Assembly (NCBI RefSeq): GCF_029395435.1
Contig: NZ_CP113915.1
Coordinates: forward strand, 1,302,001 to 1,366,000
Origin: Bifidobacterium sp. ESL0790
GTDB lineage: Bacteria > Actinomycetota > Actinomycetes > Actinomycetales > Bifidobacteriaceae
DNA length: 64,000 bases
Direction of reading: 5' to 3'
The notes beneath the pieces are model-generated. The model searched no databases. It saw only the letters and a list, made by a program, of their open reading frames with translations, and was not told where the DNA came from. Made by a program: the position numbers and the translations under genes. Positions 1-64,000 of the stretch are shown in pieces. Within the stretch, counting starts at the first letter, position 1, and each line of letters starts with the position of its first letter.

Positions 1-127
1 CGCCCTGTCCGACGTCGAGGGAGACGGCGACGACGTCCTTGCCGGTCTGCTCTTTCAGGTACGAGATGGCCACGGAGGTGTCGAGTCCTCCAGAATACGC
101 CAGAACGATGGGTTTGTTGTCTGCCAT
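1..127 (-). CDS. argG: Argininosuccinate synthase, N-terminal part (runs off the left edge)
   Basis: Reading leftwards from the ATG at 127 gives a protein beginning [19 protein letters not shown]. The AYSGGLDTS sequence is the ATP-binding P-loop that starts argininosuccinate synthases, which join citrulline and aspartate using ATP in the cytoplasm. A purine-rich ribosome site (GAGAGGA) lies just upstream of the ATG. Only about 42 codons are in the window. In bifidobacteria argG normally follows argR directly. Here about 14.7 kb of arginine-catabolic genes separates them. The family call is certain; completeness cannot be judged. Confidence 0.95.
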
Positions 128-575
128 GATAATCCTCTCTTGGATTGATTATTTGGTTCGTCTTTTATTGTTATGGTGAAAATCGTTTGGGTGCGCTGCG
201 CCGCCAACCTTGTTGTCGGTCAAATTGTCAATCGTTATATGCGGTGATTCCGACGACTGAAAGCCAATGGAATGTCATGGCTTCAAGGGATGGATTTGAG
301 TGCGCGAATCGAGAATGCGAAATTCCTATGACCGATTCCATCCGCAAAGGCACAACCTTGCGCCAACCCTTACGAGGCACAGCAAAGCCCGGCCTTGCGC
401 TTTGGAACGTGGAATCAATGAAGGAACATCAAATCAACGGACTCGTCGTGAGCGACGACGTCGTCGTGAGGACTCTCTTGCGGCAGACGGACGTGCGATG
501 CGGTATACAGTCAAGCTCTCTGCCATCATCTTGTTTCCTTAATCGTCTGCTTACGATGTCGATTGTGTACATCAT
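128..575. other. Intergenic region upstream of argG, no gene seen
   Basis: This stretch holds the argG leader and presumably its promoter. No consensus -35/-10 pair could be assigned with confidence. The open frames here have no recognisable protein content, and codon use is unlike the neighbours. An ArgR operator is expected from function, but no clear ARG box was recognised by eye. Confidence 0.5.
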
Positions 576-607
576 AAAAAAGGACCGGGACAAGCGTCCT
601 GGTCCTT
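576..607 (-). terminator. Intrinsic terminator after the B3/B4-domain gene
   Basis: On the minus strand a 12-bp stem (AAGGACCAGGAC with GTCCCGGTCCTT, one mismatch) with a 4-nt loop is followed by a run of six T. It lies about 140 bp beyond the stop at 745, so it probably ends the permease / B3-B4 transcript before argG. Confidence 0.8.
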
Positions 608-744
608 GATTCTACAGTGCCGGGCCCGGCCAACCCAGGCTGCCCACTATTCGGACTCCCCTTTCGTGCAAATATGCACCGTCACCGAAAAAGGATTGCC
701 GCAATCTTGGGCCGACGCCCGAGCCTACAGCCTCAACGACTGGG

Positions 745-1458
745 CTAGAGCAGCTCGATCGTCGGATTGTCGCGTGAGACGACCCACGAGGTGGCGTCGA
801 CACCGAAGTAGTCGTGCAACTTGCCCAGAAGCTCCTGGGTGGCCTTCTCATGATCGTCGGCGCGCTCGGGGGTGATGTTCTCCATGTAGAAGAGGATGTT
901 GTGGCTGGTCTCGCGGGCCTCGGCGCGGGCGCTGTCCCTCCAAGAAAGGCAGCGGCTGAGCACGGAGTGATCGTCGGCGTAGATGACCTCGCCGGGCAGC
1001 GCCTCCTGCGGATCGCCGTCCTCGTCGGAGATGGGCCAGAACTTCTCCCCGCCCTTGGCCACGGTCAGGCGCACGTCGCCCTCGATGTTGTCGAGGTCCT
1101 CGCCGCCGATGGGGAACGCCCAGCGCAACGTCACGGAGTTGTACATGTCGACCACCGGGTTGATCTTGGAGACGCCCTTGCCCTGCTTGGCTCGCTTGAG
1201 CAGCGCCTCGACGGCGCAGCGCGCGCCCTTCTTGGTCTTGAACTTACGGTAGGCCTCGCGCCAGTCGGCGACGATCTTGTTGGCGCTGATCGGGTCGTCG
1301 GGCACCCACTTGACCGCCTCGGCGTTTGCCTTCTTGAGTAGGTCGTCGGGCATGTTGGAGTAATCAGTGTTGTCGATCCCCTTCGCCTCGATCACCGCGA
1401 TCCTCACCTCCGGGAAGATCTTCCAGAACGAATCATCGACCACAAACTTCTTAGCCAT
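745..1458 (-). CDS. Stand-alone B3/B4 (PheT editing-like) domain protein
   Basis: The 237-residue protein (start MAKKFVVDD, preceded by an AAGGAAG ribosome site) reads through helical segments rich in Lys/Ala/Glu and then VDMYNSVTLRWAFPIGGEDLDNI and LPGEVIYADDH. This pattern belongs to the B3/B4 fold known from the editing module of phenylalanyl-tRNA synthetase beta and from small free-standing relatives. Those relatives are poorly characterised and may bind or deacylate tRNA or bind amino acids. The gene is the last of the minus-strand set after the APC permease (170 bp gap) and ends before a terminator. An upstream ATG at 1476 is possible but lacks as good a ribosome site. The fold call is fairly sure; the function is unknown. 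Confidence 0.7.
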   Translation of the reverse strand: MAKKFVVDDSFWKIFPEVRIAVIEAKGIDNTDYSNMPDDLLKKANAEAVKWVPDDPISANKIVADWREAYRKFKTKKGARCAVEALLKRAKQGKGVSKINPVVDMYNSVTLRWAFPIGGEDLDNIEGDVRLTVAKGGEKFWPISDEDGDPQEALPGEVIYADDHSVLSRCLSWRDSARAEARETSHNILFYMENITPERADDHEKATQELLGKLHDYFGVDATSWVVSRDNPTIELL

Positions 1459-1567
1459 ACCTTTTTCTTCCTTCATTATCGGTTGTCATTATTCATTATA
1501 TTAAACAGGCCTACCCACGCGCCGGCGCGCCCACACGCGCCATACCCAAACAAGCCGCGCAGATACT

Positions 1568-1605
1568 CGTTTCGCCCCCGCCAGAGACCCGGCGGGGGCG
1601 AAACG
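1568..1605. terminator. Perfect 15-bp hairpin between permease and B3/B4 gene
   Basis: CGTTTCGCCCCCGCC pairs perfectly with GGCGGGGGCGAAACG around an 8-nt loop. No T-run follows on either strand, so it may be a weak terminator or an mRNA-stabilising stem at the end of the permease message. Confidence 0.6.
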
Positions 1606-1646
1606 AATTGGATTGCAGGCTCAACGAGCCATAGACATAGCCATCG

Positions 1647-3071
1647 CTACATCTGGGTGATGTCGATGGTGCCGGTGGCCATGAACACGACGCACAGGAT
1701 GCCGCAGATCGCCAGCAGAATCGCGCCCACCGCCTCGGGCTTGTTGAACACCTTCAGCTTGTTCTCCTTGCGGGCCCAGATGTAGACGAGGATGCCCGGG
1801 GTAAAGAGCAAGGTGGTGACGAACAGATAGTTGAAGCCCGACAGGTAGAGCACCAGGCCCATGTAGATCGTCGTCAGCGCGCCCATGATGATGTGCCCCA
1901 CGTTCTTCGTCTTCTCCTGCACGCTCAGCTTGAAGAAGGAGAGCGAGACGAAGAAGTACGGCACCAGCATGGTGCTGGAGGCCAGAAGGGCCATCAGGTT
2001 GTAGGCGCTCTTGCTGAAGAGCAGCGAGAGCAGGAAGAACTGCACGAGGCCATCGCTCAGCAGCAGCGCGTAGGACGGGGCGCCGTGCTTGTTGGTGTGG
2101 GTGAAGATCTTCGGGAAGATCTGGCCCTCGGCGGCCTGGAAGAGGATCTCGCCGGAGAACATCGTGCAGGCGAACCAGGCGCCAAGCACGGAGATCACCA
2201 CGCCGATGTTGATGAGGATCGCGCCCCAGGGACCGACCACGCTTTCCATCACGCCGGCCATCGCGGGCTTGTCGAGCTTGGCGATGTTCGAACGGGACAT
2301 CACGGCGAAGGAGAGCACGGTGCACAGCAGGTAGATGGAGGTGATGATGGCGAAGGCCAGCACGGTCGCCTTGGCGACGATCTTCTTGCTCTTCGCACGG
2401 GCGGAGTAGACCACAGCGCCCTCGACGCCGACGAACACCCAGACCACGGAGACCATGGCCTTACGGATCTGCGGGAGCACCTGGCCCCACTCGAAGTTGC
2501 CGCTCACGGTGCCCCAGAAGTCGGCCGTAAACATGTTGTACTTGAAGGCGATGATCATCGTGAGCACGAAGATGCCCAGCGGCACCATCTTGGCCACGGT
2601 GATGAAGCCGTTGATCTTCGAGGCGAAATCGGAGCCGCGGAGAATCAGGAAGTGCATCAGCCACAGCACGACGGTCGCGCCGATGACGCCGTAGACATTC
2701 TGCCCGTCACCGAAGATCGGGAAGAAATAGCCCAGGGCGCTGAAGACCAGGCAGCCGAAGGCCACGTTGCCGATGAAGATGGAGGCCCAATAGCCCAGCG
2801 CGCTGACGAACCCGACGAAGTTGCCGAATCCCTTCTGCGCGAAGCTGTAGATGCCGGCGTTGAGCTCGGGGAAGCGTGTGGTCAACTGGTTAAGGCACAT
2901 CACGAACATGCCCATGCCGAGCCCGGAGATGAGCAGGGCGATGATGATGGGGCCGACTGAGGCGTTCTTGGCCATGTCGCTCATCAGGTTGAACACGCCG
3001 CCGCCGACCACCGAGGTGACCGTCAGGGCGATGAGGCCCAGTAGGCCTACCTTTTTCTCTTCTTTTTCCAT
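1647..3071 (-). CDS. APC-superfamily basic amino acid permease/antiporter
   Basis: The 474-residue protein starts at ATG after a GGGAGAA ribosome site. It opens with KVGLLGLIALTVTSVVGGGVFNLMSDMA, the glycine-rich first membrane segment of APC transporters. About 12 hydrophobic segments follow. FWGTVSGNFEWGQV and the VWVFVGVEGAVVYSARA segment are typical of the arginine/ornithine (ArcD-like) antiporter branch. It resembles the arcD product at 8.6-10.0 kb in its whole layout, so the locus carries two paralogous antiporters. It lies 36 bp downstream of a racemase-like gene, suggesting the substrate is an amino acid made or used by those racemases. Exact substrates cannot be read from sequence. 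Confidence 0.88.
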   Translation of the reverse strand: MEKEEKKVGLLGLIALTVTSVVGGGVFNLMSDMAKNASVGPIIIALLISGLGMGMFVMCLNQLTTRFPELNAGIYSFAQKGFGNFVGFVSALGYWASIFIGNVAFGCLVFSALGYFFPIFGDGQNVYGVIGATVVLWLMHFLILRGSDFASKINGFITVAKMVPLGIFVLTMIIAFKYNMFTADFWGTVSGNFEWGQVLPQIRKAMVSVVWVFVGVEGAVVYSARAKSKKIVAKATVLAFAIITSIYLLCTVLSFAVMSRSNIAKLDKPAMAGVMESVVGPWGAILINIGVVISVLGAWFACTMFSGEILFQAAEGQIFPKIFTHTNKHGAPSYALLLSDGLVQFFLLSLLFSKSAYNLMALLASSTMLVPYFFVSLSFFKLSVQEKTKNVGHIIMGALTTIYMGLVLYLSGFNYLFVTTLLFTPGILVYIWARKENKLKVFNKPEAVGAILLAICGILCVVFMATGTIDITQM

Positions 3072-3107
3072 ATTCTTTCTCCCAATTGTTGAGAATATTG
3101 AGGTTTG

Positions 3108-4190
3108 CTAGTCGACGTAGTTCTTGTGGATGTACGGCGAGCCTGTCGAATAGAGGACGTTCTCGTATTCGAGCGTGAAGTCGACGGTGTCGCCGAGCTG
3201 GTAGTCGTCCTTGCAATCGGTCAGGTCGATGATCGTGTGGTCGCTGGAGCCGCCGTAGATCTTGATCCGCTTGTCGATGGGATGCAGCTTGGTCATGTCA
3301 CCGATGTCCTGGCGGCCGACGGCGAGCAGGCCCCTGGTGCGGATGCCCTCGTCGACATACTCCGGGGTGTTGCCGAAGGCGTCGACGCTGATGTGGCCGA
3401 TCGGGTAGGTCGGCTTCTCGCGCTTCTCGACGATCTCCGCCTGCAGGGTGAATGCGTCGCCGTTGAGGCCCGGCAGCTTGTAGTCGAAGTAGTATTCCAT
3501 GTCGCGCAGCAGGATGTTGTCGCCGATGCGCAGGTGGTTGATGCCCTTGGGCATGGTGTGGTGGGTCAGGAGCGTCAGGCTGGTGGATGCGCCGCCAGAG
3601 ACGACGTTGAGCTTGCGCCCGATCTCGCCCTCGATGTGCTCAGCCAGCTCGCAGAGCCTGCCCAGGTTGGTCTCGTCGGGCTCGATGGAGCCGTAGCAGC
3701 CGAGGTTCGTGCCGATGCCCTCGAGCACCAGTCCCTTCGACTTCTCGACGAAGTTGGCCGCCTCGTAGAGGTCCTCCTCCTTGAAGAAGCCCTCGCGCAG
3801 GTCGCCCAGGTCGACCATGAGGATGACGCGGTGGGTGCGGTTCTGACTCACGCACAACTCGTCGAGCATCTTCAGGGTCTCGAGCTCGCTCTCCAGGCTG
3901 ATGTCGGCGCAGTCGACCATCTCCTGCAGCTCGCTTTGCATGGGAATGCGCAGGTCGAGGGTCTGCTGGTCGGGCCACATGTCGCGCACGGCCTCGAGCT
4001 GGGGGAGCCTCGAGCTGGCGATGGTCTTGGCGCCGGCGTCGCGGTAGGCGCTGACGATGGGCATGAGCCCGTTGGCGCCCTTGATGACCACGGCCACGTC
4101 GATGCCGTTCTCGCTGCACAACCCCAGCACGGTCTTGACGTTCTCACGCAGCTTGGTCAGATTGACGGTAAGTTGTGGATAATCTGACAT
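3108..4190 (-). CDS. Ornithine/alanine racemase-family PLP enzyme (copy 1)
   Basis: The 360-residue protein starts MSDYPQLTVNL after a GGAAGGAAAA ribosome site. VAVVIKGANG carries the lysine expected to bind PLP near residue 40. VILMVDLGDLREGF, GIGTNLGCYGSIEPD and VVSGGASTS follow in the barrel, with YGGSSDHTIIDL near the C-terminus. This matches the fold-III ornithine racemase/YhfX-like branch rather than biosynthetic alanine racemase. A near-parallel paralogue lies immediately upstream (gap 140 bp), so this looks like a tandem duplication. Likely substrate is ornithine or a related basic amino acid, inferred from the arc neighbours; alanine is less likely. An upstream in-frame start near 4253 lacks a ribosome site. 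Confidence 0.82.
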   Translation of the reverse strand: MSDYPQLTVNLTKLRENVKTVLGLCSENGIDVAVVIKGANGLMPIVSAYRDAGAKTIASSRLPQLEAVRDMWPDQQTLDLRIPMQSELQEMVDCADISLESELETLKMLDELCVSQNRTHRVILMVDLGDLREGFFKEEDLYEAANFVEKSKGLVLEGIGTNLGCYGSIEPDETNLGRLCELAEHIEGEIGRKLNVVSGGASTSLTLLTHHTMPKGINHLRIGDNILLRDMEYYFDYKLPGLNGDAFTLQAEIVEKREKPTYPIGHISVDAFGNTPEYVDEGIRTRGLLAVGRQDIGDMTKLHPIDKRIKIYGGSSDHTIIDLTDCKDDYQLGDTVDFTLEYENVLYSTGSPYIHKNYVD

Positions 4191-4330
4191 TACTTTTCCT
4201 TCCGTTCTCCGCATGGTTGCGATGCGGCCGGCACCGGGCCCATCACGCGTCACGATGTTTGGTGTCGTCGCGCAACGGGCCCTTGCGGGCCTGGTTCATC
4301 TTCCCATGTCTTTTTATCGATTTGGTTTCG

Positions 4331-5419
4331 TCAGTCGTCGACGAATTCCTTGGACACATAGGGGCTGAGCGAGCAGTGCATCAGGTTCTCATAGTCCATC
4401 GTGAAGCTCACGACGTCCCCGATGCCGTAATCGTCCGCGCAGTCGTTCAAGTCGAGGATGGTGTGGTCGCTCGAACCGCCATAGACCCTGATGCGCTGGT
4501 CCTGGGGATGCAGCTGGGTCATGTCGCCCACGTCCTGACGGCCGACGGCGATCAGGCCACGCACGCGCTTGCCCTCGTCGACATAGTGCGGCTTGTTGCC
4601 GAACGCGTCGACGCTCAGGGTGCCGATCGGGAAGGTGGGCTTGCGCCTCTTCTCGATGATCTGCGCCTCGAGGGTGAACGCGTCGCCGTAGATGCCGGGG
4701 ACCTCGAAGTTGTGGTCCTCCTGCTCGTCGCGCATCAGCACCTCGGTGCCGATGCGCAGCTGGTTGACGCGCTCCGGCATCACGTTGTTGAGCAACATGG
4801 GGATGCTGGTGGTCGAGCCTCCGGAGATGGTGTTGAGCTTTCGTCCGATCTTCGCCTCGATATGCTCGGCGAGCGAGCACAGGCGGCCAAGGTTGGTCAC
4901 GTCGGGCTCGATGGAGCCGTAGCAGCCGAGATTGGTGCCCACGCCTTCGAGGACGAGGCCCTTGGCGTTCTCGACCTGTTCGGCGGCGGCATAGAGTTCG
5001 TCGTCGTCCATGAAGCCTTCGCGCAGGTCCCCCAGATCGACCATGAGGATGACGCGATGGGTGCGGCCGAGTGCGACGCAGCGCTCGTCCAAAGCCTTGA
5101 GTGTCTGCACATCGCTTTCCAGGCTGACGTCGGCGTAACGCACCACTTCGTCGAGTTCGCACATCATGGGGATGCGAAGCAGCAACGTCTCCTCGTCAGG
5201 CCAGATCTCCTTGATGGCGCGCAGCTGTGGCATGCGCGAACTGCTCAGCGAGGTCACCCCGCCTTTGCGGAACGCGTTGGCGACGGGCAAGAGGCCACTG
5301 GCGCCCTTGATCACCCCGGAGACGGTGATTCCGTTCTTCGCGCACAGGTCGACGACGACGCGTGCGTTATGTTCGATTTTCTTTGTATGCACAATTAATT
5401 TAGGAAAACTGGACACCAT
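4331..5419 (-). CDS. Ornithine/alanine racemase-family PLP enzyme (copy 2)
   Basis: The 362-residue protein starts MVSSFPKLIVHTKK (ATG at 5419, good AAGGAAGAGGA site; a TTG at 5440 is less likely). The PLP lysine sits in VSGVIKGASG. The shared blocks THRVILMVDLGDLREGF, GTNLGCYGSIEPD, TNLGRLC and YGGSSDHTI are almost identical to copy 1, while the N-terminal 30 residues and the C-terminus differ more. Both copies keep the lysine, so neither looks dead. A hairpin terminator (5475-5524) separates it from the upstream hydrolase, and a TTGAATACAA box (5431-5440) lies just before its ribosome site. Family call good, substrate inferred. Confidence 0.82.
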   Translation of the reverse strand: MVSSFPKLIVHTKKIEHNARVVVDLCAKNGITVSGVIKGASGLLPVANAFRKGGVTSLSSSRMPQLRAIKEIWPDEETLLLRIPMMCELDEVVRYADVSLESDVQTLKALDERCVALGRTHRVILMVDLGDLREGFMDDDELYAAAEQVENAKGLVLEGVGTNLGCYGSIEPDVTNLGRLCSLAEHIEAKIGRKLNTISGGSTTSIPMLLNNVMPERVNQLRIGTEVLMRDEQEDHNFEVPGIYGDAFTLEAQIIEKRRKPTFPIGTLSVDAFGNKPHYVDEGKRVRGLIAVGRQDVGDMTQLHPQDQRIRVYGGSSDHTILDLNDCADDYGIGDVVSFTMDYENLMHCSLSPYVSKEFVDD

Positions 5420-5430
5420 AATCCTCTTCC

Positions 5431-5440
5431 TTGTATTCAA
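5431..5440 (-). promoter_or_regulatory. Possible GntR-type operator before racemase copy 2
   Basis: On the minus strand TTGAATACAA differs at one position from the palindrome TTGTATACAA found perfectly around the GNAT gene. It lies 12 bp upstream of the racemase start, overlapping the leader. By inference it is a site for the GntR regulator encoded at 6.5 kb. Confidence 0.4.
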
Positions 5441-5474
5441 TGTAATTCAAAGCTCGTCGTTGAACAAATACAAT

Positions 5475-5524
5475 AAAAACTTGTGCAAACACGGGCGCAT
5501 AACGTTCCATCTTTGCACAAGTTT
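5475..5524 (-). terminator. Intrinsic terminator after the DDAH-like gene
   Basis: Perfect 13-bp arms (AAACTTGTGCAAA and its complement at 5477-5489 and 5512-5524) enclose a 22-nt loop. On the minus strand the 3' arm runs into five T. It makes the DDAH-like gene a separate transcript from the racemases. Confidence 0.85.
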
Positions 5525-5552
5525 CTATAGGTTTACTACTACGTAAAGGAGA

Positions 5553-6323
5553 TCAGAAGCGCAGCGACAGGCAGCTCAGGCCGCCATCAACCTTCTTGTA
5601 CTCGGAGGTGTCGCACTCGAGAACCTTGTACTGGCCGAGATCCTCGATGGCCTTCTTGGTCTTCGGATAGCCCTTGGGGACGATCACATAATCGTTGATC
5701 CAGATGCAGTTGGCCGCGTAGCCCTCGTCCTCCGGAATCTCGATCTTGTTGAACTTATCGAAGCGAGGATCGGACTTGAACTCGCCGGAGATCAGCAGGT
5801 TGTTGTGCTCCAGATAGTTGACGCCCGTCTTCAGGTGCAGCATTTCCTTCATGGTCACGGTCTCGCCGGACATGCCGTACTTCTCGAGGTAGCCGATCAT
5901 CTGCTCGGCGCCTTCCTTGTTCGTACGGGCCGACAGGCCGATGTAGAAGTGATCGCCGACCATCATGATGTCGCCGGGCTCGATGGTGCCAGGAGCCTTG
6001 ATCTCTTCGATGTGATCATAGTGCTGCTCGAGCGTGGCACGCAGGTCCGGGGACTGGACCTCCTTGCGACGGGTCGGGGCGCCAGGACGGCTGATGATCG
6101 CGCACTTCGGCGTGCACAGCGCGTTGTCCTCGATGAAGCAAGAATCAGGGAACTCCTCCATCGGAGGCAGAACGGTGATATTCACGCCGGTCTTGGTGAG
6201 CGCGTTGATGTAATACTCATGCTGAACAATGGCATTCGTGTAATTCGGCTTGCCGAGATCGGCACCCGAAAGGCCATCAGCCAAAGACTTGCCCGGCACT
6301 CTAACAACAACATTGGTGAACAT
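5553..6323 (-). CDS. DDAH/arginine-deiminase-superfamily hydrolase
   Basis: The 256-residue protein begins MFTNVVVRVPGKSLADGL after a GAAAGGAAG site. Family marks of the guanidino-group-modifying enzymes are visible: PDSCFIEDNAL (acidic substrate-binding residues) near residue 55, LHLKTGVNYLEHN with the catalytic histidine near residue 160, and a final VDGGLSCLSLRF with the nucleophilic cysteine. Length and layout match dimethylargininase-type proteins (about 250-280 residues) rather than the 410-residue ArcA present at 12.5 kb. DDAHs release citrulline from methylated arginine. In bacteria the true substrate is often unknown, so citrulline production from arginine or a derivative is inferred. 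It is transcribed away from gntR from a strong promoter overlapped by an operator-like box. Confidence 0.83.
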   Translation of the reverse strand: MFTNVVVRVPGKSLADGLSGADLGKPNYTNAIVQHEYYINALTKTGVNITVLPPMEEFPDSCFIEDNALCTPKCAIISRPGAPTRRKEVQSPDLRATLEQHYDHIEEIKAPGTIEPGDIMMVGDHFYIGLSARTNKEGAEQMIGYLEKYGMSGETVTMKEMLHLKTGVNYLEHNNLLISGEFKSDPRFDKFNKIEIPEDEGYAANCIWINDYVIVPKGYPKTKKAIEDLGQYKVLECDTSEYKKVDGGLSCLSLRF

Positions 6324-6358
6324 AGTACCAACTTCCTTTCATTTGAGGTGGTACTAGA

Positions 6359-6388
6359 TAGTATACAACGAACATACGAACTAGTCAA
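6359..6388 (-). promoter_or_regulatory. Promoter and overlapping operator of the DDAH-like gene
   Basis: On the minus strand TTGACT (6383-6388) and TATACT (6360-6365) are separated by 17 nt, close to the sigma-70 consensus. The -10 box lies inside GTTGTATACTA, a variant of the palindrome TTGTATACAA. A protein bound there would block the promoter. The divergent GntR gene is the natural candidate. Confidence 0.65.
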
Positions 6389-6417
6389 AACGCTCCCAAG
6401 CGTGTCGTAAATCACGA

Positions 6418-6467
6418 TGTATACCTTTGGATACAAACCACCAAGACGACAGGGAATGATGTATAAT
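6418..6467 (+). promoter_or_regulatory. gntR promoter region with operator-like boxes
   Basis: A TATAAT -10 box lies at 6462-6467, 47 bp before the gntR ATG. Its -35 is poor. Upstream, TGTATACC (6418-6425) and GGATACA (6429-6435) form an imperfect inverted pair related to TTGTATACAA. This fits autoregulation and explains a need for an activator or a weak basal promoter; both are inference. Confidence 0.45.
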
Positions 6468-6513
6468 TGAATGGTCAAATACTATAGATGACTAGAGTTA
6501 TACCAGGGGAATC

Positions 6514-7155
6514 ATGTTGGATACGACGAGCAGAGTGTACGATTTTCTTTCCGATGCGCTGAGCAAGGGGGAGATCGAGCGCGGCGACTATATAACCGAG
6601 CAGTACCTGGCCGATAACCTCGGCCTGAGCCGCACTCCCGTGCGGGAAGCGCTCGTCGAGCTGTCCGCCGAGAACATCCTCGAGAAGATCCCCCGCCGGG
6701 GCTACCGCTTCAGGCGCTACACTAAGCAGGACGCCAGGGACCTCTACCAGCTCATCGGCCTGCTCGACGGCAAGGTGGCCGAGGGCACCGTCGACCTGAT
6801 GAGCGAGGAGGATCTCTCGCTGATGAGCTTCCTGATCGACAGCATGGACTCCGCGGTGGAAAACGGATTGTATACCAAATATAACGAGTTGCAGGCGCAA
6901 TTCCACAACATCTATATCAAGAAGCACCCGAACCCATACCTGGTGGCCGACCTCAAGACGAAGAAAAGCGCCTTCGTGGGCAAGACCTACGAGCATGTCA
7001 ATTCGCCGAAACTCAAGGATCTGCTTCTGGTCTCCAACGACGAGCACCGCCAGATTCTGAAGCTCTTCCGCGCCAAGGACGGCTCGGAACTGCGCCACTA
7101 CATCGAGGACGTGCACTGGAACGGCATCTACGCGCTTTACGATAATTGGAAATGA
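6514..7155 (+). CDS. GntR-family transcriptional regulator (FCD type)
   Basis: The 213-residue protein starts MLDTTSRVYDFLSDALSKGEIERGDYITEQYLADNLGLSRTPVREAL. This is the winged helix-turn-helix of GntR regulators, with the GLSRTPVREAL recognition helix near residues 34-45. EILEKIPRRGYRFR closes the wing. Residues from about 75 on are helical, as in the ligand-binding FCD half. It is divergent from the DDAH-like gene across 190 bp that contain operator-like boxes. It probably senses an amino acid of the arginine/ornithine pathway and controls the surrounding genes; the ligand is not evident. The start has a GGGGAATC ribosome site. Confidence 0.9.
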   Translation: MLDTTSRVYDFLSDALSKGEIERGDYITEQYLADNLGLSRTPVREALVELSAENILEKIPRRGYRFRRYTKQDARDLYQLIGLLDGKVAEGTVDLMSEEDLSLMSFLIDSMDSAVENGLYTKYNELQAQFHNIYIKKHPNPYLVADLKTKKSAFVGKTYEHVNSPKLKDLLLVSNDEHRQILKLFRAKDGSELRHYIEDVHWNGIYALYDNWK

Positions 7156-7191
7156 CTGCCCGCGTAGTTGAGGGCCTGTCGTAACGAATTT

Positions 7192-7236
7192 CGCGGCGCC
7201 CCGGAGTGATGGACCACTTCGGGGCGCCGCGTTTTT
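7192..7236 (+). terminator. Intrinsic terminator of gntR
   Basis: Arms CGCGGCGCCCCGGAGTG (7192-7208) and its near-complement at 7215-7231 form a very GC-rich stem followed by five T at 7232-7236, about 35 bp after the gntR stop. Confidence 0.9.
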
Positions 7237-7295
7237 GATGGTGTTTTTGCCAATGCTTGAAATAAGATACTGGGACTACCCAGGTCTAGTCGCGG

Positions 7296-7919
7296 CTACG
7301 CTTTTGGCCGCGTCTCAACCTGTTGCATATTTTCACGAGCGATCCTGCGCTTGCGAATGTGGTTGCATAGGATGATGGAGAGCATGAGTGAGCCGTCAAG
7401 GCATACCAGATAGACCGCGAAGGCGATGGTCGAGAAATGGTAATTTGGCGCAGCGATGAGGCTCGTGGTCGCCGAATAGAGACCGCCGAGGTAGAAATAG
7501 GCCCGCTCGGTCTGCGGGGCCTTGAAAATCTTGATGTAGGTGGGCAGCGCGGCGAGGGCGTCCGAAAGTATCGAAAGAAGCACGGCCATGTTGGGCTCCT
7601 TGGTCATCGCCCAAATCGCCAGCGCAATCAGAGACAACGCTCCGCAGCACACGTCGACGGGCCCGATCTTCCAGAAGCTCTTCTTGTTGAGAAAGCTGGA
7701 AAGGAATACCAGAAACGGCATGAAGCCGGACATGAACACCGGCAGGATCGACCAGGTGACGCCGGTGGAGAGCGCCGCCGCAGTGGCGATCATCGGGGAA
7801 ACCGACCAGAGCAGCCAGGTGACACGGTTGGGTTTGACGGTCCCCTTGATGGTCGAGATGACGTAGGAGCAGCTGAACGCCGCGGAGACGCACGCCCCCG
7901 AGATGACGAGTAGATTCAT
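7296..7919 (-). CDS. Polytopic membrane protein, possibly PQ-loop-like
   Basis: The 207-residue protein (ATG at 7919, AAGGGGAG ribosome site) has about six or seven hydrophobic segments. Two motif-like stretches, GTVKPNRVTWLLW near residue 27 and ALPTYIKIFKAPQTE near residue 130, recall the paired repeats of PQ-loop/SWEET-type transporters, but the resemblance is weak. The C-terminus is basic (HIRKRRIARENM), so it is probably cytoplasmic. It stands alone, convergent with gntR, between that gene and the arc operon. It may move a metabolite of the locus, but nothing in the sequence proves this. A longer reading to 8045 has no supporting start. Confidence 0.6.
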   Translation of the reverse strand: MNLLVISGACVSAAFSCSYVISTIKGTVKPNRVTWLLWSVSPMIATAAALSTGVTWSILPVFMSGFMPFLVFLSSFLNKKSFWKIGPVDVCCGALSLIALAIWAMTKEPNMAVLLSILSDALAALPTYIKIFKAPQTERAYFYLGGLYSATTSLIAAPNYHFSTIAFAVYLVCLDGSLMLSIILCNHIRKRRIARENMQQVETRPKA

Positions 7920-8045
7920 GCCGTCCAAACTTCTCCCCTTGCCCCTTGAAACGTATGGCTCTCCATGGCAAATCCTACTCGCGGCAAGGTATCGCACGAC
8001 ACACAAAACCGTTCTTCGGACTTCAATCGCCACTCCCCTGCCCAT

Positions 8046-8509
8046 AACAATAAGGAAATGGAATTGTTGTTGTCATACACAGACAGAATCCCAAAAATGG
8101 GACCAAGAACCATGAAGATATGCTTACGAAATACCGAATTATAAGCCAGAACGTGGTGTTTATGATTAAAGTTCGGCCTTACAAGAGTGGCTGTTTCATA
8201 CTGCTTTTTTTACGAGGAAAAGTCGGAGGTTATTTAATCTCTCCGAAACGATTCAGAAATGAGCGCGAATACCGAAAACCGATGCACTGAATGTTGAGAA
8301 AACCGTAGAAAAACAGCCATTCTGCTATTACCAGCAATCATGACCATGAGGAGACAGATTTCAACACCTGACAACAATATGAATCCTAAAACACCACGAA
8401 GTGGCCTATGCCTCGAAATATCCGGGGTACCAAGGGTTCCAGAGACATCCAAGATGTCCAATATCCCTAAGCATCAGAAATGCGCTGCCTAGATACAACG
8501 TCTGAATAT
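8046..8509. other. AT-rich intergenic stretch, no gene seen
   Basis: Between the membrane-protein gene and the arcD terminator the DNA is clearly richer in A+T than the neighbours. The open frames have poor composition and no ribosome site. Nothing convincing was found, apart from the leader of the gene ending at 7296. Confidence 0.5.
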
Positions 8510-8548
8510 AAAAAACGGCAAGGCACATGAAGAAGAATGTGCCTTGCC
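8510..8548 (-). terminator. Intrinsic terminator of the arcBCD operon
   Basis: A perfect 12-bp stem (GGCAAGGCACAT at 8517-8528, complement at 8537-8548) with an 8-nt loop is followed on the minus strand by six T. It lies 84 bp past the arcD stop. Confidence 0.92.
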
Positions 8549-8631
8549 CAATGAACGCAATAATCAAAGGAGCGTCCAATCACCGGCCGAGCATGACTCC
8601 CGGCCGGCGACCGAACAATATGGAGCGGCTA

Positions 8632-10050
8632 TCAGCCGATCGCGACGACGCCGGTGCAGATGAGCACGATGGCGACGATGGCGATCAGCACGAAGGCCGC
8701 GATGACCAGCTTCTCGTTGCGGGTGAGCGGACGATCGTTTTCCTTGCCGGAGAGGTAGTAGAAGATGAAGCCGGGCACCACGAGGATGGAGACCATGAGC
8801 ATCTGGCGCCAGCCGGAGAGCACCATGGCCAGCAGCTGGAAGCCCGCGGCGATGAGGCCAATGACGAACTGGCCCCATTCCTTGCGCTTGTAGCTGTACT
8901 GCACCTGATAGGAGCCGACCAGGAACCACGAGATCAGAATCGCGGCGGTCGAGAGGCTATAGGCGAACTTGTAGGCGTACTCCGTGAAGAGCAGGGAGAA
9001 GAGGAAGACGGTCTGCAGCACGCCGGTGATGATCAGCGAGGTGGTGGGAGCGCCCTTCTTGTTGAGTTTGCCCCAGTACTGCGGCAGGGTCTTGTCGCGG
9101 GCCATGAGCATCGTGGTCTCGGCTGGCAGCATCGTCCAGGAGAGCCAGGAGCCCAAGGTGGAGATGATCAGACCGACGTTGATGAGGATGGATCCCCAGG
9201 GGCCGACGACGGCCTTGAGAATCTCGCCCATGGCAGGCTGGCCCATCGAGGCGAGCTTGGCCTGGCTGAAGACGCCGAACGGCAGCAGGGAGATGAGCAC
9301 GTAGATGGCGAGCAGGGCGACCAAAGCGATGGTCGTGGCCTTGCGGGCGTCGGACTTCTTCTTGGCGCGGTTGCCGAGCACGGAGGCGCCCTCGATGCCG
9401 ACGAAGACCCAGAGCATCACGATGACGGAGCCCTTCATCTGGTTGAAGATGGAGACGTGCTGGTTGCCCGGGAAGTTGCTGGCCACATTGCCCCAGAAGT
9501 CGGCGGTGAAGACGCCGGCCTTGAAGCTGATGACCATGAAGACCGCGAAGATGAAGATCGGGATGAGCTTGCAGACGGTGACGATGGTGTTGATGAACGT
9601 CGCGCTCTCAACGCCGTTGTTGACCAGCATGGTCAGCAGCCACACGAAGACGATCGCCACGAGGATCGAGGCGATGTTCTGGCCGCCCTTGAACATGGGG
9701 AAGAACGTGCCGAACGAGCTCATGAGCATGGTGGCGAAGGCGATGTTGCCCAGCCAGGCGGAGAGCCAGTAAAGCCAGCCGGAGACGAACTCGCCCATGG
9801 GGCCGAACTGCTCGCCAGGATAGCTGAAGATGCCCGCGTCGAGCTCGGGACGCTTGGCGCCCAAGTTGTTGAGGGACATGACCAGGGCGAAGATGCCGAT
9901 GCCGACGAAGAGCCATGCGAGAAGCATGGGGCCAGGTGCGGAGGCGCCGGCCAGATCGCTCATGATGCCGAAGGCGCCGGTTCCAATCGAGGAACTGACG
10001 ATCAGCGCGACGAGTTCGCCTTTGCCGATACCTTTCTTTTCAGTTGCCAT
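8632..10050 (-). CDS. arcD: Arginine/ornithine antiporter
   Basis: The 472-residue protein begins MATEKKGIGKGELVALIVSSSIGTGAFGIMSDLAGA, with the glycine-rich first helix of the APC basic-amino-acid/antiporter family. About 12 membrane segments follow. NNLGAKRPELDAGIFSYPGEQFGPMGEFVSG and VFVGIEGASVLGNRAKKKSD are characteristic of ArcD-type exchangers. It would import arginine in exchange for ornithine, feeding the deiminase pathway. It follows arcC after 153 bp that contain a hairpin, so its expression may be reduced relative to arcBC. It is paralogous to the permease at 1.6-3.1 kb. Confidence 0.9.
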   Translation of the reverse strand: MATEKKGIGKGELVALIVSSSIGTGAFGIMSDLAGASAPGPMLLAWLFVGIGIFALVMSLNNLGAKRPELDAGIFSYPGEQFGPMGEFVSGWLYWLSAWLGNIAFATMLMSSFGTFFPMFKGGQNIASILVAIVFVWLLTMLVNNGVESATFINTIVTVCKLIPIFIFAVFMVISFKAGVFTADFWGNVASNFPGNQHVSIFNQMKGSVIVMLWVFVGIEGASVLGNRAKKKSDARKATTIALVALLAIYVLISLLPFGVFSQAKLASMGQPAMGEILKAVVGPWGSILINVGLIISTLGSWLSWTMLPAETTMLMARDKTLPQYWGKLNKKGAPTTSLIITGVLQTVFLFSLLFTEYAYKFAYSLSTAAILISWFLVGSYQVQYSYKRKEWGQFVIGLIAAGFQLLAMVLSGWRQMLMVSILVVPGFIFYYLSGKENDRPLTRNEKLVIAAFVLIAIVAIVLICTGVVAIG

Positions 10051-10138
10051 TGTTTTTCCTTCATTTCTCTTTTTTACGCGGCCATACTTGATATTTCAGC
10101 CGCAAAAATTCGAATATGCCCCACAAATGGGCAAAGAA

Positions 10139-10184
10139 AAAGGGAGCACAAACACAACATAAACAGTTATGCCGCGCTCCCTTT
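10139..10184 (-). terminator. Hairpin between arcC and arcD
   Basis: AAAGGGAGC (10139-10147) and GCTCCCTTT (10176-10184) pair around a 28-nt loop, and on the minus strand the 3' arm ends in five T. It lies only about 20 bp after the arcC stop and is probably a partial terminator that lowers arcD transcription. Confidence 0.7.
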
Positions 10185-10203
10185 CGTCACTTATCCAGTG
10201 GAA

Positions 10204-11145
10204 TTACTTGGTAATCACCGTGCCGGATTCGCCGGCGATGAGGCTGGAGACATTCTCCAGCGAGGTGATGATGGACTTGCCACCGGTGCGCTCGACGAAC
10301 GAGCAGGCGGCCTGAACCTTGGGAAGCATGCTTCCCGCGGCGAACTGGCCATCCTTGATGTAGCCGTTCATCTCATCAACCGTGGTGCCCTCGAGCTTCT
10401 TCTGGTCGGGCTTGCCGAAGTTGATGCAGGCGTTGTCGACCGCCGTGAGAATGATCAGCTCATCGGCCTTCACATTCTCGGCGAGCTTGGCGGCGCTGAA
10501 GTCCTTGTCGATGACGGCTTCAACACCATTGAGCTGGCCCTTGGCGTTCTGGACGACGGGGATGCCGCCGCCACCGGAGGCGATCGGGACCATACCGTTG
10601 TTGAGCAGCAGCGAGGCCACCGGGGCCTCCTTGATCTCGATCGGGCGCGGCGAAGGCACGACCCGGCGATATCCACGGCCCGCGTCCTCGACGAACGTGT
10701 AGTCGGGATGATTCGCCTTCTCATCGGCCGCCTGCTCCTTGGAGTAGAACGGGCCGATCGGCTTGCTGGGCGCTTCGAAGGCGGGATCGTCGCCGGAGAC
10801 GATCGTCTGGGTGACGATCGTGACGGCCTTCTTGTCGATGCCGTCCTCGGCGAACACGTCGTCGAGGCTCTTCTGCAGCCAGTAGCCGATGCTGCCCTGG
10901 GTCATCGCGCCAGCGGTGTCCAGAGGCATCGGTGGATTGCCCTCGGCCTGGCCGTTGGTCATCTGCAGCAGCAGATTGCCGACCTGCGGGCCGTTGCCGT
11001 GGGTGATCACCAGCTGATCGCCAGCCTTGATGAACTGCGCCAGGACCTCAGCGGTCTTGCGAATCGAGGCCATCTGCGAGGCGGCGGAGCCGTCCTTGGT
11101 CACGATCGCGTTGCCGCCTAGTGCTACGACAATTCTTTTCGACAT
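10204..11145 (-). CDS. arcC: Carbamate kinase
   Basis: The 313-residue protein begins MSKRIVVALGGNAIV, the start typical of carbamate kinases. LVITHGNGPQVGNLLLQ near residue 50 and VASGGGGIPVV near residue 195 are the glycine-rich substrate and nucleotide loops. LAENVKADELIILTAVDNACINFGKP follows. The enzyme transfers phosphate from carbamoyl phosphate to ADP, the ATP-yielding last step of the arginine deiminase pathway. It starts 25 bp after arcB, in the same operon. Length is normal for the family. Confidence 0.96.
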   Translation of the reverse strand: MSKRIVVALGGNAIVTKDGSAASQMASIRKTAEVLAQFIKAGDQLVITHGNGPQVGNLLLQMTNGQAEGNPPMPLDTAGAMTQGSIGYWLQKSLDDVFAEDGIDKKAVTIVTQTIVSGDDPAFEAPSKPIGPFYSKEQAADEKANHPDYTFVEDAGRGYRRVVPSPRPIEIKEAPVASLLLNNGMVPIASGGGGIPVVQNAKGQLNGVEAVIDKDFSAAKLAENVKADELIILTAVDNACINFGKPDQKKLEGTTVDEMNGYIKDGQFAAGSMLPKVQAACSFVERTGGKSIITSLENVSSLIAGESGTVITK

Positions 11146-11170
11146 TATTCTCTTAACTCCTCACTCAGGC

Positions 11171-12220
11171 TCAGTGCAGCGCGACCGAGGGGATGAAGAG
11201 GTTGCCGAGGGTGGCGGCCATGATGGCCTTGATGCCGTGCTTACGGTTCTCGCCCTCTTCGAAGGCGCGGCAGTAATCGCTGCGGAACACCTCGTCGGTG
11301 ACTTCCATCTCCTTGATGCCGTACTTCTCGTAGACATCCTCGCCATAGGTGGTGTTGGTGTCGTGGAAGGCGGGCAGGCAGTGCAGGAAGATGAGCTGAT
11401 CGTCCGGGGTGCCGGTCTTCTTCATCAGCTCCATGTTGACCTGATAGGGCTTGAGCAGGTTGACGCGCTCTTCCCAGTTCTTCTCGCCCATGGAGACCCA
11501 CACGTCGGTGTAGATGACGTTGGAGCCCTTGACACCCTTGTCGATGTCATCGGTGATGAGGATCTCGGAGCCGCTGACCTCGGCGTTCTTCTTGGCGATG
11601 GCCACGTGCTTCTCCGAGGGGTTGAGCTCCTTCGGGGTGACGATGTGGACGTTCATGCCCACCATGGAGCAGGCCACGAGCAGGGAGTTCGCCACGTTGT
11701 TGCGGCCGTCACCCATGTAGGTGAGGGTCAGGCCCTTGAGATGGCCGAAGTTCTCCTTGACGGTCATCAGATCCGGGATGGTCTGGGTGGGATGCCACTC
11801 ATCGGTGAGGCCGTTCCAGACCGGGACGCCCGAGAACTTCGCGAGGCCCTCGACCGTGGACTGCTTGAAGCCACGGAACTCGATGCCATCGAACATGGAG
11901 CCGAGGATGCGCGCGGTGTCCTCCACGCTCTCCTTGTTGCCGAGGTGGATGTCGTTGACACCCATGTAGTCGGGGTGGGCGCCCAGCTCGACCGCGCTGG
12001 TCACGAACGAGGAACGGGTCCTGGTGGAGCCCTTCTCGAAGAGGAGCGCGATGTTCTTGCCCTCAAGGTAACGATGAGGGATGTTGTGCTTGCGCAGATA
12101 CTTGAGATGCAGGCCGAAATCGATGAGATACTCCATTTCGGCGGGGGTCATCGATGTCTCAGCGAGAATGCTACGTCCTTGGAAAACGTTCTCTTCCTTA
12201 CCAAGAAACTCTTGTACCAT
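11171..12220 (-). CDS. arcB: Ornithine carbamoyltransferase (catabolic type by context)
   Basis: The 349-residue protein holds the carbamoyl-phosphate site [11 protein letters not shown] near residue 65, [12 protein letters not shown] near residue 145 and the ornithine-side [13 protein letters not shown] near residue 275. These are the diagnostic motifs of ornithine transcarbamoylases. At about 350 residues it is longer than most biosynthetic ArgF proteins and fits the ArcB group. It splits citrulline with phosphate into ornithine and carbamoyl phosphate. It has its own TATAAT promoter just after the arcA terminator and is followed by arcC. Since no argF lies next to argR here, this could also be the cell's only OTC; that needs the whole genome. 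Confidence 0.94.
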
Positions 12221-12297
12221 AAATTACTACCTTTGTTAGATAACTACTGCAAATTGCGCTCTTGACACCGTCGTTTTTGACAGCATAAAGCACAATC

Positions 12298-12327
12298 ATT
12301 ATACAACATTTAGCTGAATAATGTCTA
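12298..12327 (-). promoter_or_regulatory. arcB promoter
   Basis: On the minus strand TAGACA (12322-12327) and TATAAT (12298-12303) are 18 nt apart. TTGTATAAT overlapping the -10 resembles half of the TTGTATACAA box. The promoter starts directly after the T-run of the arcA terminator, leaving a long leader of about 75 nt before arcB. Confidence 0.6.
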
Positions 12328-12421
12328 AAAACTCACATAGCCGGGAGTGCCGGACTGTTCATCATCGGGTCCGGCGACTCCCCATAAGGGCCAGGGAAAA
12401 TGGTTCTCACGGCTATGCGAG
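12327..12421 (-). terminator. Branched (three-way) terminator of arcA
   Basis: A closing stem of 12 bp (12332-12343 with 12410-12421) encloses a strong inner hairpin (12343-12355 with 12369-12382) and a weaker third stem (about 12387-12406). On the minus strand the closing stem pairs throughout, using one G-U pair, and runs straight into five T. This is an intrinsic terminator with an unusual three-way junction. A regulatory RNA fused to a terminator is an alternative reading. Confidence 0.75.
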
Positions 12422-12450
12422 TATTCCCCTGACCTTCGGCTCGCTAGGAC

Positions 12451-13710
12451 TTAGAGGTCTTCGCGGACGATCGGCATGGACATGCAGCGCGGGCCGCCGC
12501 GACCACGGGAGAGCTCGCTGGAAATGACCTCGTGGACCTTGATGCCATGCTTGCGCAGCGCCTCGTTGGAGACGTAGTTGCGGTCATAGGTGACGACCTC
12601 GCCAGGCGCGATCGCCAGGGTGTTGGAACCGTCGTTCCACTGCTCGCGAGGAGCGATGACCGGATCGGCGTTGCCGGTCGGGATCAGGTCGAGCTCGGTC
12701 TGGTTGAGGACCTGCTTGAGGACCTCCACCAGGTCGGTGCGGTGCTCGCTGGTGATCTCGCCATCCTTGCCGGGGTGCAGGATCCACATGTCGATCTTGC
12801 CGCCGTCGAGGATCTCCGGGTGCACGGTGAACTGGTTGTAGTTGATCATCGTGAAGACGGTGTCGAGATGCATCATCGCGTGGTTGTGAGGAATCTTCAG
12901 GCCGATGACGGTGTCGAAGTTGGATTCCTTGAACAGGTTGCGGGCGATGTCCTCCAGTGCGTCCGCGGAGGTGCGCTGGGAGATGCCGATGGCCATCACG
13001 TGGTCGCTCAGCACGAGCTCGTCGCCACCCTCGATGCGGGTGCTGTGGTTGCGGTCGCGCCACACGTGCAGGCCCTTGTTGGCGAAGCGCGGGTTGTGCT
13101 TGATGATGTACTCCATGAACATCGACTCGCGCTGGCGGGCCGGGAAGGTCATGTGGTTGATCGACAGGCCGTTGCCGATGGACGCCGCGGGGTCGCGGGT
13201 GAAGTACAGGTTCGGCATCGGGTCCATGAGGAAGGGATAGTCCGCATCCTCGGAAAGCAGACGCAGGTCGGCGAAGTTCAGATCGAGATCGGTCTTGCGA
13301 ACGCCCTGCATCACAGTGGTGACCATCGTGGCGGGATCCATGCTGCCGAGGTACTCCTTGAGCGCCTCATAGGTCATACCCCGATCGAAGCCGGACTCCT
13401 TGACCATGCGGTCGATGAACTCGGTGCGGACGGACTCGTCACGCAGCGCATCGGCGGCCAGGTCGTCGAGGTAGAGAACCTCGGTGCCCGTGTCGCGAAG
13501 GGTCTGGGCGAAGAAGTCATGCTCCTTCTGCGCGATCGGCAGATACGGAATATCGTCGAAAAGCAGACGCGGCATCGTGTCGGGCGTCAGATTCTCGACT
13601 TCGCGCCCCGGGCGCTTGAGAATGACGGCCTTCAGCTTGCCAATCTCGGAATTGTCGTGAATCGGGGTTTCGTATCCATAATCGGGGACAGAATCCTGTC
13701 TACCAGTCAT
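12451..13710 (-). CDS. arcA: Arginine deiminase
   Basis: The 419-residue protein has the normal length of bacterial arginine deiminases. Visible marks are [16 protein letters not shown] near residue 168 (substrate-binding acidic and Arg residues), [11 protein letters not shown] near residue 228, [15 protein letters not shown] near residue 276 (catalytic His) and [17 protein letters not shown] at the C-terminus with the nucleophilic Cys. It hydrolyses arginine to citrulline and ammonia. The start has an excellent AGGAGG ribosome site and a near-consensus promoter. It is followed by its own terminator, so it is expressed separately from arcBCD. Confidence 0.97.
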
Positions 13711-13758
13711 AAAATCAATCCTCCTTAACTGATTTCATTTATTGCTTGGACCATTCGA

Positions 13759-13787
13759 AATATACCGACTTGACCCACCCTCGTCAA
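13759..13787 (-). promoter_or_regulatory. arcA promoter
   Basis: On the minus strand TTGACG (13782-13787) and TATATT (13759-13764) are separated by exactly 17 nt, 48 bp before the arcA ATG. This is the clearest promoter in the locus. Confidence 0.75.
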
Positions 13788-13966
13788 CCATTGACGTGAA
13801 ATGCCTGAAACTCCGCCGTTTTGCGGCTTGTCGCGACGTAAAACAGGTCAAAAACAGCACAAATCATCAAATCCGGCAACAGCCGGTACTCAAGTTTCCT
13901 AGCGTCAAATCAGGCTCTGAATACCCCCGAAAACGCGAAATCGACGATTTTGAAAAGTCGCTATGT

Positions 13967-13998
13967 TTTACAAATTTAGACCCTGATTGTATACAATC
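13967..13998 (+). promoter_or_regulatory. GNAT-gene promoter with perfect 14-bp operator palindrome
   Basis: GATTGTATACAATC at 13985-13998 is a perfect 14-bp palindrome of the type bound by FadR/VanR-like GntR regulators. A TTTACA (13967-13972) and TATACA (13990-13995) pair at 17 nt would place the -10 inside the palindrome. It sits in the divergent region between arcA and the GNAT gene. Binding by the locus GntR protein is inferred. Confidence 0.65.
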
Positions 13999-14082
13999 TA
14001 CGCCCAAAAATACCGGTGTTACACAACCGTTACACGAAGGAAAACTATAATCGAAGGGCTTATCACGAAAGGAGAGTTAGAC

Positions 14083-14529
14083 ATGGCAGATACAACATTG
14101 GATGTGCGCTCGACGGCGGAGCTGGGGCCCAAGGAAGTGGTCGACATCATGCGTGAGCGCGTGAAGGTCTTTGTCGTGGAACAGACCTGCTACTACCAGG
14201 AAGTCGACGAGAAGGACGACGAGGCGATCCACGTCATGCTGCGTCTGGACGGCGAACTCGTTGGCTACACTCGCATCGTGCCCCATGACGACGGAGAGCA
14301 CATCAGCTTCGGACGCGTGCTGGTGCCCATGCAGCACCGCCACAACGGCTATGCCAGACAGGTCGTGCAGGCGACGATCGACTGGATCCGTGCCAACCGG
14401 CCCGGCGAGTCCATCAAGATCCAGGCGCAGAGCTACCTGCAGAAGTTCTACGAGTCCTTCGGCTTCAAGCCGGTCTCGGACGTCTACCTCGAGGACAACA
14501 TTCCACATCTCGATATGGTCATGGACTAG
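14083..14529 (+). CDS. GNAT-family N-acetyltransferase (ElaA-like)
   Basis: The 148-residue protein starts MADTTLDVRSTAELG after an AAAGGAGAG ribosome site. IMRERVKVFVVEQTCYYQEVDEKDDEAIHVML fits the N-terminal part of ElaA-type GNAT proteins, and FGRVLVPMQHRHNGYARQVVQ holds the acetyl-CoA pyrophosphate loop. SYLQKFYESFGFKPVSDVYLEDNIPHLDM is the usual family ending. The substrate is unknown. Perfect ATTGTATACAAT palindromes lie both upstream and 20 bp downstream of the gene, tying it to the GntR gene of the locus. It may acetylate a basic amino acid or polyamine, but this is only context. Confidence 0.85.
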   Translation: MADTTLDVRSTAELGPKEVVDIMRERVKVFVVEQTCYYQEVDEKDDEAIHVMLRLDGELVGYTRIVPHDDGEHISFGRVLVPMQHRHNGYARQVVQATIDWIRANRPGESIKIQAQSYLQKFYESFGFKPVSDVYLEDNIPHLDMVMD

Positions 14530-14549
14530 TTTTGAGATAAAGCCCCCGT

Positions 14550-14561
14550 ATTGTATACAAT
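14550..14561. promoter_or_regulatory. Second perfect operator palindrome
   Basis: ATTGTATACAAT is identical in its 12-bp core to the palindrome at 13985-13998 and lies 20 bp after the GNAT stop. A third partial copy, ATATACAATT, is near 14663. Paired sites 565 bp apart could allow DNA looping by the regulator, which is inference. Confidence 0.55.
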
Positions 14562-14778
14562 TGAACCATCGATTTTGTCGTTTTCATCACATTTAGGGCG
14601 ATGCCCAAAAGGCAGTAGGGACAACGCCTCCCCCGTGTGACGAAAATTACTGATTTTTCAGATATACAATTCACGAACAGGTCCACAACCTACTCGGCCG
14701 GGGTATGTTCATAGCGTGTATAAAACACACATATCGGATTAATTTATAAGGTTTTCACATAACCTTCACAAATAATTA

Positions 14779-14820
14779 TAGGGTCTGATCTCGTTTTCAT
14801 CATCACGAGATCAGACCCTA
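14779..14820. terminator. Terminator between convergent GNAT and argR genes
   Basis: A perfect 16-bp stem (14779-14794 with 14805-14820) with a 10-nt loop is followed by T-rich DNA on both sides (ATTATTTG on minus, TTCGTTTG on plus). It probably works in both directions. The rest of 14562-14778 holds no gene; a short AAGGTT/AACCTT inverted repeat near 14750 is its only other feature. Confidence 0.75.
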
Positions 14821-14855
14821 TTCGTTTGTGAGGCCCGAAACCGGCTCCGGAGAGT

Positions 14856-15482
14856 CTATTTGCGCTGCCGTGGCTCCTTGGAGGCGATGTCGAGCAGCCA
14901 TTTCGAGCGGTGCACGGCCGCCTCGTCGCTGGCGCAGATCAGCAGCAGCGTGTCGTCTCCGGCCAACGTGCCCAAAACGCTCTCGATCTCCTGCTTGTCC
15001 ATCACGGTGGCCAGGTATTGCGCCGCGCCATCGACCGTGTGGACCACGACGATGTTGCCGGCGCAGGCCACGGAGACGATGAGTGTGGAGAAACCACGGG
15101 AAAGCTGGTGCTCGATCTTCTCGGCCTCCACACCGTCCTGGTCCTGCATGCGCCCGACCTTGTAGGCCATGCGGCCGTTGCGTAGACGGACCTTGACGGC
15201 GCTCAGCTCGTCCAGATCACGGCTCAGCGTGGCCTGGGTTACCTTGAACCCCTTGTCCAGGAGCATTTTGGAGAGCATGGACTGCGATTCGACGACATGA
15301 TGGGTGAGAATCTCCTCGATCGCCACAAGGCGCGCCGCCCTGGTCGGCGGCCGGTGCAGGTAATCGTGGGCGTTGGCGCCGACGGTCTTGCCGCTCGGCG
15401 ATGAACCCGTGGCACGCACGTTTCGCGCACTCCCCTTGTCCGCGTCGCCTTCACGCCCGTCATCTCGTATTTGGTCCACCAT
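14856..15482 (-). CDS. argR: Arginine repressor
   Basis: The 208-residue protein (ATG at 15482, GGGAAAGG site; an upstream TTG is weaker) has a polar N-terminal extension of about 50 residues. The ArgR winged helix follows: [43 protein letters not shown]. The C-terminal half holds [20 protein letters not shown] and [17 protein letters not shown], where the GDDT segment binds arginine and drives hexamerisation. It represses arginine synthesis genes in response to arginine and in many bacteria activates arc genes. It lies downstream of pheT where bifidobacteria keep it, but without argCJBDF. Confidence 0.95.
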
Positions 15483-15607
15483 GTTGGCCTTTCCCACACT
15501 TGTCAACCAGAGCAGTCGATATGACTCACCTCTGTCGTTCGATAAAGAATATTACACGCAGCTTGTTATCAGCCCAGAGGCCGCGACCGCTCTGCGAAGC
15601 CGGGACT

Positions 15608-16363
15608 TCAGGCGTTGGCGGAGCCGTCACCCGCGGAGCCGCCCATGGTCTGGTTGAGCATCTGCTGCGAGAGCTGATCCAGGTTGAGGCCGTGTGTGAG
15701 CAGCCATATCTCGGCCGCGATGCTCAGCACGCTCAGGATGAGGCCGGCGATGGCGAAACCGATGCCTTTCATGTGGAACCTGCGCGTGCGCCAGATCCCG
15801 ATGCCGCCGAAGATCAGCGAGACGACGGGGATTAGGAACGAGAAGACGAACGAGAGAATCGATATCGAGTCCCAGCGGCCGAGCAGCGGGTTCTGGTTCG
15901 GATCGTTGAAATCGACGCCGTTGTGCATGTCGGGAGTATGGCCGTCGGACGGGTTGCCGTTCTGCGGCTGGTTGTTGTTGCCGGTATAGGGGAAGGGCCA
16001 ACCGTTATCATTGCCGTTGCCGTTCGCGGCGCGGCTCCCCTGCCGGTGACGCGGCTGCCCGCCATTGCCGTTGCCGTTTGATTTGGACTTGTCGTCGTCC
16101 GGCCTGCCGTAGACGTACGGATCATAGTCCGGTGGGAACTGGCTGGCCAAGGCGCCGTATTCGGGGAGCTTCATCTGCCCGTATTCCGGCTGCTGGGACT
16201 GCTGGGGCTGCAACTGCTGGGATTGCGGGCGAACCGCGGAGACCTCACCATAGCCAACGCCGTCGCCGGCTCCGTTGGGGGCGGCCTGTGGGTCGGGGAC
16301 GATTGGCTGCCCCGGCTGGTTGGCGGGATTGGTTGCCGGATATTGGTCTTGCGGTTCGCTCAT
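15608..16363 (-). CDS. DUF4190-like membrane protein with Gln/Asn/Gly-rich N-terminus
   Basis: The 251-residue protein begins MSEPQDQYPATNPANQPGQP. About 165 residues of Pro/Gln/Asn/Gly-rich, probably disordered sequence follow, including repeated Gln-Pro and Asn-Gly steps. Two membrane segments come next, SISILSFVFSFLIPVVSLIFGGIGIW and GIGFAIAGLILSVLSIAAEIWLL, with a short charged turn (RTRRFHMKG) between them. This two-helix arrangement is typical of DUF4190 proteins in actinobacteria. The tail is short and outside or inside depending on topology. Function unknown. It lies between pheT and argR. Confidence 0.7.
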   Translation of the reverse strand: MSEPQDQYPATNPANQPGQPIVPDPQAAPNGAGDGVGYGEVSAVRPQSQQLQPQQSQQPEYGQMKLPEYGALASQFPPDYDPYVYGRPDDDKSKSNGNGNGGQPRHRQGSRAANGNGNDNGWPFPYTGNNNQPQNGNPSDGHTPDMHNGVDFNDPNQNPLLGRWDSISILSFVFSFLIPVVSLIFGGIGIWRTRRFHMKGIGFAIAGLILSVLSIAAEIWLLTHGLNLDQLSQQMLNQTMGGSAGDGSANA

Positions 16364-16386
16364 GGTGCTTCCTTATATCTTGCGTT

Positions 16387-18990
16387 TCAGGCTCGCAGCT
16401 GCGCGCCCAACGCGGCCGCCTTATCGACAATAGCCTTGCGGATGGCTTCCGTGTCGTCACCGGTCAGCGTCTTCTTCGCAGAGCGGAACGTGACCGCGTA
16501 GGCCAGCGACTTCTTGTGCTCGCCGAGCTGGTCGCCCGAGAAGACGTCGAAGAGGCTGATCGACTCAAGATTGTCACCGGCGGCCTCCTCGATCACCTGC
16601 TGCAGTTGCGCGGCGGTGACCGACTCGTCAACGGTGAAGGCCAGATCCTGCTTGACCGGCGGGAAGGTGGCGATCGGCTTGGCCTGCACGGGCTTGCCGT
16701 CGAGCGTGGCGAAGAGGTCCGTCAGGTTGAGCTCGAAGGCGGCGGAATGCTCGGGGAAGCCGAGCGCGGCGTTGACGTGCGGGTGCAGCTCGCCGACCAT
16801 GCCGACGCACTTGCCTCCGGCCATGACCTTGGCGGCGCGGCCCGGATGCCACTGCGCGGGCATGTCTTCGGGCTTGGGCTGTTCAAGGGAGACCTTGGCG
16901 CCAAGCCTGTCGGTGACGCGGCGCATCGCCTCGACGGCGTCGCTCCAATCGACGTCACGGCCCTCGCCCATCCAGCTGGGCTCAAGGGCCGAGCCTGTCA
17001 GAATGGCGGCGACGTGCAGCGGCTGGTCGGGCAGGCCGGCGTCAAGCGCCTTCAGCTGCTCGTCGGTCGGCTTCTTGCCGCCAGGCAGGGCCGGGATGGC
17101 CGGGGCGTTCGGGTCCCAGAGATAGACGTGGCCAAGCTCGTAGAGCGAGATGTTCTCAAGACCGCGGCGCAGGTTGCGCTGCACGGTCTGCGCGAGCGTG
17201 GGCAGCACGGTGCGGCGCAGGTAGGGGCGATCACCCGCCAGCGGGTTGGCGACCTCGACGCTCACCGGCTCGATCTCGTCCGGATCGTACTCGAACGCCT
17301 TGAAGTCGGCCTCACCCACGAACGGGTAGCTCAAAGTCTCCACCAAGCCGTATTCGGCCAGCTCGTCGGCGACCTGGCGCTGGTGGATCTGGTCTTGCGT
17401 CAGCCCCACTTCCCCATCGACCGGGGCGGGGGGCATGGTGATCGGAATCTCGTCGTAGCCGACCAGACGCGCGATCTCCTCGACCAGATCGCACGGCTCG
17501 TTGAGGTCGGGCCTCCAGGTGGGCGGCACCACGCTGACGTGGCCCGCGGACTTGCCGTCGGTGACCTCGCAGCCGATGTCGGTGAGGATCTCGCGGATGC
17601 GATCGTCGGAGGTGTCGAGCCCGGTGAGGCGCTTGGTCTCGGTGAGCTTGAAATCGATGGCCTCGCGCGGCTGGGTATTGTCGACGTCGACAGGTGTGTC
17701 GGAGGGCTTGCCGTGGCCGTACTTGGCCATCAGGTCGGCGGCCATCTGGGCGGCGGCGGGCTGCAGCTCGTAGTCGACACCACGCTCGTAGCGCTTGGAC
17801 GCCTCGGACGGCGTCTTGTGGCGGCGGGCCGAACGGGCAATGGTCACCTGGTCGAAGTGCGCGGACTCCAGGAGGATGTTCTTGGTGTCGGCGGTCACCT
17901 CGCCATAGAGGCCGCCCATCACGCCGGCCAGGCCAAGGATGCGCGAGCTGCGCCTGCCTTCGGGTGAGTCGGTGATAAGCAGGTCCTCGACGCTCAGCTC
18001 GTGCTTCTTGCCATCCAGCGTGGTCAGGGTCTCGCCCGGCTTGGCGCGGCGCACGACGATGGGGCCCTCGATCTTGTCGAGGTCGTAGGCGTGCATCGGC
18101 TGGCCCAGATCCATCATCACGTAGTTGGTGACGTCGACGGCCAGCGAGATCGAGCGCATGCCGGCGCGGACCAGGCGGCGGCGCATCCAGTTGGGGGTGC
18201 GGGCCGAGGGATCGAAGTCGCGCACGATACGGGCGTAATAGCGGTCGCAGCCGGGCACGCCGTGGATCGGGTTGTCGTCCTCGATCTCGACGGCGATGTC
18301 GCCTTCGCCGCTGGGCTTCGCCTGCGGGGTCTCGGCATTGAGCGCGTCGACCGGATCGGTGTAGGTGGCGCCGGTGGAATGGTGGTATTCGCGCGCCACA
18401 CCGCGGTAGGACAGCGTGTAGCCACGGTCGGGGGTGATGTTGATCTCGAGCAGCGGCTGGTCGAGATGCAGCAGGTGCATCAGGTCGTCGCCGGGCTTGA
18501 GGTTGTCGACCACGTCCTTGTCGAGGCCGTAGTGGTTGAGCAGGATGATGCCGTCGTAGTTGTCGCCGAGGCCCAGCTCACGCTCCGAGGCGCACATGCC
18601 GTTGGAGATGTGGCCGTAGGTCTTGCGCGGCTCGATCTTGAAATCGCCGGGCAGCACGGCCCCGGGGATGGTGACGACGACTTTCTCGTCGGCGGCCATG
18701 TTGGGCGCGCCGCAGATGATGCCGCGCGGCACCTTGTTGCCGTTCTCATCGGTGTCGTTGTACTTGTCGCCGACGTCGACATGGCACCAGTTGATGATCT
18801 TGCCGTTCTTCTGCGGCTCGGGCGTGCAATCGACCACATAGCCGACCACGATCGGACCGGTGACCTGCGAGGCGTGAATCTCCTCCTCCTCGAGGCCGAC
18901 GTGAACCAGATCCTTGGCAAGCTGCTCATACGTCAGACCGGCCGGAACCTCGACATGCTCCTTGAGCCAGTCAATATCTACCATTGGCAT
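16387..18990 (-). CDS. pheT: Phenylalanyl-tRNA synthetase beta subunit
   Basis: The 867-residue protein starts MPMVDIDWLKEHVEVP. VVGYVVDCTPEPQKNGKI begins the OB-fold tRNA-binding domain (about residues 45-155). The B3/B4 editing module follows with GCDRYYARIVRDFDPSARTPNWMRRRL and VMMDLGQPMHAYD. The B5 region is near residues 440-510, and the C-terminal FDX-ACB domain has ATFPPVKQDLAFTVDESVTAAQL. Length is normal for bacteria. It starts 7 bp after pheS and forms the alpha2-beta2 enzyme with it. Confidence 0.97.
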   Translation of the reverse strand: MPMVDIDWLKEHVEVPAGLTYEQLAKDLVHVGLEEEEIHASQVTGPIVVGYVVDCTPEPQKNGKIINWCHVDVGDKYNDTDENGNKVPRGIICGAPNMAADEKVVVTIPGAVLPGDFKIEPRKTYGHISNGMCASERELGLGDNYDGIILLNHYGLDKDVVDNLKPGDDLMHLLHLDQPLLEINITPDRGYTLSYRGVAREYHHSTGATYTDPVDALNAETPQAKPSGEGDIAVEIEDDNPIHGVPGCDRYYARIVRDFDPSARTPNWMRRRLVRAGMRSISLAVDVTNYVMMDLGQPMHAYDLDKIEGPIVVRRAKPGETLTTLDGKKHELSVEDLLITDSPEGRRSSRILGLAGVMGGLYGEVTADTKNILLESAHFDQVTIARSARRHKTPSEASKRYERGVDYELQPAAAQMAADLMAKYGHGKPSDTPVDVDNTQPREAIDFKLTETKRLTGLDTSDDRIREILTDIGCEVTDGKSAGHVSVVPPTWRPDLNEPCDLVEEIARLVGYDEIPITMPPAPVDGEVGLTQDQIHQRQVADELAEYGLVETLSYPFVGEADFKAFEYDPDEIEPVSVEVANPLAGDRPYLRRTVLPTLAQTVQRNLRRGLENISLYELGHVYLWDPNAPAIPALPGGKKPTDEQLKALDAGLPDQPLHVAAILTGSALEPSWMGEGRDVDWSDAVEAMRRVTDRLGAKVSLEQPKPEDMPAQWHPGRAAKVMAGGKCVGMVGELHPHVNAALGFPEHSAAFELNLTDLFATLDGKPVQAKPIATFPPVKQDLAFTVDESVTAAQLQQVIEEAAGDNLESISLFDVFSGDQLGEHKKSLAYAVTFRSAKKTLTGDDTEAIRKAIVDKAAALGAQLRA

Positions 18991-18997
18991 AGTTGGT

Positions 18998-20065
18998 TCA
19001 CTCCCCCATCACAAACTGTTTGCTGAAACGCACGTCGCCTTCGACCAGGTCATGCATGTCGTTGATATCATGGCGCAGCAGCAGCGTGCGCTCCATGCCC
19101 ACGCCGAACGCGAAGCCGGTGTAGACCTCGGGATCGAGGCCCGCGGACTTCAGCACGTTCGGGTTGACCATGCCGCAGCCGCCCCATTCGATCCAACCGG
19201 GACCGCCCTTCTTGTCGGGGAACCAGAGGTCGAGCTCGGCGCTGGGCTCGGTGAACGGGAAGTAGCTCGGGCGCAGGCGGCTCTTGGCCTCGGGGCCGAA
19301 CATCGCGACGGCGAGCTTGTCGAGCACGCCCTTGAGGTCGCCCATCGTCAGGCCCTTGTCGACGGCCAGCGCCTCGCACTGGTGGAAGACCGGGGTGTGG
19401 GTGGCGTCGAGCTCGTCGGTGCGGAACACACGGCCGGGAGAGGCGATGTAAAGCGGCACGCCACGGTTGAGCAGCGCGCGCACCTGGTCGGACGAGGTCT
19501 GGGTGCGCAGCACCATGTTGGAGCCGACGAATCCGGCGGCGTCCTTGGCCTGGTTGCCTTTGACGTAGAACGTGTCCTGCATCTGGCGGGCGGGATGGTC
19601 GGGCCCGAAGTTCAGGGCGTCGAAGTCGTACCATTCGGTCTCCACCTCGGGACCCGTGGAAATCTGCCAGCCCATGGAGACGAAGAGGTCCTCGACGTCC
19701 TCCATGACCTTGGCGAGCGGGTGGCGTGCGCCGAGCGGCTTGCGGTTGACGGGGAGGGTCATATCGACGGTCTCGCTGGCCAGCTTGCGGGCCTCCTCCT
19801 CGGCTTCGACCTCTTTCTCCTTCAATCCGAAGGCGCGGCCGAAATCGGCGCGGAGCTTGCCCATGAGCTGGCCCGCGCCCTTCTTCTCATCCTTCGGCAG
19901 CCCGCCAATGGCCCGGCTCGCCTGCGTCATCGCTGAATCCGCTCCGGCGTACTGCGTTCTGATGGCTTTGAGCTCCTCCATCGTGGAGGCCTCTTTGATT
20001 TTCGCGATGCCCTCGGCGACCGCGTCGGTCACCGCTCCGGCATCGAATACCGCACTCTGTGCCAC
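18998..20065 (-). CDS. pheS: Phenylalanyl-tRNA synthetase alpha subunit
   Basis: The 355-residue protein contains class II synthetase motif 2 (VFRTDELDATHTPVFHQCEAL) and motif 3 (YTGFAFGVGMERTLLLRHDI). NRKPLGARHPL precedes the catalytic core. The N-terminal 100 residues form the coiled-coil tRNA arm. The GTG at 20065 is chosen because a GGAAAGG ribosome site lies 6 bp upstream; another GTG at 20098 lacks this. It charges tRNA-Phe together with pheT. A structured leader may precede it. Confidence 0.96.
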   Translation of the reverse strand: MAQSAVFDAGAVTDAVAEGIAKIKEASTMEELKAIRTQYAGADSAMTQASRAIGGLPKDEKKGAGQLMGKLRADFGRAFGLKEKEVEAEEEARKLASETVDMTLPVNRKPLGARHPLAKVMEDVEDLFVSMGWQISTGPEVETEWYDFDALNFGPDHPARQMQDTFYVKGNQAKDAAGFVGSNMVLRTQTSSDQVRALLNRGVPLYIASPGRVFRTDELDATHTPVFHQCEALAVDKGLTMGDLKGVLDKLAVAMFGPEAKSRLRPSYFPFTEPSAELDLWFPDKKGGPGWIEWGGCGMVNPNVLKSAGLDPEVYTGFAFGVGMERTLLLRHDINDMHDLVEGDVRFSKQFVMGE

Positions 20066-20134
20066 GAGTACCCTTTCCTTCAATTTTCCTTGATTCACAA
20101 CTTTTCAAACACCTTGCACCAGCCTCGTGAAACA

Positions 20135-20216
20135 CGCGGAATCCAAGCGTTTGCAACCTTTTCATTCTCCCAATATGACTCGACATAACAGGCGTTGGAG
20201 AAGGCGGGATTCCGCG
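20135..20216 (-). promoter_or_regulatory. Possible structured leader before pheS
   Basis: A perfect 10-bp pair CGCGGAATCC / GGATTCCGCG (20135-20144 with 20207-20216) encloses a second 6-bp pair TTCTCC / GGAGAA (20165-20170 with 20197-20202). It lies between the methyltransferase stop and pheS. No phenylalanine-rich leader peptide and no T-run were seen, so attenuation is not established. Confidence 0.3.
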
Positions 20217-20253
20217 ATTCGGCGAGGTCGAAACGCGAGTGTGTTTTGCCTAT

Positions 20254-21231
20254 TTATCTGCCGTTTGCGCGGGCGTGGTCGGCCATCGCCAGGGAGAAGA
20301 GCATCACCGAGGTGCTGGTGGCCAGGTTGAGCGATTCCGCCTTGCCATAGAGGGGTATGGAGACGATGCACTGCACGCGCCGCAACACGTCCTCGGGCAG
20401 GCCACGGGCCTCGTTGCCGAAAATGATCACGCGCGAGGAATCCTTGGGACCGGCATCAGACACATCGTTCTTTCGGCCGCCAGCCATGCTGGTGTCGTTT
20501 TCTTGCGAGCCGCTGGATCGCGCGATCACATCGATCAACGATTCCGGTCTGACCTCAGGCGTGCCATAGACGTCGGCGGCCATCACCCCGAGACTCTGGA
20601 CCTGCGCCCAAGCGAAGAACTCGTCGGTGCCCATCGTCACCACGGGCAGATGGAAGAGCGAGCCTGCCGTGGATCGGATGACCTTCGGGTTGAAACGGTC
20701 GACGCATTCGTCGACGAAGATGACGGCCTTGCAGCCGGCGGCATCGGCCGAGCGGATGACCGTGCCCGCGTTGCCCGGGTCGCGTATCTGCCAGAACGCC
20801 GCGATGGTGCCGTTTGTGGAGCCCTGGTCGTTATCGCCATCGCCATTACCGTTGCCATTGCCGTTGTTGAAGGCGTTGGCCATCCGTCCACGCATGGCGT
20901 CCAGATCGGCGACCGCGACGATGCCCTGCGAATCCGTGCTCATATGATGCATCACCGGTTCGGTGACCTGGTGGATATAGAGGCCCTGGTCGTCGGCCTC
21001 GCGGGCGATGGCGTCCACAACCTCCGAAATCAGACCGCCTTGGCGCTCCCCCAACTGCACATAGCAATCCTCAACCACGTTGGGCATCCACCGTACGAGC
21101 TCACGCACCGATTGCGGCCCTTCGACGATGAAGCGTCCGGACTTCTTGCGGGCCTTGGTCTTCTCGAGCTCGGCCACGCGGCGCACGCGCTCGGATTTCG
21201 GATTGTCGATGATGTGCTGGTTGAAAGGCAT
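20254..21231 (-). CDS. SpoU/TrmH-family RNA 2'-O-ribose methyltransferase
   Basis: The 325-residue protein starts MPFNQHIIDNPKSERVRRVAELEKTKARKKSGRFIVEGPQSV, the L30e-like substrate-binding domain. FWQIRDPGNAGTVIRSADAAGCKAVI is SpoU motif 1, VIIFGNEARGLPEDVL motif 2, and IPLYGKAESLNLATSTSVMLF motif 3, which together form the knotted SAM site. An Asn-Gly/Asp-Gly low-complexity insert of about 20 residues sits between the two domains. The target is probably 23S rRNA, but the exact base cannot be told. It lies upstream of pheST in the same direction. Confidence 0.92.
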   Translation of the reverse strand: MPFNQHIIDNPKSERVRRVAELEKTKARKKSGRFIVEGPQSVRELVRWMPNVVEDCYVQLGERQGGLISEVVDAIAREADDQGLYIHQVTEPVMHHMSTDSQGIVAVADLDAMRGRMANAFNNGNGNGNGDGDNDQGSTNGTIAAFWQIRDPGNAGTVIRSADAAGCKAVIFVDECVDRFNPKVIRSTAGSLFHLPVVTMGTDEFFAWAQVQSLGVMAADVYGTPEVRPESLIDVIARSSGSQENDTSMAGGRKNDVSDAGPKDSSRVIIFGNEARGLPEDVLRRVQCIVSIPLYGKAESLNLATSTSVMLFSLAMADHARANGR

Positions 21232-21321
21232 AACCCATAGCTTACGCGACCGCTGAGGCAACTGGCCGGTTGCAGGGCAAACAAGTCCGGCTCTGAAACC
21301 GAACCACGTGACTTGCCGGGC

Positions 21322-24126
21322 TCAGCCGCCGAAGAAGACGAAATGACCGGTGAAGGCGGCGGCGATCAGGGCGAGCGTGGGGATAAGGGCGCAGACGATG
21401 ACGAAGGCCCAATCGCGCGGATTCACGCGACTCACGCGGGCGTGGGTGCGGGGGGTGTCGGCGCCGAAGCCACGGGCCTCCATCGCGGTGGCGAGCATGG
21501 TGGAGCGGCGGATGGAGAGGACCAGCAGCGCGAAAGCCTGCGGGAAGAAGGCTTTGACCTTGTTCTCGTCGCCGAGGCCACGCGAGCGGCGGGAGGCGGT
21601 GAGCGCGGCCCAGTCGTCTCGCAGCACGGAGAAGAGGCGCATGCCCGCGAGGCCGCCGTAGACGAAACGGTCGGGCAGGTGGAGAATCTGGCTGAAGGAG
21701 TCGGCCAGGTCGGTGGTCTCCACACCGAGCACGGCGATGATGGCTGGGATACCGATCGCCAGGATGCGGATGCCGGTGGCCAGCGCGAGCGTGGCGGAGC
21801 GGTCGGTGACGGTGATCATCGCCCAATGCCACCAGATTCTGCCGCCCTGCTTGCCGTAGAGCAGCACGGCGAGGGCCGACCACGGGGCGCCGATGAAGAC
21901 GGGCCAGGTCGATTTGACGACACGCCATGGCGAGAAGCCAATGAAGGCGAGGATGACGACTTCAAGCGCCAACGCGACGCTGGCGGAGACCCAATCGAGG
22001 CTCAGAATCAGCGGCAGGGCGGCGACAAATCCGCCGATAAGGCGGAACGAGGGGTTGAGGGAGGCCAGGAACGGCGAGCGGCTCGATGGCCTTGGCTGCT
22101 CGTCACGCTCGTTGACCGGGCTGACGATGATGGTGGTTTCGCTCGAGGATACCGGAATGGGGCTGCTTGAAGTTGACGCAGATGTCTGGCTTTGGGTAAA
22201 AGATTCGCGGTTTTCGGAGCCGCTGTCACCGGATTTGGTTGAATCGATACTGGTATTGGCGTTGGCGTCGATATCGACGTCGGCACTGCCTTCAGAGGCT
22301 ACGGCATTCTCGGACTCAGCTTCCAATTCGATAACGCGCGCGCCCAAAGCCGTGACCAGGTCGCGGTCATGGGTGACGACGATGACGCTCACACCATCGC
22401 CGCGCAACGAGTGGATGAGACCGACGATCTGCATCCAAGTACGGCGATCTTGGCCAAAGGTGGGCTCATCGAGGATGATCACGCGGGGGGCCGAAGCCAG
22501 CGCTGCCGCCACCGTCAAGCGGCGCTTCTCGCCGCCGGAAAGCGTGTAAGGATTGACCGAAGCGTACTGCGAGAGGCTGAAGCGGCGCAGCAGGGCACGG
22601 GCTTTCGCTTTCGCCCCATCCTCGTCGCTGCCGGTGCGCAACAGCCCCAGCATGACCTCCTCGAGCACGGTGCCACGGACGAATTGGTGCTCAGGATTCT
22701 GGAACACGTAGGAGATACGGGCCGCCAAATCCCTTGATTTCCAAGTGATTGGCGAGGCTCCATCGGCACCCCGGGCCAGCTCAGGGGACGCCTCAACGCT
22801 CCCTGATACCGGTTCCAAGAGCCCCGCCAACGTCAGTGACAACGTGGATTTGCCAACGCCGTTGCGACCGACGAGCGCCGTGATCTGGCCGGCGGCGAAG
22901 GAGATGTCGATGTGACTGGCGATGGCCTTGCCCGCACGTCCGATCGACAGGTCATGGGTGGTCAGCAACGCCTTGGCGTCGCCGATGGCCGGGCCGCTTG
23001 CGGGCTCGTCATCGGTGTGGACGCGACGGATCTCGTCTTCGGAGCGGCGGTATTTGCCGGGCACCCAGATGCCGAGTGCCGCGAAATCCAAGGCTTTGTC
23101 GCCAAAGACCTCATCGGGCGTGCCGTCGGCGACCACGATGGTGCGCCGGAATCCACTGTGGTCGATTTCGGAGTCCGCGCCGACTTGGGTGACGCGAGCG
23201 CACTGCTGGTCACGAGACTCGAGGCCGAGCACGATCACACGGTCTACCATGTCGATCCAGGGGCCGGCGCGGTGCTCAACCAAGAGCATCGTCGATTTCG
23301 TATCATCGAGGACGTGGCGAACCGCGTCGACCACCTGCGCCACCCCATCAGGGTCGAGGTTCGCGGTCGGCTCGTCCAGCAGCAAAGCGCCTGGTCTCAT
23401 CGCGAGCGCGCCGGCGAGCGCCAACCGCTGCATCTGTCCGCCGCTCAGGTGCATGGTGGAACGGTGCAATTGCAAGCCATCAAGCCCAACTGCCGCAAGG
23501 CTTTCGCGCACTTGTTGCCAAATTTGAGGCCGCGGCACGCCCATGTTCTCCGGGCCGAAGGCCACGTTGTCGCCGAGACGCTCGAAAATCGTCTGCGCGT
23601 CCGGGTCCTGCAGCACCAGTCCCACGCGACCACGGGCGTTTGCCGACGGCACGCCATCGATGAGAATCCGCCCTTCGGTGACACCGCCCTCGGAATCCTC
23701 GACGGCGATGGTCTCGGGCGATTCGCTCTCTTTCTCGCTGTGTTCGGCAACGGCTTCCTGCTGCGCGATTCCCTCGCCCAACAGTCCGGCGGCACCTTCC
23801 AGAATCGTGGATTTGCCAATGCCTGAGGCGCCCAGCAACAGCACACGCTCCCCCGCCCGAATCTCAAGGTTCAGGCCGCGCACGGCGAAATGGCGGCGTG
23901 AGGCGTGGCGGTAACCCCAATCGTCGAAACGGATCGAAGCAGGTTCGGCCGGACGGCGAACGCTTGCATCGGTAGAACTTTCTACACCCTGACGGCCATG
24001 CAAAACCGTTGACGTACCGGCATCGCCCGCGCCATCGACCGTCGGTGAGGTCCGGGTCTCCCCCTGGCCTCCCGACAGCCGTGCGTCCCCGCCATCGCCG
24101 GGAGACATTCTCCTGTTGCTACGCAT
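21322..24126 (-). CDS. Fused ECF transporter energising module (ATPase-ATPase-permease), thiamine type
   Basis: One 934-residue chain joins three ECF parts. The first ATPase has GASGIGKST, LSGGQMQRLALAGAL and LLLDEPTANLD. The second has GRNGVGKSTLS, LSGGEKRRLTVAAAL and IILDEPTFGQD. A Ser/Thr-rich linker follows, then about five membrane segments with the coupling motifs SRRSRGLG and AMEARGFG of EcfT/CbiQ. These parts are usually separate proteins. Paired with YkoE and a TPP riboswitch, it matches the YkoEDC thiamine-precursor importer, with YkoD and YkoC fused. The start is uncertain: ATG 24126 is chosen, with GTG 24147 and TTG 24159 also possible. The N-terminal 60 residues are low-complexity. 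Confidence 0.88.
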   Translation of the reverse strand: MRSNRRMSPGDGGDARLSGGQGETRTSPTVDGAGDAGTSTVLHGRQGVESSTDASVRRPAEPASIRFDDWGYRHASRRHFAVRGLNLEIRAGERVLLLGASGIGKSTILEGAAGLLGEGIAQQEAVAEHSEKESESPETIAVEDSEGGVTEGRILIDGVPSANARGRVGLVLQDPDAQTIFERLGDNVAFGPENMGVPRPQIWQQVRESLAAVGLDGLQLHRSTMHLSGGQMQRLALAGALAMRPGALLLDEPTANLDPDGVAQVVDAVRHVLDDTKSTMLLVEHRAGPWIDMVDRVIVLGLESRDQQCARVTQVGADSEIDHSGFRRTIVVADGTPDEVFGDKALDFAALGIWVPGKYRRSEDEIRRVHTDDEPASGPAIGDAKALLTTHDLSIGRAGKAIASHIDISFAAGQITALVGRNGVGKSTLSLTLAGLLEPVSGSVEASPELARGADGASPITWKSRDLAARISYVFQNPEHQFVRGTVLEEVMLGLLRTGSDEDGAKAKARALLRRFSLSQYASVNPYTLSGGEKRRLTVAAALASAPRVIILDEPTFGQDRRTWMQIVGLIHSLRGDGVSVIVVTHDRDLVTALGARVIELEAESENAVASEGSADVDIDANANTSIDSTKSGDSGSENRESFTQSQTSASTSSSPIPVSSSETTIIVSPVNERDEQPRPSSRSPFLASLNPSFRLIGGFVAALPLILSLDWVSASVALALEVVILAFIGFSPWRVVKSTWPVFIGAPWSALAVLLYGKQGGRIWWHWAMITVTDRSATLALATGIRILAIGIPAIIAVLGVETTDLADSFSQILHLPDRFVYGGLAGMRLFSVLRDDWAALTASRRSRGLGDENKVKAFFPQAFALLVLSIRRSTMLATAMEARGFGADTPRTHARVSRVNPRDWAFVIVCALIPTLALIAAAFTGHFVFFGG

Positions 24127-24194
24127 ACGTCCCTTTGTGCTTGCCACCGATACCGTCAATATAGTCCGTCATCATTCCTTTGACGACGCGACAC

Positions 24195-24824
24195 CTATTT
24201 GTTGGACACGCGAACCTGCCGGCCCGAGGCGAACTTGTCGATCGCGCCCGTCCTCGCGATGGCGATATAGAGGTACCACATCAGCAGGCCCGCCACCAGG
24301 CCGCCGGAGATGAGCGTGGCGACGAGGTTCCAGACGCCGTACGCGCCCGTGAGTTGGAAGCCCTGCAAGTGCGTGAGGAACGTATAGCCCCAGCAGCCCA
24401 CGGCCGAGAGAGCACCGGAAAGCGTCAACGTCACCACGTTCCAGATTCTATACATGACCACGAGGAAAACGATTTCGGCGCACAACCCCTGCACCAGCGC
24501 CATGAGGAATGTTTCTGCGCCGCCCCACTGGTTGCCGAGCAGAGCCTCGAGCACACCGGCCACCACCTCAGCGTACGTGGCCGCGCCCGGTTTGCGCACG
24601 ATGACCGCGGCGAGCGGGCCGGCGAAGAGCCAGAAGCCATTCATCAGGCCGCCGAGGCCGGGAACCAGAGCGTCAAGCGGCGAGCCGATGGGGCCGTAGA
24701 GCAGCGCGGCCACCCAGTAGATCAGCGCGCTGGCCACGCCGATGACAGACGCGACGGCGATGTCGACGACGCGCCATTTGAGATTCGGCTTGGCGGGTTT
24801 GACTATGGTATTCGAATTTGACAT
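24195..24824 (-). CDS. ykoE: ECF transporter substrate-binding component for thiamine/HMP (YkoE family)
   Basis: The 209-residue protein starts MSNSNTIVKPAKPNLKWRVVDIAVASVIGVASALIYWVAALLYGPIG. About five membrane segments follow, with LVPGLGGLMNGFWLFAGPLAAVIVRKPGAATYAEVVAGVLEALLGNQWG, a stretch typical of YkoE proteins. It is the membrane subunit that captures thiamine or hydroxymethylpyrimidine and docks on the fused ATPase/permease encoded next (68 bp gap). A TPP riboswitch precedes it. The ATG at 24824 has a GAAAGG ribosome site that can pair with the riboswitch flank. Confidence 0.9.
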   Translation of the reverse strand: MSNSNTIVKPAKPNLKWRVVDIAVASVIGVASALIYWVAALLYGPIGSPLDALVPGLGGLMNGFWLFAGPLAAVIVRKPGAATYAEVVAGVLEALLGNQWGGAETFLMALVQGLCAEIVFLVVMYRIWNVVTLTLSGALSAVGCWGYTFLTHLQGFQLTGAYGVWNLVATLISGGLVAGLLMWYLYIAIARTGAIDKFASGRQVRVSNK

Positions 24825-24873
24825 GATCTGTGCCTTTCGTACGTGCGCACCGCTTTTCGGCGCGCATACAAGG

Positions 24874-24972
24874 CACGGGAAGAGACGTCCGTTCGCCGGC
24901 ATTGTCCGGACTCACGTTCATTCGGTCGAGGAAACCCTCATCTCAGCCAGCCATTAACGACCAGCCCCCGTG
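24874..24972 (-). promoter_or_regulatory. TPP riboswitch
   Basis: On the minus strand the leader contains CTGAGATGAGG, then GAACGTGA and CCGGACAATGCCGGCG, the conserved pyrimidine and pyrophosphate sensor elements of the thiamine-pyrophosphate aptamer. The closing stem is CACGGG (24967-24972) with CCCGTG (24874-24879). Just downstream GTGCCTT (24870-24876) can pair with AAGGCAC of the ykoE ribosome site (24830-24836), a likely translational switch. Confidence 0.88.
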
Positions 24973-25026
24973 TCAATTCGTCATCCTAGAGCGTGGCCAG
25001 GGCAAACTGTCTTACGCAGGGTGGTC

Positions 25027-25115
25027 GTGTGGGGTGGGGATGTCCCATGTTCGGGACGCTCCTTGGCCGCTCGGCCATGTCTTACGCCCGAACATGGGAC
25101 ATCCCCACCCCACAC
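25027..25115. repeat. 89-nt hairpin element, copy 1
   Basis: A perfect 29-bp stem (25027-25055 with 25087-25115) encloses a 31-nt loop that itself holds the 6-bp palindrome TGGCCG-CT-CGGCCA. The inner nine pairs (ATGTTCGGG) and the whole loop recur, inverted, in the element at 25498-25586. The outer 20 pairs differ. Shared flank: AGGGT-n-GTC before and T-n-GTG after. Confidence 0.9.
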
Positions 25116-25497
25116 TCGTGCCTCAGGAATCCGATTCAAGGAGCGGCCACGGAGGTGACTCACAAGCGAATAGCTGCCGCAGGCACACGGTCACTTACCG
25201 GTTAGCCGCCAAGTGATAAGGGCAAACATCTCTCGGAACAGTGCAAATCTGCATCCTGGGCCGAGCAACATCAAGAAGCTATATCAAAAGCAGCAAAGAC
25301 AAACATCCTCGTCACCAATCAGCATTTACCCACAGAATCAATTAAGAAAGCATCGTCCAAAAACACCAGCCGAAAGGCCACAGTTTCAGTCGCTGCCGCA
25401 GGCCAATGGCGTAGACTCGGCGCGCCAACAGTAAGAGACCTAAAGCCTGCGGCAGCATCCGCTTTTTTAATTACACGGCGCATAATCATTATCACTA
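25116..25497 (+). ncRNA. Possible small RNA or spacer between the two hairpins, with terminator
   Basis: No protein gene is evident. GCTGCCGCAGGC occurs at 25173-25184 and again at 25392-25403, and its complement lies at 25445-25456, followed by six T (25463-25468). The 3' arm can therefore pair with either upstream copy. The near pair makes a terminator with a 41-nt loop that contains a small TGGCG/CGCCA stem. The far pair would close a structure of about 284 nt. An expressed RNA on the plus strand is plausible but unproved. Confidence 0.4.
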
Positions 25498-25586
25498 GTG
25501 GCTGTGCGGGATATGCGATGTTCGGGCGTAAGACATGGCCGAGCGGCCAAGGAGCGTCCCGAACATCGCATATCCCGCGCAGTCAC
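25498..25586. repeat. 89-nt hairpin element, copy 2 (inverted)
   Basis: A 29-bp stem (25498-25526 with 25558-25586; 27 Watson-Crick pairs and two G-U pairs on the plus strand) encloses a 31-nt loop that is the exact reverse complement of the loop in copy 1. The inner nine pairs are conserved and the outer 20 differ from copy 1 on both arms in step. It lies 17 bp beyond the stop of the M20 peptidase gene and could end that transcript. Confidence 0.9.
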
Positions 25587-25603
25587 GACTACCCTATTTG
25601 CGT

Positions 25604-26971
25604 TCAGTGCCCCAGTTTGTCGAGGATGAGTGCCTCGGTGATCACATTGTTTTTGAGGCTGGTGAGATCGATCGATTCGTTGGGGCTGTGGGCGTTGCCC
25701 TTAGGGTCTTCGGGTCCGGTGACAAGGACCTGGGCCGCAGGGAAGATCCTCTGCAGCTCGGGGATGAACGGGATCGATCCGCCTTCGCCCTTGTTGATCG
25801 GCTCAACGCCGAACGCCTCACGCATGGATTCCTCCGCGTCCTTGGTGGCCTCGGCGTCGGGGTCCATGCTCCATCCCATGCCCTCGTCGAGCGTCGAAAC
25901 AGTCACCTCGGCTCCAAACGGCGCATGGGCCAGCAGGAAGTCGGTGACGGCCTTGGCGGCGTCGGCCGGGCGCTGGTTGGGCGCGGTGCGGATGGAGAGG
26001 CGGAAGCGGGTCTCGTTGGCGATGACGTTGAAGGATCCCTCGACCGGATGCGCGTCGAAGCCGATGACGGAGACGCTCGGCTTGGTCCACAAGCGCGAGG
26101 CCAGCGAACCGGTGCCGGCAAAGCGGTAAGAGTCGACCACGGAGGAATCAGCGCGCACGCTCGCCTCGTCAAGGTCACGCTGCAGGCCGCCGACCGGGTC
26201 TCCCCCTTCGAGCCCATCAATCACCAGCGAGCCGTCCTTGTCGTACATCGAGGCGATAAGCATGGCCGAAAGCGTGTTCGTGTCGAGAATCGGACCGCCG
26301 AACTGGCCGGAATGCACCGGATGCTCCAGCGCCTTCACCGTCACGTCCAAATCGGTGTTGCCACGCAGGCTGGTGGTCAGGCTCGGAATCTCGGCGCTCC
26401 AGTTGCCCGAGTCGGCCACGATGATAACGTCCGAGGCGAACTCGTCCTGATGCGCCTCGATGAAGGGGATGAAGCTCGGCGATCCCATCTCCTCCTCGCC
26501 TTCGATGAAGACCTTAATATTGACCTTGAGCTCGTCACCCAGCGCGTGCAGCGCCCCGGAATGGATGGCAATGCCGCCGCCGTCGTCGGTCGCGCCGCGC
26601 CCGTACAGGCGTCCGTCAACCTCGGTGGCCACGAACGGATCGGTGTCCCACGCGGAGGCGTCGGGCACGGGCTGGACGTCGTGGTGCGCGTAAAGCAGCA
26701 CAGTAGGAGCGTCGGGGTCGACGATCTTGGAGCCGACCACCTCGAAGGCGCCCGGGGTGCCGTCCGGATTGGTGGATTGCACCACCTTGGCGTCCACACC
26801 GCGCGCCTTCAGCTCGTCGGCCACGAATTGCGCGGAACGACGCATGTGCTCGCCGGTGATGCCCTGCGCCGAAACCGATTTCAGCGCGACCTTCTTGCTC
26901 AGCAGGTCGACGATGCGCGCGAAATCGCCGTCCACGCGCCCCCTGATCTCCTCGACTCTCGTTCCAGCCAT
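25604..26971 (-). CDS. M20-family dipeptidase
   Basis: The 455-residue protein starts MAGTRVEEIRGRVDGDF after an AAAGGAG site (26971); longer frames upstream lack one. VLLYAHHDVQPVP near residue 90, GRLYGRGATDDGGGIA near residue 120 with the bridging Asp, and VFIEGEEEMGSPSF near residue 150 are the metal-binding and catalytic sets of M20 peptidases. VTGPEDPKGNAHSPNESIDL near the C-terminus carries the last zinc-binding His. It probably cleaves dipeptides in the cytoplasm. It stands alone and convergent with nothing. A long hairpin lies directly downstream. Confidence 0.93.
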   Translation of the reverse strand: MAGTRVEEIRGRVDGDFARIVDLLSKKVALKSVSAQGITGEHMRRSAQFVADELKARGVDAKVVQSTNPDGTPGAFEVVGSKIVDPDAPTVLLYAHHDVQPVPDASAWDTDPFVATEVDGRLYGRGATDDGGGIAIHSGALHALGDELKVNIKVFIEGEEEMGSPSFIPFIEAHQDEFASDVIIVADSGNWSAEIPSLTTSLRGNTDLDVTVKALEHPVHSGQFGGPILDTNTLSAMLIASMYDKDGSLVIDGLEGGDPVGGLQRDLDEASVRADSSVVDSYRFAGTGSLASRLWTKPSVSVIGFDAHPVEGSFNVIANETRFRLSIRTAPNQRPADAAKAVTDFLLAHAPFGAEVTVSTLDEGMGWSMDPDAEATKDAEESMREAFGVEPINKGEGGSIPFIPELQRIFPAAQVLVTGPEDPKGNAHSPNESIDLTSLKNNVITEALILDKLGH

Positions 26972-27168
26972 GTGAAGCTCCTTTATATATGTGTTTGTCT
27001 TCGTCGTTATCAACATACCAAAATACCATTGGCTTCTCCGTGAGCCCGGACGTGGCGAACCAAGCGCCGGAACGGCCGACCACAATGGGCGCGAAAACGC
27101 CGGAAACCAGGCGCCCGCCAGCACGCCCAAAACCGCCAAGAGTCTAGCCTTCACCGTAATCTGCAAAC

Positions 27169-27789
27169 ATGACATGGAACCCTTTCAACAAGGATAAGAA
27201 GCAGGAGCCGGCGCAGGAGCCCATCGCCGAATCGAAGCCCAAACAGGACGCCCAGGCGGGCAAGGGGCGCCCCACCCCCAAGCGCAAGGTGGCCCAGGAC
27301 AGGAACCTGCATCCGCTCGTCCCGAAGGACCGCAAGGCCGACGCGAAGGCCAACAAGAAGCGCGTCCGGGCCCGCGAGGACCGCGAGTACGACGCCATGC
27401 GCACCGGCGACCTGTCGCACATGCCCAAGTCCGAGCAGCTTCCGTGGCGCGTCTATATCCGTGATTACGTCGACGCCCGCTTCAACATCGCCGAATACTT
27501 CATCCCCGTCGTCTTCGGCGCGATGATCCTCGGCATGCTGCTGGCCATCAAATGGCCCGCGCTCTACGCGCCGATCATCGGATTCTCCTATATCTACCTC
27601 ATCATCGCCGTCGTCGACATCGTCGTGATGTGGTACACGCTCAAGAAGAAGCTCATCGACAAGTTCGGCAAGAAGGCCGTGGCCAAGGGCTCGCGCTCCT
27701 GCTCCTACGCCTGGGGCCGCGCGATTCAGCTGCGCCGTTGGCGTGTGCCGAAGCCGACCTCCAAGAAGCGCGGCAACTGGCCGAAGTAA
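27169..27789 (+). CDS. DUF3043 membrane protein
   Basis: The 206-residue protein begins MTWNPFNKDKKQEPAQEP, with a Lys/Pro/Ala-rich cytoplasmic first half. DYVDARFNIAEYFIPVVFGAMILGMLLAIKWPALYAPIIGFSYIYLIIAVVDIVVMWYTLKKKL gives two membrane segments, and the basic C-terminus has RGNWPK. This is the layout of actinobacterial DUF3043 proteins, whose role is unknown. It is followed by a terminator and by lpd on the same strand. Confidence 0.8.
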   Translation: MTWNPFNKDKKQEPAQEPIAESKPKQDAQAGKGRPTPKRKVAQDRNLHPLVPKDRKADAKANKKRVRAREDREYDAMRTGDLSHMPKSEQLPWRVYIRDYVDARFNIAEYFIPVVFGAMILGMLLAIKWPALYAPIIGFSYIYLIIAVVDIVVMWYTLKKKLIDKFGKKAVAKGSRSCSYAWGRAIQLRRWRVPKPTSKKRGNWPK

Positions 27790-27815
27790 GCCCTCTGACG
27801 AAACTTTTCTTTAAA

Positions 27816-27871
27816 CCGTCTGAATCGAACCGCAACGCAAGTCGCGGGAATGGTTCGGATGGTTTTCTTTT
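27816..27871 (+). terminator. Probable terminator after the DUF3043 gene
   Basis: CCGTC and CGAACC (27816-27820, 27826-27831) pair with GGTTCG and GATGG (27852-27862) across a small internal loop, followed by a T-rich run TTTTCTTTT. Confidence 0.5.
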
Positions 27872-28025
27872 ATTTTCTTCATTATCATTATTTTTCGCGG
27901 ACGTGGTCTGATTGTCGCTCGCCTCAATCCCGACTACGCGCCCGGCGCAGATTCCTCCATCATTTCCAGCCGGCGGTGGACAATGGTGGGAGCGCAATCA
28001 TATTCACGTGTTGACTGGGGGACGC

Positions 28026-29552
28026 ATGGCAGAGCATTTCGACATCGGTGTCGTCGGCGGTGGTCCGGGAGGCTATTCCGTGGCCTTGCGGGCGGCGCAA
28101 CTGGGGCTTTCGGTGGCGCTGGTGAACCGCGAGCCGAGGCTGGGCGGCACCTGTCTCAACCGCGGGTGCATCCCCTCGAAGGCGCTTATCACCGCCAGCC
28201 ACGCCATCGCCGGCATCGGCGACGCGGCTCGTATGGGCGTCAACGCCAGCCTTGACTCCATCGATTACGGCAAGCTCAATGGATTCAAAACCGGTATGGT
28301 CACTTCGATGACCAATGGTTTGGCCTCGTTGCTCGCGGCACGGAAGGTGACGGTGTTCCAAGGTGAGGCGGAGGTGACGGACTCACATCACATTTCCGTT
28401 ATCACTCAAGCACCATCGCGTGCAGATGAAGGAACTAGCGGAAAACCTGAACCAACCACCATCGAAATCGAAGCTGACGAAATCGTGATGGCCACGGGCT
28501 CACGACCCAGGCCATTGCCGGGCATACCGTTCGCCGGGGCGCTCATCGAATCGACGCAGGCGCTCGGCCTCGCCCGCTTCCCGAAGTCGGCCGTCATCAT
28601 CGGAGCCGGCGCCGTGGCGGTGGAGTTCGCCTCGCTGTGGCGGCAGGCTGGAGCGGAGGTCACGCTGCTCATCCGCCACGACCGCGTGCTCTCCCACTGG
28701 CACCGCCGCACCTCCTCCGCGCTCACGAGGGCGCTGAAATCCAGCGGCATCACCATTGTCGCCAATAGCCAAGTCACCGGAATCGACGCTGGCCGTCTGC
28801 CGGAAGCATTGCAAGACAATAATATTGATGATTTTTCTTCGGATTCCTCTTCATCGCAAAACTCGCAAGGCGTCACGGTACATTACACCGCGCAGGACGA
28901 GCGGCACGACATCCAAGCCGACATCGCCCTCGCCGCCATCGGACGCGATCCTAACACCGACGCGGCATGGATCGCCGACCTGGGCCTCAAGCTTGACGAC
29001 CACGGCCTGGTGATCACCGACGCCTACGGCCGGACCAACATCGAACACGTTTGGGCTTTGGGTGACATCACCCCTGGACCGGCCCTGGCGCACCGCGCGT
29101 TCGAGCAGGGCATGGTAATCGCCGAGAAAATCGCCGGACTCGACCCGAAGCCCGTCGACAACGCCACCGTGCCCGAGGTCGTCTTCTCCACACCCGAGGC
29201 AGCGAGCGTTGGGCTCACCCTCGAGCAGGCCCGGGCGGATGGCGACATCAGCGAGGCGAAGGAGACCATCTACCCGATGATGGGCAACGCCCGGATGCAG
29301 ATGAGCGGCTCGGCCGGATCGATGAGCGTCGTGACGGGAACGTATGCCAGCGGCCCCGGAACCCCCGTCGTCCTGGGCGTCCATATGCTCGCCCCCGAGG
29401 CCAGCGACCTCATCGCCGAGGTGGAGGAACTGGTGGGCAACCGCGTGCCGCTTGGCGAGGCGGCCCGGCTCATCCATCCGCACCCCACCTTCAGCGAGAC
29501 GTTGGGCGAGGCGTTGCTGCGCGCCGACGGCAGGCCGCTGCACAGCCGATAG
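28026..29552 (+). CDS. lpd: Dihydrolipoyl dehydrogenase-type flavoprotein disulfide reductase
   Basis: The 508-residue protein starts MAEHFDIGVVGGGPGGYSVALRAAQLGLS (FAD dinucleotide fold), preceded by a GGGGG site. GGTCLNRGCIPSKALI near residue 42 has the redox CxxxxC pair. IIGAGAVAVEFASLWRQAG near residue 200 binds NAD(P). The C-terminal ARLIHPHPTFSETLGEAL holds the His-Glu pair. A Ser/Asn-rich insert near residue 265-285 is unusual. The usual partner complexes are absent from many bifidobacteria, so its true role may differ from the pyruvate dehydrogenase complex. The lpd, DUF4191, glnA order is common in actinobacteria. Confidence 0.9.
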   Translation: MAEHFDIGVVGGGPGGYSVALRAAQLGLSVALVNREPRLGGTCLNRGCIPSKALITASHAIAGIGDAARMGVNASLDSIDYGKLNGFKTGMVTSMTNGLASLLAARKVTVFQGEAEVTDSHHISVITQAPSRADEGTSGKPEPTTIEIEADEIVMATGSRPRPLPGIPFAGALIESTQALGLARFPKSAVIIGAGAVAVEFASLWRQAGAEVTLLIRHDRVLSHWHRRTSSALTRALKSSGITIVANSQVTGIDAGRLPEALQDNNIDDFSSDSSSSQNSQGVTVHYTAQDERHDIQADIALAAIGRDPNTDAAWIADLGLKLDDHGLVITDAYGRTNIEHVWALGDITPGPALAHRAFEQGMVIAEKIAGLDPKPVDNATVPEVVFSTPEAASVGLTLEQARADGDISEAKETIYPMMGNARMQMSGSAGSMSVVTGTYASGPGTPVVLGVHMLAPEASDLIAEVEELVGNRVPLGEAARLIHPHPTFSETLGEALLRADGRPLHSR

Positions 29553-29675
29553 GCGCGAGCACCCGGCGAAACCAAGGCGGAACCTGGGCCGACACCGCCG
29601 CACTATTGCGTCGGTACCACTGCTAGAATTGATTCATTATGTGTCAAAAGTCGAGCCACACAAGTGAGGGAGTCG

Positions 29676-30458
29676 ATGGCCAAAGAAAAAAAGGCTAGAA
29701 AAGGGCTAAAAGTCGTCCATCAGATGATGGAGATCTACAAGTACACCCATGCCGAGGACAAGGCGCTGCCGTGGCTGCTGGCGGGGGCCTTCCTGCTGCC
29801 CGTCATCGCGGGCGTGGCCACCGGCCTGTTCCTGCACTTCAACTGGCTGTGGTGGATCTTCATGGTCATCCTCGTGGTCATGCTGGGCGTGCTACTCGCC
29901 ACCATGCTGCTGACCAACCGCGCCGACAAGGTGGGCTACGCCAAGATCGAGGGCCGCCCGGGCGCCGCCATCAGCGTGCTCGGCAACATCAACAAGGCCG
30001 GCTACAACTTCCCGCAGCAGCCTGTGTGGATCGATCCGAAGACGAAGGACGCCATCTGGCGCGGCACCGGCTACAACGGCATCTACCTGCTGGCCGAGGG
30101 CGCGCCCAGCCGCACCAAGCGCGCGCTGGACCGCCAAGAGCACGCCATCAAGGGCGTGACCGCCGGCAGCCAGATCCCCGTCTACCGCATCCAGGTGGGC
30201 ACCGGCGAGGGACAGGTGCGCCTGAAGAACCTGCGCAAGAAGGTGCTCGATTGCAAGAGCTACGAGCCCACGCAATACAAGCTCTCGATCATGCGCAAGA
30301 TTCATCCGCGCCGCCGCTTCATGCTCACCAAGGGCGAGCTCGAGGTGTTGAACGAGCGCCTCCGCACCCTGCAGGACAAGCATGGCCTCGGCATCCCCAA
30401 GGGCATGGACCCCACCCGTCCGCAGCACATCAGCCGTCGCGCGATGCGCGGACGCTGA
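29676..30458 (+). CDS. DUF4191 membrane protein
   Basis: The 260-residue protein starts MAKEKKARKGLKVVHQMMEIYKYTHAEDKALPWLLAGAF. Two membrane segments follow (LLAGAFLLPVIAGVATGLFL and WWIFMVILVVMLGVLLATMLL). A soluble domain comes next with KVGYAKIEGRPGAAISVLGNI and the basic ending RPQHISRRAMRGR. This is the DUF4191 pattern conserved beside glnA in actinobacteria. Function unknown. The start at 29676 has a GAGGGAG site. Confidence 0.85.
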   Translation: MAKEKKARKGLKVVHQMMEIYKYTHAEDKALPWLLAGAFLLPVIAGVATGLFLHFNWLWWIFMVILVVMLGVLLATMLLTNRADKVGYAKIEGRPGAAISVLGNINKAGYNFPQQPVWIDPKTKDAIWRGTGYNGIYLLAEGAPSRTKRALDRQEHAIKGVTAGSQIPVYRIQVGTGEGQVRLKNLRKKVLDCKSYEPTQYKLSIMRKIHPRRRFMLTKGELEVLNERLRTLQDKHGLGIPKGMDPTRPQHISRRAMRGR

Positions 30459-30464
30459 CGCCTT

Positions 30465-30497
30465 CGAATCCCTCCGTTGATGAAGCGGAGGGATTCG
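30465..30497 (+). terminator. Terminator between DUF4191 gene and glnA
   Basis: Perfect 12-bp stem CGAATCCCTCCG / CGGAGGGATTCG with a 9-nt loop directly after the DUF4191 stop. The 3' flank is only mildly T-rich. Confidence 0.65.
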
Positions 30498-30642
30498 TCA
30501 TATTCGCGGGTCCCCAGCGCAATCGTCGCTGCTATCGATGCGTGACATATGTTATGAAACATGCTCGTAACCCAAAGCGCGAGCCTACGAAATCCATCCC
30601 TCTAGACTTGATAGTGAGAAACAACATGAAAGGAGCGGTCCA

Positions 30643-32079
30643 TTGACTGCACTCGAAACCAAGGAAGACCTTGAGGCCCTCATCAACACGGAAGGCATTG
30701 AGTATATCTCAGTCCGCTTCACCGATCTCATCGGTGTCCAACAGCACTTCACGGTGCCGGCCAGCGAGTTCCTGAAGGACGCCTTCACCGACGGCGAGCC
30801 CTTCGATGGCTCCTCCATCCGCGGCTTCCAGGCCATCCAGAACTCCGATATGAAGCTGCTGCCCGACGTCTCCACCGCGTTCGTGGACCCGTTCCGCAAG
30901 CACAAGACGCTGGTCGTGGCCCACTCCGTGGTCGACCCAATCACCCTCGAGCCCTATTCGCGCGACCCGCGCCAGGTGGCCGCCAAGGCCGAGGCCTACA
31001 TCAAGTCGACCGGCGTGGCCGACACCGCCTGCTTCGCTCCCGAGGCCGAGTTCTTCCTCTTCGATTCCGTGCGTTATGAAAACTCGATGCAGCGCTCCTT
31101 CTATGAGGTGGACTCCATCGAGGCCCCTTGGAACTCGGGCGCCGAGGTCGAGATGGACGGATCGCCCAACATCGGCTTCAAGAACCGCGTCAAGGGCGGC
31201 TACTTCCCGCCGGCCCCGCAGGACCACAACCAGGACCTGCGCGACGACATGGTCGCCAACCTGCAGAAGGTCGGACTCATCCTCGAGCGCAGCCACCACG
31301 AGGTCGGCGGCGCCGGCCAGCAGGAGATCAACTACCGCTTCAACACCCTGCAGCACGCAGCCGATGACCTCATGAAGTACAAGTACGTGGTGCATGAGAC
31401 CGCCTTCGAGGCAGGCAAGGCCGTCACCTTCATGCCCAAGCCCATCGCCGGCGACAACGGCACCGGCATGCACTGCCACCAGTCGCTGTGGAAGGATGGC
31501 AAGCCGCTCTTCTACGACGAGAACGGCTACGGCGGCCTCTCCGACATGGCCCGCTGGTACATCGGCGGCCTGATCAAGCACGCCTCGTCGGTGCTGGCCT
31601 TCACCAACCCGTCGCTCAACTCCTACAAGCGCCTGGTGCCCGGCTACGAGGCCCCGACGAACCTCGTCTACTCGGCCCGCAACCGCTCCGCCGCGATCCG
31701 TATCCCGTTCGCCGGCACCGCGCCCGCGGCCAAGCGCCTCGAGTTCCGCGTGCCCGACCCGACCTGCAACCCTTACCTCGGCTTCTCCGCCCAGCTCATG
31801 GCGGGCATGGACGGCGTGCTCAACCACATCGAGCCGCCGGCCCCGGTCGACAAGGACATCTACGAGCTGCCGCCGGAAGAGCTCAAGAACATGAAGCACG
31901 TGCCGGCGTCCCTCGCCGAGGCGATGGACGCGCTCGAGGAGGACAACGACTTCCTCACCGCCGGCGGCGTCTTCACCACCGACCTCATCGACACCTGGAT
32001 CTCGCTGAAGCGCGAGGAGATCGACCAGCAGCGCCTGGCCCCCACTCCGCTCGAGTACGAGCTCTATTTCAATCTCTAA
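30643..32079 (+). CDS. glnA: Glutamine synthetase type I
   Basis: The 478-residue protein begins at a TTG codon placed 8 bp after [61 protein letters not shown] and [16 protein letters not shown] are the catalytic and metal-binding blocks of Gln[11 protein letters not shown] carries the tyrosine at the position adenylylated in regulated enzymes. It makes glutamine from glutamate and ammonia in a dodecamer. Palindromic repeats and a terminator follow. Confidence 0.96.
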
Positions 32080-32084
32080 AGGTG

Positions 32085-32121
32085 CGTGGCCACTTTTTGA
32101 GCGTTTCTGAAAAGTGGCCAT
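32085..32121. repeat. 37-bp palindromic repeat, copy 1
   Basis: CGTGGCCACTTTTT, a short variable loop and AAAAGTGGCCAT. It matches the copy at 32201-32237 at about 32 of 37 positions, with changes confined to the loop. Here an outer pair GTGCGT / ACGCAC (32082-32087 with 32125-32130) extends the stem. Confidence 0.85.
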
Positions 32122-32144
32122 GAAACGCACATCCTTAGATTTTT

Positions 32145-32177
32145 AAAGGGTTGGAATCTTAACGATTCCAACCCTTT
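32145..32177. terminator. Terminator between glnA and mrp
   Basis: Perfect 14-bp stem AAAGGGTTGGAATC / GATTCCAACCCTTT with a 5-nt loop, between two convergent genes. There is no long T-run on either side, but TTTCTC and TTTAAAAAT flank it, so it may act both ways. Confidence 0.7.
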
Positions 32178-32200
32178 CTCATACCCAATATGTTCATTTA

Positions 32201-32237
32201 CGTGGCCACTTTTTAAATGTTGCTAAAAAGTGGCCAT
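32201..32237. repeat. 37-bp palindromic repeat, copy 2 (overlaps mrp stop)
   Basis: Same repeat as at 32085-32121, in the same orientation 116 bp away, with a 12-bp perfect stem. The last codons of the mrp gene (Met-Ala-Thr-Phe-stop) lie inside it. Confidence 0.85.
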
Positions 32238-33350
32238 CAGTCCTGTTGCCAACGCCTTGAAGGCGTTGGCAACAGGACTGTCTGCCAATCGGCCATCGGG
32301 GTTGAGGACGGCGGGGCGGCCGGCCTCGCCAGTTTCGCGAATTTCGGGCTGGAGGGGCAATTTGGTGAGGAGGGGGACATCGTAACCTAGGGCCTCGGTC
32401 AGTTGGTCGCTGACGCGCTGGCCGCCGCCCTCGCCGAAGAGGCGCAGGCGTTCGCCCTTATGGTCGTAATAACTCATGTTCTCCACGACGCCGCGGACTT
32501 TCATCGGCACCTGCAGGGCGACCAGGCCGGAGCGCACGGCGACGTCGGAGGCACTTGGCTGCGGGGTAGTGACGACGACCAGTTCGGCGTTCGGCAGGGC
32601 CTGGGCCACGGAGATCGCCATATCGCCGGTGCCGGGAGCGAGGTCGAGCAGCAACACGTCGGGGCTGCCCCACCACACGTCGGCGAGAAATTGTTCGAGG
32701 GAACGCTGCAGACGCGGGCCGCGCCAAAGAATCGCGCGGTCGGCCCCGGCGAACATGCCGATGGATATCATCTTGACGCCCCACGCCACCACGGGCATGA
32801 GCATGCCGTTGAGGTCGGTGGGCCGCGAATGCACGCCGAACAGCGTGGGCAGCGAGAAGCCGTAGATGTCGGCGTCGATGGCCGCCGTGTCGTAACCCAA
32901 GGCGGAGAAGGTGGCCGCGAGGTTGGCGGTGACGGAAGACTTGCCCACTCCGCCCTTGCCCGAGGCGATGGCGAAAATGCGCGTCTTGGTACCGGGCTTG
33001 TTGAATGGGTTCTGACGTCGTTCGGCCTTGAGCTGGGTGACGAGCTTGCCAAGTTTCTCGTGGCTCATCGCGCCGATCTGGATGTGGGGCTCGAGTTTGA
33101 GACCTGGGTAGCTGGTGACGGCCTGGTTGATGCGCTCGGTGATGGTTTTGGAAAGCGGGCAGCCGGGGACGGTGAGCTCGACGTGGACGGTGACCTCGTA
33201 ACGCGTGGCATCGGCCGGGTCGGGACGCACCTCGATGGACGGGACCATGCCCAGGTCGGTGATTGAGCGCCCCAGCTCCGGATCGATGACGTGCGAGAGC
33301 CGCTCGTATATACGCGTTTCAATCGTCCCGGTATCAGCTTGCCCTGGCAT
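32223..33350 (-). CDS. mrp: Mrp/ApbC-family P-loop ATPase, iron-sulfur carrier type
   Basis: The 375-residue protein has an N-terminal MIP18/DUF59 domain (VIDPELGRSITDLGMVPSIEV and VPGCPLSKTI, residues 10-95). IFAIASGKGGVGKSSVTANLAATF (deviant Walker A, near residue 130) and VLLDLAPGTGDMAISVAQALP follow. The family loads Fe-S clusters onto apoproteins. It lacks an obvious CxxC near the C-terminus, so cluster binding is uncertain. The last 20 or so residues (SPVANAFKALATGLMATF) are encoded by a perfect 43-bp palindrome and a repeat copy, so the original 3' end may have been replaced. Confidence 0.9.
   Translation of the reverse strand: MPGQADTGTIETRIYERLSHVIDPELGRSITDLGMVPSIEVRPDPADATRYEVTVHVELTVPGCPLSKTITERINQAVTSYPGLKLEPHIQIGAMSHEKLGKLVTQLKAERRQNPFNKPGTKTRIFAIASGKGGVGKSSVTANLAATFSALGYDTAAIDADIYGFSLPTLFGVHSRPTDLNGMLMPVVAWGVKMISIGMFAGADRAILWRGPRLQRSLEQFLADVWWGSPDVLLLDLAPGTGDMAISVAQALPNAELVVVTTPQPSASDVAVRSGLVALQVPMKVRGVVENMSYYDHKGERLRLFGEGGGQRVSDQLTEALGYDVPLLTKLPLQPEIRETGEAGRPAVLNPDGRLADSPVANAFKALATGLMATF
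32238..32280. repeat. Perfect 43-bp palindrome inside the mrp 3' end
   Basis: The 21-base arms 32238-32258 and 32260-32280 are exact reverse complements around a single central G. The sequence is read in frame as part of the Mrp C-terminus and abuts palindromic repeat copy 2. Confidence 0.95.
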
Positions 33351-33522
33351 TGATCCTCCTTGAATCTCCCCTCACACTCTATCGTGCCGCCACGCGGCTC
33401 GCCAGAGCGCCGCCGACTTGGGCAGCGCTCCTTATCTCACCACGGTGCATGCCGTTGTTCACGCGAATCGCGAATATTCGCAAACCCGCCAAGTCAACAT
33501 AGCCGGCGCCGAAAACCTGTGA

Positions 33523-36396
<2,874 letters not shown>

Positions 36397-36594
36397 CTAT
36401 CCTTGTGTATCCCGAAACAAAAAGTCATCGCGCCGTGACCAGTCTTATATCGTGGCCCGCCTTATATCAATGTATCTTACGACCATCGAATATCAATGGT
36501 TTCCTCAGTAATCATCCGATAATATTGACCAAACCAACATGCCGATAACGCCGAAACCGCACCGCAAAGCAAGCCAAGCACCATACCAAGCCAC

Positions 36595-39500
36595 TCACGC
36601 GCTCAACGAGCGCAGGAACTGGGCCTGGGCCATGTCCATGCCCTCGTCGGCGCCGTCGTCCATGCGGGCCGCGGCCACTGAAAGCGTCCTAGCTGGCACG
36701 AACATGCCGCCGTCGACGCACACCCTAGCCGCGCGCCGCACGATGTCAGCGACCTCGGTGTGGGGCCAGACCGGAAGCCCGTGGCTTTCCAAGACCTGCT
36801 GGGCCAGCTCGAAACTGGTGGGCACGAGGATGCATTGCGATTGCGCCCGGGCCAGCAGCTCCTGCAACTCGCCGTCCAGCGAGGCGATCTTGCCGGGCGC
36901 GATGTGCTCGCTCATGATATAGCAGGCGGCGGCCACGTCGAAACGGCCACACATCCACTCGGCGTAGGCCAGGCGGTAGTAGGCGTAGGCGGCGTCGTCG
37001 CGGTCGAGCGAGACGCGCAGGGCGTTGAGGCAGGCGGCTCTGGCGGAGTTCCAGTCCTCCTCGCGGGCCAGTTGCACGGCCAGGCGCAGGTGCGAGAGCG
37101 GGTAGGCCGGGGCGTAGGCCACCAGCTTGTTCAGGTGCGGCAACGCGGCCTTCGCGCCACGCAGTTGGGCGAGCACGTCGGCCAGCTCCATGTGGGCATA
37201 GAAGAGGTTGTCGGGGATGAGCACGGTGCGCTCGTCGCGCGTGGCGAAGAGGCGGTTGTAGACCACGCGCTCGGCGTAGGAGTTGAAATACCTCGCCGCC
37301 CCGCCGCCGGCGTAGCGCTCATCGAGGTCGGCCACGGCGCGCTCGAGGCTGTCGATGGCCTGGTCGACCTGGCCGGAGAAGAGCAGGTCGCGGGCCTTCA
37401 GGCGTTCGCCGTCCAGCCGCTTGGAGAGCGTGAAATCGAGGTCGGGCGTGTCGACACCGTCGATGAGGGCCTTGCTCACATCCGAGGCCAGTTCGGTGAG
37501 CTCCGGGTCGCCGATCGAGTTGACGATATCCATGGCGCGCTGGGCCTTGGCGGGACTTTCGAGCGTGGTGTCGGCGGCGATCCGGTGGAACTCGTCGACC
37601 GCCCGCTGCATCAGGTCGGCGCGTTGAATGGAAAGGCCGAGGGCCGCGTCGGTGCCGAGGACCTTCGCCACGTTCCCGCTGAAGCGCTGGTCGGAGAGTT
37701 CGGGCTCCTCCTGGCTGCCCAGAGGCGAGAAACGCTTGTCGCGCAAGGTAAACTGAGGATGCTTTGAGGCGGTGTTGAGTCCGTTGAAGCCGGCGATGTC
37801 GAGCGTGGCGCCGAAACGCTCGTAGGTCTCCTCCGGATGGGAAAGACCGGCGGCGCGCATGCGCTCAAGGAAATCACCGCGCGAGAAGGTGACCGTGGCC
37901 AGGGTCTTCGTGGTCGGCCCACTGCGCAGCACCGCCAGAGGGTCGTCGGTGTCCTCACCCTGGTCACTTTGGCCGTCTTCGTCGCCTTTCATCGAGGCTT
38001 GGGAACTCTGGCCGCCCTGTGGCACGCTCATGGCCACCGAGTCGAGGTCGACGCCTTTCATCAAATCCTCGAACCGGGCGTTGAGCAGCGCGTCGTCTTC
38101 CTCGTCATCATCATCGGAATCGAAGTCGGCGTTGCCGTTATGGGTATCGTCCGTGCCGGTTTGCGTCACCTGGGGGTTGGTGGTATTGGCGTTCTGGACG
38201 GGATTGACACCACTCGAGTCGTCACCCGTACCTGTGACCGATGCATCTGGCATGTCAGCTTTATTGGTATCGGCAGCATCGGAAGCGTGACTGTGCTGGT
38301 CTTCCGCCGCTCCCCTGTTTTCGGACGTCCCCGATGGCGTGTCGGCGGAATGCAACGGCATGGCCGCCACGTCGCCCTCGGCGCGCACAGGCATCGATCC
38401 GGACTGCATCGGGTCGCCGTGGATGTCGCCGTCCTTCGGATCGGCCTTGGAGCCGCCCGCGCCCATATTGGGCTTCGGGGCCCGTTCGAAGGCGCCGAGC
38501 GCCTGGGCGATGAGCTTGGAGATGGCCGAATCCTGCTGGGCCACGGCCTCCTCGAGCCCCATGGAATCGATGCGGATCGACACGTTTTCGACGCTCTCGT
38601 CGGCGCCGAAGCACAGCGCCGCGATGATGAGCCCCACGCGCAGGTTGTATTTCGCGCTCATCTCGGTGCGTTCGGCGTCGCTCAGGGTCTTCCAGGCGCG
38701 GCTGACCACATCGAAGCGGCTAGTGGGCATCATGGTCTTGCCCGCCGTGGTGAAGGAGACCGCGACGTTGCCGTCCTTGAGATTCGAGCGGAATTCGGTG
38801 TCGAAACGATAGGGCAGCTTGAGCCGGCGCAGCAGCGTGGCGACACTTTGGCGGTATATCCACTCACCTCGTTTGTCCTTCGGGGTGCCCGGCTGAGCGG
38901 AATCCTCCCCCGGCGCGTGACGGGCGACGTCATCGGCGATCCCTGCGGCCAGCCCCAACAGCCGGCGCATCGAAACGGTGCTGGACTCGTCGAGCGAGAC
39001 CGAGCCATCCTTGCCGGGGTTCAGCGCCATCAGCGCCGGGTTGTCGAGCAGCTTGTGGTCGATCTGCGCGGCCTGGGCCCGGGTGACCGTGTCTTCGATA
39101 GGAAAGGCGCCGACCCTCGCGTTGCGTTCCAGCCAGCCGCTCACCGAGGCGAAGCGGTTGAGGTTGCCCTCGATGTTAAGCGCCTCGAGCGCCGGGGTGA
39201 GGTTGAGCGAATCGTCCCACGTGAAAAAGTAATTGCCCGAATAACTCGAGGTATAGAGGTGCAGCGGCTCGGCCCCGTGCACGGCCTCCAGGCCGGACGA
39301 CTCCTTGAGCGCGCCCGATTCGCGCATAAGATCGGCGAAATAATCCTCGAGCCCGGAGACGCGAAGCCCGTGGGCGCGGGCCTCCTGGGTGTCGTGCACA
39401 CTGCGGCGGATGGCGCCGAGCGGGGCCTCACGGTTGAGCCGGCGGAAGATGTTGCCCGCGCCGAAGCCGATGAGCTGGCCGCTCATGCCAGGCAGCATGT

Positions 39501-40266
39501 AGGCGGCGAAGAAGGCAATAGCCACGGCGTCGCGGTAATCAAGGTCGATGCGCATGTCCTCCGGAAGGGGATAGCGCATCTGCTCGAGCGTATAGCGGTC
39601 GCCGTGGCGCAGCCAGGAGGCGAGCCAGGTCATGCGGCCGAACATATCGCGGCCGACGATGCCGCCCTGCATGGTGCTGACGTTCCTGCCACGCCCATAC
39701 CTGCTTTCGTTACCATCACCGCCGTCTTGCATATCGTCTGAGCCGGCCGCCGAGGCGAGGCCACGCACCAAGCGGGAATCGTCGTGCAGCAGGAAATCGC
39801 CTTCCTTGCCCAGCACCAGCGCGGCGTCCATGTCGTGCGTGTCCATCTGCGGGTCGGAGCCCGGAAACACGCGCCCCTTGCCGTCGGCGAGCGCCACCTG
39901 GCAGAATCCGCGCCTGCCCACGAAGACGCCCAGAGAGAAAAACCGGCCACCCAATTGCGGCAGTTGCGCCCAGCCGAGCTCGATGCCGTCCGGCACACCG
40001 TCGAAATGGAATGTCTGGCATTTGACCAGCGGGCCGAGCTCCATGGTCTGGTCCATCAGCAGCTTCAATTCCGGCGGTACGACGGCCTCGCCGGGAACCT
40101 CGCCCGCGTCACCGGGCTGGTCGAGTTTGCCGTGGGAATGGAAAGGTTCGACGCCCGTGCCGAAGGCCACATTCAGATGATTCGCAACACGCCCAAGCCT
40201 ATCGAGGAAGTCATGTTTTCCTGATGAATCGGCGGAACCACGCGCGTGCGAAAAGAAATGAGACAT
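36595..40266 (-). CDS. Large TPR-like protein
   Basis: This 1223-residue protein is divergent from the membrane-protein gene at 40317. The first 620 residues are soluble and unassigned. Residues about 620-760 are Ser/Thr/Asp/Asn-rich and probably disordered. From about residue 790 come helical pairs with alanine-rich spacing (LAQLRGAKAALPHLNKLVAYAPAYPLSHLRLAVQLAREEDWNSARAACLNALRVSLDRDDAAYAYYRLAYAEWMCGRFDVAAACYI), typical of tetratricopeptide repeats. No signal peptide is seen. Function unknown; long proteins of this kind are found in bifidobacteria. Confidence 0.75.
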   Translation of the reverse strand: MSHFFSHARGSADSSGKHDFLDRLGRVANHLNVAFGTGVEPFHSHGKLDQPGDAGEVPGEAVVPPELKLLMDQTMELGPLVKCQTFHFDGVPDGIELGWAQLPQLGGRFFSLGVFVGRRGFCQVALADGKGRVFPGSDPQMDTHDMDAALVLGKEGDFLLHDDSRLVRGLASAAGSDDMQDGGDGNESRYGRGRNVSTMQGGIVGRDMFGRMTWLASWLRHGDRYTLEQMRYPLPEDMRIDLDYRDAVAIAFFAAYMLPGMSGQLIGFGAGNIFRRLNREAPLGAIRRSVHDTQEARAHGLRVSGLEDYFADLMRESGALKESSGLEAVHGAEPLHLYTSSYSGNYFFTWDDSLNLTPALEALNIEGNLNRFASVSGWLERNARVGAFPIEDTVTRAQAAQIDHKLLDNPALMALNPGKDGSVSLDESSTVSMRRLLGLAAGIADDVARHAPGEDSAQPGTPKDKRGEWIYRQSVATLLRRLKLPYRFDTEFRSNLKDGNVAVSFTTAGKTMMPTSRFDVVSRAWKTLSDAERTEMSAKYNLRVGLIIAALCFGADESVENVSIRIDSMGLEEAVAQQDSAISKLIAQALGAFERAPKPNMGAGGSKADPKDGDIHGDPMQSGSMPVRAEGDVAAMPLHSADTPSGTSENRGAAEDQHSHASDAADTNKADMPDASVTGTGDDSSGVNPVQNANTTNPQVTQTGTDDTHNGNADFDSDDDDEEDDALLNARFEDLMKGVDLDSVAMSVPQGGQSSQASMKGDEDGQSDQGEDTDDPLAVLRSGPTTKTLATVTFSRGDFLERMRAAGLSHPEETYERFGATLDIAGFNGLNTASKHPQFTLRDKRFSPLGSQEEPELSDQRFSGNVAKVLGTDAALGLSIQRADLMQRAVDEFHRIAADTTLESPAKAQRAMDIVNSIGDPELTELASDVSKALIDGVDTPDLDFTLSKRLDGERLKARDLLFSGQVDQAIDSLERAVADLDERYAGGGAARYFNSYAERVVYNRLFATRDERTVLIPDNLFYAHMELADVLAQLRGAKAALPHLNKLVAYAPAYPLSHLRLAVQLAREEDWNSARAACLNALRVSLDRDDAAYAYYRLAYAEWMCGRFDVAAACYIMSEHIAPGKIASLDGELQELLARAQSQCILVPTSFELAQQVLESHGLPVWPHTEVADIVRRAARVCVDGGMFVPARTLSVAAARMDDGADEGMDMAQAQFLRSLSA

Positions 40267-40316
40267 ATGTGCAATTCTTTCAATTCAGCCAGACATGAAG
40301 CTTATAGAATAATGGG

Positions 40317-42650
40317 GTGAGCACTAACAAGCACGGCCTTTTTTCACGCCATCGATGGGCGATTCCAACCCTTCTCGTGGCGCTTGTCGTCATACTCATC
40401 GAGGCCCTGCCGCTCAACATGCCGTTCTGGAGTTCCTTCGGCGCGAGCACCGACACCGCGTCGGTCACCAACCCCATGGGTTCCGGGCTTTCCCGGCAGG
40501 CGGACGGCACCCTGCGCGTCACCGATCCGGCCAACGCCTACCTGAGCGTGACCAGCGACGGCAGCTCGCCGTACGTGCGGATCGACCCCTCCATCACGCC
40601 GGGCGCGAGCCACGCCGGCCACGCCGCCGCACACAAGGCTGGGCGGGTCCACGAGCCACTCACCTCGGTGCACGTGCGCATGGACGTCGACGGCACCACC
40701 TCCCCCACCAAGGCGCTGTCCACCGAGGTGCCGCAATCCCTCTACTTGGCCATGCCGCGCCAAGGCAAGTCGATCACGCTGTGGATTCAGGAGCCGGTGG
40801 GCAGCGACATCCCGTTCCTGGCGGTGCGCGCCAACGCGAAGGTGCCCTTCCACTTCGATTGGGGCCGGGTGGCGGCCATGCTGGTGTTGGCGCTGCTGGT
40901 GGCGCTCTGGTGGCCCGGGTCGCGCCTATGGAGGATTCCGCTCGACACGGGCAGCACCAAGCAGCGCGCCGCGTTCTGGGTCTTCGCCTTGGCGCTGGCC
41001 GCGATGGCCGTCTCCCGAATCGCCTCGGCGCTGGCCAACCCTTCGGGCACCTTCCACGCGGCTGGCGGCTATACGTATGATTTCAACCAATACGGTCACC
41101 TCGCCGACGCGCTCATCCACGGCCGCACCTCGATCGACCTGCCGGTGCCCCAAGGCCTGAAACAGGCCGGCAACCCCTACGACCCCCAGGCGCGCGAGAC
41201 CCTGCTGGCCCAAGGTGTCTCACCGATTTACTGGGATTACGCCTTCCATGACGGCAAGTGGTTCACCTATTTCGGCGTGCTGCCCGCGCTGCTGCTGTTC
41301 GCGCCCTACCGCATCATCACCTCGTGGTTCGTGCCCGGCGGGCTCATGCTCCCCTCGAGCGCGGCGGTGGCGTTGCTCTTGCTCGGCGTGGCGATTTTCG
41401 GCTCGCTGCTGGTCATCCGCCTCATCGGTCGCGTGGCCCCACGCGCCTCGCTGGCCACGGTCTCGCTGGCCCTGGCGCTGGTGGCGGTGGGCAGCAACGC
41501 CGGGTATCTGGCGTTCCGCATGAATTTCTATACGATACCCTTCGCCGCCTCGTTGCTGCTGAGCGCCATGGGATTGTGGCTGTGGATGGGGGCCGGCGAG
41601 ACCAATCCAGACGGCAACGGCAACGGCAACGGCCACGACCAAGGCCAAGGCCGCCGACATCATCGTCATCTGATCACCTTCGATTCCGCGCCCTCGCTCT
41701 CCAAGCCGCATCTGGCCGCGGGCGCGCTGTGCATCGCCGCGAATTTCGGCTGCCGCCCCACCTTCATCGTCGTGGCGCTGCTCGCCCTGCCGCTCTTCTG
41801 GCCGCAAATCCGTCTGGCGCTGCCCCGCGTGGAATCGACCAAGCGCGACACCCGTTCGCTGCTCGCCGCCTGTGGCGCGGTCCTGCTGCCCGCGCTGGTC
41901 GTCCTCGCCCCGCTCATGGCCTACAACCAGGTCCGGTTCGGCTCGCCCATCGATTTCGGGGAACGCTACCAGCTCACCGTCGCCGACATGACGCGCCAGC
42001 GTCCATCCCCGATCAACCTGCTGCCGGCCATCGGCTATTATCTCTTCCTGCCGCTGCGCCCCTCGCCAGGCTTCCCGTTCCTGGCCATCGACCCGGCCCC
42101 GTTGCCCACCTGGACCTACGTCGAGCCGATGGTGGGCGGCCTGGTGGCCCTGTGCCCCGCGCTGGTCTGCGCCCTAGCCCTGCTGCTGCCGAAAACCCGC
42201 AGAAGGCTGCGTGCGCACGGCTTGCTGGCGACGGTGTGGGCGATGCTCACGCTGGCGGCCATCCTCATGGTCCTGGACGCGATGAAAGGCGGCCTCGGTT
42301 GGCGCTACATAATCGATTTCGGCTGGCTGGTGAGCCTCGCCACCGTCGCCGCGCTCCCCTCGCTGCTGGGCGAGGACGCCGAGGATGACGGGCTGTTGAG
42401 GCTCAAGGAGACGTCAACCTCGAAAGAAGGAATCTCGCTGGCCGAGCGCCGCAAGGAGTTTCAGATGGTGCCGGGTTGGGCGCACATCGGCTGGAGGCGC
42501 TACCTCGCGCGCCTGGTCGTCATGGTCCTGGTGGTCGCGAGCCTCGCCATCGCGTTCATGGCGCTGTTCGTGCCCGGCCGTGACGACGCGCTGACCAACA
42601 CGAATCCCGCGTTGTTCCACGAGGTGCAAAGCTGGTTCGAGATAATTTAG
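40317..42650 (+). CDS. Polytopic membrane protein, possibly GT-C-like
   Basis: The 777-residue protein starts at GTG 40317 and has an N-terminal membrane anchor (WAIPTLLVALVVILIEALPL). A periplasmic segment of about 150 residues follows, and then about ten to twelve membrane helices. The large first outside loop, the conserved-looking Asp/His-rich GGYTYDFNQYGHLADALIHGRTSIDLP and the loop YNQVRFGSPIDFGERYQ resemble GT-C glycosyltransferases that use polyprenyl-phosphate sugars. An Asn-Gly/Gln-rich linker is near residue 435. No catalytic motif is certain. Confidence 0.6.
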   Translation: MSTNKHGLFSRHRWAIPTLLVALVVILIEALPLNMPFWSSFGASTDTASVTNPMGSGLSRQADGTLRVTDPANAYLSVTSDGSSPYVRIDPSITPGASHAGHAAAHKAGRVHEPLTSVHVRMDVDGTTSPTKALSTEVPQSLYLAMPRQGKSITLWIQEPVGSDIPFLAVRANAKVPFHFDWGRVAAMLVLALLVALWWPGSRLWRIPLDTGSTKQRAAFWVFALALAAMAVSRIASALANPSGTFHAAGGYTYDFNQYGHLADALIHGRTSIDLPVPQGLKQAGNPYDPQARETLLAQGVSPIYWDYAFHDGKWFTYFGVLPALLLFAPYRIITSWFVPGGLMLPSSAAVALLLLGVAIFGSLLVIRLIGRVAPRASLATVSLALALVAVGSNAGYLAFRMNFYTIPFAASLLLSAMGLWLWMGAGETNPDGNGNGNGHDQGQGRRHHRHLITFDSAPSLSKPHLAAGALCIAANFGCRPTFIVVALLALPLFWPQIRLALPRVESTKRDTRSLLAACGAVLLPALVVLAPLMAYNQVRFGSPIDFGERYQLTVADMTRQRPSPINLLPAIGYYLFLPLRPSPGFPFLAIDPAPLPTWTYVEPMVGGLVALCPALVCALALLLPKTRRRLRAHGLLATVWAMLTLAAILMVLDAMKGGLGWRYIIDFGWLVSLATVAALPSLLGEDAEDDGLLRLKETSTSKEGISLAERRKEFQMVPGWAHIGWRRYLARLVVMVLVVASLAIAFMALFVPGRDDALTNTNPALFHEVQSWFEII

Positions 42651-42663
42651 AACGATATTACGT

Positions 42664-42695
42664 ATTGATATCGAATTGATATCGAATTGATATCG
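42664..42695. repeat. Tandem 11-bp repeat ATTGATATCGA
   Basis: Two exact copies and a third lacking only its last base, head to tail, between the convergent membrane-protein and aminotransferase genes. A lone ATTGATATC recurs near 42734. Each unit contains the palindrome GATATC. Confidence 0.9.
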
Positions 42696-42801
42696 TTTAT
42701 CTACAAACCTTGTATACCAAGGCGAAAATCGTTATTGATATCTTTCTGACGACACATCGCGCAACGATCCGCAACACGACGCGACATTGCGCGCCGATTC
42801 G

Positions 42802-44007
42802 CTATGCCGCCATCAGCGCGGAGACGGCCTTAAGCACCGCGTTGATGTTGCGACGGAAGACGTCGGGCTCGGGCAACAGCGAGACTGCCAGATAGCCGTT
42901 GCCGGCCATGTCGAAGAAGTATCCGGGCTGGCCGGTCAGGCGCGAGTCGTGGATGAGGCGGAGCACCAGGTCGTTCTCGTCGATCATCGACGGGAAGCGC
43001 AGCAGCACATTCCAACCGCCCTCGGGCCGCAGCACGGAGACCAAGCCGGCCTCATCCTCGTCCAGCATGGTATGCAGGAGCTTGAGATTGGCGCGGGTGC
43101 GCTCCTGCACACGGCGAAGCTGACCCGGCACGGCGGCGAGCAGCTCGGGCATACGTGTGGCGATGATGTCGCTGAAAGGCAGATAGTCGTCGGCGATCAC
43201 GTCGAGACGGCGCTGCGCCTCGTCCACCATGTCGTCGGGCCCGCTGACCTGAATCCATCCGACCTTGGCATGCGGCGCGGCCAGTGCCTTGGAGAATCCG
43301 TCGAGCGCGAAGGTGAGCGCGCCCTGCTCGCCAGCTAAGCGGCGATTGCCCGCGAACGGCTCGAGCGAGTAGTCGAAGAACACCTCGTCGGCGATGATGG
43401 CGATGCCATGCTCGCGGCACAACGCGACCAACGCCTCGCGCTCCTCCGGCTTCACATACGAACCGGTGGGATTGTTGGGGTTGATGAGCACGATCGCCCG
43501 CACCCGCTCCCTTTGCGGACCATCCAGCAGGCGCTCGATCCAGCCGACGTCGATGAACCACGAACCGTCGAATTCCAACTGGTATTCCAGCGTCTCGACG
43601 CATTCGAGCCCGCCGATGGACTCGATCAGCGGATAGCCGGGCTTGGGGCCCAGCACGATGTCGCCCGGGTCGCACATCAGCTTGAAAATCCACGAATATG
43701 CCTGCGAGGTGGAGCTGAGCAGATAAAGCCTCTGCGGATCCACGGAATCGGCCTGTGCCTGTTCCTGCACCTGCGACGATTCCTCCGCGTTCCGCTTCGT
43801 CAGGAACTCGGCCAACGCCTCGCGCGCCACCAACGGCCCTCGCGGCTCGGCGGTATACACGCCCGGAACCTCTTTCGGCGCGAGCCCGTGATGGGTCGGG
43901 TTGGAATCGTTGACGGTCTCAAGCCTGACGCCCTCGGCGCGCGCGGCCCGCTCGGCCTCGGCGATCACATTGAGCCGTGTCGAGCCCACCCTTGACGAAA
44001 ACCGCAT
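42802..44007 (-). CDS. Class I/II PLP-dependent aminotransferase
   Basis: The 401-residue protein has the fold-I pattern: NPTHHGLAP near residue 37, YLLSSTSQAYSWIFKLMCDPGDIVLGPKPGYPL in the first third, LINPNNPTGSYVKPEE near residue 172, IIADEVFFDYSL near residue 203, and LDGFSKALAAPHAKVGWIQVSG with the PLP lysine near residue 242. It probably moves amino groups between an aromatic or aliphatic amino acid and 2-oxoglutarate. The substrate is not clear. It is convergent with the upstream membrane protein and follows ppgK after a hairpin. Confidence 0.9.
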   Translation of the reverse strand: MRFSSRVGSTRLNVIAEAERAARAEGVRLETVNDSNPTHHGLAPKEVPGVYTAEPRGPLVAREALAEFLTKRNAEESSQVQEQAQADSVDPQRLYLLSSTSQAYSWIFKLMCDPGDIVLGPKPGYPLIESIGGLECVETLEYQLEFDGSWFIDVGWIERLLDGPQRERVRAIVLINPNNPTGSYVKPEEREALVALCREHGIAIIADEVFFDYSLEPFAGNRRLAGEQGALTFALDGFSKALAAPHAKVGWIQVSGPDDMVDEAQRRLDVIADDYLPFSDIIATRMPELLAAVPGQLRRVQERTRANLKLLHTMLDEDEAGLVSVLRPEGGWNVLLRFPSMIDENDLVLRLIHDSRLTGQPGYFFDMAGNGYLAVSLLPEPDVFRRNINAVLKAVSALMAA

Positions 44008-44064
44008 AACGATTCAATCCCTTCCAATATTTCCAGCGCCGGCGAGAAGCGCCTCACAACGCAA

Positions 44065-44101
44065 TTGGTTCCGCCCGAAGCGCGACCCCGGGCGGAACCA
44101 A
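44065..44101. terminator. Hairpin after ppgK
   Basis: Perfect 13-bp stem TTGGTTCCGCCCG / CGGGCGGAACCAA with an 11-nt loop, 45 bp beyond the ppgK stop. No T-run follows on the minus strand, so termination efficiency is uncertain. Confidence 0.6.
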
Positions 44102-44145
44102 CCAATACCAAATAAAACGAATAAAAAAAACGAATGAACCGATGC

Positions 44146-44913
44146 TCAGACCAGCTTGGTCGTCGCGTAGTAGGCGGCGCCCACGATGCCGGCCTGGTTG
44201 CGCAGCTTGGCGGGCACGATCGGCGTCTTGACGTCGATATAGGGCAGGAACTTCTCGCTCATACGGCTCACGCCGCCGCCGACCACGAAGAGGTCGGGGT
44301 TGAAGTACTTCTCCATCAGCCCGTAGTACTTGGTCAGGCGCTTGGCCCACTTCTTGTAGCCCAGGCTCTTCTTGTCGCGCACCGAGGAGGCGGCGTATTT
44401 CTCGGCGTCGCCCTTGCCCTTGGCCAGCTCGATGTGGCCGAGCTCCGTGTTGGGGATGAGCACGCCGTTGTAGATCAGGGCGGTGCCGATGCCGGTGCCG
44501 AGCGTGGTGGCGATCACCAGACCGTCCTCGCCCTTCGCCGCGCCGTACTGCTGCTCGGCCAGGCCGGCCGCGTCGGCGTCGTTGACCACGGTCACGGGCC
44601 TGCCGCACGCCTCGGAGAAGAAGGCGGTGACGTCCATGCCGATCCAGGACTTGTCGAGGTTGGCGATGAAGTCAATCGGCTTGCCGGGCCTGATGGGAGC
44701 TGGGAAGGCGATGCCCACCGGGGCGCCTTCGGGCACCTCGAAGTGTTCAAGCTGCTGGCGCACGATCTTGGCGATGGCCTTGGGCGTGGAGTTGTCAGGG
44801 GTGAGGATCTTCAGGCGCGGGAGGGCGAAGTCGCCTTTCTCAAGGTCCACGGGCGCGGCCTTGATGCCCGAACCACCGATGTCAACGCCGAATGCCTGTG
44901 CTGTCTCAATCAT
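44146..44913 (-). CDS. ppgK: Polyphosphate glucokinase (ROK family)
   Basis: The 255-residue protein begins MIETAQAFGVDIGGSGIKAAPVDL (phosphate-1 loop). AFPAPIRPGKPIDFIANLDKSWIG, VVNDADAAGLAEQQYG with the catalytic Asp, and LVIATTLGTGIGTALIYNG (phosphate-2) follow. ELGHIELAKGKGDAEKYAASSVRDKKSLGYKKWAKR is characteristic of PpgK, which phosphorylates glucose using polyphosphate and also ATP. It has the typical PpgK length. It provides glucose 6-phosphate for the fructose-6-phosphate shunt. Confidence 0.93.
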   Translation of the reverse strand: MIETAQAFGVDIGGSGIKAAPVDLEKGDFALPRLKILTPDNSTPKAIAKIVRQQLEHFEVPEGAPVGIAFPAPIRPGKPIDFIANLDKSWIGMDVTAFFSEACGRPVTVVNDADAAGLAEQQYGAAKGEDGLVIATTLGTGIGTALIYNGVLIPNTELGHIELAKGKGDAEKYAASSVRDKKSLGYKKWAKRLTKYYGLMEKYFNPDLFVVGGGVSRMSEKFLPYIDVKTPIVPAKLRNQAGIVGAAYYATTKLV

Positions 44914-45135
44914 TGTTACCCCTCAGGTTTGTGTGTTCGCAACATGTGCGCGGCAACGCCTAATAACGCGTATACCATACCTCACGCGATACCCAACCAC
45001 CACCCCGTCTCCCGTCTTTTTTCCATGCCCTGCCCAGCCGCTGAAAACGACCTGATATACGCATTTCCCGACGTCGGGAGCGCGGCGGCGACAGAAACGT
45101 GCGAAGCGTCACATTGTTGGGGAGTATGACGCATA

Positions 45136-45924
45136 ATGGTGTCTATGAGTGAACATAATCAACTGATAGATATGGTCAACATCCGCACCTCGACCCGCAA
45201 CTGGTCGGCCACGCCACTCGACGACGAGAAGGCCCGGCAACTCGAGGCGTCCATCGACGCGATCGACACGATCTCCGGCCTGCACGTGCAGCTGGTGCGC
45301 AACCAGCCCAAGGTCTTCGCCGACGCCAACGCCTCCGGCCACTTCGTCAACGCGGCGGACTACATCGCCGTGGTCGGCCCGAAGGACGACGAGGCCCGCG
45401 AGCGCGCCGGCTTCTTCACCGAGCGTCTGGTGCTCACCGCCACCTCATGGGGCCTGGCGACCTGCTGGGTCAGCGGCAGCCTGGACCGCGACGAGGCCGC
45501 GAAACATTGCCGTATCAAGGCCGGCGAGACGCTCTACCTGGTGGTCGTCATTGGCCAGCACGAGCATCCGAAGGACTTCGTCTCCAAGGATTACCAGACG
45601 TTGGCCGCCGAGGCCGCCTCGCATCGCGAGTCCATCACCTTCGATGCGATGACGCCGACGATGAGCGCCGAGGAACGCGAGCACGCCCCGGAATGGTTCA
45701 AGGCGGGCGTCGAGGCCGCGCGCAAGGCCCCGAGCGCCATGAATTTCCAGCCGGTGCGTTTCTCCTACAGCGCAACCGACGACACCGCCGCGGCGACGCT
45801 TGACCACAGCGTCGACGACGGCCAGGCGTTGAACGATCTGGGCATCGCCAAGCTCAACTTCCAAATCGGCGCCGGCAGCGGGCAGTGGGCCTGGGGCGAG
45901 GGCGGCCTGTTCATCCACCGCTGA
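45136..45924 (+). CDS. Nitroreductase-family protein
   Basis: The 262-residue protein begins MVSMSEHNQLIDMVNIRTSTRNWSATPLDDEKA, the FMN-binding RxSxR region of nitroreductases. ERLVLTATSWGLATCWVSGSLDRDEA and VVIGQHEHP follow in the first half. APSAMNFQPVRFSYS and LNDLGIAKLNFQIGAG in the second half suggest an internal duplication of the fold, as in the putative two-domain nitroreductase (TM1586-like) subfamily. The substrate is unknown. An ATG three codons later is an alternative start. Confidence 0.83.
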   Translation: MVSMSEHNQLIDMVNIRTSTRNWSATPLDDEKARQLEASIDAIDTISGLHVQLVRNQPKVFADANASGHFVNAADYIAVVGPKDDEARERAGFFTERLVLTATSWGLATCWVSGSLDRDEAAKHCRIKAGETLYLVVVIGQHEHPKDFVSKDYQTLAAEAASHRESITFDAMTPTMSAEEREHAPEWFKAGVEAARKAPSAMNFQPVRFSYSATDDTAAATLDHSVDDGQALNDLGIAKLNFQIGAGSGQWAWGEGGLFIHR

Positions 45925-45957
45925 GCGATCGAAGTATTCGCCCACATAGGCATGTTG

Positions 45958-46290
45958 GATTGCGTTTGCGACGCTATCTGACGTTTTTGCGTCACAAATG
46001 CAATCCAGCAGCCAGATTGATTGCGTTTGCGACGGAATATGGACCATCAGCGTCGCAAATGCAATCCAGCAGCCAGATTAGTTGCGTTTGCGACGGAGTG
46101 TGGCCCACCAGCGTCACAAACACAAGACAGGCACCCCATAAGTTGTGGATGTGACGGAATATCAGTCACTGGCGTCACAAACGCAAGCCGGCAGCCAAAT
46201 TGGTTGCATTTGCGACGGAATATGGACTACTAGCGTCACAAACGCAATCCAGGCACCACACAAGTTGCGTTTGTGACGCGGATGTGACGC
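45958..46290. repeat. Tandem palindrome array A (five full units and one partial)
   Basis: Units begin at 45958, 46019, 46080, 46141, 46202 and 46263, exactly 61 bp apart. Each is about 48 bp with ends like GATTGC and GCAATC and inner TTTGCGACG and GCGTCACAAA blocks, giving an imperfect hairpin. Units are separated by about 12-13 bp related to AGCAGCCAGATT. The sixth unit is cut short by the long hairpin at 46292. The array fills the gap between two convergent genes and is in reverse orientation to the array at 58.8 kb. Confidence 0.9.
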
Positions 46291-46291
46291 A

Positions 46292-46348
46292 GGTGGGCTG
46301 TTACGTGACGCGACTGCCACGCACGCGCGCGTCACGTAACAGCCCACC
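46292..46348. terminator. Long perfect hairpin between array A and the glycosyltransferase gene
   Basis: Arms 46292-46312 and 46328-46348 are perfectly complementary over 21 bp around a 15-nt loop, 12 bp past the stop of the minus-strand glycosyltransferase gene. No T-run follows. It may terminate or protect that mRNA. Confidence 0.65.
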
Positions 46349-46359
46349 CCAGCCAATCA

Positions 46360-47403
46360 TCACTTCAGGGGCGGCATCGGCTTCCAGTTCGGATCGTGCA
46401 GGAGCTTGCGCGAGTCGACCCAGCCCTTGGCGATCTGCTTGAGCCCGGTCTTCAGGTGCTCGCGGTCGACGGCGACCAGACGGATGACCTCCTTGATGGC
46501 GGTGAGCAGCGTGCCCAGTCCGAAGAGCGCCGGGCGATAGTCGCCGTGCGCCATGAAGTAGCGGGCCATGTAGCCGCGGTTTCGCATGATGTGGTAGCGG
46601 TTCATGTCGGAGGTCGAGTTGAGCTGGCGCACGCCGGCGATGTCCCAGTTGCCGATCACGCGGGTGCGGCGAATGATCTTGTCGCGCACGACGATGGGGT
46701 CGGTGACCTTGCTGGCGAGGTAGCCGTAGATCGTGTCGTCCCAATAGATGAAGAAGCGCGGGTCCGGCAGACCGATCTGCTCGACGATGTTGCGGCGGAA
46801 GAGCCCGCCCTCGAAGCACATCGTGTCCATCGTGCGGTAGCCGGAGGGGCCGAACGCCGCGGGCGCGATGGGATTGGGGATGCCGAGCGGCACGATGAAG
46901 TCATACTGCCAGTAGAAATCTCCACCGTCGTAGTCGAGGCGAGAGCCCTGGACCACATCGTGCCGCGGGGTCCACTTGGAGAGTTCCTGGATGGCGTTGG
47001 GTAGGACGGCCACATCGTCGTCCATCACCCAGAACCATTCCGCGCCGATCTCGTAGGCCTTCTTCACGCCGTTGGAGAAGCCGCCGGAACCGCCGATGTT
47101 GCCCGCCTGCGGCTCATAGAGCACGCGCGCGGTGTTGCCGCTTTCGTCGGCTTCCGTCTCGCCCCACTGGGCCGCGAGCGCCGCCGAGAACTCCTCGACC
47201 ATGCCGCGGGTCTTGTCGCTATGCTCGTTGTCGACCACGACCACGCGCCATGGCGCCACGGTGAGCTTCTCGATCGAATCGAACAGCGTCGCCAAGAGCT
47301 CCTGGCGCTTGTAGGTCACCACGACGATGGCGAGCTTCTCTATCGGTGACTGCGCCACACTTGCCGCGACACCATTTTCCACAGTTTCCTCGTTTTCACT
47401 CAT
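46360..47403 (-). CDS. Family 2 glycosyltransferase (galactofuranosyl/rhamnosyl type)
   Basis: The 347-residue protein starts MSENEETVENG at 47403 (GGGGG site); a longer start to 47454 is less likely. LAIVVVTYKRQELLATLFDSI opens the GT-A fold. WRVVVVDNEHSDKTRG, GNIGGSGGFSNGVKKAYEIG and WFWVMDDDVAVLP with the metal-binding DDD follow. FFIYWDDTIYGYL holds the probable catalytic acidic residues. It fits the actinobacterial rhamnosyl/galactofuranosyl transferase group acting on cell-surface polysaccharide. It is cytoplasmic or membrane-peripheral, with no clear membrane segment. Sugar donor unknown. Confidence 0.87.
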   Translation of the reverse strand: MSENEETVENGVAASVAQSPIEKLAIVVVTYKRQELLATLFDSIEKLTVAPWRVVVVDNEHSDKTRGMVEEFSAALAAQWGETEADESGNTARVLYEPQAGNIGGSGGFSNGVKKAYEIGAEWFWVMDDDVAVLPNAIQELSKWTPRHDVVQGSRLDYDGGDFYWQYDFIVPLGIPNPIAPAAFGPSGYRTMDTMCFEGGLFRRNIVEQIGLPDPRFFIYWDDTIYGYLASKVTDPIVVRDKIIRRTRVIGNWDIAGVRQLNSTSDMNRYHIMRNRGYMARYFMAHGDYRPALFGLGTLLTAIKEVIRLVAVDREHLKTGLKQIAKGWVDSRKLLHDPNWKPMPPLK

Positions 47404-47605
47404 ACCCCCATTCTTGCACCCCCACACGATGGACGGACTGTGAGGGCCACGCACAAGTCGGTATATACGATTTCAGGAATGGCGAAATATGGCCAATCCC
47501 ATTTTGCTATCTGCCGACTTGTGCGTAACTAACAAAGCGCGTTTATCGATTTGCGAAAAATTAGTCAGGGGATGACCATACGTGAGGGTATAGATGGAAA
47601 CGCAA

Positions 47606-47748
47606 GTTTCAGGGAAGGTGAAATTCCTTATTGGCGGTAACGACACTGTCGGTCTCAAAACGACAGCATTGCCGAAGCCCGCGAGCCGCGAAAGCAGCCG
47701 ATTCGGTGGGAATCCGAGGCCAACGGTCATAGTCCGGATGAAAGAAAC
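47606..47748 (+). promoter_or_regulatory. FMN riboswitch
   Basis: The leader contains AGGGAAGGTGAAATTCC, TTGGCGGT, CCCGCGAGC, GGTGGGAATCCGAGGCCAAC and GGTCATAGTCCGGATGAAAG, the ordered conserved blocks of the RFN element. A closing stem GTTTC / GAAAC joins 47606-47610 with 47744-47748. The ribU start is only 11 nt after it, suggesting control of translation. It turns the riboflavin importer off when FMN is abundant. Confidence 0.95.
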
Positions 47749-47758
47749 GAGGCTCATC

Positions 47759-48373
47759 ATGAGCGATATTTCTGGTACCCAAAAACCGTCCGATTCCCAT
47801 CGACGGGACAAGACGCAATCCTCACACTCCACCGGCGTGGCCGACAAGGGCCGTTGGTCGACGCAACGCATCGCCGTCTACGCGCTCTTCGTGGCGCTGG
47901 CCATGGCGGCGTCGTTCCTCGAATTCCCCATCATGCCGGGCGTGCCGTGGCTCAAATACGACCTCTCCGGCATCATCTGCCTGGTCGCCGGCTTCGCGTT
48001 CGGCCCGTCTGCCGCGTTCATCGTCAGCGTCCTGAGCTGGATCCCCCACCTGTTCATGAACCCGTGGGGCGCGGTCATGTCCATCCTGGTCTCCGTGTTC
48101 CTGAGCGTGCCGGCGGCCATGGTCTACAAGCGCATGCGCACCCGCGTCGGCGCGCTGGTCGGCATCCTGGTCGGCGTGGTCTTCGGCCTCATCGCCGCGA
48201 TCGGCGGCAACCTACTGATCACCCCGATCTACGCGCATATGACCACCGCGCAGGTGCTGGCGATGGTCGTGCCGTTCCTGCTGCCGTTCAACCTCATCAA
48301 ATTCGGCATCCACGGCGTGGTCACCTTCGTGATCTACAAGCCGATCTCGAACCTGCTCAACAGGTCGCTCTAG
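47759..48373 (+). CDS. ribU: Riboflavin ECF transporter substrate-binding component
   Basis: The 204-residue protein (ATG 47759, directly after the riboswitch) has a polar N-terminal 30 residues. RIAVYALFVALAMAASFLEFPIMPGVPWLKYDLSGIICLVAGFAFGP is the RibU family block, with about six membrane helices in all. LPFNLIKFGIHGVVTFVIYKPIS ends it. It binds riboflavin in the membrane and docks on the fused EcfA-EcfA-EcfT protein 49 bp downstream. The FMN riboswitch supports the substrate strongly. Confidence 0.95.
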   Translation: MSDISGTQKPSDSHRRDKTQSSHSTGVADKGRWSTQRIAVYALFVALAMAASFLEFPIMPGVPWLKYDLSGIICLVAGFAFGPSAAFIVSVLSWIPHLFMNPWGAVMSILVSVFLSVPAAMVYKRMRTRVGALVGILVGVVFGLIAAIGGNLLITPIYAHMTTAQVLAMVVPFLLPFNLIKFGIHGVVTFVIYKPISNLLNRSL

Positions 48374-48422
48374 GTCTGACGACCATCTTCAGACCACATA
48401 GGCAAGGAACTTCGAAGGCCTT

Positions 48423-50987
48423 ATGACCACCGACTTTCACGATTCGGCCGCCGCACGGCCCGCACGTTCGCAACAACGCGACGGCGTCGGGCCCGCGGCG
48501 GCTTTGCCCGTTGGGGATACCGCTATTAACGACGAGCGTCAACACGACTTGGCGGCAAGCCTGAAGGATATCCGTTTCAGCTACGACAACGGCAAGTCCT
48601 GGGTGCTCGACGGCATCGATCTCAGCATCCGCGCCGGCGAGCGCATCTGCCTGGTGGGCCCCAACGGCTCCGGCAAATCCACGCTCGCACGCCTCGTCGC
48701 GGGCCTCACCGCCCCCGACGGCGGCACGGTCACCTTGCTTGGCGAGACCGTCTTCGACGACGGCACCCCGCATAGCGACCTCTATCGCAAGGCGCGCAAG
48801 GGCATCGGCGCGGTCTTCCAGAACCCGGCCGACCAAATCATCACCACCGTGGTGGGCGACGACGTGGCGTTCGGCCCCGAGAACCTCGCCCTGACGCCGG
48901 AGCAGATCACCTTGCGCGTGCATGAATCGCTTGACGCGGTCGAGATGCGCTCGTACATCGAACGTGACCCCTCGCGTATGAGCGGCGGGCAGCAGCAACG
49001 CATTGCCATCGCGGGAATCCTCGCGATGAGCCCGAGGATGATCGTGCTCGACGAGCCCACGGCGATGCTCGACACCCAGTCGCAGCATGACGTCCTGGGT
49101 GTGCTCGACGCCTTGCAGGAGCGGGGCGTCACCATCGTGCACGTGACCCACAGGCCCGAGGAGCTGCTGCGCGCCGACCGAATCCTTAGTGTCGAGGGCA
49201 CCAGGCTGGTCGAGCTCACGCAGACTCAGGCCGCGCTGAAGCTCTCAGTGACGAACGCCGACGACACCGGCGTATTACAGCCTGACGGCATCATCATCAA
49301 CAATGAGGCAGGCGGGTCTCCGAAAAATCCGAATCCGCAACCCAGCGGGCACAAGGCAAGTCTCGAAAACGGCCATGCCGGCCACGCCGACGGCACAGCC
49401 AGCACATCGCAACAGCCCGCGATCCTCTTCGACCATGTCTCCTTCCGCTATCCGAAGGCCGACGCCGACACCCTCCACGACTTCTCCATGCGCATCGAGC
49501 CAGGCGAGGTCGTGGCCATCATGGGCCGCAACGGCACCGGCAAATCGACCCTGACCCGTCTGATGACCGCGCTCTCCAAGCCAAGCGGCGGCAGGCTCGA
49601 GGTGGCAGGCATCGACCTGACGGCCACATCCAGACACGCGAAACAGCGCAAGAAAGCGTTGCGTCGCGCCGTCGGCCTGGTGATGCAGCAGCCAGAGCGC
49701 CAGCTGTTCGCCGAGACCGTGCGCCAGGACGTCGCCTACGGGCCGACCAACCAGGGACTGCCCGCTCACGAGGTCGATGAGCGCGTCGATCGCGCGTTGG
49801 AATTGCTGGGTATCAGCGATTTGGCGGACCGCTCCCCCTTCTCGCTTTCCGGCGGCCAACAGCGCTTGGCGGCCATCGCCGGCACCATCGCCTGCGACCC
49901 GGGCATCCTCATCCTGGACGAGCCGACGGCCGGGCTCGACGCGGCGGCCAGCGAGCGCATCTATGCCCTCGTCCGCACGCTCAACGCGCAGGGCGTCACC
50001 ATCGTCATCGTCACCCATTCGATGCGTCAGGCCCGGCAATTGGCCGATCGCATCGTCACGCTTTCCGATAATGCGAGTAATGCCGCCAATTCCAGCGACG
50101 CTGAGTCTGGTAATCCCGTATCCAACGACTCGACCACGGTCACCGGCTCCGAAAAAGACCAAAACGATCAAAAGACTTCCAGCCAGGCGACTCCCAACCG
50201 CTCGCCCCTTTCTTTCATCGAGCGCCTCGACCCCCGTGTCAAGCTCGTCGTCTTCTTGGTCCTGATGTTCACCTCCTTCATGGTCGGCTCGATCCCGCAG
50301 CTGCTGCTCACCTTCACGATGGTCATCGTGATCGCGGCCGCCGCGCGCCTGAGCCCGAAACGCCTGTGGCATTCGATGCGCGGCTTCGTCGCCCTGCTGG
50401 TGGTGATGGGTATCGTCAACATGCTCTTCGTGCGTTCCGGCAGACCGTTGTTCAGCATCTGGAATTTCCCCATTACCACCGACGGCCTGATGGCGGCGAT
50501 CCTCTACACCTGCCGTTTCGGACTGGTCATCATCCTCGGCATCATCCTGCTGCAGACCACCACGCCCACCGCCCTGACCGACGGATTCGGCTCGCTGCTC
50601 TCGCCATTGCGCAAGCTCGGACTGCACACCCAGGAACTCGCGCTGGTGATGAGCCTGGCGCTGCGCTTCCTGCCCACGCTGGCCGGCGAGGCGCGCGACG
50701 TGATCGACGCGCAATCGGCCCGTGGCGGCAGCATCGAGACCGGCTCCCCGGCCAAGCGCGTCAAGGCCCTGGCGGCCATCGTCGTGCCGATCTTCGCGGG
50801 GGCGCTGCGCCATTCCGACAACCTCTCGCTGGCCCTCGACGCCCGCTGCTACGAGGAAGGCATCCACCGCACCCACTGGCATGCCATGCGCGTCGCCCGC
50901 CGCGACGTCATCTTCACCGTCCTCTGCGCCGTCTACCTCGCCGCGCTCCTGACGATGAAAACCATCCCGTCCCTCCCCCGCCTCTAG
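48423..50987 (+). CDS. Fused ECF energising module (EcfA-EcfA-EcfT) of the riboflavin transporter
   Basis: The 854-residue protein has two ATPase domains and one permease. The first has GPNGSGKSTLARL, MSGGQQQRIAIAGIL and VLDEPTAMLD. The second has GRNGTGKSTLTRL, LSGGQQRLAAIAGTI and LILDEPTAGLD. After a linker rich in Ser/Asn/Asp, residues from about 590 give five or six membrane segments (KLVVFLVLMFTSFMVGSIPQLLL) with coupling motifs AQSARGG and LDARCYEEG. It has the same architecture as the thiamine-linked fusion at 21.3-24.1 kb. It supplies ATP-driven motion to RibU and may also serve other S components. Confidence 0.92.
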   Translation: MTTDFHDSAAARPARSQQRDGVGPAAALPVGDTAINDERQHDLAASLKDIRFSYDNGKSWVLDGIDLSIRAGERICLVGPNGSGKSTLARLVAGLTAPDGGTVTLLGETVFDDGTPHSDLYRKARKGIGAVFQNPADQIITTVVGDDVAFGPENLALTPEQITLRVHESLDAVEMRSYIERDPSRMSGGQQQRIAIAGILAMSPRMIVLDEPTAMLDTQSQHDVLGVLDALQERGVTIVHVTHRPEELLRADRILSVEGTRLVELTQTQAALKLSVTNADDTGVLQPDGIIINNEAGGSPKNPNPQPSGHKASLENGHAGHADGTASTSQQPAILFDHVSFRYPKADADTLHDFSMRIEPGEVVAIMGRNGTGKSTLTRLMTALSKPSGGRLEVAGIDLTATSRHAKQRKKALRRAVGLVMQQPERQLFAETVRQDVAYGPTNQGLPAHEVDERVDRALELLGISDLADRSPFSLSGGQQRLAAIAGTIACDPGILILDEPTAGLDAAASERIYALVRTLNAQGVTIVIVTHSMRQARQLADRIVTLSDNASNAANSSDAESGNPVSNDSTTVTGSEKDQNDQKTSSQATPNRSPLSFIERLDPRVKLVVFLVLMFTSFMVGSIPQLLLTFTMVIVIAAAARLSPKRLWHSMRGFVALLVVMGIVNMLFVRSGRPLFSIWNFPITTDGLMAAILYTCRFGLVIILGIILLQTTTPTALTDGFGSLLSPLRKLGLHTQELALVMSLALRFLPTLAGEARDVIDAQSARGGSIETGSPAKRVKALAAIVVPIFAGALRHSDNLSLALDARCYEEGIHRTHWHAMRVARRDVIFTVLCAVYLAALLTMKTIPSLPRL

Positions 50988-51083
50988 GCAAGAGGGTTGG
51001 CGCGGGGCGTATCTCGGTTCGGGCTGATAGAGTTGGGGAAAGGCTGTTTTCCGCATACGTTTCCATGATCAAGGGAGTTGGAT

Positions 51084-52430
51084 ATGCATTCACCACGTAG
51101 CACCATCATCGAGCCATTCGCCCTCGAGCACGCCACCGTCGCCACGGGAGACGAGGACGGCCGCACCCTGAGCGACACCACCATCGTCGTCGACGGCACC
51201 GGCAAGATCAGCAAGATCGGTCCCAGCTCCTCCACCCTCGTGCCTCCGGGCTACCATCGCCTCGACGCGACCGGCAAGGTGGTCTCGCCCGGCATGATCA
51301 ACGGCCACATCCACACCTTCTCGCAGGGCAAGCCGCTCGACCCGAAGGGCAGCACGCCCGAAGGCCAGCGCAAAATGGCGAAGCTCCTGCACAACCCGGT
51401 GGGCAAGGCGTTCATGTACGCCACCAGCAAATCCAACATCATGACCATGCTCAACTCGGGCGTCACCACGGTGCGTTCCGTGGGCGACGTGGGCTACGAG
51501 CTGGTCAAGCTGAGCCATCAGATCCAGGACAACCACATCGTCGGCCCGCGCATCATCCCCTCCGGCCCGCTGCTCGCGATTCCCGATGGCCACGGCGCCC
51601 CGCTGATCGCCCTGGAGAGCAGCACTCCCGACGAGGCGAGGGCCACCGCCGAGACCAACATCGACCATGGCGCCCGCGCGCTCAAGATCGCCGCCACCGG
51701 CGGGGTCACCGATTCACAGGTGCCCGGCGAGGCCGGCGAGCCGCAGATGACCACCGAGCAGATGCGCGCGATCTGCGAGACCGCCCACGCCAACGACATC
51801 ATCGTCGCCGCCCACGCCCAGAGCCACGAGGGTGTGCTGCGGGCCCTCAAGGCCGGCGTCGACACCATCGAGCACGGCTGCGAGCTGGACGACGAGCTCA
51901 TCGCCCTCTTCCTCGACAACCCGAACTCGCTGCGCGGCTACTCCGCCCTGGAGCCCACGCTTTCGGCCGGCCTGCCCATGAAGTTCCTCTCGCAGGAGAC
52001 CCTGAACCTCACCGATGTGCAGATGCAGAACGCCATCCCGGTGGTCGAGGGCATGCTCACCGGCGCGCGTCAGGCGCACGAAGCGGGCATTTTGGTTGGG
52101 GTCGGCACCGATTCCGCCATGCCGTTCGTGCCGCAGTACGCCACCTGGCGCGAGATGCAGCTGCTGAATCGTTTCGCCGGGTTCACGCCCGCCGAGGCCT
52201 TCCACGCCGGCACGCAGGTCACCGCCAAGATCATCGGCGTCGACGACGTCACCGGCTCGCTTGAGGTCGGCAAGTCGGCCGATCTGCTGGTGCTCGACGA
52301 GAACCCGGTCGACAACCTGCGCACCCTCGAGCAGCCGTTGCTCGTCGTCGCCGCGGGCCACCCGATCTGGAGACCGTCGGTCGACCGCTTCAAGGACATG
52401 GAGGCCCAGCTCGACGAGGCCTACAAGTAA
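51084..52430 (+). CDS. Amidohydrolase-family metal enzyme
   Basis: The 448-residue protein (ATG 51084, AAGGGAG site) has the fold of imidazolonepropionase/prolidase-like amidohydrolases. VVSPGMINGHIHTFS carries the first metal-binding HxH near residue 75. RALKIAATGGVTDS includes the bridging lysine near residue 196, IIVAAHAQSHEGV and TIEHGCELDDE the later His ligands, and VGVGTDSAMP the Asp near residue 340. It hydrolyses a cyclic amide or dipeptide-like compound that cannot be named from sequence. It ends at a strong terminator. Confidence 0.88.
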   Translation: MHSPRSTIIEPFALEHATVATGDEDGRTLSDTTIVVDGTGKISKIGPSSSTLVPPGYHRLDATGKVVSPGMINGHIHTFSQGKPLDPKGSTPEGQRKMAKLLHNPVGKAFMYATSKSNIMTMLNSGVTTVRSVGDVGYELVKLSHQIQDNHIVGPRIIPSGPLLAIPDGHGAPLIALESSTPDEARATAETNIDHGARALKIAATGGVTDSQVPGEAGEPQMTTEQMRAICETAHANDIIVAAHAQSHEGVLRALKAGVDTIEHGCELDDELIALFLDNPNSLRGYSALEPTLSAGLPMKFLSQETLNLTDVQMQNAIPVVEGMLTGARQAHEAGILVGVGTDSAMPFVPQYATWREMQLLNRFAGFTPAEAFHAGTQVTAKIIGVDDVTGSLEVGKSADLLVLDENPVDNLRTLEQPLLVVAAGHPIWRPSVDRFKDMEAQLDEAYK

Positions 52431-52507
52431 ACGTCATGAGCCGGTAGGCCGGGACTATCCGGGCACTCGCTCGTTGAAGTCCTCCCTTACCGGCAATTGA
52501 GATATAC

Positions 52508-52553
52508 GAAACCCGCCATCCGGCACCACTGGATGGCGGGTTTCCCTTTTTTT
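52508..52553 (+). terminator. Strong intrinsic terminator of the amidohydrolase gene
   Basis: Perfect 14-bp stem GAAACCCGCCATCC / GGATGGCGGGTTTC with a 9-nt loop and seven T at 52547-52553. The T-run overlaps the stop codon of the convergent dehydrogenase gene. Confidence 0.93.
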
Positions 52554-53541
52554 AGCGATGGGCGTTGTCGACCAGGGGCTCGCCGGCGACGTAGCGGCGG
52601 ATGTTGGCCAGGGCGATGTCGATGATGCGGCCGGTGTTGCCGGCCAGATGGTCGCCGCCCGCGACGTGCGGGGTAATGAGGCAGTTGACGTCGTCCCAGA
52701 GCGGGCTGGCTTCGGGCAGCGGCTCGGTCTCGAAGACGTCGAGCCCGGCTCCGCGGATCGCGCCGGCGGCCAGCACATCGTGCAGCGCGTCGAGGTCGAT
52801 GGCGTCCCCGCGTCCGCCGTTGATGACGATCGCCTCGGAGCCCAGCAATCCGAGCTTATGCGCGTCGAACATATGGTGGGTGTCGGCGGCTCTCGGAAGC
52901 GACATCGCCACCACGTTGGCGCTCGGCAGCAGGGCGTCGAGCTCGTCGAAGCCATGCATCTCGTCGACGCCCTCGACCGGCTGCGAGGCGTTGCGCCGCA
53001 CACCCATGGTGCGCATGCCCGCGGCCTTGGCGAGCCTGGCGAAATGCGAGCCGATGTCGCCGGTGCCGACCACGAGCGCCGTAGCGCCCTCGGGACTCAC
53101 CACCGTGCCCTCGTCGTGCCAGCGGTGCGTGGTCTCGTTGCGCACATAGCGCGGCAGGTTCTTCATCAGCGCCCACATCATGGCGATCATGTGCTCGGCG
53201 ACCGACTGTCCATAGGCACCCGTGGCGCTGGTGACCTTCACCGAGGCGGGCAGCACGCCCGGCGCGATGTAGGCGTCGACGCCCGCGCTCCATGTCTGCA
53301 GCCACTCCAGGCTGGTGAATTGCGGGGCGAGCGAGGGGTCGAAGTTGCCGATGACGGCCGTCGCCTTGCCGCGCAGCTCCTCGGGAATCTGCGCCTTGAC
53401 CTTCATGTCGCCGAAATTCTCGGGAGTGCCGCAGAATTCGACGGGAACGCCGCCCGCCGCCTCGATGAACCGCTGCTTGTCGGCCTCGTCGACCGGAATG
53501 CCATTGACGATCAGCTTGCCCTCATTATTTTGCCCGCTCAT
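52552..53541 (-). CDS. D-isomer-specific 2-hydroxyacid dehydrogenase
   Basis: The 329-residue protein has SATGAYGQSVAEHMIAMMWALMKNL near residue 110. TALVVGTGDIGSHFARLAKAAGM near residue 155 is the NAD-binding motif. INGGRGDAIDLDALHDVLAAGAIRGAGLDVFETEPLP and CLITPHVAGGDHLAGN with the catalytic His end the fold. It oxidises or reduces a 2-hydroxy acid. The substrate is unknown. It is convergent with the amidohydrolase gene and monocistronic. Confidence 0.9.
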   Translation of the reverse strand: MSGQNNEGKLIVNGIPVDEADKQRFIEAAGGVPVEFCGTPENFGDMKVKAQIPEELRGKATAVIGNFDPSLAPQFTSLEWLQTWSAGVDAYIAPGVLPASVKVTSATGAYGQSVAEHMIAMMWALMKNLPRYVRNETTHRWHDEGTVVSPEGATALVVGTGDIGSHFARLAKAAGMRTMGVRRNASQPVEGVDEMHGFDELDALLPSANVVAMSLPRAADTHHMFDAHKLGLLGSEAIVINGGRGDAIDLDALHDVLAAGAIRGAGLDVFETEPLPEASPLWDDVNCLITPHVAGGDHLAGNTGRIIDIALANIRRYVAGEPLVDNAHR

Positions 53542-53781
53542 ACCTCCGCCTTTCCTTCGAATGGATCACACAAACGGTTCCACAAAACATGAGAATCACC
53601 GGTGCAATCAAATTGAATCGTTTTTATTCTAAGGCAACCACCTTGGAATCCGCTCAATAAGCGAGCATTATGTCTGATAATCCACAAACTTTCATATCAA
53701 ACAGCAAACGTTGCACCACTTATCACCAAACCCAATTCCTACCGCCCAACTCGACGCGCAACAAAACGCGAAACAACACAT
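53542..53781. other. Intergenic, AT-rich, no gene seen
   Basis: This stretch holds the promoter side of the dehydrogenase gene (ribosome site AAGGAAAGGCGGAGGT just before its ATG) and trailing DNA of the fru operon. No other structure was recognised. Confidence 0.5.
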
Positions 53782-53821
53782 AAAAACAAAGGGACACACC
53801 CGAAACCGGGCATGTCCCCTT
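53782..53821 (-). terminator. Intrinsic terminator of the fru operon
   Basis: On the minus strand a 15-bp stem (AAGGGGACATGCCCG with CGGGTGTGTCCCTTT, including G-U pairs) with a 4-nt loop is followed by GTTTTTA. It lies 32 bp after the last permease stop. Confidence 0.9.
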
Positions 53822-53852
53822 GCGATATACCTATATCAGCAAACCGGAGCCG

Positions 53853-54884
53853 TCATTCTTTCTTGTTGAACGCGGTGACCGCACGCTGCAGCACCACGAA
53901 CACCAGGATCATGAGGCCGACCACGATGGTGGTCCACTCGGCCGGCACACCGAAGTCGCTGGTGAGCGGGTCGATGGTGGAACGCACCAGGGCGCCGATG
54001 ACGGAGCCGAGCACGTAGCCGAAGCCGCCGGTGACGATGGTGCCGCCGATGACGACGGACGCCACGGCGTCGAGCTCCCAGCCCACACCGGTCGTGTTCT
54101 TCGCCGAGCCGATGTTCGCCGTGTAGACGATCGAGGCGATCGAGGCGAGCGTCGCGGAGGTGAAGTAGATGATGTAGTTGGTGCGCTTGACCGGCAGGCC
54201 CATGAGCTCCGCGGAGGAGCGCGAGCCGCCGATGGCGTAGATCGTGCGGCCGGTGCGGGTCTTGTGCAGCAGGATGTAGCCGAACACCACCACGATGATG
54301 GCGATGACCACGCCCATGTTGAACGTCAGGTCGTTGGCGATCTTGGGGTTGTCGATGATCTTGATCGGGTTCGAGATCCAGTCGAAGTTGTTGTTCTCCG
54401 GCAGGGTGAGCGAGTCGGTGGAGATGATCGAGGAGATGCCGCGGGCCAGGAACATCGTCGAAAGCGTGGCGATGAACGGCTGCATGTTGAACTCCTCGAT
54501 CAGCGTGCCGGCCAAGAGGCCGAAGAACATGCCGATGATGATCATGGCGATCATGGCCAGCCACGAGGGCGTGCCGGCGATGGTCATCTTGACGCCCACC
54601 ACCGAGGTGATGGAGACGATGGCGCCGACGCTCAGATCGATGCCGCCGGTGAGCACCGGCAGGGTCATCGCGACGGCCAGGATGATCAGGTAGGAGTGGT
54701 CGATGAACAGCGAGGAGATGAATCCAAGCCTGGCGTAGGTGCCGAAGAGCACCTGGCCCATGATGAGCATGAGGATGAAGATGACGACGGCCGCGATGGT
54801 CGGGATCATCTGTGGATCAAGATGGCGAGACTTACGCACACTTGCCTTCTTCGTTGCCTTTGCTTCTACTGTTGCGTTACTCAT
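53853..54884 (-). CDS. fruG: Fructose ABC transporter permease FruG
   Basis: The 343-residue protein has about nine membrane segments in the RbsC/YjfF pattern. LTGGIDLSVGAIVSITSVVG is the conserved permease block near residue 68, GSRSSAELMGLPVKRTNYIIYF holds the ATPase-contact loop, and IVGGTIVTGGFGYVLGSVIGAL follows. Its start overlaps the fruF stop by four bases (ATGA). It forms the membrane channel with FruF. The match to the B. longum FruEKFG system is inferred from gene order and the ATPase sequence. Confidence 0.88.
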   Translation of the reverse strand: MSNATVEAKATKKASVRKSRHLDPQMIPTIAAVVIFILMLIMGQVLFGTYARLGFISSLFIDHSYLIILAVAMTLPVLTGGIDLSVGAIVSITSVVGVKMTIAGTPSWLAMIAMIIIGMFFGLLAGTLIEEFNMQPFIATLSTMFLARGISSIISTDSLTLPENNNFDWISNPIKIIDNPKIANDLTFNMGVVIAIIVVVFGYILLHKTRTGRTIYAIGGSRSSAELMGLPVKRTNYIIYFTSATLASIASIVYTANIGSAKNTTGVGWELDAVASVVIGGTIVTGGFGYVLGSVIGALVRSTIDPLTSDFGVPAEWTTIVVGLMILVFVVLQRAVTAFNKKE

Positions 54885-55956
54885 GCCGTCACCGCCTTGG
54901 ACTGTGCCTTCAGCGCCCTCTTGCGTTTCATTTCGGCGCTGAGGTTATGGACCTTCGGAGCCTGCATCACGCAGACGATGATGACCACGACGGCGAAGAA
55001 CGCGGGGGTCGCGGCGGCATCGATGCCGAGCGTGATGATGGTCTTGCGGATCATCGCGATGATGATGGCGCCGAACGCGGAACCGAGCAGCGAGAACTTG
55101 CCGCCCAGCAGCGAGGTGCCACCGATGACGACCGCGAGGATCGCGTACATCTCGAGGTCCTGGCCGGTCTTGACCACGTCGACGCGCATCACGGACGCCG
55201 TGGCGAAGAGGCCTGCGATCGCGGCGAGGAAGCCGGAGATCGCGTAGACCATGAAGAGGATTCTGCGGGGCTTGATGCCGGTCATACGGCTGGCCTCGGG
55301 GTTGATGCCCACGGACTCGATCATCATGCCCATGGCCGTCTTGCGGGCCATCAGGCCGACGATCGCGACGATCACCAGAGCGATGATGAAGTTGGCGGGG
55401 ATGCCGAGGATGAAGCCGTTGGCCATCCAGCGCAGCGGCCCGATTCCGGCGATGGAGCTGGCGTCGGCGTTCTGCCCGGAGGTGATGACCTTCGCGAGGC
55501 CTCGCCCGGCGAGCATCATGATCAGCGTGGTGATGAAGGGCTGCAGGCCCAGGATGGAGACCAGCGCGCCGTTGACGCAGCCAATCGCCAGACCCACCAG
55601 CAGGGCGCACAGGATGGCGACCCACACGTTGGCGCCTCCGATGAGCATCTGCATGGCCACGGCGCCCGACACGGCCATCGTGGAGCCGACCGAGAGGTCG
55701 ATGCCCGCGGTGGAGATGACCAGCGTCATGCCGGTGGCGATCATGAGGTAACGCGCGGATTCCTGGATCATGGTAATCAGCGGGCCCGCGAGGCCTCCGG
55801 TGTTGGTGTTCCATTTCAGGGCCAAGAAGCCATGGTCGAAAATCGTGCAGATGATGATGAGGACGATGAACGCCACCACCGACCATGTCAGGTTCGAGGA
55901 CAATAGCTTCTTGAATGTGGGCGTCGCCTTTTCGGCGTCTTTCTTCTCGTCGGCCA

Positions 55957-55957
<1 letters not shown>
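54881..55957 (-). CDS. fruF: Fructose ABC transporter permease FruF
   Basis: The 358-residue protein starts at ATG 55957, one base overlapping the fruK stop, with GGAGGAG upstream; a GTG one codon earlier is possible. VISTAGIDLSVGSTMAVSGAVAMQML near residue 75, GINPEASRMTGIKPRRILFMVYAISGFLA and VIGGTSLLGGKFSLLGSAFGAIIIAMI are the standard sugar-permease blocks. It has about ten membrane segments. It works as a heterodimer with FruG. Confidence 0.88.
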
Positions 55958-57501
<1,544 letters not shown>

Positions 57502-57546
57502 GTTTTTGCCTTACAAAAAATGGAAATTGTTATCGAAGATATGGAA

Positions 57547-57598
57547 GGGGCGCGGACGCCATGGCGATGGGATTCCACCGGCACACCGTCCACGCCCC
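57547..57598 (-). promoter_or_regulatory. Intercistronic stem-loop between fruE and fruK
   Basis: GGGGCGCGGACG (57547-57558) and CGTCCACGCCCC (57587-57598) form a 12-bp stem, fully paired on the minus-strand RNA with one G-U. No T-run follows. Such stems after binding-protein genes usually stabilise the upstream message and give more binding protein than ATPase, which is inferred here. Confidence 0.6.
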
Positions 57599-57635
57599 TG
57601 TCATCTCAATCTAAAGGGAAATCGAACCGAATCGA

Positions 57636-58625
57636 TCAGTACACACGGGTCCCGGCGTCAAGAGCCTGCTTGGCGGCCGCGGGATCGAAGACCTTCGAGT
57701 CGATGACGATGTTCTTCTGGACCTTCTTGCCGTCCAGCTTGTCCTTGACGGCCTTGGCGGTCTCCTTGCCGAAGATCGGGTTGTACTCGATGTCCTCGGC
57801 GAGGTCTCCGTCGACGACGGCCTGGAGGCCAGGCTTGGTGCCGTCGATGGTGACGATCTTCACCTTGCCCTTGAGTCCGGCGGCGTCAACGGCCTGAGCG
57901 GCGCCCAAGCCCATCTCGTCGTTCTCGGCGAAGATGAACTGCGGGTCCTTGGCCTTGTACTTGTCAAGCAGGCCCGCGGTCACGGTCTTGCCCTCATCAG
58001 TCGACCAGTTGGCGGACTGCTTCTCAAGTACGTTGATGTTCTTGTTGGCCTTGGCGCTCCAGCCGGTCTCACGATCCTTGACCACGGAGAGGCCAGCGGG
58101 ACCCTGCAGGATGAAGCCGTTGGCGCCATCGGGGAAGGCCTTGTTCATGTACTCGGCGGCCTGCTGGCCAGCCCACTCGTTGGAGGGCCCGATATGGGAG
58201 GCGATGGCCGACTTGGCCTTGGCGTCCTTGACGTCGATGTTACGGTCGACGGTGAAGACGGGGATCTCGGCCTCGGCGGCCTTCTTCAGCGAGTCGTCCC
58301 AGCCGGAATCCTCGGTGGCGGAGAGGACGATGGCGTCGACGCCGTCATTGACGAACTTGCTGAACGCCTGGATCTGCTTCTGCTGGTCGTTGTTCTGGGT
58401 CGGGGAATAAATCAGATCGAAGCCGGCGGCCTTGAAAGCCTTCTTGACGTCGTTCTCGTTGGCGGTACGGAAGCCGCCCTCGGGGCCGACGGCGACGAAG
58501 CCAACGGTCTTCTTGCCGCTCTTAGAGCTGCTGGAGCCGCCGTTCGACGACCCGCAGGCGGCCATGCCGACCAGGGCGGTCGCAGCCGTCACCATGGCTA
58601 AGCCCTTTTTCCATATATTCTTCAT
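57636..58625 (-). CDS. fruE: Fructose ABC transporter substrate-binding lipoprotein FruE
   Basis: The 329-residue protein (ATG 58625, GAGGAG site) has a lipoprotein signal, MKNIWKKGLAMVTAATALVGMAAC, with the lipidated Cys at residue 24. A Ser/Gly linker follows. VGFVAVGPEGGFRTANENDVKKAFKAAGFDLIYSPTQNND and FVNDGVDAIVLSATEDSGWDDSLKKA fit the periplasmic-binding type I (YtfQ-like) fold. FTVDRNIDV and AENDEMGLGAAQAVDAAG are in the sugar cleft region. It is the first gene of the operon and is preceded by a LacI-type operator. Confidence 0.92.
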   Translation of the reverse strand: MKNIWKKGLAMVTAATALVGMAACGSSNGGSSSSKSGKKTVGFVAVGPEGGFRTANENDVKKAFKAAGFDLIYSPTQNNDQQKQIQAFSKFVNDGVDAIVLSATEDSGWDDSLKKAAEAEIPVFTVDRNIDVKDAKAKSAIASHIGPSNEWAGQQAAEYMNKAFPDGANGFILQGPAGLSVVKDRETGWSAKANKNINVLEKQSANWSTDEGKTVTAGLLDKYKAKDPQFIFAENDEMGLGAAQAVDAAGLKGKVKIVTIDGTKPGLQAVVDGDLAEDIEYNPIFGKETAKAVKDKLDGKKVQKNIVIDSKVFDPAAAKQALDAGTRVY

Positions 58626-58697
58626 ATCAACTCCTCTTCGAGTGCGTGGAAGCAATCTTCGCTCCCACCGTTGTTTGCTGACACTTCCATTATGAAT

Positions 58698-58711
58698 TGT
58701 TCGCGCTAACA
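58698..58711. promoter_or_regulatory. LacI-type operator upstream of fruE
   Basis: TGTTCGCGCTAACA is a near-perfect palindrome with the central CG step typical of LacI-family operators, 72 bp before the fruE ATG. On the minus strand it is followed by a CATAAT -10-like box. No LacI-family gene lies in the window, so the regulator must be elsewhere. Confidence 0.6.
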
Positions 58712-58838
58712 TCGCATCGGAAAATGATAACAATTCCATAACTTTTTGTGAGACACACTACAAATCTGCCCAATAAAGCGGAATTTATTAGACAGCCCAC
58801 CCACATAATCCCAAGGGTCCCAATTTCGCCTCACACCC

Positions 58839-59588
58839 GTTGCAATCGTGACGCAAAAGCCCGGATTCCCGTCACAAACGCAACATCCACACCCCCAAAC
58901 ATTGCAAATGTGACGCAAACCTCGGAATTGGCGTCACAAACGCAACCTTCCCCAGCTTCTCGATTGCAAACGTGACGCAAAACATTCGATTACCATCACA
59001 AGCGCAACGAGTCGTAACCACACACCCAGTTGCAAATGTGACGCAAACCGTCCGATTACCGTCACAAACGCAACGAGTGTAGCCACAACCACCTAGTTGC
59101 AATCGTGACGCAGACCCCGGAATTGGCGTCACAAACGCAACCTTCCCCAGATTCTCGATTGCAAACGTGACGCAAAAGGCGGGATTACCGTCACAAATGC
59201 AACCGTTACGGCTCCCCAGATGGCATTCGTGACGCAAAACGTCCGATTACCGTCACAAACGCAAGAGCTGTGGCCACGACCTCTAAGATTACAAATGCGA
59301 CGCAAACCATGGGATTACCGTCACAATCGCCATGTTTACGGCTCCCCAGATGGCATTTGTGACGCAAAACGTTGGATTAGCGTCACAAACGCAACAATCA
59401 GGACCTCCAACATGGCAAAAGTGACGCAAAACGTCCGATTGGCGTCACAAACGCAACACCACACACCACACCCTCCAACGTTGCAAATGTGACGCAAACC
59501 ATGAGATTAGCGTCACAAACGCAACCGGTCGTCACCTCCATCCTTGCATTTGTGACGCAAAACGTTGGATTAGCGTCACAAACGCAAC
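58839..59588. repeat. Tandem palindrome array B (12 units)
   Basis: Twelve units of 46 bp start at 58839, 58901, 58963, 59029, 59096, 59158, 59220, 59288, 59350, 59412, 59480 and 59543. The spacing is 62-63 bp or 66-68 bp. The right arm (GCGTCACAAACGCAAC) is nearly invariant. The left arm (GTTGCAAATGTGACGC type) varies at 4-5 positions, giving an imperfect hairpin with a central GATTr or GAATT block. Some spacers recur (CTTCCCCAGnTTCTCG after units 2 and 5; TTACGGCTCCCCAG after units 6 and 8), showing segmental duplication. It lies between fruE and lpqB. Confidence 0.92.
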
Positions 59589-59696
59589 CGGCGTGACCGC
59601 GCACACCAGCCTGTCCGCGCACATCCAATCCGCACACACCCAGCCTGTCCGCGCATGCCCAGTTCGCCCGCACACCCAGTCCGTCCGCCGACGCGC

Positions 59697-61427
59697 TCAG
59701 CGCTGGGAGACCACCGTGGACTGGGTGTCGACGATCGCCCACGAGCCGTCGAGCGCCCCGGAGTCGGAGTGGACCACGCCGTGTGCGTCGAGGGCGGCGA
59801 GCCTGGGCGCGTCGGAGATGCGGCCGTTGGTGATGAAGCGCACCTCGTCGCCGGGCAGCCGCTGCGTCTGCTCGGGCCCCGGGCCAATCTGCCGGAAACC
59901 CTGCGCCGCCACGCCCGACAGTCCCGGTGCCACATAGACCAGCGTCGTGTCGTTGTAGAAGGTGAGCATGGAGACCCCGTAACGCGACGAGACGCGCGCC
60001 ACCGAGCCGCTCACCCGCTGCGGCGCGCCGGCCTGGTTGCGCACGATGCCCACCATCACCACGCCGGTGAGCGGCCCGGACTCCACGGCCAGGGCCACGC
60101 GCGAGCCGTCGGGCGAGATGGCGATGCCCGCCACCGTCGAGGGCCCGAGCCATGGCAGAGGCAGGGTCAGCGGCGTGCTGGCGCCGTCCTGCACCACAAG
60201 CTGGCGGCCGTCCTGGGTGAGCCCCCATATCTCGTTCTTCACGCCGCCGGTAATCTGGCTCAGCGGTGTGCCGTCAAACATCGCCCCGCACGACGAGCCG
60301 TTGGGTTTCAGGCATTCCACATGGGAGTCGGCGGCGAGCAGCGCTCCCCCGCCCGGCCCGAAGACGAAGCCCTTCGCGCCCTCGGAGCCCTCCACCTCGC
60401 CGACGCGCAACGGCGCCGAGGAATCGAGCGAGACGATGTTGCCGGCGCTCAGTGAATAAACGGGCAGCGAGGCGGGCGCGGCCTCGATGGTGAGCCCGGC
60501 GTCGGCGTGGGAGTAGTTCTGGCTTGAGGCGGCCGTCACGTTCATGTCGTAGTCGACGTCCCCGTCGCCCAACGTCAGGCGGATCTCGCGCACGAGCATG
60601 GCCTTGTCGGCGTCCGGCAGCTGGTCGAAGCCGTCGTTGAGACGGATCTGCACCTTGTCGTTCTCGATGGGGATGGTGTTGACGGCGAGCTTGGCCGAGC
60701 GCGTGTTGACGTTGCGCGCCGCGTCACCGAGCCATTTGACGTCGTTGGTCAGGAGCTCTTTAACCGCCAGCACACGCCAGTCGCGCCAGGCGAGCCAACG
60801 CACATCGGGGATGAGCACGCGCGAGGAGGCGTCGGCGCGGTAGAGCGTCACCTGACGGAAGACCTGCTCGAAGTCGGAATCGAGGATCACCACCACGCTC
60901 GGCGCCTTGGCGATGCGCCACTGCCCCTTCACTTTTGTGAGCGTGAACATCAGCGGCTTCACCGTGCCCGGCTCGGCGGCGGTGTATTGTCCTCCCCCGT
61001 CAAGCTGCCCCTTGACACGCACGTCGGCCTCCACCGCGCTGTTGTGGGTCGCCGTGTCGCCCTCGTGCTCCGGGACCACGCCACGCACGAGCTTCGGGGT
61101 CTCGATGGCCACCAGGAAGGTCGAGTTGCCGTCCCAGCCCCGGGCCGCCTTGGCGGTGAGGAACTGACGGGCCACATGAAATCCGTCACTCTGCACGCCG
61201 GCGGGCATCGCGTCGAGGAAGCCCTTGACGATGCCTTCGGGCTGGTCGTCGTCCTGCGGGCCGCGCGGGTTGGTGAACACGCGCTTCGAGCGTTGCCCGG
61301 TGGTCGGCAGGCGCTCCACGTCGCCGGATTCGGGGAAGCCCATAGGGTTGGAGCACGAGGCCGGCAGCACGGCGAGCGCGAGCGCGGCGACGACGGCCCA
61401 GAGGCGCTGGTGGAGCTTATGCGTCAT
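59697..61427 (-). CDS. lpqB: Lipoprotein LpqB
   Basis: The 576-residue protein (ATG 61427, overlapping the mtrB end by 11 bp) has a lipoprotein signal MTHKLHQRLWAVVAALALAVLPASC with Cys at residue 25. A GerMN-like domain lies near residues 200-320 (VNTIPIENDKVQIRLNDGFDQLPDADKAMLVREIRLTL). A C-terminal beta-rich Gmad1 region follows (GGALLAADSHVECLK, AGIAISPDGSRVALAVE). LpqB is encoded with MtrAB throughout actinobacteria and modulates the MtrB kinase from outside the membrane. Confidence 0.93.
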   Translation of the reverse strand: MTHKLHQRLWAVVAALALAVLPASCSNPMGFPESGDVERLPTTGQRSKRVFTNPRGPQDDDQPEGIVKGFLDAMPAGVQSDGFHVARQFLTAKAARGWDGNSTFLVAIETPKLVRGVVPEHEGDTATHNSAVEADVRVKGQLDGGGQYTAAEPGTVKPLMFTLTKVKGQWRIAKAPSVVVILDSDFEQVFRQVTLYRADASSRVLIPDVRWLAWRDWRVLAVKELLTNDVKWLGDAARNVNTRSAKLAVNTIPIENDKVQIRLNDGFDQLPDADKAMLVREIRLTLGDGDVDYDMNVTAASSQNYSHADAGLTIEAAPASLPVYSLSAGNIVSLDSSAPLRVGEVEGSEGAKGFVFGPGGGALLAADSHVECLKPNGSSCGAMFDGTPLSQITGGVKNEIWGLTQDGRQLVVQDGASTPLTLPLPWLGPSTVAGIAISPDGSRVALAVESGPLTGVVMVGIVRNQAGAPQRVSGSVARVSSRYGVSMLTFYNDTTLVYVAPGLSGVAAQGFRQIGPGPEQTQRLPGDEVRFITNGRISDAPRLAALDAHGVVHSDSGALDGSWAIVDTQSTVVSQR

Positions 61428-63318
61428 CGCGATTATCCCCCTCTGGTTCGTCGATGGTTCCGCTGGTGTGTTCATCGATATGTTCGTCGATGTTCTCGTT
61501 AACGATCTCGTTACCCTTCAGGCCAGAGTTCCCGTTGACATCGTGGTTGGTTTGGTCATCGGTATTTTGATTGTCATTTCGATCATTATCCCGATCGCCG
61601 TTCTGGTCGATACCGCCATTGATACCGCCTTTGATATCCCTATCGCCATCACCATCACCATCACCATCACTATCACCATCGTCATTCCCGTCGATCTGCC
61701 TCGCCGCCACGCCAAAATCTCCCGCGACCTCGAAACTGTCGGCCTCGCCCGAGAACCGGATGGGCAGATCGTCGTCGTGCAGCGGCGGCTGGTCCGGGTC
61801 GATCGGCAGCGCCACCAGGAACCATGTGCCCTCGCCCTTCCTGGAATGCACGCGGATGTCGCCGTGATGCATCTTCACGTCGGCCAGAGCGATGGAGAGG
61901 CCGAGCCCGGAGCCGCCGGTGGTGCGCGAGCGCGAGGCGTCGCCCCTCCAGAACCGTTCGAAGATGTGGGGCAGCTGCTCGGCGCCCATGCCCGTGCCGT
62001 GGTCGCGCACGCTGATCACGGCGGCCTTCCCATTGATCGCCAGGCGCACCTCGATCGGCAGGCCCTGCGAGAAATCGATGGAGTCGGCCAGCAGGTTGCG
62101 CACGATGCGCACGATGCGCCGCGAATCCACCTTCACCAGGCATCGCGTGGCGGGCAGGTCGACGCGCAGCTCGATGGAATTGACCTCGGCGATGGTGCGC
62201 ACCTGCTCCACGGCGGCCCGCACCGGCTCGCGGATGTCGGTGTCGACGAGGTCGAGGGTGAGCTTGCCGGCGTCGTAGCGCGAGATGAGCAGCAGGTCGT
62301 TGAGCATCTTCTGGAACCGCTCAATCTGGCCCGAAAGCAGCTCCACGGTGCGCCTGGTGGACGGGCTGAAATCGTCCTTCCTGCCCTCCAGCAGGTCGGA
62401 GGCCATGCGCATGGTGGTGATCGGCGTGCGCAGCTCGTGGCTCACGTCGGAGACGAAACGGCGCTGGGCGTTGCTGGCCTGCTCCAGCTCGTCGATCTTC
62501 TGCCCCAGCGACGTCGCCATCTCGTTGAAAGAGCGCTGCAGGGTGCCGATCTCGTCCTTGCGATCGACGGGCACGCGCACGTCGAGGTCGCCCTCGGCCA
62601 TGGTCTCGGCCGCGTCGGCCACGCGTTTGACGGGCAGGACGATACGGCGCAAAAAGAACCAGACCAGTATGCCCACCATGGCGCTCAACGCCAGGCATAT
62701 GCCCAACAGGCTCAGCTGAATCTGGGTCAGCGAGCGCTCCTCGGAACCGTAGGAATAGAGCGAGAAAAGGTCGAGATCGCCCATCGAGCCGAACTGCAGC
62801 CTGGTGCCCAAAATCGCGCCCGGCTCGTCGTCGCCCCTGCCCTGGTGGATGCGCACGGGCTCGTAGTAGACGTTGTTGCCGTCGTCGGTGAAGACCATGC
62901 CGCGTATGTCGTCGCTGATCAGCGAGGAGTAGGCGGGCTCGGTGGAGACGGGGGTGATCTCGTCGCCCGAGGTGGTGTGGCTGAAGACGTAGACGCCCAG
63001 CAGGTTGGTGGCCCCGTCGCCTTGGATCGACGAGGCGGTCTCGTTGACCAGCTGTTGGTATTGCGCGGCGTTCGAGACGTCGGCGGCGTTCAGCGTGGAG
63101 CGCACGCGCAACACCTGGTTGGAGAAGTCGTTGCGCGAGTCGTCCTTCACCTGTTCGAACAGCGACGAGCGCACGGAGAGCAGGGAGACCATCGAGAAGA
63201 CCACGGCGACCACCAGCGAAACGATGACGCCGAAGACCACGACGTGGGCCTGCAGGGAGTGCAGCACCTTGAAACGCAGCCGTTGGGCCCAGCCCCTGAA
63301 ATGACTTCGCGCCGCCAT
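61417..63318 (-). CDS. mtrB: Sensor histidine kinase MtrB
   Basis: The 633-residue protein has a membrane segment near residue 26-48, an extracytoplasmic domain, and a second membrane segment near residue 210-230. A HAMP linker follows (PVKRVADAAETMAEGDLDVRVPV). The H-box is FVSDVSHELRTPITTMRMASDLL, and the N-box is RIVRNLLADSIDFSQG. VRDHGTGMG and GGSGLGLSIALADVKMH bind ATP. The C-terminal 110 residues are Asp/Asn/Gly-rich, with many Asp-Gly and Asp-Asn steps, and are unusual. It phosphorylates MtrA, which controls cell-wall genes and division. The gene starts 5 bp after mtrA. Confidence 0.94.
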   Translation of the reverse strand: MAARSHFRGWAQRLRFKVLHSLQAHVVVFGVIVSLVVAVVFSMVSLLSVRSSLFEQVKDDSRNDFSNQVLRVRSTLNAADVSNAAQYQQLVNETASSIQGDGATNLLGVYVFSHTTSGDEITPVSTEPAYSSLISDDIRGMVFTDDGNNVYYEPVRIHQGRGDDEPGAILGTRLQFGSMGDLDLFSLYSYGSEERSLTQIQLSLLGICLALSAMVGILVWFFLRRIVLPVKRVADAAETMAEGDLDVRVPVDRKDEIGTLQRSFNEMATSLGQKIDELEQASNAQRRFVSDVSHELRTPITTMRMASDLLEGRKDDFSPSTRRTVELLSGQIERFQKMLNDLLLISRYDAGKLTLDLVDTDIREPVRAAVEQVRTIAEVNSIELRVDLPATRCLVKVDSRRIVRIVRNLLADSIDFSQGLPIEVRLAINGKAAVISVRDHGTGMGAEQLPHIFERFWRGDASRSRTTGGSGLGLSIALADVKMHHGDIRVHSRKGEGTWFLVALPIDPDQPPLHDDDLPIRFSGEADSFEVAGDFGVAARQIDGNDDGDSDGDGDGDGDRDIKGGINGGIDQNGDRDNDRNDNQNTDDQTNHDVNGNSGLKGNEIVNENIDEHIDEHTSGTIDEPEGDNRDDA

Positions 63319-63323
63319 GGTCG

Positions 63324-64000
63324 TTACTTGTCGAGCTTGGTCGGGTTGGCGGAAACGCTGGAATCGGCGGAATCATCGCGTTTGTCAGAATTGCCAGAAT
63401 TATCGGTATCCCCGCCATCGTCGGAGACGAAGCGATAGCCGATGCCGCGCACGGTCTGGATGATGCGCGGGTCCTCCACGTTTGATTCCACCTTGGCGCG
63501 CAGCCGCTGGATGTGAACGTTCACCAGCCTGGTGTCGCCGGAGTTCTCGTAGCCCCACACCATGCGCAGCAGGTCCTGGCGACTGATGGCCTTGCCCTCG
63601 TTAGCCGCGAGCACGAAGCACAGATCGAATTCCACCGGCGTGAGCCCCAGGTTCTCGCCGTCCTTGGTGGCGGTGTGCTCGGCGCGGTCGATGACGATGG
63701 AGCCGCGGCGCAGGCATTGCTCAGTCTGCCCCACGCCCACGCCGCTGGTCTCGCCGCCGGTGTTGAGGCCGCGCAACCTCGCGGCGATGCGGGCCAGCAG
63801 CTCGGAGGTGTTGAAGGGCTTGGTCACGTAGTCGTCGGCGCCCGCCTCGAGGCCGGCCACCACGTCAACGGTGTCGGTTTTGGCGCTCAGCATGATGATG
63901 GGCACCCCGGAGGTCTGCCGGATGGCCTTGGCCACGTCGATCCCGTTCTTGCCGGGCAGCATGACGTCGAGCAGGATGAGGTCGGGCTTGACGGTGGGGA
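63324..64000 (-). CDS. mtrA: Response regulator MtrA, start beyond the right edge
   Basis: The visible 225 or so residues begin within the receiver domain. PTVKPDLILLDVMLPGKNG contains the phosphorylated Asp, VPIIMLSAKTDTVDVVAGLEAGADDYVTKPFNTSEL the conserved Lys. The OmpR-type winged helix runs LGLTPVEFDLCFVLAANEGKAISRQDLLRMVWGYENSGDTRLVNVHIQRLRAKVE with IIQTVRGIGYRF. A Ser/Asp-rich tail of about 30 residues follows. It lies immediately upstream of mtrB. The 5' end is cut by the window. Confidence 0.95.
   Translation of the reverse strand, partial: PTVKPDLILLDVMLPGKNGIDVAKAIRQTSGVPIIMLSAKTDTVDVVAGLEAGADDYVTKPFNTSELLARIAARLRGLNTGGETSGVGVGQTEQCLRRGSIVIDRAEHTATKDGENLGLTPVEFDLCFVLAANEGKAISRQDLLRMVWGYENSGDTRLVNVHIQRLRAKVESNVEDPRIIQTVRGIGYRFVSDDGGDTDNSGNSDKRDDSADSSVSANPTKLDK

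What the first reader, a model, noticed from the sequence alone, without database searches (positions are those of the whole stretch)
25027..25586. Inverted pair of 89-nt hairpins with conserved loop and covarying outer stems
Each element is 29 nt + 31 nt + 29 nt. The 31-nt loops are exact reverse complements, and the nine innermost pairs are the same. The outer 20 pairs differ between copies, yet both arms of each copy have changed together so that pairing is kept (two G-U pairs in copy 2). Flanks AGGGT-n-GTC and T-n-GTG are also shared. Two copies under selection for structure, or held perfect by cruciform-based repair, would look like this. Neither a plain terminator nor a simple transposon end explains a conserved loop with a covarying stem. 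It could be a mobile hairpin element, a recombination or protein-binding site, or ends of a structured RNA locus.
Basis: partly seen in the sequence, partly recalled or inferred. Interest (0 to 1): 0.85.

Follow-up and report, generated by a model that had tools for sequence, protein, structure and literature searches.

The report
Bifidobacterium hairpin repeats at gene ends
The two hairpins belong to a previously unlisted family of roughly 100-letter, RNA-like hairpins scattered just behind genes in most Bifidobacterium species, where their paired arms keep changing together and where they seem to stand in for ordinary gene-end (terminator) signals.

Summary
The two hairpins (25027-25115, 25498-25586) belong to a dispersed structured repeat: 24 copies in this genome, up to about 61 in a relative, 71 of 112 Bifidobacterium species, and none in a sample of 93 other Actinomycetales genera. 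Across 77 copies, 29 of 36 pairs show compensatory changes and 97.6% of pair cells stay paired. The loop is nearly invariant. All copies are intergenic, none of 79 clusters lies between divergent genes, and gene-proximal copies start a median 36 nt after a stop codon. Close pairs are always in the same inverted arrangement. At orthologous sites in 13 related species the hairpin alternates with short terminator-like hairpins; at one site these share the hairpin's outer stem and flanks. Loop types replace each other at one site; at another, at least five different outer stems occur, each self-complementary.

Best reading: a Bifidobacterium-specific, BIME/REP-like RNA hairpin that acts as a gene 3'-end element and disperses and converts among sites. 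The RAYT transposase of true REPs is absent in all 15 carrier genomes tested, no Rfam family matches, and no description was found in the papers searched. The dispersal enzyme, the working strand and the 3'-end role are not shown experimentally.

The parts
25020..25122 (-). Hairpin copy 1 (type-1 loop); RNA strand inferred from wobble bias is the - strand
   Evidence: Covariance-model hit, 102.4 bits (G000:C1:1327020-1327122); fold -79.8 kcal/mol, z -10.8
25027..25055 (.). Copy 1, left arm of the stem
   Evidence: Inverted repeat I3, 100% complementary to 25087-25115
25056..25086 (.). Copy 1, conserved 31-nt loop with inner GGCC-GCTC-GGCC hairpin
   Evidence: near-invariant columns in 77 copies
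25087..25115 (.). Copy 1, right arm of the stem
25491..25593 (+). Hairpin copy 2 (type-1 loop), inverted partner, next to the stop codon of the M20 peptidase gene
   Evidence: Covariance-model hit, 97.9 bits (G000:C1:1327491-1327593); + strand folds 10 kcal/mol better than - strand (-72.5 vs -62.1)
25498..25526 (.). Copy 2, left arm
   Evidence: Inverted repeat I4
25527..25557 (.). Copy 2, 31-nt loop, exact reverse complement of the copy-1 loop
25558..25586 (.). Copy 2, right arm
25604..27016 (-). Upstream gene ('gene 1'), M20 family peptidase; its stop codon lies 17 nt from the stem of copy 2
   Evidence: Gene call; Pfam PF01546 E 9e-31
24195..24824 (-). Downstream gene ('gene 2'), cobalt/thiamine-type ECF transporter permease
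   Evidence: Pfam PF09819 E 1.7e-35
24870..24981 (-). TPP-riboswitch-like leader of gene 2; in outgroups the M20 stop lies directly before it with no hairpin between
   Evidence: Rfam RF00059, 47.1 bits, E 1e-7, below the gathering score; outgroup sequences L118 and L119

Best explanation
The pair is one site of a Bifidobacterium-specific dispersed repeat of about 100 nt: a 32-bp stem with a bulged base and a conserved internal loop capped by a GGCC hairpin, found singly or as inverted pairs. Proposed working, inferred: the hairpin forms in RNA just behind the stop codon of the upstream gene. There it sets the mRNA 3' end, as a pause or roadblock that ends transcription without a T-tract and/or as a barrier to 3' exonucleases. 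The inverted partner gives the same block on the other strand. The stem is kept by compensatory change, so its sequence drifts freely. The loop is conserved because something binds it (host factor, RNase, or the unknown dispersal machinery). Copies disperse, exchange loops by conversion, and can reduce to, or replace, plain terminators at the same place. Shown: family, structure, covariation, 3'-end location, inverted pairing, presence/absence and alternation with terminator-like hairpins at orthologous sites. Inferred: transcription-end function, what binds the loop, how copies move.
For: Family and structure. Covariation: 29 of 36 pairs, 731 double-changed cells against 175 shuffled, score 0.745 against 0.07-0.14 for slid versions. 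Location: no coding overlap and 0 of 79 clusters between divergent genes, although 44 of 305 background intergenic regions of at least 100 bp are divergent; 83% of gene-proximal copies lie within 60 nt of a stop against 29% expected for uniform placement. Alternation: at S1-S3, ten element-free orthologues carry a short hairpin right behind the stop, and element-bearing ones show no other terminator within 110 nt by a simple scan. At S2 the terminators ATAGAACCCACGGAT and the elements GTAGAACCC(C)GG(A/G)GATAT share outer stem and flanks. Insertion or loss: outgroups lack the unit at the window site. B. breve transcripts often end at GC-rich stem-loops that are not classed as rho-independent terminators (PMC5746004).
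Against: No RNA data. Neither orientation carries a T-tract. Wobble pairs are biased to G-U on the strand antisense to the upstream gene (67 against 6 in the inner stem; 25 against 13 in the outer stem, p 0.07), which is the wrong strand for selection acting only on the upstream gene's own 3' UTR. My T-run terminator finder scored only 4 of the ten replacing hairpins at S1-S3 (L154, L156, L157, L175); the rest were judged by eye. REP-like elements could accumulate at gene ends merely because insertion there is harmless.
Confidence: 0.5

Rival explanations
1. Purely selfish miniature mobile element (REPIN/MITE-like) moved as folded single-stranded DNA by an unidentified enzyme. The stem is kept because the folded strand is the transposition substrate; the 3'-end location reflects tolerance, not function.
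For: Dispersed, different sites in different clades, inverted pairs always in one arrangement (7 of 7 in this genome, 14 of 14 in G073); the strand-specific wobble bias fits a single active strand; empty or element-free orthologous sites.
Against: No Y1 (IS200/RAYT) transposase in the window's genome or 14 other carriers. No target duplication or autonomous copy found. Tolerance does not by itself explain the tight 36-nt spacing or shared stems with terminators at S2.
Confidence: 0.25
2. A structured regulatory RNA or RNA-processing site acting on the strand reading outward from the pair (antisense to the upstream gene, sense to the downstream gene), for example an RNase III or protein-bound leader.
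For: G-U enriched over A-C on that strand for copies in both gene orientations (A-C 46:G-T 9 and 29:0 in core orientation); copy 2 folds 10 kcal/mol better on that strand; conserved, structured loop.
Against: At the window site the M20 gene runs opposite to that strand. Many copies are single and sit behind a gene rather than in front of one. The bias is concentrated in one conserved sub-stem and is not significant in the outer stem. No promoter evidence.
Confidence: 0.15
3. A DNA-level cruciform or protein-binding palindrome (gyrase, nucleoid or recombination protein) kept perfect by template-switch palindrome correction rather than by selection on RNA.
For: Perfect long palindromes with wholesale different stems at one orthologous site (S2: GTGTGGGGCTGCCG, GTAGAACCCCGG, GTGAGCCCCTCGG, GTATTGCCCTCA).
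Against: Correction is strand-symmetric, yet wobbles are strand-biased; it does not explain the conserved loop or the exclusion from divergent regions.
Confidence: 0.08
4. A one-off local inverted duplication of a terminator.
For: The window alone shows two similar inverted copies.
Against: 24 copies in the genome and 71 species.
Confidence: 0.01

Closest known systems
REP / BIME (bacterial interspersed mosaic elements) and REPINs of E. coli and Pseudomonas
   Same: Dispersed intergenic palindromes, often as inverted doublets of two sub-types, near stop codons; complementary arm mutations have been reported for REPs; roles in Rho-dependent termination and translation are on record (PMC2817692, PMC12306157, PMC3116915).
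   Different: 102-nt model with a 32-bp stem and a conserved, structured, exchangeable loop, against 20-40-bp REPs; no GTAG or CGTC tag in most copies; no RAYT transposase; confined to Bifidobacterium in the sample searched.
Intrinsic (rho-independent) terminators
   Same: Position behind the stop codon; at S2 the same outer stem and flanks as terminator-like hairpins in sister species.
   Different: Longer stem, large conserved loop, no T-tract, multi-copy family.
Other RNA-folding repeats (Neisseria Correia/NEMIS, pneumococcal BOX/RUP; recalled)
   Same: Small non-coding, transcribable, dispersed, hairpin-forming repeats.
   Different: In those the terminal repeats are largely fixed in sequence (recalled, not tested); here the stem is free to vary and the loop is fixed.
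Integron attC sites (recalled)
   Same: Long hairpins at gene ends with one functional strand and a variable paired part.
   Different: The conserved part here is the loop, not the outer core sites; the ends do not fit RYYYAAC/GTTRRRY by eye; no cassette array seen.

Membership tests
REP/REPIN/BIME | Dispersed intergenic palindromes, frequently inverted doublets | tested here: met
   24 own copies, 7 inverted pairs, all intergenic; 14 of 14 pairs inverted in G073
REP/REPIN/BIME | Associated RAYT (Y1 transposase, PF01797) | tested here: not met
   0 of 15 carrier genomes, controls positive
REP/REPIN/BIME | GTAG or CGTC tag at one end | tested here: not met
   CGTC in 9 of 77 and GTAG/CTAC in 13 of 77 copies at the ends
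REP/REPIN/BIME | Palindrome of 20-40 bp | tested here: not met
   102-position model
Intrinsic terminator | GC-rich hairpin followed by a T-tract | tested here: not met
   The hairpin is not followed by a T-tract in either orientation in the copies read
Intrinsic terminator | Located just behind the stop codon of a gene | tested here: met
   Median 36 nt
Intrinsic terminator | Causes transcription to end | not testable with these tools
   No RNA data available
MITE of an insertion sequence | Terminal inverted repeats of a parent IS and target site duplication | tested here: inconclusive
   Outer flanks of pairs repeat (AGTTCCAGCGGTGACCG in one clade, TGACGT in another), but no parent IS or duplication was identified by eye
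Known Rfam RNA family | Match to a curated covariance model | tested here: not met
   Only low-scoring microRNA matches, far below gathering scores, for short and long forms
Integron attC | Integrase and RYYYAAC/GTTRRRY core sites | not tested
   Ends inspected by eye only

The most novel reading that the evidence does not exclude
A mobile hairpin core cassette that exchanges with the loops of gene-end hairpins: the conserved core enters, swaps within, or drops out of terminator stems, so that terminators and a selfish structured RNA/ssDNA element are interconvertible alleles, mobilised by an unknown non-RAYT machinery acting on one strand.
Probability: 0.2. Interest if true: 0.82.

Novelty: new variant of a known kind. 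Interest (0 to 1): 0.6.

Why it matters
Bifidobacteria are major gut commensals of humans and bees, and in B. breve only about half of mapped transcription ends are rho-independent terminators; many of the others sit at GC-rich stem-loops without a known consensus (PMC5746004). A genus-wide hairpin family at gene ends, with strong covariation, is a concrete candidate for part of that gap. It also gives a natural record of a dispersed repeat and ordinary terminators occupying the same site, which makes the old question of whether REP-like repeats are selfish or functional directly testable in carriers that lack the usual REP transposase.

Tried and rejected
One-off duplication: rejected. RAYT/Y1 transposase as present mobiliser: none found. 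Reverse transcriptase: one RVT_1 gene in 4 of 8 carriers and none in the other 4, so not required. Autonomous copy: close pairs in G073 and the window's genome enclose no transposase-sized gap; the long S3 intergenic regions L147 and L155 hold a gene but no hairpin of this family. Rfam: nothing but microRNA-like noise, plus a TPP riboswitch nearby. Literature: no description of the family, and a search of paper texts for the loop sequence gave only unrelated papers. Exact insertion boundaries and target duplications: not resolvable from species-level comparisons. One regular-expression script timed out. My simple T-run terminator scan misses hairpins with loops over 8 nt or weak T-runs, so the alternation count rests partly on reading the sequences.

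Full report
Observation. Two 89-nt hairpins lie at 25027-25115 and 25498-25586, in opposite orientation, between an M20 peptidase gene and a TPP-riboswitch-led ECF transporter gene. Of the 20 outer pairs, 9 differ, each on both sides (two now G-U); 11 are the same. Folding is far better than shuffled sequence.

A family. The 621-bp query found about 20 hairpin places in the genome. A degenerate loop pattern found 77 loci in public genomes, all Bifidobacterium by title. Extracting 128 core matches and aligning 77 de-duplicated copies gave a consensus: a 32-bp stem with one bulge, an internal loop and a four-pair GGCC hairpin. A covariance model from it finds 24 distinct copies in the window's genome, about 61 in G073 by my count of the list, and matches in 71 of 112 Bifidobacterium genomes. 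In an even sample of 297 genomes of the order (94 genera) it matches only Bifidobacterium. Rfam has no such family.

Covariation. 29 of 36 pairs have compensatory changes, 97.6% of cells are paired, and the covariation score is 0.745 against 0.182 shuffled and 0.07-0.14 slid. At orthologous site S2 the stems GTGTGGGGCTGCCG, GTAGAACCCCGG, GTAGAACCCGGA, GTGAGCCCCTCGG and GTATTGCCCTCA, each self-complementary, occupy the same place in different species. The alignment includes related copies, and the control tool warns that shuffles do not preserve relatedness, so the numbers are not probabilities.

Strand. Written with the reverse-complement loop, stems carry G-U wobbles rather than A-C mismatches: 67:6 in the conserved inner stem, 25:13 in the outer stem (first seen). 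The bias is the same for copies in both orientations relative to genes. This points to RNA or single-stranded DNA of that strand, reading outward from a pair. It is strong only in the inner stem, where shared ancestry inflates the count.

Location. No copy cluster overlaps a called gene. None of 79 clusters with both neighbours called lies between divergent genes, while 44 of 305 background intergenic regions are divergent. In the orientation where the core strand follows the upstream gene, the stem starts a median 36 nt from the stop codon, 83% within 60 nt against 29% expected. Gene calls came from a simple codon-usage caller of mine, not from curated annotation. All close pairs (7 here, 14 in G073) have the same inverted arrangement, with the G-U strands pointing outward.

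Orthologous sites. Two outgroups (L118, L119) have the M20 stop directly before the riboswitch. At S1, S2 and S3, species without the element carry a short hairpin right behind the stop instead: L161, L162; L166, L169, L171, L175; L151, L154, L156, L157. At S4 the intergenic region is missing in G087 (L135) and the genes abut. At S4 the same outer stem holds a type-1 loop in G088 (L140) and another loop type in G089 (L144). At S2, terminators (ATAGAACCCACGGAT) and elements (GTAGAACCC(C)GG(A/G)GATAT) share stem and flanks. On a gene tree of the M20 locus the early-branching species G086, G088, own and G093 all have the S2 element, which together with the GGATA remnant in the terminators favours core loss over repeated core gain. 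This is a single-gene tree with several weak forks.

Mechanism. Best supported: a structured repeat that serves as, or replaces, the 3'-end signal of the upstream gene, the inverted partner giving the same on the other strand. In B. breve many transcripts end at GC-rich stem-loops not classed as rho-independent terminators (PMC5746004). REPs, the nearest analogue, facilitate Rho-dependent termination (PMC2817692) and can stall ribosomes when very close to a stop codon (PMC12306157). Selfish dispersal remains fully compatible; the enzyme is unknown. RAYT transposases are absent from 15 carriers tested and reverse transcriptases from half of 8.

Filing. It works like a BIME/REP and sits like a terminator, but fails defining tests of both: tag motif, size and RAYT for REPs; T-tract for terminators. 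It is reported as a new variant of dispersed palindromic repeat, not as a member of either.

Noticed in passing
L181 (G000:C1:563132), L177, L155:296-470, L009:1640-1750: A second structured repeat (CGTTAAGC + short covarying hairpin around AGTCCnnGGACT + GTAGGCGAAGTGAGCGCGA..TATCGAGCGCGAAGGC) occurs nested in loops of this hairpin family and also on its own, sometimes in tandem; in L155 it starts at the stop codon of the upstream gene.
   Followed up: partly
window 25173-25214 and 25415-25456: The spacer between the two window hairpins holds an inner palindrome (GCTGCCGCAGGC / GCCTGCGGCAGC); related palindromes (GCGAATAGCTGCCGCA..GCGGCAGCTATTCGC) are in the same spacer of relatives such as L106.
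   Followed up: no
window 24870-24981 (-): TPP riboswitch match (E 1e-7) below the Rfam gathering score, upstream of an ECF transporter permease gene.
   Followed up: no
L147:540-1500 and L155:690-1671: At the S3 intergenic site two species carry an inserted gene of about 320 aa, flanked by inverted repeats that differ between the two species: possible independent gains of a small cargo or defence-like gene at the same spot.
   Followed up: no
L135 (G087:C1:1208950-1209520): Clean loss of the whole S4 intergenic region, so that two genes separated by roughly 170-680 bp in related species abut or overlap.
   Followed up: no
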